DNA of 34,852 nt. Source: Calditrichia bacterium. GTDB taxonomy: Bacteria; Calditrichota; Calditrichia; Calditrichales; Calditrichaceae. The stretch's first letter is position 1. Each line of letters begins with the position of its first letter. A model generated the notes under the pieces. It did not search any database. It was not told the origin of the DNA and saw only the letters and a program-made list of their open reading frames with translations. The DNA is taken from contig JALSTK010000154.1 in assembly GCA_026983775.1 (NCBI GenBank), forward strand, positions 1 to 34,852, read 5' to 3'. Made by a program: the position numbers and the translations under genes. This document shows positions 1-34,852 of this stretch, piece after piece.

Positions 1-1
1 A

Positions 2-2200
2 GGGATGGAAATTCAGGCTGATATGCTCTTCCATTCCACGCTTCCGGAAAAAAAATATAACAAAGAAAAGGGTATAGTCCTGGAAGAGATATCCAAGACC
101 CTGGCCGATCCCGGGTCCCAGCAGGAACGTAATATCCTTTCCGTTCTCTACAAAGGACACGCCCTCTCTCTGCCCACTCTTGGTACCTATTCCACTATTG
201 AGGGTATGAAGCGAGATGATGTCTATCGTTTTTATAAAAACAACTATGTCCCTAATAATATGGTAATGAGCGTTGTCGGCAATTTCAATTCTGCAGACAT
301 GTTAAAAGAGATTAAAAAAATATACGGTGCAATACCCCCGGGAAATGTAAAAAGAAGTGAAACAACCGGCTGGAGTACGGGCTTCGATAAAAGTAGTTGG
401 CAGCCTGCCGGTGCCGGCCAGGTCTACCACGAATTTTACGGGGGGAATAAAAATCGTTTACAGCTATTCTACCGCCTTCCGGGCCAACACGATGCCATCT
501 TTAATGATTTACTGGATGTGGTTCTACGACAGCTTAAAACCGGTCTACAAAATCAGTTGGGTAAAAAGTTTGATGATAGAGTCGAAGCGCTTTCACTTTC
601 TACTTATCCATCTCCTCTGGCCGATTATATTCAGGTGGATATGGTGCTGGCGAAAACGGATCATATGGATAGTATCGTTCAGCAGGTCACCGCTTATCTT
701 GGGCACAATTCACTCGCATTAAGCGGTCAGAGGGTGGCGGCAGAGGCGGCCAAAGCGCGTACCGCTTTCCTGCGTAATATCGAAAAACCGCACATGTTCG
801 GTATCTTTAATGCCGATGAATTTGCAGTGAACGGTATTGAAGCTGTTTTGGCCCATTACAATCCGTCCAAATATGTGGAAGCAGCCGGACAATTAAGTCG
901 AATACATTTGAAAGCGTCGCCCGTCATCCTTTTACAGGAGCCTAATCCAAAAGCTTCCAAGTCACAAAAACAAAGGGCGATTGCTCCCAAATTATTTAAA
1001 AACATTCCGGGCGGACCAATCCTGATTATTGCCCGAAATCCCGCGTCCCATCTGATTGCCATTCACTATTTAATCGGCCATAAAGCGTCGCTGCAATCCA
1101 AATACGGAAAAGACGCCGCAAAAATTTTACATGACTGTGTGGGACAAAGGTTATCTTCGGAAACACTGCAGGCACAGAGCAGCCGTTTCGGCTTGAAGAT
1201 TACCGTTAACGACAATCCTTATATTCCCATGGATGATATCTATCTGAATCCGGATTTCGGATATATCCGTGTGGAGGGTTTGGCAGAGTACAGCGATCAG
1301 ATTATCAGTTTCTTAAACAAGCAGCTTACGGACTTTGTACCGACAGAAAGCGAATTTAACAAGGCCGTAATGAAATTCAAACAATTAGCACCTATGATGA
1401 TGGGTCGGAATAAGGCCAAAAAGATGTTTAAGAAACTTTACACCAACCTGATTTATCAACCCCAAGCCTATCCGACGGGTCCCAGCCCGTTGACTTTTGA
1501 TAATCTGAGTAAATTTTCCAAAATCTATTTCACACCGGCCAATATGGTCATTTCCGTTGTTTCGCCGGATTCGGCGCAGCGGATTAAAAAAGATTTTTCT
1601 GCTTTTGTCGGGCCGGAAACACATTTTACCCAAGGGCCTTATACCGAATCTTTTACTATTCCTGACAAACCGGTGAAAATTGAAAAGAATGGCGGTGGAA
1701 ACCGCTCCTATTTATTTTGGGGATATACCCGCCAAATAGATCCTGAAGACAAAGCCGCTTTAAAAGCCCTGTCATTGATCTTAAGTGATAAGATTGTCTT
1801 TGATATCCGTGAAAAACAAGGTATGGCCTACCATATGAGCGCCGGTATCCAATTGCAGGATGATAAAGCCCTGTTTTATATTGAGCAGGGCACGCGTCCT
1901 AAAAATGTGGATGTTTTATTGCCGCAGTATCCCCGTTTCTTTAATCGAAAAATATTGAAAGGGGTAACGACCGACGATCTACAAAAATCTGTAAATATGT
2001 ATCTGGGCAGAATGATGTTCCGTCGTCTGTCCAGCATCAACCGGGCATATTATCTGGGCTATTCTTACTATTTTCATGATGATATCGGATACGATCAGCG
2101 TTTTCTGGATCAGCTTAAAGAGGTGAAGCTGGCGGATGTTCAGCGTGTGGCCCGTAAATATTTGAAAGTTAAAAATCCATTGCAGGTAATAGTCCGTTAA
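2..2200 (+). CDS. M16 family zinc peptidase (insulinase-like), 5' end outside the window
   Basis: C-terminal part of a two-domain M16 (pitrilysin/insulinase) metallopeptidase, probably periplasmic or outer-membrane associated. The reading frame is open to the window edge, so the ATG at 5 is internal. The HxxEH zinc motif expected about 70 residues upstream lies outside the window. What remains starts at the segment carrying the third zinc ligand (KGIVLEEI, about residue 30) and runs through the rest of the first M16 domain and the second, non-catalytic M16_C domain (about residues 320-731). The C-terminal part has the typical DIREKQGMAYHM and YYFHDD elements. It lies 51 bp upstream of a second secreted peptidase, which suggests a shared envelope protein or peptide degradation unit. 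Family assignment is firm; substrate is unknown. Confidence 0.9.
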   Translation, partial: GMEIQADMLFHSTLPEKKYNKEKGIVLEEISKTLADPGSQQERNILSVLYKGHALSLPTLGTYSTIEGMKRDDVYRFYKNNYVPNNMVMSVVGNFNSADMLKEIKKIYGAIPPGNVKRSETTGWSTGFDKSSWQPAGAGQVYHEFYGGNKNRLQLFYRLPGQHDAIFNDLLDVVLRQLKTGLQNQLGKKFDDRVEALSLSTYPSPLADYIQVDMVLAKTDHMDSIVQQVTAYLGHNSLALSGQRVAAEAAKARTAFLRNIEKPHMFGIFNADEFAVNGIEAVLAHYNPSKYVEAAGQLSRIHLKASPVILLQEPNPKASKSQKQRAIAPKLFKNIPGGPILIIARNPASHLIAIHYLIGHKASLQSKYGKDAAKILHDCVGQRLSSETLQAQSSRFGLKITVNDNPYIPMDDIYLNPDFGYIRVEGLAEYSDQIISFLNKQLTDFVPTESEFNKAVMKFKQLAPMMMGRNKAKKMFKKLYTNLIYQPQAYPTGPSPLTFDNLSKFSKIYFTPANMVISVVSPDSAQRIKKDFSAFVGPETHFTQGPYTESFTIPDKPVKIEKNGGGNRSYLFWGYTRQIDPEDKAALKALSLILSDKIVFDIREKQGMAYHMSAGIQLQDDKALFYIEQGTRPKNVDVLLPQYPRFFNRKILKGVTTDDLQKSVNMYLGRMMFRRLSSINRAYYLGYSYYFHDDIGYDQRFLDQLKEVKLADVQRVARKYLKVKNPLQVIVR

Positions 2201-2251
2201 AAGGTTGGTGGTCGGCATAATTTTTTACTGGAGCAGGAAAGGGAATTGTCA

Positions 2252-5200
2252 ATGTTGAAAAAAACCGCTTTGATTTTATCCGGCCTTTTGCTGGTGCAAT
2301 TGGCCTCGGCGCAGGGTCTCATTCATCATCATATTACCGCCACGGTAACCCCCGCTACCCATTCGGTCGCGGTGAGTGATGAGATAACCATCCCCGCCGC
2401 TCAATTCCGGAAGCATTTAACCTTCGTTTTAAATAACGATTTAAAAGTAGCCGTTAAGACAGCGGGTGTAAAACTGTCTCTCGTCCAAAAAAATGTAAAA
2501 GCCCGGGATGTGGGCATGGACATGGAGGCTCCGCAGGTTGCTGCCAGGATTTCACAAAATAAATATGCACTCGATTGGGAACAGCCACCGGGAAAAGAAG
2601 TGAAAGTAACGCTCACCTATTCGGGCAAGCTTTATTATCCGGTCCAACAGCTTTCCGAAGAATATGCCAGGGGATTCAGTACCTCTCCGGGTATAATTTC
2701 CGAAAAGGGAGTCTACCTGGCCGGTTCCACCGATTGGGTCCCATGGTTTAATGACCAACTTTTCACGTTTGAGCTGAGTACCCGTGTACCGTCGGGATGG
2801 GATGTGGTCAGCCAGGGGAAACGAACCACGCGCAAGGTTGAGGGGGATCAGCAGTTAACGGTTTGGAATTCTCCACAACCCATGGAAGAAGTATTTTTAA
2901 TTGCGGCTCCCTTTCATGAATATGAAACCATGGCCGGTAAGGTACATGTTATGGCCTTTTTACGTAGCGCCGATGAAAGTCTGGCCAATAAATATTTACA
3001 AACCACCTCCCAGTATCTGCAGATGTACCGTCAATTGATCGGTCCCTATCCCTTCTGGAAATTTGCCCTGGTGGAGAATTTTTGGGAAACCGGCTATGGG
3101 ATGCCCTCCTTTACACTGTTGGGTGAAAAGATCATTCGTTTTCCTTTTATTCTGCATTCCTCCTACCCCCATGAACTGCTCCATAACTGGTGGGGCAACA
3201 GCGTTTATGTGGATTTCAGCGGGGGCAACTGGTGCGAAGGTTTAACGGTTTACAATGCCGATCAGTTAATTAAGGAACAGCGCGGCCGGGGTGCCCAATA
3301 CCGCCGGGCCGCCCTGCAGAGATATACCGATTATGTGAATGAGCAAAATGATTTTCCGCTCGGCAAGTTCCTGTCCCGCCATGATGCGCCCACGGAGGCC
3401 GTGGGTTATGGCAAAGGAATGATGCTATGGGATATGCTACGGGAACGTATGGGTGACAAATCTTTTATCCAAACCATGCAGAATTTCTATCGGCAGTTCA
3501 AATTTAAACGGGCTTCGTTCGATGATATCCGCAAGACGGCCGAAGCGGTTAGTAAACAGGATCTGAAATCGTTTTTTGATCAGTGGGTCAAGCGGAAAGG
3601 GGCTCCGCAATTAGAGCTGGATTTCGTTTCGGTTGTACCGCACGCGGATGATTTCGATCTGCAATTCACCTTAAAGCAAATTCAATCCGAACCGGCTTTT
3701 AATCTGCTTATTCCGGTGGCGGTTTCTTTTAAAGACAGCATACATCTGCTGAAAGTGGAAATGAATCTTAAAGAGCAGCATTATCAGCTGAATTTTAAGG
3801 ATCGTCCTCTGGCCATTCAGATTGACCCTGCCTATGATGTGTTTCGCCGTCTGGACTACCGGGAGATCCCTCCGGCACTTTCTCTGGTATTCGGGTCCAC
3901 GAAAATTTTGATCGTTCTACCTTCCAAAGAAGATTCCCTTAAAACAAGAGCTCTTAAGCAACTGGCTTCTACCTGGGCCAGGGATAAGAGTAAGGATATC
4001 CAAATAAAACCGGACACCGAAGTGGATACCCTTCCTGCCGACCGGGCTGTTTGGCTGTTTGGTAAGGAAAACCGTTTTTTCCCGCTGGTCCTGCACGGTT
4101 TAAGCGGCTATGATGCAGCGGTCGGACGGGATTCCATTCAGCTGGGCAAAACGACATTACAGAGGAAAGATCACAGTTTTGTAATAACGGTTCGTCATCC
4201 CGGCAATCCGAAATCGGCTCTGGCCTGGCTGAGTGTCCATAACATCAAGGCAATTCCCGGCTTAGCCCGTAAATTACCCCATTATGGTAAATACAGCTAT
4301 CTGGCCTTTACCGGAGACGAGCCCTCCAATGTAGCCAAAGGGCAATGGCCTACCATCCATTCTCCTCTGCAAAAAATCATTCCTTTTCGGGACGGTACGA
4401 TCCCCAGCAATTTTGTGCGCACCGTACCGAAACGGCCGGCTTTGGCTCAACTGGCTCCGGTTTTCTCTGCTCAAAGAATGATGAAGGATATTAAATTTCT
4501 ATCCAGTGATGCCTTAAAAGGCCGGGGTCTGGGCAGCGAGGGTCTGGAACAGGCCGCCCGCTATATTGTAAAGCAATTTAAAGAGGCCGGACTAAAGCCG
4601 TGGAAAAAGGACGGAGATTATTTTCAACCCTTCGAAGCGGTGGTTGACGCCCGGGGCCGTAAAAAGACGGTTAAAAATATTATCGGAATTATTCCCGGTG
4701 TTAACCCGAAATTTGCCGGGCAGGCGGTGGTGGTGAGCGCTCATTATGATCATCTGGGACTCGGTTGGCCGGATGTGCACAAAGGTGACGAGGGCAAAAT
4801 TCATCACGGTGCCGATGATAATGCCAGTGGAATCTCGGTCATGCTGGAGCTGGCCCGCACCATGGGCAAAACGGCTCATCCCATGCGCACCATTGTTTTC
4901 GTAGCCTTTACCGGGGAAGAAGCCGGATTGCTGGGTTCCCGCTATTTTGTGCAACACAATGGCCGATTCCTTCCCAAACAAATCATCGCCGATCTGAATC
5001 TGGATACGGTGGGTCGCTTAAACGGGAAAAAGATATTGGTGCTCAACGGAGCATCGGCCAAAGAATGGCCTTTCTTATTCATGGGGGTGGGCTATGTAAC
5101 CGGTGTACCCTATGAGATGGTTACCCAGCAGCTCGATGCCAGCGATCAGGTTAGTTTCATTCGGGCCGGTATTCCGGCGGTACAGATCTTTTCCGGTCCT

Positions 5201-5641
5201 CATTTGGACTACCATCGTCCGACCGACACCTGGGATAAAATCGATCCCAGGGGTCTGGTACAGGTCGCTTCCTTTACGAAAGAAGCCCTGGAGTATCTTG
5301 CTGAGCGCAAGGAACCGTTGACTTTTCTGGGTGAAAAACAGTTAAGAAAAAGTCAGCCGGGCGGTAAGAAAGGAACGCGCCGTGTTTCCATGGGCACCGT
5401 ACCGGATTTCGGTTACCATGGAACAGGTGTTCGGATTCAGAGTGTTGTCCCCGGCTCTCCGGCCGCCAAAGCCGGTCTTAAAGGCGGTGATGTCATAACG
5501 CAATACAATCAGGCTAAAATAACCGATCTGCGTTCTTTCTCCCAAATGCTGAAGGGTTCAAAGCCCGGGGATGAGGTATCGGTTGTAGTAAAACGCGGCG
5601 GAAAAGAAAAGCAGGTAAAGGTTAAGCTGAAAGCCCGTTAA
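2252..5641 (+). CDS. Secreted M1-like / M28 / PDZ fusion metallopeptidase
   Basis: Large exported peptidase with a signal peptide (about residues 1-20, ending LASAQ). The N-terminal half is an M1-like gluzincin: HELLHNWW with H307, E308 and H311, then a Glu (E329) in GNWCEGL. Residues 765-1020 form an M28 aminopeptidase with the expected two-zinc ligands: H831 (SAHYDH), D855 (GADDNASG), E889/E890 (GEEAGLLGS), D918 (NLDTVG) and H988 (YHRPTDTW). Residues about 1045-1129 are a PDZ domain. The start chosen is ATG 2252, with GGAAAGGG 8 bp upstream; TTG at 2246 is in frame but too close to that site. The M1 spacing is HExxH-x17-E, one shorter than the classical x18. Likely role: peptide breakdown in the periplasm or at the cell surface, together with the preceding M16 gene. 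Families are sure, substrates are not. Confidence 0.92.
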   Translation: MLKKTALILSGLLLVQLASAQGLIHHHITATVTPATHSVAVSDEITIPAAQFRKHLTFVLNNDLKVAVKTAGVKLSLVQKNVKARDVGMDMEAPQVAARISQNKYALDWEQPPGKEVKVTLTYSGKLYYPVQQLSEEYARGFSTSPGIISEKGVYLAGSTDWVPWFNDQLFTFELSTRVPSGWDVVSQGKRTTRKVEGDQQLTVWNSPQPMEEVFLIAAPFHEYETMAGKVHVMAFLRSADESLANKYLQTTSQYLQMYRQLIGPYPFWKFALVENFWETGYGMPSFTLLGEKIIRFPFILHSSYPHELLHNWWGNSVYVDFSGGNWCEGLTVYNADQLIKEQRGRGAQYRRAALQRYTDYVNEQNDFPLGKFLSRHDAPTEAVGYGKGMMLWDMLRERMGDKSFIQTMQNFYRQFKFKRASFDDIRKTAEAVSKQDLKSFFDQWVKRKGAPQLELDFVSVVPHADDFDLQFTLKQIQSEPAFNLLIPVAVSFKDSIHLLKVEMNLKEQHYQLNFKDRPLAIQIDPAYDVFRRLDYREIPPALSLVFGSTKILIVLPSKEDSLKTRALKQLASTWARDKSKDIQIKPDTEVDTLPADRAVWLFGKENRFFPLVLHGLSGYDAAVGRDSIQLGKTTLQRKDHSFVITVRHPGNPKSALAWLSVHNIKAIPGLARKLPHYGKYSYLAFTGDEPSNVAKGQWPTIHSPLQKIIPFRDGTIPSNFVRTVPKRPALAQLAPVFSAQRMMKDIKFLSSDALKGRGLGSEGLEQAARYIVKQFKEAGLKPWKKDGDYFQPFEAVVDARGRKKTVKNIIGIIPGVNPKFAGQAVVVSAHYDHLGLGWPDVHKGDEGKIHHGADDNASGISVMLELARTMGKTAHPMRTIVFVAFTGEEAGLLGSRYFVQHNGRFLPKQIIADLNLDTVGRLNGKKILVLNGASAKEWPFLFMGVGYVTGVPYEMVTQQLDASDQVSFIRAGIPAVQIFSGPHLDYHRPTDTWDKIDPRGLVQVASFTKEALEYLAERKEPLTFLGEKQLRKSQPGGKKGTRRVSMGTVPDFGYHGTGVRIQSVVPGSPAAKAGLKGGDVITQYNQAKITDLRSFSQMLKGSKPGDEVSVVVKRGGKEKQVKVKLKAR

Positions 5642-5677
5642 GTTTCTGCCCCCCATGGGTCTGAGTCTCGCTAAATT

Positions 5678-5712
5678 AATCCCTTTCCGTGAAAATGGTA
5701 AGGGATTTTTTT
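5678..5712 (+). terminator. Intrinsic terminator after the peptidase genes
   Basis: A stem pairs AATCCCTTTCC (5678-5688) with its near-complement at 5697-5705 around an 8-nt loop, and is followed by a run of seven T (5706-5712). It sits 37 bp after the peptidase stop codon, between two convergent genes. The T run overlaps the last bases of the convergent patatin gene. Confidence 0.8.
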
Positions 5713-6649
5713 ATTCATGCGTCCTTGAGAGCTTGCCCTTTAAAAAGGTGTTTAAATTTGGCATTTGTTCTACAGCGGCTTTCTCCCCTTCTTTAATAAT
5801 TATATCAGCTTTATTAAAATCAAAAAATTGAAAATCGTCCACCTCTGGAGTAATTAAAATATCCGGTGGACTCTCTTTTAAGCGCAGCGATAAGATCATA
5901 TGCTCCATGGTAGTCGCAATCTGGACCATTTGCTGCCGGATACCGGGCTTTTTTAAAGCCCTTGCTTTCCGTTTTGAGGCGGATTTTTTTTCATCCAAAT
6001 AGGTAATAAATCGATTGAAGAAGGAGGAAGAACCGGAGGCCGCCAAAAGGTTTGTGACCGGTAAAACGGCACCGGAATTCAAATGTTGGATTTGCCTGTT
6101 GATGGAAGGCATCGTTCCAACAGCGATTACCAGATCAGCGCCCATTTCACGGGCAATATTAACCGGCAAAGGATTTACGACACCTCCGTCGACCAGTAAA
6201 TGGTTGTCAATCTCAAGTGGTGAAAATAAGAAAGGGAAAGAGATACTGGCCCGTATGGCTCTTACCATGGAACCGGCATTTAAAACAATTTCCTTACCGG
6301 TCCAAATATCGGTGGCAATGCAGGCGAAATGTATGGGCAGCTCTTCAATTTTTCGTCCGCCCACAAGAGCGAGTAAAAATTCCTGCACGCGTTGTCCGTC
6401 AATTAACCCTTTACTCTGTAATTTTTTTGGGAACAGAATCTGTGCGGCCCGTAACCAGTTGGTTTCACAGGCAATTTCTTCTATCTGCGATGCCTTCAGC
6501 CCGGCCGCATAGACCCCGCCGATCATGGCGCCCATGCTTGTCCCAACAATAATATCAATGGGAATTTTTTGTTTTTCCAAAACCTTTAGTACACCGATAT
6601 GGGCCAACCCCCGGGCTGCACCGCTTCCTAATACCAATCCTATTTTCAT
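5711..6649 (-). CDS. Patatin-like phospholipase (RssA/NTE type)
   Basis: A 312-residue serine lipid hydrolase of the bacterial patatin/RssA group. The oxyanion motif GSGAARG is at residues 8-14, the nucleophile elbow GTSMG has Ser38, and the catalytic Asp154 is in the DGG motif (HLLVDGGVVNPLP). So the Ser/Asp dyad is complete. There is no signal peptide, so the protein is likely cytoplasmic or loosely membrane-associated, acting on phospholipid or acyl esters. The C-terminal 100 residues are basic and then amphipathic, without a recognised domain. The ATG at 6649 has GGAG 6 bp upstream. The gene is monocistronic and convergent with the peptidase genes, and divergent from the propeller kinase across 247 bp. 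The family is clear; the lipid substrate is unknown. Confidence 0.9.
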   Translation of the reverse strand: MKIGLVLGSGAARGLAHIGVLKVLEKQKIPIDIIVGTSMGAMIGGVYAAGLKASQIEEIACETNWLRAAQILFPKKLQSKGLIDGQRVQEFLLALVGGRKIEELPIHFACIATDIWTGKEIVLNAGSMVRAIRASISFPFLFSPLEIDNHLLVDGGVVNPLPVNIAREMGADLVIAVGTMPSINRQIQHLNSGAVLPVTNLLAASGSSSFFNRFITYLDEKKSASKRKARALKKPGIRQQMVQIATTMEHMILSLRLKESPPDILITPEVDDFQFFDFNKADIIIKEGEKAAVEQMPNLNTFLKGKLSRTHE

Positions 6650-6777
6650 TTAGCACTCCGCTATCTAAAATCTCGCCCCGTCCTTTTTTGATAAGCAAAA
6701 AAATCTCGGTTTTATGCCGGATGGAACGGGTCTGCCGGCAACTAAATAAACCGTTAATAACATAAGTTAATAAATTT

Positions 6778-6879
6778 TTCCATATGACTCCCGGAAAACA
6801 ATATGGAATCAAGGGGCATTCAATAGAGAATTTTTAAATCTTGCCAACTTAATAGTCAATGTGTAAATTGTGTTAACAC
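6778..6879. promoter_or_regulatory. Dyad elements upstream of the propeller-kinase operon
   Basis: The 247-bp divergent spacer carries two symmetrical elements. One is a perfect 8-bp inverted repeat, TTCCATAT (6778-6785) and ATATGGAA (6801-6808), with a 15-nt spacer. The other is a perfect 10-bp palindrome, GTGTTAACAC (6870-6879), 18 bp before the kinase start. Either could be a regulator-binding site. No convincing sigma-54 -24/-12 pair was found here. Function is inferred from symmetry and position only. Confidence 0.35.
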
Positions 6880-6896
6880 TATGAGTTGAGCACCAA

Positions 6897-9800
6897 ATGG
6901 GCGCAATATCTATGAAGTATTTAACAATTATATTTCTTATTCTGTTTTATTTACCAATGTCGGTCCGGTCGGCGGAATTCAGGATGCTTAAAGCTAACCG
7001 GATTTCAGGTCTGATTCCCGATATTGAGGACGGTTACGGAACCGCCTTCAGAGATTTCAATCGGGATGGGCTGCCGGATATTTATATCGTTTGCTTTCGC
7101 AATCTGAATCGTTTTTTAATCAACAACGGCGGCATCATCCCTTTCATCGATCGCACCATCTATTCCGGTTTGGGCGGAAATCTAATGCCCCGCGGTCACA
7201 TGAATCTGGAGCTGGGCGCGTCGGCAGCCGATTATGATAACGATGGTTTGCCGGATATTTTTCTTTCCGGTTGGGGCAAGACTAAAAAGCTTTTTCGAAA
7301 CAGGGGGCATTTGCTTTTTGACGATGTTACGGCCAATTTACAATTGCATGGTTTGGTGGACGCCAATCAGGCCCTTTGGCTGGATGCCGATAATGACGGT
7401 CAACTCGATCTGTATATAACGGATGAGCACCATTCGAATCGGCTCCTGTTTAATCTGGGTAACGGTGAATTCAAGGAAAAGCTTTGGAGCGATGCTTTCA
7501 CGGACAGTGCCGTAAGTGAAGGGGCTGTAAGTGCTGATTTTGATCTGGACGGCGATGCCGATATCTATGTAGCCAACTGGTTTGCTCCCGACTATTTACT
7601 GCTGAATAACGGTCAGGGAATGTTCGAACCGGCCAGGATTTCCCTGTCTACGTTAGAGGGAGCAATATCAACCAACAGCGCGGCCTGCGGCGATGTGGAT
7701 AATGACGGTGATCCGGATTTGTTCGTAGCGGGTCAGAATGGCCGGGTGTACTGGTATCGAAACGATAGTTATAAGGGGCACCTGCGCTTTACGGAAATCC
7801 ACTTCTCTCCCTTTAAAAAAATAGCTGAGCGGGTCTATGGTATCTTAATTGCCGATTTTAATCAGGATGGCTGGCTGGACCTGTTTTTTTCCGTCAAAGG
7901 AATCAATCGACTCTATTTAAATAACGGCCGGGGCTCTTTTGATGAGCAGTTTGATTCCGACGGGCAAGCGCTGTATAGTACAGGTTGTGCAGCAGCAGAC
8001 CTGGAAAACGACGGCGACCTGGATATTTTGGTGGCAAATAAAAACGGCTTAAGCCAGATTTTTTTAAATCCAACCAATAATCAAAATTTCATTAAAGTAT
8101 ATCTCACTGGCGTGCGCTCCAACCGGGATGCGTTCGGGGCCCGGGTTCGTTTCTACGCTGTACAGGATACGATCCGGCGTTTCATCGGTTCCAGGGGGAT
8201 CTACTCTTCATGCGGTTATTTGTCCAGCGCCGATCCGGTGATCCATTTGGGAACGGGAGGATACAAAAAAATACAGGCCGAAATTATTTTTCCCTCGGGT
8301 AAAAGGATATATACGGGTGATCTGATACCGGGTCACACGTACCATTTTAATGAATTTAATATTTTTTTAACCCGTTTATATTTTACCAAAAACTATGTAT
8401 TGCAACATCTACGTCACAAAGAATTCTGGATCGATCTTTTTCTGATACTTCTTTTACTCTCTTTAATATATTTTTACAGCCGAATCGGACAAAAGCGTTA
8501 TTCCTGGCAGGCTACGGAAGTATCTACCCAGCTTATTTTCTGGTTTGTGCTCTCTTTAATTTTATTTGTGGCTATGCGGGCCTTAGCCGTTACCATCATC
8601 CTGGTCAGTTTAAATGTTATTTCGGTTATTTTTATTCTTTCGTTCCTGATGTATTCGGAGCGACAATATCGCCAGCGTCAAAAACGTCTGCATTTTGTGA
8701 AAATTCTACAGGAATTTAGTAACCGCATTTTAACCGTACATGATACCGCCGTGCTATACAGAAAATTAAAAGAAACGCTTTTAAAACATGATCATATTAA
8801 GCGGGTGGACTTGTATCATCTGAAAGAAGAGGATCACCTACTTGTGCAATGGCTTGAAAAGGGCAAAGGGAAAAGCTTTCGGCTAACCAGGGAGATGGTT
8901 CGGAAAATTCAACGCCAATATCTGTTGGATGTAAAAAAAGATTTCCAACCTGTTTTAAGGTCATCCGGAATGAATGTTTTACTTCCTCTTCGTCAGGACG
9001 AAACGCTTTTAGGTGTGATCGGTTTACAGGTTGATGAGCCGCAACGACGTATGGTACGGGAAGTTCTTCAATCCTTGATACCGATTGCCAATCAGGTTGC
9101 CATTGCCATTGCCAACAACAACTTTGTTCAGGAACGGGAACGATTGGTTCAACAGCTTACCGAAGCCGAAGTTCGTCAGGAATATTTACAAAAGCTTGAA
9201 AAAACCAATAAGGAATTGGATCGAAAGAATGCGGAGTTGACCCGTCTTTTTGAGGAATTGCGGAATAAAGAGAGCCAGTTGGTGCACTCTGAAAAAATGG
9301 CTTCCCTGGGACATCTGGTGGCGGGTATTTCCCATGAACTGAATAATCCGATCAGTTTTATTTATGCCAATTCCATGGCTCTGCAGGAATATGTGGATGA
9401 TTTGGTTGAATTGTGGGAACATGCGGAAAAGGAAGGGCCTGGGAAATGGCGTAAGCGTTTTCTGGAAATAGCAAGCGATTTACAGGCGATTCTCAAAGAT
9501 AATCTGGCCGGAAGCCGGAATGTTAAACAACTGGTTCTTAATTTAAAGAATTTTTCCCGTCTGGATCAGGCCGAATGGAAAGAAGTTCGTCTATCCGAAG
9601 GCCTGGAGAGTAGCCTGCATATATTACAATCCCAAATTCCCGACGGCATCATTATTAAGAAAGAGATTAAAGCCGATCCACCGGTCTATTGCAATCCCAG
9701 CCAGATGAATCAGGTTTTTCTGAATCTGCTTTCGAATGCCGTGCAGGCTATTGAAGGCAAGGGGCAGATCACGATTACTACATCTAATGATGAGCACTGG

Positions 9801-10052
9801 ATGATCGTTCAAATTGCCGATACCGGGAAGGGGATTTCCCCCGAAGTACTGCCGCGGATTTTCGATCCGTTTTTCACAACTAAGGAAGTTAACAAAGGCA
9901 CCGGCCTGGGCCTAAGTATCTCGTATACCATAGTCAAAAAGCATGGTGGCGAGATCGATGTTCAGAGTGAGGTGAATAAAGGGACTATCTTTACGGTACG
10001 CATCCCCCTTTCCCCGGGGAAGAAGATAACAGAGAATCACCATAGGAAATAA
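6897..10052 (+). CDS. Sensor histidine kinase with extracytoplasmic FG-GAP/ASPIC propeller
   Basis: Membrane sensor kinase of 1051 residues with a rare sensor. After a signal-like N-terminus come seven FG-GAP/VCBS repeats (about residues 40-395), each with a calcium-type D-x-D/N-x-DG-x-x-D loop such as [18 protein letters not shown] or DVDNDGDPD. Seven repeats fit a seven-bladed propeller. An ASPIC/UnbV-like domain follows (about 395-490). Three hydrophobic segments lie at about 512-590, then a GAF-like domain (600-745), a coiled coil, HisKA with H813 (GISHELNNP) and an HATPase with N box ([10 protein letters not shown]), DTGKGI and GTGLGL. All kinase motifs are intact. The partner is almost certainly the regulator 24 bp downstream. 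An in-frame ATG at 6912 (MKYLTIIF...) gives a cleaner signal peptide and may be the true start. The ligand is unknown. Confidence 0.9.
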
Positions 10053-10076
10053 AACTATATATTTATAGAGGGAGCA

Positions 10077-11510
10077 ATGGAAAAAGCGGGATTACTCATT
10101 GTCGATGATCAGCAGGAGATTTTAAATGCCCTGCAACGCTTGTTCAAGAAGGATTATCGTGTCTTTACAGCAGAAAGCGGCCAGCAGGCCCTGGGTATAA
10201 TGCAGAAAAACGAGATCAGTGTCATTCTTTGTGATCAACGAATGCCCGGGATGGATGGTGTGACCTTTCTTTCCAAAGCGCGGGAGATTCAGCCGGATGC
10301 CATGCGTTTGATTATAACAGGATATGCAGATATTGAGGCCACCATCGATGCTGTGAACAAGGCTAAAATATTCCAGTACATCACCAAACCGTTCGAACCG
10401 GAAGAGTTGAAACAGATCGTCCGGAATGCGACGGACCGCTATCGTTTGACCAGGGAAAATCGGTTACTGCAAAAGCGGTTGGAGAGTGCCAACAAGCGTT
10501 TGGTGTCGGAAAAAAAGCTGTTGCAAAAACAAATTGAAAAAGAGTTGGACCTGGGGAATTTTATCGGTAACAGCCCTAAGATGTTACATATTTTCAAACT
10601 GGTTAGAAAAGTAGTGGATACCCCAACGACCGTTTTGCTATTAGGTGAAACGGGCACAGGGAAAGAATTACTGGCTAAAATCATCCATTTCAACAGTGAA
10701 CGGCGGGATAAAATGTTTGTCGTCCAGAACTGCGGCGCCATACCGGATACCTTGCTGCAGAGTGAATTGTTCGGCCATGTCAAAGGCTCCTTCACCGGAG
10801 CCGTTGCCGATAAAAAGGGGTTATTTGAAATGGCGGATAAGGGCACGATCTTTCTGGATGAGATCGGCGATACGTCTCCTGCTCTGCAATTGGGACTGTT
10901 GCGCGTGCTGCAGGAAGGTGAGATCAAGCCTCTCGGTTCTACCCGGACCAAAAAAGTGGATGTGCGGGTTATTGCCGCCACCAATCGGGACTTACAAAAA
11001 GAGGTGGAGGAAGGCCGTTTTCGCGAAGACCTGTTTTACCGTTTAAGCGTTTTTCCTATTAAGCTGCCACCCTTGCGTGAGCGCAAAGAAGATATTCCGG
11101 AACTGGTTTATTTTTTTATAGAAAAATATAGCAGGCGCATCGGCAAAGAGGTGAAGGGGATTCGTCCTGCCGCCCTGCAAAAATTGATACAAGCTCCGTT
11201 TCCGGGGAATATACGCGAGCTGGAAAATGAGATTGAACGCATGGTCACCCTGGTCGATGAGGGAAATTTTATAAATGATGAATTGCTTTCACCGCGTTTT
11301 AGGAAGATGGCCGTGAATACCATTCAAATTCCTTCATCCGAACAAAATTTAAAAGAAGCGGTTGGTCGCCTGGAGCGGGAAATGATTCATCGGGCTCTTA
11401 AAGATAACCGGGGCAATATCCTGCGCTCCGCAGAACAATTGGGCATTAGCCGGGTAGGACTGCATAAGATGTTGAAGCGCCACCAGATTGAAGTAAGCTT
11501 GTTTAAATGA
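10077..11510 (+). CDS. NtrC-family sigma-54-dependent response regulator
   Basis: A 477-residue regulator, very probably the phosphorylation target of the kinase 24 bp upstream. Receiver domain at 1-120 with phospho-acceptor D53 (CDQRMPGMDG), and T/K switch residues in IITGYAD and YITKPFEP. The sigma-54-activator AAA+ domain covers about 158-385 with Walker A GETGTGKE, Walker B GTIFLDEIGD and the arginine-finger region FREDLFYRL. A Fis-type helix-turn-helix is at the C-terminus (NILRSAEQLGISRVGLHKML). The sigma-54 contact loop reads GSFTGA instead of the consensus GAFTGA. The start has GAGGGAG just upstream. Target genes are not evident; the envelope genes downstream are candidates, but no sigma-54 promoter was recognised there. 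Confidence 0.93.
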   Translation: MEKAGLLIVDDQQEILNALQRLFKKDYRVFTAESGQQALGIMQKNEISVILCDQRMPGMDGVTFLSKAREIQPDAMRLIITGYADIEATIDAVNKAKIFQYITKPFEPEELKQIVRNATDRYRLTRENRLLQKRLESANKRLVSEKKLLQKQIEKELDLGNFIGNSPKMLHIFKLVRKVVDTPTTVLLLGETGTGKELLAKIIHFNSERRDKMFVVQNCGAIPDTLLQSELFGHVKGSFTGAVADKKGLFEMADKGTIFLDEIGDTSPALQLGLLRVLQEGEIKPLGSTRTKKVDVRVIAATNRDLQKEVEEGRFREDLFYRLSVFPIKLPPLRERKEDIPELVYFFIEKYSRRIGKEVKGIRPAALQKLIQAPFPGNIRELENEIERMVTLVDEGNFINDELLSPRFRKMAVNTIQIPSSEQNLKEAVGRLEREMIHRALKDNRGNILRSAEQLGISRVGLHKMLKRHQIEVSLFK

Positions 11511-11522
11511 CAGGGGAATACG

Positions 11523-11993
11523 ATGTTACACTTTACTATTCCGGGATATGGTAGTTTCCGGATTCAGCATTTTGTTATGGATTTCAACGGTACTTTGGCA
11601 GTGGATGGCCATCTATTGAACGGTGTCGCCGAGCGCTTCCAAAAATTATCACCGGAAGTGGATCTTTATGTACTCACGGCAGATACCTTCGGTTTGGTTC
11701 GCCAGGAAATGGGAAATATGCCCTGTACGGTTACTATTCTCGGTAAAGAACACCAGGCGGAGGCCAAGGGGATGTATGTGGAAAAATTGGGAGCGGAGAG
11801 CACAGTGGCTTTCGGAAACGGACGGAATGATCGGTTAATGTTAAAAAAAGCTCGATTGGGTATTGCTATTTTGCAGGGGGAAGGCGTTGCCCGGGAGACA
11901 TGGGATGCGGCGGATATTGTGGTCAAGCATATTCATGATGCCCTGGACCTGTTCTTAAATGAGAAACGACTCATCGCTACTTTGCGTAGATAG
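11523..11993 (+). CDS. Small HAD phosphatase resembling soluble P-type ATPase domains
   Basis: A 156-residue HAD-superfamily protein. Motif I is DFNGTLA with nucleophile D20. The residue two after it is Asn, not Asp, which recalls the DKTGT signature of P-type ATPases rather than a classic DxD phosphatase. A conserved Lys (K82) lies in KGMYVEKLG, and motif III is GNGRND (98-103), the counterpart of GDGxND in P-type ATPases. There are no transmembrane segments or cap domain, so it is a soluble hydrolase-like domain. It lies 12 bp after the NtrC-type regulator with its own AGGGG site, so it is probably co-transcribed with the two-component system. Substrate is unknown. It may be an orphan phosphatase rather than part of a pump. 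Confidence 0.8.
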   Translation: MLHFTIPGYGSFRIQHFVMDFNGTLAVDGHLLNGVAERFQKLSPEVDLYVLTADTFGLVRQEMGNMPCTVTILGKEHQAEAKGMYVEKLGAESTVAFGNGRNDRLMLKKARLGIAILQGEGVARETWDAADIVVKHIHDALDLFLNEKRLIATLRR

Positions 11994-12062
11994 TAAACAA
12001 AGTTATCTTTAAAGCCGGCCACTGAAAACGTTGTTTACATACTATTAAAATAGCATGGCCGG
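11993..12062 (+). other. Interleaved inverted repeats after the HAD gene
   Basis: Two perfect inverted repeats are interleaved in A-B-A'-B' order. GTAAACAA (11993-12000) pairs with TTGTTTAC (12031-12038), and CCGGCCA (12015-12021) pairs with TGGCCGG (12056-12062). In RNA this could form a pseudoknot or two alternative hairpins; in DNA it could be overlapping operator sites. No T run follows, so it is not a standard terminator. It lies between the HAD stop codon and the lipoprotein gene. Confidence 0.35.
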
Positions 12063-12149
12063 AAATGCCTGTGAAACAAGAATAAACTTTTTGGTATGAT
12101 AGTTGTATAAATAAATAACAGATAAAAGTCTATTGTGAGGAGTTATACA

Positions 12150-13217
12150 ATGAAAAAATATAAACATCTGCTAATCGTATTGCTTTCCATCTTGACTGCG
12201 GGCCTGCTGGTCAGTTCCTGTTACACCCAGCTGGCTATGGTAAAGCATGAACAAGCATATGTTAGCGACTTCGACCAAAATGATGAATATGATGAGCAGA
12301 CCCGTTCCGATACGCTTTATTATGAGGATCAGGGCGGGACGGAAATCAATAATTATTATTTTGACAGAGATCCGCTGCTTTATACTCGTTTCGGTTTTAG
12401 CCGTTTCGATCCTTTCTTTTGGGATGATTATTATCCGGATATGTATTTAGATTTTTACTATTCCGATTATTATTATAATTGGCCCTATCTCGGCTGGTAT
12501 CGTCCCATTTATGTAGTGGGAATTCCCGGGTGGTATTACTGGTATCATCCTCGTTGGGGTTACGACGGGTATGTTCCGCCTTTTAAACAACGTTCATTTG
12601 CCAGAGGAGGATGGACCAGCAGGCCGGGCGGCAGTAGTCGGGTAACCCGTACCAGCGGAAGAGCGCATACCACATCCCGTACCGTTGTGCGTAGAAATTC
12701 GGATGGATTTGAGAACAGTACAAAAGCCGTACGGGTCGTCAAAGGAAAATCGGGAAGTACATCTTCGGCAACCGCGGTCAGAACAGCGGTGCGCACTACC
12801 AAACGATCGACCGGAAAGTCAAGGGTCAGAAAAGGACGGAGAACCTACAAGGTGATTTATCCCGCAAACGGTAATAGGCGCATCAGGGTCGTTAAGAGAG
12901 CGAACTCAGGCCGGTCTGTTAAAAAGATTAGAAAAGCATCTTCCGGCAAGAGCCGTAGCCGTAGTAGCGGAACCAAAACAAGGGTCAGGTCATCCAAAAA
13001 ATCAGGCAGATCTTCTTATAGAGCGACACCGGTTAGAAGATCGGGTTCTTCGAACAGCAACCGAAGCCATTCATCCCATCGCTCTTCCTATTCACCGACC
13101 CGTTCCAGCAGTTCTTATTCGTCGGGAAGCTGGTCGCGTAGTTCTTCATCGGTGAGTTCACATAGAAGCAGCAGATCGGGATCATCCAGAAGCAGCCATA
13201 GTTCCAGAAGAAGATAG
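12150..13217 (+). CDS. Lipoprotein with acidic/aromatic middle and basic Ser/Arg-rich tail
   Basis: I recognise no family. The 355-residue product starts with a lipoprotein signal peptide and a lipobox ending at C24 (LLVSSC). Residues about 25-145 are acidic and very rich in Tyr, Asp, Phe and Trp. The rest is low-complexity and basic: the last 162 residues contain no Asp or Glu and consist largely of Ser, Arg, Lys and Gly, ending in repeated SS/RS/SH units. The protein is therefore strongly charge-polarised. The ATG at 12150 is chosen because GTGAGGAG (12135-12142) is its ribosome-binding site; an upstream in-frame GTG at 12135 would overlap that site. It probably sits in the outer membrane, and the basic tail could bind LPS, polysaccharide or nucleic acid, but that is inference. 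It is 19 bp before the FadL-like gene. Confidence 0.8.
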   Translation: MKKYKHLLIVLLSILTAGLLVSSCYTQLAMVKHEQAYVSDFDQNDEYDEQTRSDTLYYEDQGGTEINNYYFDRDPLLYTRFGFSRFDPFFWDDYYPDMYLDFYYSDYYYNWPYLGWYRPIYVVGIPGWYYWYHPRWGYDGYVPPFKQRSFARGGWTSRPGGSSRVTRTSGRAHTTSRTVVRRNSDGFENSTKAVRVVKGKSGSTSSATAVRTAVRTTKRSTGKSRVRKGRRTYKVIYPANGNRRIRVVKRANSGRSVKKIRKASSGKSRSRSSGTKTRVRSSKKSGRSSYRATPVRRSGSSNSNRSHSSHRSSYSPTRSSSSYSSGSWSRSSSSVSSHRSSRSGSSRSSHSSRRR

Positions 13218-13236
13218 GAAAGAGAAAGGAATCATA

Positions 13237-14685
13237 ATGAGGACGATATGGACAACAATATTGGTATTTTTAATTGCCCTAACGGTTCAGGCTCAAACCA
13301 GCGAAGAGGCGGTAAATCTAATGGAAGACCAAACAGGTATTGGAATACGGGCGGCAGGAATGGGTAATGCCTATACGGGTGTAGCCGATGATTACTCCGC
13401 GGTGTATTGGAATCCGGCCGGGTTAGCCCAGATACGGCAGGGCCAATTCTATGTCTCTTTACAAAATTTGAACTACGAAGATAAGGCCACCTACCTGCAT
13501 GAAACAACAGACGGCCAAAAAAGTTTTACCAAATTCAGTACACTCGGTTTTGTCTATCCGTTTCCGGTTGTGCGCGGCAGCCTGGTGTTGGCTCTGGGAT
13601 ATCAACGATTTAAATCCCTGGACAGCTATCTGCAGTTTGCGGGCAATCTCACTCAAAGTAACAATTTGGCTTTTGATATAAGCAATGATCGTGGAGATTA
13701 TGGAATACTGGATTTTGACCGGGATGTTCAGCAGAAGCAAACCATTACCAATGACGGTTATTTGCGTTCCTGGAATATTGCCGTGGCTATGGATCTGTCT
13801 CCCAATTTTTCCGCGGGTGTTACTTTAGATTTCATCGGGGGAAGCAGCCAGTATAATCGTACCTACTCCCAGGATGATCCGAACGGGAATAACAGCTATG
13901 ATATTTATGATGATAACAATCAGAAAATCGAAGAATTTTATTACAATTATTATGATCTTTATCAGAAATTAACAACCGATTATTCAGGAATCGGAATTAA
14001 AGTAGGGGGCATGTTTCATATTACACCCCAAATCCGGGCCGGCCTGACCGTGGCTTTACCCTATTCCTTAACACTCACCGAAACCTGGTCTAAGGATGAC
14101 GAATTATCCTATGATATCTATTCCCTGGCCGATGATGCAACGTATAACTATGTAGAGCCGTCCAATCTGGGCGATGGCCAGTTTGATTATAAAATAAATG
14201 TTCCTTTTAAATTTAGCGGCGGGGTTTCCTATGATTTGGGCAAAATACTGGTTAGCGCCAGTGCCGAATACCAGGATTGGACCCAAATGGAATTTGAAAA
14301 ACCGGATAATCGTGATGAACGGGATTATACGGATTTGTTGAATCAGAATCCCTTGTTTGATCAGAACTACAAGGCCACGCTCACCTATGCTGTGGGGGGA
14401 GAAGTTAAACTTTTTAATAATTCGCTTTTGGTTCGGGGCGGATACCGTTATGTACCGTCCCCCTTTAAGAATATGGACAAAAAATATGATAAGCGGTATC
14501 TCTCCGCAGGGGTGGGTTATCGGATTGATCGGAATACCGTTATAAATGCTTCCTATACGTACGGCATGTGGGAGAAGGCTCAGTTATATGACTATGATCC
14601 ACCGGACTGGACAGCCACATTGATGCAAACCAATGAAAAATACCGAACCGGTCTGCTACGGGTTGGCATGCGCGTTTCTTTTTAA
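13237..14685 (+). CDS. Outer-membrane beta-barrel of the OmpP1/FadL/TodX or PorV-like type
   Basis: A 482-residue outer-membrane protein with a cleavable signal peptide (about 1-20, ending VQAQ). The mature N-terminus has the family signature: GIGIRAAGMGNAYTGVADDYSAVYWNPAGLAQ, given here by its two parts GIRAAGMGNAY and AVYWNPAGLA. The rest alternates amphipathic strands and ends with an aromatic C-terminal strand (LLRVGMRVSF), the usual BAM-recognition pattern. FadL relatives move hydrophobic compounds across the outer membrane, while PorV-like ones serve type IX secretion. No type IX genes are visible here, so hydrophobic solute uptake is the default guess. The start follows an AAAGGA site. 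It is probably co-transcribed with the preceding lipoprotein gene. Confidence 0.88.
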   Translation: MRTIWTTILVFLIALTVQAQTSEEAVNLMEDQTGIGIRAAGMGNAYTGVADDYSAVYWNPAGLAQIRQGQFYVSLQNLNYEDKATYLHETTDGQKSFTKFSTLGFVYPFPVVRGSLVLALGYQRFKSLDSYLQFAGNLTQSNNLAFDISNDRGDYGILDFDRDVQQKQTITNDGYLRSWNIAVAMDLSPNFSAGVTLDFIGGSSQYNRTYSQDDPNGNNSYDIYDDNNQKIEEFYYNYYDLYQKLTTDYSGIGIKVGGMFHITPQIRAGLTVALPYSLTLTETWSKDDELSYDIYSLADDATYNYVEPSNLGDGQFDYKINVPFKFSGGVSYDLGKILVSASAEYQDWTQMEFEKPDNRDERDYTDLLNQNPLFDQNYKATLTYAVGGEVKLFNNSLLVRGGYRYVPSPFKNMDKKYDKRYLSAGVGYRIDRNTVINASYTYGMWEKAQLYDYDPPDWTATLMQTNEKYRTGLLRVGMRVSF

Positions 14686-14817
14686 ACATATTTTCTCTCT
14701 ATAAAACCGGGTTATGCCGCTAAGGCCTGGTTTCGGAAAAATAAATTTTAGTAATAATGATCCTCTGACCTCCGTATGAGGGTTGGCATTCATTGCAAAA
14801 TCATAGAAGAGTTTACA

Positions 14818-15378
14818 ATGTTCAGGATTTTAAAGGTTGCTGTCCTTATTACTATATTATATTTTTTCCACGGCTGTGCGGTTAGCTACGGCAATTACAA
14901 CACAACAAGCTATACACCGCTTACCTCCCAAAGGTTTAAAAATTCTTCGGGGAAAATTGATCTATATTTTGAAGGGACATCCTTAAGCAGGAGCTATCTT
15001 CAAATCGGCTTCATTGAGGTTGTTGGTAAAAAAGACGCTTCAAACGAAATGTTGATCGATTATCTGAAAAACGAAGCCTACCAAAAAGGGGCGGATGCGG
15101 TTATGAATGTTAAAAAAATGTTTAAAAATCGAGAGACCGGTTTATTATTTGATCAAGAAAATGCCGAAGATTATTCGGCACCAGTTTTTACCGGAATTGC
15201 CATAAAGTATACGGACCGGGTTCCTGATCCTATGGTACAAACGGTTCCTTCTGATACAGCGTTTAAAAGAAATGTTCTTCAAGATCAAGAAGCGAGGTTT
15301 CAACGAGCTTGTTTAGAATATGCCATTTCTCTTCTGGCTTTAGTTGGTGTGCTTGTAAAAGTACTTACAGCGGAATGA
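14818..15378 (+). CDS. Hypothetical lipoprotein, 186 aa
   Basis: Not assigned to a named family. The ATG at 14818 is preferred over an in-frame ATG at 14776 because it begins a normal lipoprotein signal (MFRILKVAVL...) ending at C20 (YFFHGC) with an AGAAG site upstream. The middle contains a compact alpha/beta stretch, IGFIEVVGKK, then MLIDYLKNEAYQKGADAVMNVKK. The GADAVMNV turn resembles small envelope proteins in which it follows a helix in a ferredoxin-like or YbjQ-like fold, but this is only a pattern resemblance. A hydrophobic helix near the C-terminus (YAISLLALVGVLVKVL) could be a membrane anchor. Likely envelope located; function unknown. Confidence 0.72.
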   Translation: MFRILKVAVLITILYFFHGCAVSYGNYNTTSYTPLTSQRFKNSSGKIDLYFEGTSLSRSYLQIGFIEVVGKKDASNEMLIDYLKNEAYQKGADAVMNVKKMFKNRETGLLFDQENAEDYSAPVFTGIAIKYTDRVPDPMVQTVPSDTAFKRNVLQDQEARFQRACLEYAISLLALVGVLVKVLTAE

Positions 15379-15469
15379 TTAGTAAGCCGGGACCGTAGAA
15401 CCGGGTCTGCAGGGCTCACGCGGGAGCGGATTTTCTTAATAATGGATAGTTTCTCCAAAACAAGGGAGC
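15379..15469 (+). other. Spacer before the TPR pseudogene, weak hairpin only
   Basis: No gene is seen in this short spacer. A small GCTC...GAGC hairpin (about 15414-15428) followed by TTTTCTT could be a weak terminator of the preceding lipoprotein gene, but the stem is only four base pairs. Confidence 0.25.
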
Positions 15470-15771
15470 ATGATGCAACAACTGCAGAGCGGTATTTTTC
15501 TTAAAAATCTGGATTCTGGGCAATTTTCTTATTATTGGTGTCCCTGTAACGGATCTCCGGCTATTTCATGAGGGGCAATACAAGAAGGCCAGGGACTTCA
15601 TCCTGGAGGAAGTATATAAGGACGAGCAAAACACCGAGGCTAATTCCTATGATAAACCTGGGAGACGGTTTACTGGCTGCGGGAAAAAAGGATGAGGCCG
15701 AAACGGCTTATCATAAGGCTTTAAAAATATATCCGAATTTTAAACCGTCCAAAAAGAAATTGAAAAGTTAA
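15470..15771 (+). pseudogene. Frameshifted small TPR protein gene
   Basis: A degraded or miscalled gene of about 99 codons. A good site (AAGGGAG) precedes ATG 15470. Translation starts in one frame (MMQQLQSGIFLK), continues in a second (IWILGNFLIIGV, then LRLFHEGQYKKARDFILEE), and ends in the third with LGDGLLAAGKKDEAETAYHK and ALKIYPNF, a clear TPR unit. Removing one A from the A5 run at 15503-15507 and one A from the A3 run at 15654-15656 restores a single frame with a hydrophobic leader and about 1.5 TPR motifs. Both breaks are single-base A-run insertions, so either replication slippage or base-calling error is possible. The only intact ORF is 15568-15771 and lacks the leader. It lies 24 bp before the small barrel gene. 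Confidence 0.75.
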
Positions 15772-15794
15772 ACCATTTAAACGGGAGACCTTAT

Positions 15795-16301
15795 ATGATA
15801 CGCTATGTCTGGATAGTTTTAATTTTTGTCTCTTTGTGTTTTGGTCAACAATCGGAAAAAATGATCCGGGCCCGGCAAGGTATTTTCATCGAAGCCCTGG
15901 GTAACGGTTTTATGTATTCGTTAAATTATGAACGCTATGTCGGCAAACATTTCGACTGGCGAATAGGAGGGATGTATTTTGCCACCGAAAGGCTCCACTC
16001 CGAGGATGGACAGCATTCGGGTAGCATTGCTCTCTTTCTTCTCCCTGTTATGGCTAATTATCTGTTGGGAAATGGCAATCACAAACTGGAGTTAGGTGGC
16101 GGTCCCTTATTGCTTTACCTTTCAGGCAGTGTGGATGATCATCGATCTCACTCCGGTTTAGCGCTTCGGGCCACAGCACGGATCGGCTACGCTTATCTTC
16201 CCGCCCATGGAGGATTCACCTTTCGTGTGGCCTACACACCGCTCCTGACCGATACCTTTTCCCATGGGGTAGGTGTTGCCGTAGGATATGCATTCCATTA
16301 A
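15795..16301 (+). CDS. Small outer-membrane beta-barrel protein
   Basis: A 168-residue exported protein with a signal peptide of about 18 residues (MIRYVWIVLIFVSLCFG). The mature part is built of alternating-residue beta strands separated by Gly-rich turns (IFIEALGNGFMYSLNYERYV, FDWRIGGMYFAT, HKLELGGGPLLLYLSG, VAYTPLL) and ends in an aromatic terminal strand (VGVAVGYAFH). This is the pattern of a small eight-stranded outer-membrane barrel. No named family is recognised. The start has GGGAG 8 bp upstream. It follows the TPR pseudogene by 24 bp and may share its transcript. Role unknown. Confidence 0.75.
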   Translation: MIRYVWIVLIFVSLCFGQQSEKMIRARQGIFIEALGNGFMYSLNYERYVGKHFDWRIGGMYFATERLHSEDGQHSGSIALFLLPVMANYLLGNGNHKLELGGGPLLLYLSGSVDDHRSHSGLALRATARIGYAYLPAHGGFTFRVAYTPLLTDTFSHGVGVAVGYAFH

Positions 16302-16454
16302 ATTTTTATCTTTTTCGGTTGTCTCGGGAAAGTCGGTTTTTTATATTTCTTTCAACACAAAATAGGGTGAAAGCACATACTCCGGGTAAACATCTATTTT
16401 TAAAGGGCTTATTGCGTGGTGTAAATCACTCTGCAAAATAAAGGAATTTTAAGA

Positions 16455-17177
16455 ATGAAACATTGGCCTGTCGTTAAAAGCAAACGTAATTTTCTTTTTA
16501 TATTCCTGTTTACAGGTTTATTATCTGTTATGGGTTGTACTTCCAGCGCACCCCTCGGTGTTTTCCACTTCTCCGATGCCCAAAAGGCCAATCGTTTTTA
16601 CAAAGAATCCTTTATAGCGTGGGCCAAAGCGGATAGCGCCCGTTTGATAGATGCGCAGGCGGTTTTATGTATAGGCAGTTCGAGTATGCGCATGTGGAAA
16701 ACGATAGGGAAAGACCTGGCCCCTTTAAAAATAATCCACAGGGGATTTGGAGGATCGACCATGCAGGATGTGCTTCTGTTTAAGGATTTCTTCGCCCGTT
16801 ACGGGACAAATCGTATTCTCATTTATGAAGGCGATAACGATATGGCCGTCGATTCTGTTCGGCCGGAGGATTTTATTGAAAACTGTAAAATATTTGTCAA
16901 TTACATCAAAGAGAAAAATCCGCAAACGGACTTTTATTTTATTTCGGTAAAGCCGAGTATTCTTCGTAAGCGGATTTGGCCCAAGATGCAGGAAGCGAAT
17001 CGATTATTAAAGGCATACACGGCCAGGGACAGCCATCTTCATTATATCGATGTTGCCGGGAGTATGCTTCATGCAGACGGCACTATACGGGCGGATATTT
17101 TCCGCAGTGATAGTCTGCATATGAATGCCAAAGGTTACCGCTTATGGAAGGACAGGGTGCGTAAAAGCATTAAATGA
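16455..17177 (+). CDS. SGNH/GDSL-type hydrolase lipoprotein
   Basis: A 240-residue lipid-anchored esterase-like protein. The signal peptide ends at lipobox Cys28 (LLSVMGC). All SGNH blocks are visible: block I CIGSSSM with nucleophile S76 (GSS in place of GDS), block II glycine in GFGGS (97-101), block III GDND with N128, and block V D219/H222 (SDSLHMN). The catalytic set is therefore complete. Such enzymes de-esterify acylated sugars or lipids at the cell envelope; the actual substrate is unknown. The stop codon TGA (17175-17177) lies inside the 8-bp target duplication of the first IS copy, so the insertion touched the end of the gene without changing its product. It also separated the gene from a hairpin that now lies 1.35 kb away. 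Confidence 0.88.
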   Translation: MKHWPVVKSKRNFLFIFLFTGLLSVMGCTSSAPLGVFHFSDAQKANRFYKESFIAWAKADSARLIDAQAVLCIGSSSMRMWKTIGKDLAPLKIIHRGFGGSTMQDVLLFKDFFARYGTNRILIYEGDNDMAVDSVRPEDFIENCKIFVNYIKEKNPQTDFYFISVKPSILRKRIWPKMQEANRLLKAYTARDSHLHYIDVAGSMLHADGTIRADIFRSDSLHMNAKGYRLWKDRVRKSIK

Positions 17178-17181
17178 AAAA
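17174..17181 (+). repeat. Target-site duplication of IS copy 1, left
   Basis: ATGAAAAA directly left of the IS; the same 8 bp occurs at 18534-18541 directly right of it. Eight base pairs is the usual ISL3-family duplication length. Confidence 0.9.
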
Positions 17182-17184
17182 GGT

Positions 17185-18438
17185 TCAACAGTTAAATCTA
17201 TGGGTAACTTTAGGCATAGGTAATTTCCCGAGAGTAAGATACAAGGCGTATTTCAAGTATTTTTCGTCTTTAAAACCGTATGCCTTTTTGATAGTCAGTT
17301 TGGCTTTGTTATTAAACCCCTCTATTATACCCGAAGAAAGTCTTGGATTTGTGTCGAACCAATTCATTATCAACTCTTGTCTTTCGCTTAGCATCTTAGA
17401 AACTTTTTTCATGGGACCAAGCTTGGTACGGTTGGTTCTCGTACACCATTTTTTTAAAAATTTTGCAGCCGATTTTTTGTATTTATAATCCCAAAATCGT
17501 AAAAAATCCTTTTTTAATAAGTAGGCTTTAATCGACTTTAATTCCCGTTTCAAAAGGTCTTTAAGCTTAAGAAATTGCTTATCCGTAAGATTCTCTTCTC
17601 GCTTTAACAAAACCCAACGGGCATTTTTCAAATACGGTTGGCTCTCGTCATTCAAACGATATTCTTCCCGACGAATCGTATCGATCGCTTCATTGAACTT
17701 TTTCATGATGTGGAATCTATCTAATATGTTCAGAGCCTGGGGGACTTTCTTTTTGATTACCCTTAGATAAGGCTGCCACATATCCGTACACACATATTTG
17801 AGCAGTAAGGCTTTTTCTTTCCCTAAAAAACGAAAAAAACGTAGCAGCGTTTTGGATGTTCTATCCTTGCCACACCATAATAATCGCTTGCAGTGAGCAT
17901 CTATTTGATACACCAACGTCATATAATGATGTCCCTTAAATACCTGTATCTCATCTATACCGATAGAATAGATTTTATCCAACATACGATGTTCCAGACC
18001 ATATTCTACTACCCATTTTACGCTGGAAGCTACCGAATCCCAACTCGTTCTGAACACCTCGGCCACTTCTGCCCAACTTAAGCGCTTTGCCCAATGACCC
18101 AAAAATATTTTATAGGTCGTGGTGATGCGTTCTTTGCCATTAGACCAGGGTAAATACTCCGTTAAAATGCCATGTTCCTTACAATGAACACGACGAGGCT
18201 TATAGGAAAAATAGACCGGATAGCCCCACAGAGGTACGTAAGAGAACAAACGCGCTTTCTGAGATGTGTCATAAGTGGAACAGCGTCTTAAACAGATCGG
18301 ACATTTCCCCTTGCTTTTTTTGCGATGGTGGACTTCAACGATAATACAATCTTTGAAACCCCGTACACCAAAATAAATTTTACTATAGACAAATGAAGAA
18401 AACTTTTCTATCTTGTTTAATAATGTCTTGATGAGCAT
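17185..18438 (-). CDS. ISL3-family transposase, copy 1
   Basis: A 417-residue DDE transposase of the ISL3 type, catalysing IS excision and insertion. The N-terminal zinc-binding region has C46-x2-C49 (CPICL) and C86-x2-H89 (HCKEH). A helix-turn-helix-like segment follows (LSWAEVAEVFRTSWDSVASSV). Catalytic residues are D162 (GIDEIQVFKGHHY), D219 (CTDMWQPY) and E373 (GIIEGFNNKAK), and ILDRFHIMKKFN is the usual ISL3 block after the second Asp. The frame is intact. The start ATG 18438 has AGGGG 7 bp upstream, and the start codon sits in one arm of an inverted repeat. The stop lies 3 bp from the IS end. Confidence 0.96.
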   Translation of the reverse strand: MLIKTLLNKIEKFSSFVYSKIYFGVRGFKDCIIVEVHHRKKSKGKCPICLRRCSTYDTSQKARLFSYVPLWGYPVYFSYKPRRVHCKEHGILTEYLPWSNGKERITTTYKIFLGHWAKRLSWAEVAEVFRTSWDSVASSVKWVVEYGLEHRMLDKIYSIGIDEIQVFKGHHYMTLVYQIDAHCKRLLWCGKDRTSKTLLRFFRFLGKEKALLLKYVCTDMWQPYLRVIKKKVPQALNILDRFHIMKKFNEAIDTIRREEYRLNDESQPYLKNARWVLLKREENLTDKQFLKLKDLLKRELKSIKAYLLKKDFLRFWDYKYKKSAAKFLKKWCTRTNRTKLGPMKKVSKMLSERQELIMNWFDTNPRLSSGIIEGFNNKAKLTIKKAYGFKDEKYLKYALYLTLGKLPMPKVTHRFNC

Positions 18439-18495
18439 CTTTATCCCCTAATATTTTGGTTGGGATAATCAAAATTTCGGAGATTGATGCTCATC
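18430..18495 (-). promoter_or_regulatory. Inverted repeat burying the transposase start codon, copy 1
   Basis: A perfect 10-bp inverted repeat: GATGAGCATC (18430-18439) and GATGCTCATC (18486-18495), with a 46-nt loop. The first arm contains the transposase start codon and its next two codons; the AGGGG ribosome-binding site is in the loop. A transcript entering from outside the IS would include both arms and could mask the start codon. A transcript started inside the loop would not. This arrangement is known to limit read-through expression in IS10 and IS50; here it is inferred. Confidence 0.6.
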
Positions 18496-18533
18496 TTTCA
18501 AATTTTTTTACCCATAGATTTGCCAAGAGAACC

Positions 18534-18541
18534 ATGAAAAA
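18534..18541 (+). repeat. Target-site duplication of IS copy 1, right
   Basis: ATGAAAAA, identical to 17174-17181. Together they mark an intact insertion event. Confidence 0.9.
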
Positions 18542-18569
18542 AATGTTTGTACCCGATTCGATAAACGAA

Positions 18570-18612
18570 ATAAAAAAGGCCCGGAAACATAACGGGCCTT
18601 CTTCAATTTAAA
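18570..18612. terminator. Bidirectional intrinsic terminator between the IS copies
   Basis: A perfect 8-bp stem, AAGGCCCG (18576-18583) with CGGGCCTT (18593-18600), and a 9-nt loop. On the minus strand it is followed by TTTTTT, so it should stop transcripts leaving the transposase of copy 2. On the plus strand a weaker T/C-rich tail follows. Before the IS entered, it lay about 60 bp after the SGNH hydrolase stop codon and was probably that gene's terminator. Confidence 0.75.
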
Positions 18613-18624
18613 ACGAAAATCGGT

Positions 18625-19878
18625 TCAACAGTTAAATCTATGGGTAACTTTAGGCATAGGTAATTTCCCGAGAGTAAGATACAAGGCGTATTTCAAGTAT
18701 TTTTCGTCTTTAAAACCGTATGCCTTTTTGATAGTCAGTTTGGCTTTGTTATTAAACCCCTCTATTATACCCGAAGAAAGTCTTGGATTTGTGTCGAACC
18801 AATTCATTATCAACTCTTGTCTTTCGCTTAGCATCTTAGAAACTTTTTTCATGGGACCAAGCTTGGTACGGTTGGTTCTCGTACACCATTTTTTTAAAAA
18901 TTTTGCAGCCGATTTTTTGTATTTATAATCCCAAAATCGTAAAAAATCCTTTTTTAATAAGTAGGCTTTAATCGACTTTAATTCCCGTTTCAAAAGGTCT
19001 TTAAGCTTAAGAAATTGCTTATCCGTAAGATTCTCTTCTCGCTTTAACAAAACCCAACGGGCATTTTTCAAATACGGTTGGCTCTCGTCATTCAAACGAT
19101 ATTCTTCCCGACGAATCGTATCGATCGCTTCATTGAACTTTTTCATGATGTGGAATCTATCTAATATGTTCAGAGCCTGGGGGACTTTCTTTTTGATTAC
19201 CCTTAGATAAGGCTGCCACATATCCGTACACACATATTTGAGCAGTAAGGCTTTTTCTTTCCCTAAAAAACGAAAAAAACGTAGCAGCGTTTTGGATGTT
19301 CTATCCTTGCCACACCATAATAATCGCTTGCAGTGAGCATCTATTTGATACACCAACGTCATATAATGATGTCCCTTAAATACCTGTATCTCATCTATAC
19401 CGATAGAATAGATTTTATCCAACATACGATGTTCCAGACCATATTCTACTACCCATTTTACGCTGGAAGCTACCGAATCCCAACTCGTTCTGAACACCTC
19501 GGCCACTTCTGCCCAACTTAAGCGCTTTGCCCAATGACCCAAAAATATTTTATAGGTCGTGGTGATGCGTTCTTTGCCATTAGACCAGGGTAAATACTCC
19601 GTTAAAATGCCATGTTCCTTACAATGAACACGACGAGGCTTATAGGAAAAATAGACCGGATAGCCCCACAGAGGTACGTAAGAGAACAAACGCGCTTTCT
19701 GAGATGTGTCATAAGTGGAACAGCGTCTTAAACAGATCGGACATTTCCCCTTGCTTTTTTTGCGATGGTGGACTTCAACGATAATACAATCTTTGAAACC
19801 CCGTACACCAAAATAAATTTTACTATAGACAAATGAAGAAAACTTTTCTATCTTGTTTAATAATGTCTTGATGAGCAT
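18625..19878 (-). CDS. ISL3-family transposase, copy 2
   Basis: Identical 417-residue transposase to copy 1, with the same zinc-binding cysteines and D162/D219/E373 catalytic set. The frame is intact, so the element is predicted to be active. Its transcript would run leftward into the terminator at 18570-18612. Confidence 0.96.
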   Translation of the reverse strand: MLIKTLLNKIEKFSSFVYSKIYFGVRGFKDCIIVEVHHRKKSKGKCPICLRRCSTYDTSQKARLFSYVPLWGYPVYFSYKPRRVHCKEHGILTEYLPWSNGKERITTTYKIFLGHWAKRLSWAEVAEVFRTSWDSVASSVKWVVEYGLEHRMLDKIYSIGIDEIQVFKGHHYMTLVYQIDAHCKRLLWCGKDRTSKTLLRFFRFLGKEKALLLKYVCTDMWQPYLRVIKKKVPQALNILDRFHIMKKFNEAIDTIRREEYRLNDESQPYLKNARWVLLKREENLTDKQFLKLKDLLKRELKSIKAYLLKKDFLRFWDYKYKKSAAKFLKKWCTRTNRTKLGPMKKVSKMLSERQELIMNWFDTNPRLSSGIIEGFNNKAKLTIKKAYGFKDEKYLKYALYLTLGKLPMPKVTHRFNC

Positions 19879-19935
19879 CTTTATCCCCTAATATTTTGGT
19901 TGGGATAATCAAAATTTCGGAGATTGATGCTCATC
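19870..19935 (-). promoter_or_regulatory. Inverted repeat burying the transposase start codon, copy 2
   Basis: Same structure as in copy 1: GATGAGCATC (19870-19879), containing the start codon, and GATGCTCATC (19926-19935), with the ribosome-binding site in the 46-nt loop. Confidence 0.6.
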
Positions 19936-20028
19936 TTTCAAATTTTTTTACCCATAGATTTGCCAAGAGAACCATAAAGAAGAGACGGCATATCGTATTT
20001 TTGTTTTTTATGGAAAAAATAAAAATAA

Positions 20029-20166
20029 GGAACATCCCTAACCGATATTATTTCAGTTTTTGAAGAAATAGCCGATAAAAATAATGAGACTAAACACCGG
20101 AATAATCCGAACGGGCCCGAAGCTATGGTTCTTATTCGGAATAGTTTAATGTTTCAGCAAGAATAA
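20029..20166 (+). pseudogene. Possible 3' remnant of a gene next to IS copy 2
   Basis: A 45-codon open stretch begins just after a TAA (20026-20028) and ends in TAA (20164-20166). Its translation looks protein-like (SLTDIISVFEEIADKNNETK, then NGPEAMVLIRNSLMFQQE) and has no start codon near its beginning. It may be the 3' end of a gene whose 5' part was lost in the rearrangement that left IS copy 2 without a target duplication. No family is recognised; the open frame could also be chance. Confidence 0.3.
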
Positions 20167-20188
20167 AATTTGGTTTAAGTATTCTGGA

Positions 20189-23100
20189 ATGCTATCTAAA
20201 ATGGAAAAAAACAAACCGGATATTTCGACCGATATCCTTCGGCAAAACGATTTTGAAAAAGCGCCTGAGGCGATCGAAATCCTCAATTCCGACTATGTGA
20301 TCGTAGACTGTAATGAGGCGCGATTAAAGCTTACCGGACATAAACGTTCGGAAGTAATCGGTAAACACATTTCCGATTTTTTCATCTCTTCCGATAAAAA
20401 CAATTCCGGATCTTCGGCCTCTTTGGAAGCGGTAGATGAGGCCGAAGGTGAGTATGAAATCCTTGCAAAAGATAACAGGATAATTCCTATCCGTCGTAAA
20501 ACAAAAGCCGTATATGATAATAAAAAGAAGCTAATTGGAATTATAAATTATCTTCGTCAAATTGAAAGCTTTACAAAACGATCGAAAAAAAATATAGACA
20601 TCCGAGACGAGGTATTAAGTGCTATGGTTGATAATGCCTTAAAGTATCAAGCCTTATTTGAAAATTCAAAAGATGCCATCTTTATTCTTACCAAAGATAT
20701 GTTTGTAGATTGCAATAAGGCGGCCCTGGATTTGTTTGCCGGCTCCAGAGAACAGGTGTTAAACGCCTCGCTAATTAATTTTATACCAGACCATACGGAC
20801 GACAAAGTTCGTATCGTAAAAATAATTGAAGAAAAGATTGCACAAACGTTTAAGGGGATACCGCAAAGTTTTGAATTGGAACTCTGTCGCTTTGATAAAA
20901 AGTGTATTCATGCCGAGATCAATCTTAGTTTCTTTGTCATTGAACAGCAAACCTATGTACAGGCCATCATACACGATATTACCGAACAGTATCTTCATAA
21001 AAAGGCCATTCAAAAAAGCGAAGCGTTGTTTAAAGGGGTTATTTATGCCGCTCAGGATGCCATTATTGGGATTGATCAGAAAGGGCTCTGCTTTCTGTTT
21101 AATCCTGCGGCAGAAAAAATGTTTTTGAGAAAAGAGGAGGATGTGTTAGGTAAAAATTTGAATTGTTTAATGCCCGAAAAATATAAAACCGGACATAACA
21201 ATGGGGTCAAAAATATCATTCAATCCGGAGATTATGAAAAGTTAGCCGAAAAAATATATAAAGTGGACGGTTTGCGCAGCAATGGAGAAGAATTTCCGCT
21301 TGAATTTTCATTTTCTCCCGTAACTATTGCTGAGGAAACCTTCATAATCGCTTCCGGACGCGATATAACCAAACGAGTGAACCGGATCAATGCACTCAAA
21401 GAGAGCGAACGGAAATTCCGTCAGCTTTTTCATGACATGCCGGATGCTATTTTTGTGGTCGCTATGGACAAAGGGGAAACAGGTAAAATTTTAGATGTAA
21501 ACCTGGCCGCAGAGCAGCAAAGCGGATACTCCCGCAAAGAACTGTTGCAAATGAATATTCTTTCCCAATTATGCGCAGATGACAGGAATCGTTTTTTCAT
21601 TGAAGAACGAGAGCGGCGCTTATTATCGGACGGACGCGTTCAGTTTACGGAAAAAAAGATCCATAAAAATGGCTCCGAATACTGGACAGATGTAATACTT
21701 ACGAAAATTTCTTATAATAATCAAAATGCTATTCTTGGCATTAACCGGGACATTACCGAAAAAATATTTGCCGAGGAAAAGATCGTAAAATTATCCGCTG
21801 CCTTTGAACAAAGTCCCGTTTTTTTTATGATTACCGACTCGCAGGGTAAAATCGAATATGTTAATAAATGGGCTCATGATATTATTGGTCATTCCCCGCA
21901 AGAGTTGATTGGGCAATATTTCCGTCATAAAAATTTCCCTGATTTTCCTAAAGAAGAATTTGCCCATCTTTGGCGGGCTATTAAAAGCGGGAAATATTGG
22001 AGAAGTGAATTTAAGATAGTCAGGAATAACCGGAATCTCTATGTATCTGCAGGTGTTTTCCCCATTAAAAATGAGCGCGGCGAAATTATCAATTATCTTG
22101 GTGTAATAGAAAACAGAACGGATCAACAACGTTTAAGAGAACAACTATTCCAGATCCAGAAAATGGATTCTATCGGCGCTTTGACAGGGGGGATAGCGCA
22201 CGATTTTAATAATCTGCTTACCGTCATTAACGGTTATTCCGAATTAGCTATAAGTATAGTTGCAAAAAACGATGCCCTATATAATTACATCAAAGCCATA
22301 TACAAAGCAGGGGAACGGTCCTCCCGTTTGGTAGGAAAACTGCTCGCCTTTACACGCCAGCAAGTGATTGATCCGAAAGTGATCGATTTGAACACAACCA
22401 TCGAGGAATTAAATAAGATGATTATCCGACTGATTGGTACGGATATTCAGTTCGAAACGGTACTGGGTACGGATATTCCGCCGATAAAAGCCGATCCGGT
22501 TCAAATCGAACAAATATTGATCAATCTGATCGTGAACGCCAGGGACGCTATTAATGAGGCAGGTATGGATACGTCCTACAGAAGAATTGAGATCGCTACG
22601 AAAAATATATATTCAGCCGCTCCGTTTATCTCCAAACATCCGGAGTTGGAAGAAGGAAACTACGTTCTATGCATGGTTAGCGACAGCGGTACCGGTATAC
22701 CCAAAGAGATCATCGATAGAATTTTTGAACCTTTTTTTACGACCAAAGAAAAAGGCCGGGGTACCGGTCTGGGCTTATCTACGGTATATGGAATTGTGAG
22801 GCAAAACAAAGGGGATATTCAGGTTTACAGTGTACCGGGTAAAGGCACAACTTTTAAAATCTACTGGCCGGCTACGGATTTTTCGCTTATGAAGAAAAAA
22901 TTCGGAAAAAAGACTCTTCATAAAGCGGCAGATAATGAACATATTCTTCTAGTGGATGATGATGAAGAGGTGCGCAATCTGGCCAAAGAAATGCTGACCA
23001 GCCTTAATTATCGTGTTACCGATGTTGGATCCGGGAACGAGGCTCTTGAGGTGCTGCAAAGTAACTCCTGTTCCCCACAACTTTTAATTACCGATTTGGT

Positions 23101-23305
23101 AATGCCGGAGATGGATGGTATGGAATTGGCGCAAAAAGTGAAGCGGATTCAGTCGCAAATAAAAATTCTGTACGCTTCCGGATTTGCAGATGATCGTTTT
23201 ATTAAACGTGACCGGAAAGGGATGAAAAAGTATTTTATTCAAAAACCTTATACGTTATACACAATGGCAGATAAAATCCGTGAAGTCCTGGAGACAACTA
23301 ATTAA
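20189..23305 (+). CDS. Hybrid histidine kinase with five PAS domains and C-terminal receiver
   Basis: A 1038-residue cytoplasmic kinase without transmembrane segments or signal peptide. Five PAS-type sensor domains lie in tandem at about 25-130, 148-275, 277-395, 400-525 and 530-650, several ending in the PAC pattern (for example [18 protein letters not shown] and [10 protein letters not shown]). HisKA has H671 ([11 protein letters not shown]), followed by an HATPase with [18 protein letters not shown] and GTGLGLSTV, all intact. The C-terminal receiver (about 920-1036) has D969 ([11 protein letters not shown]) and K in QKPYT. PAS domains can bind haem, flavin or small ligands; none is identifiable here. 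No partner regulator is adjacent, so it probably signals through its own receiver or a distant protein. The ribosome-binding site is weak; ATG 20201 is an alternative start. Confidence 0.92.
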
Positions 23306-23523
23306 TTAAGCATTTGTCAAAATAAGAAAAACTGAAAAATAGCGACTAAAATATTTTGTATTTTTATGATATAAAAATGGTATTGCCTATGGACCCTAAG
23401 ACAAACCAAGGTTATTCCCTTGCCCAAAATCACTAATTCATGAAATCCATATAACCGACTTAAAAGCTATTCGTGTCATTCGTGGCTAAGTATTCGCGTA
23501 GATGTGAGGACAACTCAACCGAA
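23306..23523. other. Intergenic stretch with a repeat-like motif, no gene seen
   Basis: No coding potential was seen. The segment 23469-23500 contains ATTCGTGTCATTCGTGGC followed by TATTCGCG, in which ATTCG recurs three times. Similar strings turn up between genes in unrelated bacterial genomes, so this may be an interspersed repeat. That is from general memory, not a search. Confidence 0.3.
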
Positions 23524-23558
23524 TAAAAAAGCCTGTTGAATAATGGATTCACAGGCTT
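23524..23558 (-). terminator. Intrinsic terminator of tRNA-Lys
   Basis: On the minus strand a 12-bp stem with one bulged base (AAGCCTGT plus GAAT pairing across a short loop) is followed by TTTTTT. It starts 10 bp after the tRNA and points away from it, so the tRNA appears to be a single-gene unit. Confidence 0.85.
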
Positions 23559-23567
23559 CGGCTTTTG

Positions 23568-23640
23568 TGAGCCAGCGGGGATTCGAACCCCGGACCAACG
23601 GCTTAAAAGGCCGCTGCTCTACCAGCTGAGCTACTGGCTC
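23568..23640 (-). tRNA. tRNA-Lys (anticodon TTT)
   Basis: Full cloverleaf on the minus strand. The 7-bp acceptor stem pairs GAGCCAG with CTGGCTC, the D arm is GCTCAGCTGGTAGAGC, the anticodon loop CTTTTAA gives anticodon UUU, and the T arm reads CCGGGGTTCGAATCCCCG with its stem. The discriminator base is A, and the 3' CCA is not encoded. It has its own promoter and terminator. Confidence 0.97.
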
Positions 23641-23660
23641 TTCTTAAAATTTAGCTTTTG

Positions 23661-23689
23661 AATTTAAGTAACCGCTCCATGTGTGTCAA
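23661..23689 (-). promoter_or_regulatory. Sigma-70 promoter of tRNA-Lys
   Basis: On the minus strand a perfect -35 box TTGACA (23684-23689) is separated by exactly 17 bp from TAAATT (23661-23666), a four-of-six match to the -10 box. The -10 lies 20 bp before the mature tRNA 5' end, which leaves a short leader. Confidence 0.75.
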
Positions 23690-23768
23690 ATAATTTTTCT
23701 TTGCAAAATTCACCTTTCTGCAAAAGCCCTTGCATGCAGAACGCTGTGCACGTTAGTCGTTTTTTTAA

Positions 23769-25157
23769 CTAAATTCCCTTCATCATCGAAAAATATTTTG
23801 TTACTTCCTTCTTAACAATAGGAGAAAGAATGAGAATGGCGATCAGATTCGGAATGGTCATGAAAGTGATTACCATATCCACAAAATGCCAGACCAAATC
23901 AATTCCCCACACGGAACCGAAAAAGACAAACAGTCCGAAAACCAGCTGGTAGATTTTAAGATATTTCGCACCGACCAGATATTCCACGGCACGATTTCCA
24001 TAATAGGACCAACTGATAATCGTAGAGAAAGCGAAAAGAATCAAACCTCCTGCTACTATATGCTGCCCTAATCCGGTCAAACCCAGCGGCGCCAGTCCTT
24101 TAGTAAAGCCGTCCACCGTCATTCCAACCCCTTTGATTCCGCTTTGCCACGAACCGGTAAGGATAACCACCAGAGCGGTAAGGGTGCAGATAATCAAAGT
24201 ATCGACCAGGGGACCTACCGAGGCCACTAATCCTTCCCGTACAGGATATTTGGTTTTAGCTGCTGCGTGGGCAATAGCAGCGGACCCCTGACCGGCTTCA
24301 TTGGAGAAGAGTCCTCTTGCCACTCCAAAACGTAAGGTTATAATAAAGGCTGCGCCAATAAATCCGCCGGTTGCCGCTGTTCCGGTAAAAGCATCCGTAA
24401 AAATAAGATAAAAGGCGGCGGGGATTCTATCTATAAAAAGGATGATAACCGTGATCGCTGCCGCAAAATAAGCTACCGCCATAAAGGGTACCAATTTCGA
24501 AGTCACTTCGGCGATTCTTTTTATTCCACCGACAATGACTAGCAAGACCAGAGCGGTAACAATGATACCGGTGCCTGCCGTAGGAATATTGTAATTGGAA
24601 AGCAAAACATCGGAGATCGAATTGGACTGAGCCATATTTCCAGTGCCCAGAGAACAAAGAATGGTTGCCAGTGCAAAGATAACCGCCATAACTTTTGCAA
24701 ATGAGCCCAGTGTATTTTTTAACCCCGTTTCGATATAATACATCGGTCCGCCGGATATGGAACCATCTTCGTGCACTTTACGAAAAAGGAATGAAAGAGT
24801 ACATTCAACAAATTTTAATATCATTCCCAGAAAGCCGGTAACCCACATCCAAAAAACCGCACCCGGCCCTCCATAATATATAGCCAGGGCAACACCAACG
24901 ATATTACCCGTACCTACCGTAGCTGATAAAGCGGTAGTCAATGCCCGAAAATGATTGATATCTCCGGTATCTTCCGCTTTATCATATTTTCCACGTATAA
25001 TATCGAAAGCATGCTTAATTTTAGTGACGTGTAAAAATTTAAATTTAAATGCAAAATATAAACCCGTTGGAATGAGAAGAGATAAGATCAGATAACCACC
25101 GACATATTCGTTGTAGGCAACGATACCCTTGTCAATTGCATTTAGAATTTCCTGCAT
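23769..25157 (-). CDS. Sodium:alanine/glycine symporter (AGCS family)
   Basis: Integral membrane amino-acid transporter of the alanine-or-glycine:cation symporter family (AlsT/DagA type), 462 residues from ATG 25157. It contains the family signature region with ALSATVGTGNIVGVALAIYY and GGPGAVFWMWVTGFLGM, then GSISGGPMYYIETGL and NEAGQGSAAIAHAAAKT, all typical of AGCS. About ten hydrophobic helices span most of the length. It imports alanine or glycine with Na+ or H+. ATG 25157 is chosen because CGGAG lies 5 bp upstream; GTG 25163 is in frame but overlaps that site. A sigma-70-like promoter lies about 95 bp upstream. The exact amino acid is not predictable from sequence alone. Confidence 0.94.
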   Translation of the reverse strand: MQEILNAIDKGIVAYNEYVGGYLILSLLIPTGLYFAFKFKFLHVTKIKHAFDIIRGKYDKAEDTGDINHFRALTTALSATVGTGNIVGVALAIYYGGPGAVFWMWVTGFLGMILKFVECTLSFLFRKVHEDGSISGGPMYYIETGLKNTLGSFAKVMAVIFALATILCSLGTGNMAQSNSISDVLLSNYNIPTAGTGIIVTALVLLVIVGGIKRIAEVTSKLVPFMAVAYFAAAITVIILFIDRIPAAFYLIFTDAFTGTAATGGFIGAAFIITLRFGVARGLFSNEAGQGSAAIAHAAAKTKYPVREGLVASVGPLVDTLIICTLTALVVILTGSWQSGIKGVGMTVDGFTKGLAPLGLTGLGQHIVAGGLILFAFSTIISWSYYGNRAVEYLVGAKYLKIYQLVFGLFVFFGSVWGIDLVWHFVDMVITFMTIPNLIAILILSPIVKKEVTKYFSMMKGI

Positions 25158-25251
25158 AAACACTCCGTTATTTTTTTCCGTTCTTCCTTACTTTAAACCG
25201 GTTTGCCCAGTATCACCTTCTATGGTTTTTTGTATTCATACCTCCCCAGTT

Positions 25252-25280
25252 TATATAAAATCCCGCATCTAAAAAATCAA
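25252..25280 (-). promoter_or_regulatory. Sigma-70-like promoter of the AGCS transporter
   Basis: On the minus strand TTGATT (25275-25280) and TATATA (25252-25257) are spaced by exactly 17 bp. Each box matches four of six consensus bases. The predicted leader is about 85-90 nt. No glycine riboswitch core was recognised in it. Confidence 0.55.
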
Positions 25281-25326
25281 GGTTAAAATATTAACCGCAT
25301 CTTTTGCACACGGTCGATTGCAGACC

Positions 25327-26172
25327 CTAGGTGGTATTCAGATGCAGATCATAAAGAATTGCCTCCAGAACGCCTCCGGCTAACGAAAAATACTTAGACG
25401 GGATTACAGTCGCCGATCGTACCGAAGGAGAGGTATCGATTTCTGCAAAGACCGTATTCCTGGGAACGATCAAACCGCTATTGAGTATACCGGATAGGCG
25501 CCCCTTTTCGGGAGAAAGAATAGGGATCTCATTTATTTTGCCTATTTCCTCTCTTTCCAGCACGGCATCATCCAGTTCTTTGGTGGCCGTAAAAACACCT
25601 TCCAGAGGTGCCTTAACCTGAAACTTATCCTCTTTGCCTAACCTTTTTTCCTGTGGTTCTTTGATGGCGAAGTCCTCTTCAATAAAAGGATAAATCACCC
25701 TTCCTAAAAAAAGATCATCATCGGCCAGGCGATAGGTAAGATTCGTTTCTGTAAAACCATTCGGTCCGATCGTTGTTGCTTCCACTTCACCGGTCAGAGG
25801 CAAAAGGTTTTTCCAGATAGCCTCGTCCGTGATGACTATATAGGGGAAGGGAAGTTTTTTGATAGCTCCAAATTCACTGTATTCGATGAGCGGGATTCTC
25901 CGATTAGCCACTTCATGAATTACAAAATCTTCAAGGCTCATATCCGGTGCAGTCTCTTCCTGTTCGATCGAGCCGGCTTGCGTAATAGCGGTTACATTGT
26001 TAATGGTCTTTTTACCGCTGAAAAACCCTCCGGTAAAAGTACGGGTATGGTAGATATCGAGGGCAATCTGCCTGCCGATAAGCACAACCTGCCAGCCGCT
26101 AAACTCCAGGCGTAAAGCACAGGCCGTCCCAAAATCGCTCGTTCCGATCACCAGCACTTTTTGGGATTTCAC
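25327..26172 (-). CDS. YqeB (EF2563)-like protein, NAD-binding-like N-terminus plus two barrel motifs
   Basis: A 281-residue cytoplasmic protein resembling the YqeB/EF2563 family linked to selenium-dependent molybdenum hydroxylases. The N-terminus has a Rossmann-like GTSDFGTACALRLEFSGW, close to the family's GxGDxATGxAxRL. The next strand is followed by RTFTGGFFSGKKTINNVTA, like the family's RR-F-EA-Y-G element. The C-terminal half carries two barrel-like motifs (KAPLEGVFTATKEL and LSPEKGRLSGILNSGLIV), as in YqeB. Translation starts at GTG 26172, overlapping the previous stop as GTGA. It is the last gene of the nine-gene operon. No selD, xdh-type hydroxylase or mocA gene is present. I judge the family resemblance fair; the function is unknown. 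Confidence 0.65.
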   Translation of the reverse strand: MKSQKVLVIGTSDFGTACALRLEFSGWQVVLIGRQIALDIYHTRTFTGGFFSGKKTINNVTAITQAGSIEQEETAPDMSLEDFVIHEVANRRIPLIEYSEFGAIKKLPFPYIVITDEAIWKNLLPLTGEVEATTIGPNGFTETNLTYRLADDDLFLGRVIYPFIEEDFAIKEPQEKRLGKEDKFQVKAPLEGVFTATKELDDAVLEREEIGKINEIPILSPEKGRLSGILNSGLIVPRNTVFAEIDTSPSVRSATVIPSKYFSLAGGVLEAILYDLHLNTT

Positions 26173-26864
26173 TGCAACTCTCTTACATGATATCGGGTTA
26201 CATCACCAATCAGTAAGTGGCCTTCGAATCGCTGATTATATTTACGCAGAACCGAAAGTAACATATTTTCTTCCAACAAATTTTTAACCTGATCGATAAA
26301 TAAAATCGCATCTTTCCTGCATTGAGCATGATCAAACAACGGACAATGTTCGGATACTATTTTATGGATCCTTTTAAACAAGGTAGATTCTCCCGGAGTT
26401 TGTTTGGAGCGGGTATCGGCAAACAGAATAGAGCTGATCTCTTTGTAATTCAAAACACAAACACAGCGGGTTCCGGGTTGGTGTGCCAAATAACCTTCAA
26501 TATCATCATCCGGGGCTAATTGCAGAAATAACATCATATCCGTCTGGATCTCGGAAGCAAACCGATTGATATCGGACATTTCATAGGGCAGTAACAAATC
26601 ATCGGAAATTCCTTTAGCCAGATAAATGACCCGCGGTTCTTCATCCTCAATCAATTGCAGCAAGAACTCGGTTTCAGGACTGATCAACACCTTTCCTTCG
26701 ATAGGGTAAGGAATGGGCTGGTGGCCGAGGATCAGTACATGCCGGTTATTTGCAGCCGATTCTTTGGCCAGGATTTCCATGATCGGTAAACTGGTACGTT
26801 CCACACAGAACAAAAAACGCGTAATATGCTCGGCACCAAAAGCGGAATAAAATAATCCTCTCAT
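26169..26864 (-). CDS. YqeC-like protein without the P-loop
   Basis: A 231-residue protein of uncertain family. Its strand order recalls YqeC (a P-loop protein paired with YqeB): a helix MEILAKESAANNRHVLILG where YqeC has a helix then VLVTTTTK, then EEPRVIYLAKGISDDLL and MSDINRFASEIQTDMMLF in the places of the family's VVTLAKG and LVEADG segments. But the glycine-rich GAGGKT loop is replaced (YSAFGAEHITRFLF), and the EADG motif is absent (MLFLQLAPDDD). If homologous, it has probably lost nucleotide binding. The ATG overlaps the PIN gene stop as ATGA, and the next gene overlaps this one by 4 bp, so all three are translationally coupled. Being next to a YqeB-like gene supports the assignment. 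It could also be an unrelated family. Confidence 0.5.
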   Translation of the reverse strand: MRGLFYSAFGAEHITRFLFCVERTSLPIMEILAKESAANNRHVLILGHQPIPYPIEGKVLISPETEFLLQLIEDEEPRVIYLAKGISDDLLLPYEMSDINRFASEIQTDMMLFLQLAPDDDIEGYLAHQPGTRCVCVLNYKEISSILFADTRSKQTPGESTLFKRIHKIVSEHCPLFDHAQCRKDAILFIDQVKNLLEENMLLSVLRKYNQRFEGHLLIGDVTRYHVRELQ

Positions 26865-27301
26865 GATTCTCTCTCTGACTGGGGCATTATAGGTAAACCG
26901 AATTTTACCAACCGGGAATCAAAAGAAAAAATAATATCGGCATTCTTACGGCGAATCGATTCATATAAGTAAAAATGATTCAGAGAAAGACTGCTGTCCT
27001 CCTCGTTGACATAGCGATTTAAACAGGCTCTGCGTATCCGTCGGGAGATCCAATCCATCCGTAAGTTAATGGTCAGAATACTCTCATCAATAATGCCGAG
27101 GAAATGCCGGGCCGCCTCATTACCCTTTGCCTCTTTAATAGATGCCAGAGCAAGATCAACGGCAATATTGTTGGTTACAACCTTGACATTGGATTCAAGA
27201 AGATTTCTAAAATATTCCTGAGCATTTCGATGCTGGCTATGGTTTTCATCCGCGATTGCCACCCATGCAGAACTATCTATGAAACAGGTCATGATTTTCA
27301 T
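26861..27301 (-). CDS. PIN-domain protein (VapC-like)
   Basis: A 146-residue PIN-domain protein, the fold of VapC toxin ribonucleases. The first acid is present in the opening strand (FIDSSAWVAI, D9) and the last in FSFDSRLVKFG. The two middle acids usually needed for metal binding are unclear: the second helix reads NNIAVDLALASIK (Asp in place of the usual Glu), and the third position, normally LSLxDA, reads LSLNHF with Asn. Ribonuclease activity may be reduced or lost. The ATG 27301 has GGGAG 5 bp upstream. It follows the AbrB-like gene by 17 bp, the usual antitoxin-toxin order. It lies inside a long housekeeping-type operon, which is unusual for a mobile toxin-antitoxin pair. Confidence 0.8.
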   Translation of the reverse strand: MKIMTCFIDSSAWVAIADENHSQHRNAQEYFRNLLESNVKVVTNNIAVDLALASIKEAKGNEAARHFLGIIDESILTINLRMDWISRRIRRACLNRYVNEEDSSLSLNHFYLYESIRRKNADIIFSFDSRLVKFGLPIMPQSERES

Positions 27302-27318
27302 AAATACTCCCTGCCTTC

Positions 27319-27504
27319 CTATTTATCTAATAGTTTGTACAACGGATTTTTAGAAATCTTAATATCCAGACGTCGTGTCCGGATTTTTTTTAAAAGCACT
27401 TCTATCTTATCACCGTTTTCCAGATGCAGGTGTTGCACAACTTCGGGGGGTATCTCTATCTGATGATTTTCCTCTACCACCGTAATGAATGTACCTGTAG
27501 GCAT
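27319..27504 (-). CDS. AbrB/MazE-like small protein (VapB-type antitoxin)
   Basis: A 61-residue protein with the swapped-hairpin AbrB/SpoVT pattern, HQIEIPPEVVQHLHLENGDKIEV, in which the strand-turn-strand IEIPPEVV and the GDKIEV end are diagnostic. This fold serves as DNA-binding antitoxin or regulator. The PIN gene follows by 17 bp, so a VapBC-type pair is the natural reading. The C-terminal 25 residues are basic and could hold the toxin-binding segment. It starts 1 bp after the stop of the eIF2B-like gene, with an excellent AAAGGAGG site 7 bp upstream of ATG 27504. It may alternatively be an operon-specific regulator. Confidence 0.78.
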   Translation of the reverse strand: MPTGTFITVVEENHQIEIPPEVVQHLHLENGDKIEVLLKKIRTRRLDIKISKNPLYKLLDK

Positions 27505-27505
27505 A

Positions 27506-28408
27506 TCATGCCTCCTTTAAATACCAATTAATAAATTCGAATGTTTCAAAGACACCGTCCTCGCATATAACTTTATAAATTAAATCCAGGGGGATGGTTT
27601 CATAGTATTCATTATCCACATGGACCAGCTTGTTTTCCGGAATATATATTTCCCGCGGATCTTCTTTGCGCTTTTTAATGGAGCGTTCCTTTTCAGGAAG
27701 GATCTTTAAGGTCTCGGCAGCCAGATAAACCGGAATATTATAATGTTTAGCCGTTAAGCAAAGAGGAAGGGTTCCGGCTTTGTTAATAAAGCCGTGCTCG
27801 ATAATTCGGTCGGCACCGACCATAACCAGGTTCATATCCTCCAGAAAAACCCCCATCTGAGAATCAGCAATGACAGTAGTCTTGATTCCATTTCGACCTA
27901 ATAACTCTGCAAACCGGCTTCCTTCCGAAGGGGGAAAGCTGAGTAAATTAAAAACTTCGAAACGCCGTTTCTGTTTTTCAGCGGTCAGCAGGATTTCTTT
28001 AACTGCTGTACTGGAACTAATGGTCATTACCTTATTCGAAGTAGCAATTACTTTGGAACCCATCTGGGCTATTTTTTGGGTATTATTTTCCAGGGTTGCT
28101 TTGATTTGCTTTGCTTTTTCCTGCAAGGTGGAAATAATTTCGGCATCCTCTTTATCCGATTTAAGCAAGTGCTTAAAAAAAGTGAGTAAATTGGTACCAA
28201 CCCATCGCAACAAAGCCATATTAGGTTGTTGTTTGATCAGGGTTTTGGATGCATCCCGCAGTATTTCGTATAGCCCATCTGCTGCGGTTTTTTCGCTTCC
28301 GGCTTTTTCGATTAAATGTTGATAATATTCAAGTGCCTTATAACTAATCGTATACGAACCCGAATGACGGTCACTTAAAATAGAAGCAAATTTCTCATCA
28401 TTTATCAT
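27506..28408 (-). CDS. eIF2B alpha/MtnA-family protein
   Basis: A 300-residue protein of the eIF2B-alpha/beta/delta-like superfamily, which includes MtnA and ribose-1,5-bisphosphate isomerase. The N-terminal half is helical. The Rossmann-like C-terminal half has SFPPSEGSRFAELLGRNGIK (the family's ESRP-x2-EG signature region), then the GADRI motif with the conserved Asp, then NKAGTLPLCLTAKHYNIPVYLAAET. The strand that carries the catalytic Cys in MtnA reads MTISSSTAV, with no Cys. It is therefore unlikely to be an MtnA isomerase; a nucleotide- or sugar-phosphate-binding role is possible. The ATG overlaps the cutA stop by 11 bp with AGGGG inside cutA. Specific function unknown. Confidence 0.85.
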   Translation of the reverse strand: MINDEKFASILSDRHSGSYTISYKALEYYQHLIEKAGSEKTAADGLYEILRDASKTLIKQQPNMALLRWVGTNLLTFFKHLLKSDKEDAEIISTLQEKAKQIKATLENNTQKIAQMGSKVIATSNKVMTISSSTAVKEILLTAEKQKRRFEVFNLLSFPPSEGSRFAELLGRNGIKTTVIADSQMGVFLEDMNLVMVGADRIIEHGFINKAGTLPLCLTAKHYNIPVYLAAETLKILPEKERSIKKRKEDPREIYIPENKLVHVDNEYYETIPLDLIYKVICEDGVFETFEFINWYLKEA

Positions 28409-28727
28409 CTGCTACCCCTGTCTCTTGATTGATCCATTTAAGATAGGAATCCGATCCCCTGACGAGTTGAAGAGCGATAATCTCCGGCGTCTGGTAAGGA
28501 TGCAGAGCCTTTATTCTTTTTTCTATGGCCTCATATTGTTTTTCCGTACTCTTGATGATCATCAATTCCTCGGATTCATGCTGGATTTCCCCTTGCCAGG
28601 AATATACGGAGAGTATTCCCGGAAGCAAATTTGAACAGGCCGCTAATCGCTCCTTAACCAGGGTCTCCGAAATTTTCAAACCCGTCTCGCGGTCGGGTAC
28701 GGTACAAAATATGGCCAGATATTTCAT
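28398..28727 (-). CDS. cutA: CutA1 divalent-cation tolerance-like protein
   Basis: A 109-residue cytoplasmic protein with the CutA1 fold and length. Family landmarks are present: ETLVKERLAACSNLLPGILSVYSWQGEIQHESEELMIIKST, whose key parts are RLAACSN and YSWQGEI, then HPYQTPEIIAL. CutA1 forms trimers and is linked to copper tolerance in Escherichia coli, although its general function is not settled. It lies 15 bp after the NtrC-type regulator, and its 3' end overlaps the eIF2B-like gene by 11 bp, so it is translationally coupled to the rest of the operon. No metal-transport gene is nearby. Family assignment is secure. Confidence 0.94.
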   Translation of the reverse strand: MKYLAIFCTVPDRETGLKISETLVKERLAACSNLLPGILSVYSWQGEIQHESEELMIIKSTEKQYEAIEKRIKALHPYQTPEIIALQLVRGSDSYLKWINQETGVADDK

Positions 28728-28742
28728 CGCTCATCCGGTATC

Positions 28743-30104
28743 CTATTTAATGCCATATTTTTTTAATTTGGACATAAAGGTGCTGCGATTCATTTTTAGC
28801 ATTTTTGCCGTCTGGAATTTATTATACTTGTTTTGTTCCAGGGCTTTGATGATTAGATTACGTTCATAACTGTCGACAATATTGGATAAACCCTCATCAA
28901 AATCAACTTCGGATGGATAATCTTCCTCTTCATTTTGGCGGATATAGGATGGAAGGTCCTCTGCGGTGATTTTACCCTTTTTATCGAGTACAACGATGCG
29001 CTCAATTAAATTTTCGAGCTCACGTATATTTCCGGGATAGTCATATTCTTCGATTAATTCCATGGCTTTGGGTTCAACTTCCTGAATGGTTTTTCCATAC
29101 ACGCGGTTGAACTTCTCAATAAAATGATTCACCAGATATTTGATATCGTCCTTCCGCTCCCGTAGAGGAGGCACGGTGATAGGGATTACATTCAACCGAT
29201 AGAAGAGATCCTGCCGAAAAGTTCCCTCTTTGATTGCTTTTTTCAGATCTTTATTGGTCGCTGCGATGATCCGTACGTCCACTTTAATGGTCTCTGTTCC
29301 GCCGACTCGTTCAAACTCGCCTTCCTGAAGGACACGTAGCAATTTAAGCTGCATATTCAAGGAAATATCTCCGATTTCATCCAGAAAAAGGGTTCCGCCG
29401 TTAGCCATTTCGAAACGGCCGATCTTATCTTTTATGGCTCCGGTAAACGCACCCCGCACATGACCGAACAATTCACTCTCCAACAAACTTTCGGCCAGAA
29501 CTCCGCAATTTACTTTTACAAAGGGCCGCTTGACACGGGCACTATTGTAGTGAATCGCATTGGCGATGAGTTCTTTACCTACTCCGCTTTCCCCATTAAT
29601 TAAAATCGTTGTATTGGTGGTAGCCACATCTTTTACCAGACGAAAAATCTCCTGGATTTTATCATTTTTACCTATCATATTGGTAAAATCATAGGTCTGC
29701 TGCAACTTGGCCAGCAGGTACTCATTCTCCTTAATTAAGGAACTGAGCTGAGTGATACGTTCCACTTTGGCCAGTATTTCATCGAGGCTGAGCGGCTTAA
29801 GGATATAGTCCTTAGCACCGATTTTCATGGCTTCCACCGCCGTATTAACCGTCCCATGAGCAGTTATCATAATTACCGGAATATGCGGATATTCCTTAGT
29901 CAGCACCCGCAATAACTGCATACCGTCCATTTCAGGCATCCGGATATCTGAAAGCACAATATCGGGTTCTTGGTTTTTTATTAAGTTCAATGCCTCAATA
30001 CCGTTAGGAGCGGTTAAAGGAATATACCCTTTGCTTTCAAAAAGGTCCTGCATCATCTCCAGGGCAGCATAGTCATCATCTACGATTAATACACGGGATT
30101 TCAT
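28743..30104 (-). CDS. NtrC-family sigma-54-dependent response regulator
   Basis: A 453-residue regulator. The receiver has D53 ([11 protein letters not shown]), the acidic pocket VDDD and switch residues ITAHGTV and LKPLS. The AAA+ sigma-54 activator domain has Walker A GESGVGKE, the canonical contact loop GAFTGA ([16 protein letters not shown]), Walker [11 protein letters not shown] and [10 protein letters not shown] Fis-type helix-turn-helix is at the end ([24 protein letters not shown]). All motifs look functional. It lies 12 bp after a kinase-like gene that has lost its phospho-acceptor His, so its phosphate source is in doubt. Co-transcription with gltX suggests constitutive basal expression. 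Targets are unknown. Confidence 0.94.
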
Positions 30105-30116
30105 CAGACCTCCCTA

Positions 30117-31553
30117 CTATGGGTTTATATCGTATACGGGAAAGAGTATTTCTACAAATTCTTTTTCTGTATTCTTCGTACCACATCTGGCCAGCCCCTT
30201 ATAGGTATGTAGGATGTGGTCGATAATGGTACCTTCAATTGTTTGCTTATTTTGCATAAATTTGCAAAGTGTATGTTCTTCACCGAATATAGGATTTGAA
30301 TAGGTTAAAAGAAAAGAAAATTTTACCTGCATCCTATGTTCATCGGATTCCGCCCGGCATACTTCTGCTCTGATTCCGCCTTCCGATCCTACAAATTCCA
30401 GGCCCGCTTCGATCAGGAGTTTAAGCAATAGATCAAAGTGGGATGGCAAACCCATAAGAACCGGGATTTCTCCCTTTACCTCAACTTGAAGACGATGCGG
30501 ATCTTTCTCTAACCAGCGGGTGATAGACGGTTCAAAAGAGATATTCTTCAATATTTCCCCGGCCTGAATCTTCTGAGGTACCACGTCTTCCTTTAAAGTC
30601 GCGAAGGTCACTAACTTGGAAATCGTTCCATTCATACGATCCACCTGTTTTTGCATATCTGCTATGCTCTTAAACGCATCCCGGTCGCGATGATTGGATA
30701 AGGTCCCTTTTAAGAGTTGCAACCTTCCGGAAATAACATTGATCGGATTCAGTAGTTCATTGGCAATGGACTGGGCAAATTGGTTTAATATGTTACTCGC
30801 CGCATGGCCTGTGTCGGGTCCCTGTAAAGTCGGGCGCGGAGTCTCCTGTAGTAAAAGATATTCATCGTCCGCTTGAATCCTTCGGATGTTCAAATCGATG
30901 CTACTGGTTTGATTAAAACGGTCTCTCAAAAGTATCTTATAATGTTGCAAAGGCTGTCTATCATGGAGACAATGACGAATAAGATATTCCCAGACCGTTA
31001 AGCCGTCACTGACTATATCCTGAAAACGAATTTCCATGCCCGCCTCATCGGCAAGGCCTAATCTTTCGCTGCCAGCCTTATTTAAGTAAATAAATTCTCC
31101 CGACTTACGAACAATCGCTATAAATATATCCAGTGTATCAATAATGGCAGAATGGATACCGCTCAATACGGAATTATTGAGTGAAGAATCATGAATCTCT
31201 TGATAGATTTCCGCTAAGATCGGGGGCAATTTCGATGAAATTTCATTTTTTGAAATTAGCTTAAGATTTTGATAATGGTGATAACCTCTTAGGTTCTGAT
31301 CCTCATCCACCACAACCCATTGCATCCCGGCATTATCCCGAACCAGCGTTTCCAAAGAAGCAATAGGATATGATAAATAATGATTATCCACTACAACCAA
31401 ATTAAACTCTTTGCCTTCCAATGCATGAAGAGTGTCAGCGTCGAAGTCGGTCTGCCGATCAATTTGACAGGGAATGGAATTATATACATCTGCAATTAAA
31501 TCGGAAATTTGCCGGTCTTGTTCCAGGCAAAATATGTGAATAGCTTTTCCCAT
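30117..31553 (-). CDS. Degenerate PAS-type sensor histidine kinase (pseudokinase)
   Basis: A 478-residue soluble kinase-like protein. Residues 1-115 look like a receiver-type fold, with D56 at the phospho-acceptor place (LVVVDNHY) but an incomplete acidic pocket. A PAS domain follows (about 130-245; GEFIYLNKAGSERLGL). The HisKA-like helix reads SIANELLNPINVISGRLQLL, which aligns with the usual xHELxNPL but has Asn265 where the phosphorylated His should be. The ATPase part (about 345-475) lacks the N box, the DxGxG loop and the GxGLGL loop; GTIIDHILHTYKGLA occupies the place of the last. So both autophosphorylation and ATP binding are probably lost. Its ATG overlaps the gltX stop (TAATG), and the NtrC-type regulator follows by 12 bp. 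It may act as a phosphatase, scaffold or decoy. Confidence 0.85.
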   Translation of the reverse strand: MGKAIHIFCLEQDRQISDLIADVYNSIPCQIDRQTDFDADTLHALEGKEFNLVVVDNHYLSYPIASLETLVRDNAGMQWVVVDEDQNLRGYHHYQNLKLISKNEISSKLPPILAEIYQEIHDSSLNNSVLSGIHSAIIDTLDIFIAIVRKSGEFIYLNKAGSERLGLADEAGMEIRFQDIVSDGLTVWEYLIRHCLHDRQPLQHYKILLRDRFNQTSSIDLNIRRIQADDEYLLLQETPRPTLQGPDTGHAASNILNQFAQSIANELLNPINVISGRLQLLKGTLSNHRDRDAFKSIADMQKQVDRMNGTISKLVTFATLKEDVVPQKIQAGEILKNISFEPSITRWLEKDPHRLQVEVKGEIPVLMGLPSHFDLLLKLLIEAGLEFVGSEGGIRAEVCRAESDEHRMQVKFSFLLTYSNPIFGEEHTLCKFMQNKQTIEGTIIDHILHTYKGLARCGTKNTEKEFVEILFPVYDINP

Positions 31554-32998
31554 TATTCGATCAAATTATCCATAAATTCTGTTGCTTTTTTCAAACGACG
31601 CAACACCTTATCCCGACCCAAAATATGGATTATTTCGAAAATGCCGGGACTGGCTGTTTTACCTGTCAGAGCCAGACGCAGAGGATGAATGATCTTTCCG
31701 GCCGACTGTCCTCTTTTCTCCGCAAAGGCTCTGAGCCAATCTTCTATTTCTTGAACGCCGTGCAGCGAACCCGACCATTGTTCATACTCTGAACTCAGAG
31801 CATTCAGAATTTCATAATTTTCTTTTTTGGAAAAATATTTACGGATCCCTTTCTCCTCATATTCCCCGGGGTCTTCAAAATAAAAGCGTACCGCCTCCTG
31901 TAACTCAATCACAGATTTCGCACGGATTTTTACCAAATTTAGAAGCAGATCGAATGCGGATTGGTTCATTCCATCCTGATTCCAATGGCAATTCCTTATC
32001 CAGGGTTGTAAAATTTTTTTGAGATCCGAGTTTGACTTGTTGGCCATGTATTTGGCGTTTAGCCAGATAAGTTTCTTCTCATCGAAGACTGCCGGAGTAT
32101 GGTTGATCCGATCTATACTGAATTCGCGGATTAACTCCTCCCTGCTGAAAATTTCCCGTTCTGTGCCCGGCGACCAGCCCAACAAGCACAAATAATTGAA
32201 CAGAGTTTCCGGGAAAATGCCCCGGTCTTTAAATTCTTCCACAGAAGTGGCGCCATGACGCTTTGAAAGCCGTTTTTTATCCTGTCCCAGGATTAACGGT
32301 AAATGACCAAATTCCGGCACGGGCCAGCTCAGCGCCCGATAGAGGAGGATTTGTTTATTGGTGTTGGCAAGATGATCATCGCCACGCAATACGGTAGTTA
32401 CTCCCATATCATGATCATCCGCTACCACCGATAGCTGATAAACGGGGTTTCCATCGGAACGAACGATGATGAAATCATCCAGGGTATCATTGTTTACAAC
32501 CATCTCACCGTGGATAAGATCTTTCCAGACAACCTGCCCGGCAGGCACCTTAAAGCGAATAGCAAACGGTTTCCCTGCCGCTAAATTTTCATTGATCTGA
32601 TCTGGAGTCAGATTTCTGCAGGTACCGTCATAGCGCTTGTTAATTTTTTGTTGCTCTGCGAGAAGACGCTTAGCTTCCAGCTCTTCTCTCGTACAAAAGC
32701 ATCGATACGCTTTATTTTCATTTAAAAGTTGATCGGCTTTCTCTAAGTGTCTTTTTTTTCGACTACTTTGAAATATAATTTCGCCATCCCAGTCGATTTT
32801 TAACCACTTTAAACCGGATAGAATCTGTTGAATTGACTCTTTTGTGGATCGAGCCCGGTCTGTATCTTCGATGCGTAATAAAAATTTCCCCTTGAATTTT
32901 CGAGCCAGCAACCAATTAAATATAGCGGTTCTTGCACCTCCCACATGGAGATAGCCACTCGGGCTGGGTGCAAAACGAAAAACAGATTCCAAATTCAC
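31553..32998 (-). CDS. gltX: Glutamyl-tRNA synthetase
   Basis: A 481-residue class I aminoacyl-tRNA synthetase that charges tRNA-Glu. The HIGH-type motif is in RFAPSPSGYLHVGGARTAIF and the KMSKS-type motif is KKRLSKRHG. LLRIEDTDRARS, VSVVADDHDMGVTTVLRGDDHL (given by LRGDDHL) and the ALTGKTASPGIFEI C-terminal anticodon-binding segment are standard. The length is normal. The start is GTG 32998 by extension; TTG 32992 is in frame with GGAG 5 bp upstream, and may be the real initiator. It is the first gene of a nine-gene operon whose next member starts within its stop codon. Whether it also charges tRNA-Gln cannot be judged here. Confidence 0.96.
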   Translation of the reverse strand: MNLESVFRFAPSPSGYLHVGGARTAIFNWLLARKFKGKFLLRIEDTDRARSTKESIQQILSGLKWLKIDWDGEIIFQSSRKKRHLEKADQLLNENKAYRCFCTREELEAKRLLAEQQKINKRYDGTCRNLTPDQINENLAAGKPFAIRFKVPAGQVVWKDLIHGEMVVNNDTLDDFIIVRSDGNPVYQLSVVADDHDMGVTTVLRGDDHLANTNKQILLYRALSWPVPEFGHLPLILGQDKKRLSKRHGATSVEEFKDRGIFPETLFNYLCLLGWSPGTEREIFSREELIREFSIDRINHTPAVFDEKKLIWLNAKYMANKSNSDLKKILQPWIRNCHWNQDGMNQSAFDLLLNLVKIRAKSVIELQEAVRFYFEDPGEYEEKGIRKYFSKKENYEILNALSSEYEQWSGSLHGVQEIEDWLRAFAEKRGQSAGKIIHPLRLALTGKTASPGIFEIIHILGRDKVLRRLKKATEFMDNLIE

Positions 32999-33000
32999 TC

Positions 33001-33201
33001 CATGAATTTCGATGAAACCATTCGGTCGTTTTCGGGAAAGGCCTTATCTTTAAATGTAAAGTTAAATATAGGTTTTTTTTATACTAATGGCAAGAAATTT
33101 AATTTATGAAGATAACATAAATAAATCCGATTTATTCCTGTTTGCTTTCATTCTTTTAAAAATTTCTTTATACTGAAAAATATGAAGGGTGGATTCGTCT
33201 T
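33001..33201. other. Divergent spacer between gltX and the MFS gene
   Basis: AT-rich spacer of about 200 bp that must hold promoters for both the gltX operon and the transporter. A TATACT (33168-33173) could be the transporter -10 box, but no well-spaced -35 was found. No gene or strong hairpin is seen. Confidence 0.3.
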
Positions 33202-34440
33202 ATGGACAGTTTTAAACGAACTTTTCAGTATTACAAATTTTGTGCATACGGGTTTTTAAAAAACCTGCGCTTTTTCGATATCTTTTTCCTGCTTTTTTTA
33301 AGAGAAGTCGGCATCAAATTTCTATATATCGGCGTTTTGTATTCTGTCCGACAAATCACCATCAACCTGTTTGAAATTCCGTCAGGTTTGGTGGCAGATG
33401 GCTGGGGGAGGAAACGTGCCTTATTATTGGCCTTCCTGAACTATCTAACTTCTTTCCTTATCTTTTTCTTTTCTACAGATTACCGTCTGTTCATGATGGC
33501 CATGATATTCTTCGGAATTGGCGAAGCGTTCCGATCCGGTACGCATAAAGCCATGATTCTCGATTATCTAAAAATAAAAAAATGGACCGAACATAGTACC
33601 CGTTTTTATGGAAGTACTCGCTCCTGGTCTCAGTTAGGTTCTGCTCTCAGTTCTCTGGTGGCCATTCCTATTGTCTTTTTTTCCGCTTCGTACCGGATTC
33701 TTTTCCTGGCTTCAGCCATCCCTTATGTATTGGATTTTCTACTGATTTTATCCTACCCGAATGAACTAAACGGTAGTCGCTGGAGAGAGCAAACTCAAAT
33801 TCAATTATGGGATGAACTCAAGACCCATTTTCGTTCCTTTATATTATCCCTTAAAAATAAGTTGATTTTAAAAGCATATTTGAACACCGCCACCTATATT
33901 GCCTTTTTTAAAGGAACAAAAGACTATCTTCAACCTCTGCTAAAGGTAACCGCCCTTTCTTTGCCCATTATGCTTCAGTTCTCCGGACAACAGCGTACGG
34001 CCATTTTGGTGGGTTCCGTATTTTTCATCCTCTATATATTTACGTCGCTGGCTTCCCGCTTCTCCTGGCGAATCGAGCAATATTTTACAACTTTATTTCA
34101 GGCCTTAAATAAGATGTATCTGATCGGAGTGATGAGTATTGCTCTGACGGGTATCCTTATAATCGCTCGAAAGCAAGTGCTGGCTATCTTGCTCTTCATC
34201 TTTCTCTACCTTATTCAGAATATCAGGCGTCCTCTGGCAGTGAGTTATCTCAGTAAAAAAATTGATAATCAGATTCTTGCTTCCGGCTTATCCACCGAAT
34301 CCCAGTTGGAAACCCTATTGGTGGCTATTTATGCTCCCTTTTTAGGATGGTTAATCGATATTTCCGGACTTGGTGCGGGTTTGGTTATTAGTAGCATCAC
34401 TTTCTTAATAATTTATCCCTTGATCCGTCTTAAAAACTAA
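33202..34440 (+). CDS. MFS-family transporter
   Basis: A 412-residue integral membrane protein of the major facilitator superfamily with about 11-12 hydrophobic helices. The loop 2-3 signature is seen as GLVADGWGRKRALLL, close to the family G-x3-D-x2-GRK pattern, and EIPSGLVAD precedes it. Long basic loops in the middle (about residues 190-225) and near 300 fit the usual 6+6 arrangement. No substrate-specific motif is recognised; drug or metabolite export is the default guess. The start ATG 33202 has AAGGGTGG about 10 bp upstream. It is monocistronic, divergent from gltX and followed by tRNA-Ser. Confidence 0.88.
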   Translation: MDSFKRTFQYYKFCAYGFLKNLRFFDIFFLLFLREVGIKFLYIGVLYSVRQITINLFEIPSGLVADGWGRKRALLLAFLNYLTSFLIFFFSTDYRLFMMAMIFFGIGEAFRSGTHKAMILDYLKIKKWTEHSTRFYGSTRSWSQLGSALSSLVAIPIVFFSASYRILFLASAIPYVLDFLLILSYPNELNGSRWREQTQIQLWDELKTHFRSFILSLKNKLILKAYLNTATYIAFFKGTKDYLQPLLKVTALSLPIMLQFSGQQRTAILVGSVFFILYIFTSLASRFSWRIEQYFTTLFQALNKMYLIGVMSIALTGILIIARKQVLAILLFIFLYLIQNIRRPLAVSYLSKKIDNQILASGLSTESQLETLLVAIYAPFLGWLIDISGLGAGLVISSITFLIIYPLIRLKN

Positions 34441-34544
34441 ATCCCGCTATCGGATACATACGATATTTCACTACTGGTTCTCTAACAGCATCCGGAGGTG
34501 TTACAAAAGTTGCAATGCATGCTAACTTTGCTTAAGTTTGATCC

Positions 34545-34563
34545 CTCAAATTTCATATTTGAG
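34545..34563 (+). other. Perfect small hairpin upstream of tRNA-Ser
   Basis: CTCAAAT (34545-34551) and ATTTGAG (34557-34563) form a 7-bp stem with a 5-nt loop. A short T-rich stretch follows at 34572-34577. It could be a weak terminator of the MFS gene; the T run is too far from the stem to be confident. Confidence 0.3.
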
Positions 34564-34579
34564 ATGAGTCAATTTTTAT

Positions 34580-34668
<89 letters not shown>

Positions 34669-34708
34669 TGTATTTTTAAATAAGTACCTCACCGTATTTG
34701 TTCTTTGG

Positions 34709-34852
34709 GCAGAGGTGACGAGGCGGTTTATTGGGGATGTCTCGCCACCCTGAGGTCCCCCTCGGGAAAAACCTTGTACGCTCAACGGTTATAGTGATGC
34801 AATATGAGTAGCCACACCCGTCAACCACCGGGCAGGAGCGAAGCCTGTGGGC
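34709..34852 (+). ncRNA. Candidate structured RNA after tRNA-Ser, cut by window edge
   Basis: GC-rich segment without coding potential, unlike the AT-rich spacers nearby. Hairpins include GGTGACGAG with CTCGCCACC (one mismatch) and CCTGAG with CTCGGG around a 6-nt loop; AACC...GGTT follows. Bacterial SRP RNA genes often lie next to a tRNA-Ser, and the part TTGTACGCTCAACGGTTATAG vaguely recalls the Alu-domain loops of large bacterial SRP RNA. The canonical SRP loop with GGAAG is not visible before the edge. This is a suggestion only; another structured RNA or a terminator-rich spacer is possible. Confidence 0.3.

Follow-up and report, generated by a model that had tools for sequence, protein, structure and literature searches.

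Few pseudo-histidine kinases have been characterised to our knowledge, and DivL is the best studied of them. In Spo0B and ChpT, the DHp dimer bears the His, and the attached Bergerat-like domain is unable to bind ATP. In Caulobacter, DivL carries Tyr at the acceptor site, keeps its ATP-binding motifs and was found to be devoid of kinase as well as phosphatase activity (PMC4211667). NifL of Klebsiella acts by binding: it associates with the sigma-54 activator NifA in a complex although its C-terminal domain is free of ATP/ADP-binding features (PMC9866876). Furthermore, an inactive ChrS variant that heterodimerises with HrrS increases signalling via ChrA (PMC9491836). For the NtrB-like kinase CrdS, the Asn located four residues after the phospho-acceptor His (His+4) was required for phosphatase but not for kinase activity, and the Glu at His+1 for kinase but not for phosphatase activity (PMC3510030). 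Exchange of the CrdS His for Ala left most of the phosphatase activity in place, the half-life of CrdA~P being 2.6 min with this variant, 0.7 min with the wild type and 53.5 min for CrdA~P alone (PMC3510030). PleC H610A, as far as it is cited in the same paper, loses both activities.

The window, a stretch of 34,852 nucleotides representing contig JALSTK010000154.1 of a Calditrichia bacterium (GCA_026983775.1), encodes a new variant of pseudo-histidine kinase featuring Asn at the acceptor position, no ATP site and a degenerate receiver, which is family-wide and located in an operon with gltX and the gene for an NtrC-type regulator. No published description of this Asn-type pseudokinase was found in the literature searched, including work on Caldithrix two-component systems, on degenerate kinases/Spo0B and on H139N NtrB. 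The features of the locus are as follows:

31553..32998, minus strand: gltX, glutamyl-tRNA synthetase, operon copy and first gene of the conserved operon (TIGR00464, 551.8 bits)
31551..31555, minus strand: TAATG, in which the gltX stop overlaps the pseudokinase start (sequence)
30117..31553, minus strand: pseudo-histidine-kinase gene, 478 aa, ATG start (open reading frame and translation)
31200..31553, minus strand: receiver-like domain, residues 1-118 (alignment of 21 orthologues)
30834..31151, minus strand: PAS domain, putative input, residues 135-240 (PAS fold in orthologues; secondary structure of the model)
30588..30812, minus strand: DHp two-helix domain, residues 248-322 (alignment; model helices 248-285 and 291-320)
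30759..30761, minus strand: Asn265 codon AAT, position of the phospho-acceptor His (orthologue alignment)
30747..30749, minus strand: Asn269 codon, His+4 (orthologue alignment; role from PMC3510030)
30120..30587, minus strand: Bergerat-like C-terminal domain, residues 323-478 (alignment with canonical kinases; model)
28743..30104, minus strand: NtrC-type response regulator with REC (Asp53, Lys103), sigma-54 AAA+ and Fis HTH domains (Pfam)

The observations stated in the original prediction on this gene were all confirmed, namely the substitution of the phospho-acceptor His by Asn265 (AAT, 30761-30759), the one-base overlap between the gltX stop and the pseudokinase start, and the intact NtrC-type regulator gene starting 12 bp after the pseudokinase gene. 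The same applies to the ATPase part: alignment with 12 canonical kinases encoded in the same genome showed that the N-box asparagines, DxGxG, GxGLG and the ATP lid are absent, and Pfam HATPase_c gave no match in the window protein at E <= 0.1. Based on this alignment and the structural model, the C-terminal domain is Bergerat-like and lacks a nucleotide site. HisKA (PF00512) was recognised at residues 256-321 with 33.5 bits (cut-off 26.9). An addition to the prediction is the N-terminal degenerate receiver (REC), followed by PAS; the Response_reg profile matches 10 of the 21 orthologues, the window protein not being among them. Its Pfam match to PAS is weak, and the PAS fold was found in 20/21 orthologues (E <= 0.1). 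The window protein has neither the residues that bind ATP nor those that would carry a phosphoryl group. Within the host genome (4.03 Mb, 99.5% complete), it is the only one among 59 HisKA matches showing Asn at this site; the other 58 possess His, including the match C171, which reads AHDYNN.

The AlphaFold model of the window protein (mean pLDDT 79.8) displays a receiver-like domain, a long helix, PAS, the two-helix DHp and an alpha/beta C-terminal domain, in this order. Foldseek matches of the model are histidine kinases, including ZraS (9jfj) and DivL (4q20), and the list also contains RetS-GacS (7n0e), NifL-NifA (9qq6) and the Leptospira hybrid response regulator LvrB (8vc9). The last of these resembles the window protein in combining REC and DHp-CA in one polypeptide and differs from it in that REC, His and the ATP site are all degenerate in the window protein. 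With DivL, the window protein shares a HisKA-type DHp, a non-His acceptor residue fixed across a clade, PAS input and, as predicted, the ability to control a response-regulator pathway while lacking kinase activity. However, the acceptor residue of DivL is Tyr and its N, G1, F and G2 boxes are retained, whereas the window protein has Asn and has lost all ATP boxes; moreover, DivL acts through CckA and a single-domain regulator, whereas the window protein features an N-terminal REC and is encoded in one operon with an NtrC-type regulator. NifL is similar with respect to its PAS, H and GHKL-like domains and the adjoining sigma-54 activator. Its partner NifA, however, has GAF and no receiver, unlike the window's regulator with an intact REC and Asp53; NifL of Azotobacter keeps His and binds ADP, and a linkage to gltX is missing. 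The CrdS variants H371A and E372A (kinase-minus, phosphatase-plus; PMC3510030), members of an NtrB/NtrC-type pair, likewise lost the His or the His+1 acid and kept the His+4 Asn, but are laboratory-made with an intact ATPase domain, whereas the window protein is natural and its ATPase site is gone as well.

Named records place the relatives of the window protein in Calditrichota, class Calditrichia, several of them in Calditrichaceae/Caldithrix. Nine other genomes of the host family (Calditrichaceae, f1) carry full-length or nearly full-length orthologues with 20-32% identity. The resulting set of ten alignable f1 proteins comprises eight intact full-length open reading frames and two running to contig ends; an eleventh f1 orthologue (G011), a short contig-end fragment without site 265, was left out of the counts. 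Position 265 is Asn in all ten, and these proteins form one clade in the kinase tree (support 100/100). One copy resides in a single-contig genome of 4.98 Mb (G005). In each of the ten loci gltX is located directly upstream, and the regulator gene follows directly downstream in the eight loci where the contig continues. L039 and L043 share the one-base overlap with gltX, and elsewhere the two genes show short overlaps of other lengths or gaps. Along with the His, the Asn group has for the most part lost the acidic pair, the Thr and the Lys that mark active receivers; Asp at REC position 56 is kept in the window protein and in 6/10 of the f1 set.

Two contigs of G013 (L044 and L102), which originate from one metagenome assembly and probably represent two strains binned together, encode Asn-type alleles that are almost the same (about 96% over 212 codons). 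This pair, the only Asn-type pair with unsaturated synonymous sites, yielded a dN/dS of 0.089 over the 212 codons; in more distant Asn-type pairs synonymous sites are saturated, and amino-acid identity still amounts to 42-52%. The pseudokinase gene is thus under purifying selection. Decay specific to one strain was ruled out by the fixed Asn and this dN/dS value. The original prediction had named homologues with His and intact ATP boxes at the same locus as a sign of such decay, and here the outcome was mixed: His-type homologues exist at this locus in other families, but none of them has intact ATP boxes, which again speaks against decay in one strain. The pseudokinase evolves far faster than its partner, since over the same f1 genomes the regulator is 74-86% identical. 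This very fast divergence would fit a gene on its way out, under relaxed selection after early loss of ATP binding and without present function, as would its absence between gltX and the regulator gene in G008, G010 and G022, in family f2 and in some f5 genomes. We regard this explanation as improbable, given the intact and contig-end reading frames across distant genera, the invariant DHp residues and the dN/dS value of the one testable pair.

Outside the host family, position 265 is His in 11/11 orthologues. The proteins of f3 and f6, whose genes stand in the gene order of the window (gltX, kinase, regulator), possess His (HEIRNP). The N box and the D/G1 box are missing in all 21 orthologues, the His-bearing ones included, and a trace of the G2 box (GLGM) is kept only in f6 proteins. 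The f5 proteins combine His with a receiver that is degenerate or absent, and gltX does not adjoin their genes; loss of His and loss of the receiver are therefore not strictly coupled. A phosphorylatable His on a DHp combined with a non-ATP-binding C-terminal domain thus occurs only in the f3, f5 and f6 relatives. Spo0B and ChpT resemble those of f3 and f6 and, unlike the window protein, carry His. Since the f3 and f6 proteins keep the acidic pair, Asp, Thr and Lys of the receiver as well as the DHp His beside a dead CA domain, the His-type relatives might act as relays of the Spo0B/ChpT kind between their own receiver (or another kinase) and the regulator, the Asn type carrying the phosphate on another residue. 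However, the Asn type has no phosphorylatable residue replacing His, and its receiver lost the acidic pair, Thr and, in most cases, Lys, so that a relay may hold for f3/f6 but hardly for the window protein; as an account of the whole group, unusual phosphotransfer is very improbable. Among solved structures, NtrC-family receivers are the best sequence match to the receiver of the His-type relatives (L048-L053), and this receiver may be derived from an NtrC-type regulator.

No kinase gene separates gltX from the adjoining regulator gene in G022 (f4) or in G008 and G010 (both f1), the gaps between the coding matches being about 18 bp (G022), 268 bp (G008) and 96 bp (G010). In f2, the regulator gene is present without gltX or the kinase gene alongside. 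The regulator tree unites f1, f2 and f4 in one group (100/99), apart from the His-bearing families. No gene remnant was found in the gap of G008, and in that of G010 the only good matches were to the regulator's own receiver. Candidates for relocated copies in genomes without the gene were also discarded, the best profile matches (about 1e-20 to 1e-30) looking like ordinary kinases. In the simplest history, the ATPase site was likely lost first, before the class diversified; exchange of His for Asn and loss of receiver chemistry likely followed on the f1 line, and the gene itself was then likely deleted several times. The pseudokinase gene is not essential, because it was deleted in several lineages. 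One syntenic site thus offers a stepwise series, from loss of the ATP site with His kept, over loss of His and receiver chemistry, to loss of the gene, along which the partner regulator is almost unchanged and keeps its phospho-site. With this series, it can be tested by what means a response regulator outlives its cognate kinase, and whether kinases are able to evolve into monofunctional phosphatases.

Conservation within the pseudokinase is concentrated in the DHp, the best conserved domain of the Asn group with a mean pairwise identity of 45% vs 22% for REC, 22% for PAS and 29% for the C-terminal domain. Asn269 (His+4) is invariant in 21/21 orthologues, as are Gly276, Arg277, Leu280, Gln303 and Arg306, among others. 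The residue at His+1 is E in 11/11 members of the His group; in the Asn group it is E in seven, D in one, V in one and Q in one. An invariant His+4 Asn beside a drifting His+1 acid is the pattern predicted by retained phosphatase chemistry and matches the mutational dissection of CrdS. Based on these sequence features, we propose, with somewhat better than even confidence, that the pseudokinase docks on the adjacent regulator and lowers its activity, phosphatase chemistry being the likeliest means. In this scheme, the protein would not bind ATP in the normal way and would carry no phosphoryl group on the usual residue. Its DHp helices would dimerise and dock on the receiver of the adjoining NtrC-type regulator, the PAS domain presumably gating docking in response to a signal. 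The phosphorylated regulator would then most likely be dephosphorylated via the retained Asn269, binding of the NifL/DivL kind being the alternative, and another kinase or a small phosphodonor would phosphorylate Asp53 of the regulator. The proposal in the original prediction that the pseudokinase controls the regulator by binding or dephosphorylation thus fits well, being supported by the Asn fixed in f1, purifying selection, the conserved docking helix and the invariant phosphatase residue; the accompanying tie to tRNA charging found no support.

Taken alone, the pure-phosphatase form is tentative and stands close to pure binding in probability. In its widest version, which is likewise only a possible account, a two-component kinase became, naturally and family-wide, a phosphatase that needs no ATP and is dedicated to an NtrC-type regulator, with His changed to Asn and the phosphatase Asn kept. 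Intermediate stages and complete deletions would then be preserved in sister families, and the regulator would have changed its kinase and kept the old partner only as an off-switch; all of this belongs to the same tentative reading. An intact rest of the H box gives no guarantee of phosphatase activity, as illustrated by DivL and PleC H610A, and a role in structure or docking could instead account for the conserved His+4 Asn. An alternative is a non-catalytic binder whose DHp and pseudo-CA domains would attach to the regulator and, without dephosphorylating it, either inhibit or titrate it or detect whether it is phosphorylated. The Foldseek matches to NifL-NifA, DivL and RetS-GacS, the Klebsiella NifL complex and the activity-free action of DivL are in line with such a role. 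On the other hand, the His+4 Asn never varies, in contrast to the drifting kinase-only residue, and the partner, unlike NifA, has a receiver with an invariant phospho-Asp. We consider the non-catalytic binder possible, at less than even probability.

Regarding the partner regulator, 34/34 orthologues share Asp53 and Lys103, including those from genomes that lack the kinase gene, and rpoN (sigma-54) is encoded in the host genome. Since these residues persist even in the absence of the pseudokinase gene, phosphorylation is probably still relevant for the regulator and provided by something other than the pseudokinase, which, for the same reason, is probably a dispensable modulator. With 58 other His-bearing HisKA matches in the host genome and the ChrS precedent, the pseudokinase might alternatively associate with an intact kinase, as a heterodimer or in a complex, and steer the action of that kinase on the regulator, as in the RetS-GacS, ChrS-HrrS and DivL-CckA types. 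This explanation appears unlikely: no partner kinase was identified, and the neighbour conserved across families is the regulator rather than a kinase. In two genomes the regulator gene shows irregularities that may be real or due to assembly errors: it contains an internal TAA in G007 (L041, 8378-9739), and in G010 (L128, near 2982-3081) the reading frame seems to shift within an A-rich run.

Co-expression of gltX, kinase and regulator genes is likely, since their order is conserved in three families (f1, f3 and f6), often with overlapping genes; gltX is the conserved upstream neighbour in these families and adjoins the regulator gene in f4. The suggested link to tRNA charging or amino-acid state is nevertheless unsupported: f5 keeps the protein and the regulator without gltX, f2 has the regulator without both, and a second glutamyl-tRNA synthetase is generally present. 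In the host genome, this second full-length gene (G000:C81:5854-7263) is 36% identical to the operon copy and lies close to glnS. The operon gltX is missing in f2 and f5. The second copy occurs almost throughout the class; nearly all genomes that have the operon gltX possess a second synthetase as well, and most also have glnS. A specificity of the operon copy for tRNA-Gln is unlikely, given that most genomes of the class, the host included, have GlnRS. A search for a sigma-54 promoter upstream of gltX, as expected for autoregulation, gave no convincing candidate, the best site matching 9/11 consensus bases and lying within coding sequence. A repressor-operator-like element, TGTCGATAT...TATATTGTC...(T)AGACA, precedes the gltX operon in f3 and f6 (loci L048, L050, L051, L052, L053 and L055) and not in f1.

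Beyond the regulator gene, the window encodes a weak YqeB-like protein (25327-26172, minus strand; 72.9 bits, under the cut-off of 220). YqeB is associated with the maturation of selenium-dependent molybdenum hydroxylases. The YqeB-like gene adjoins a sodium:alanine symporter gene (23769-25163, minus strand), and this cluster comes after the regulator gene in several f1 genomes.
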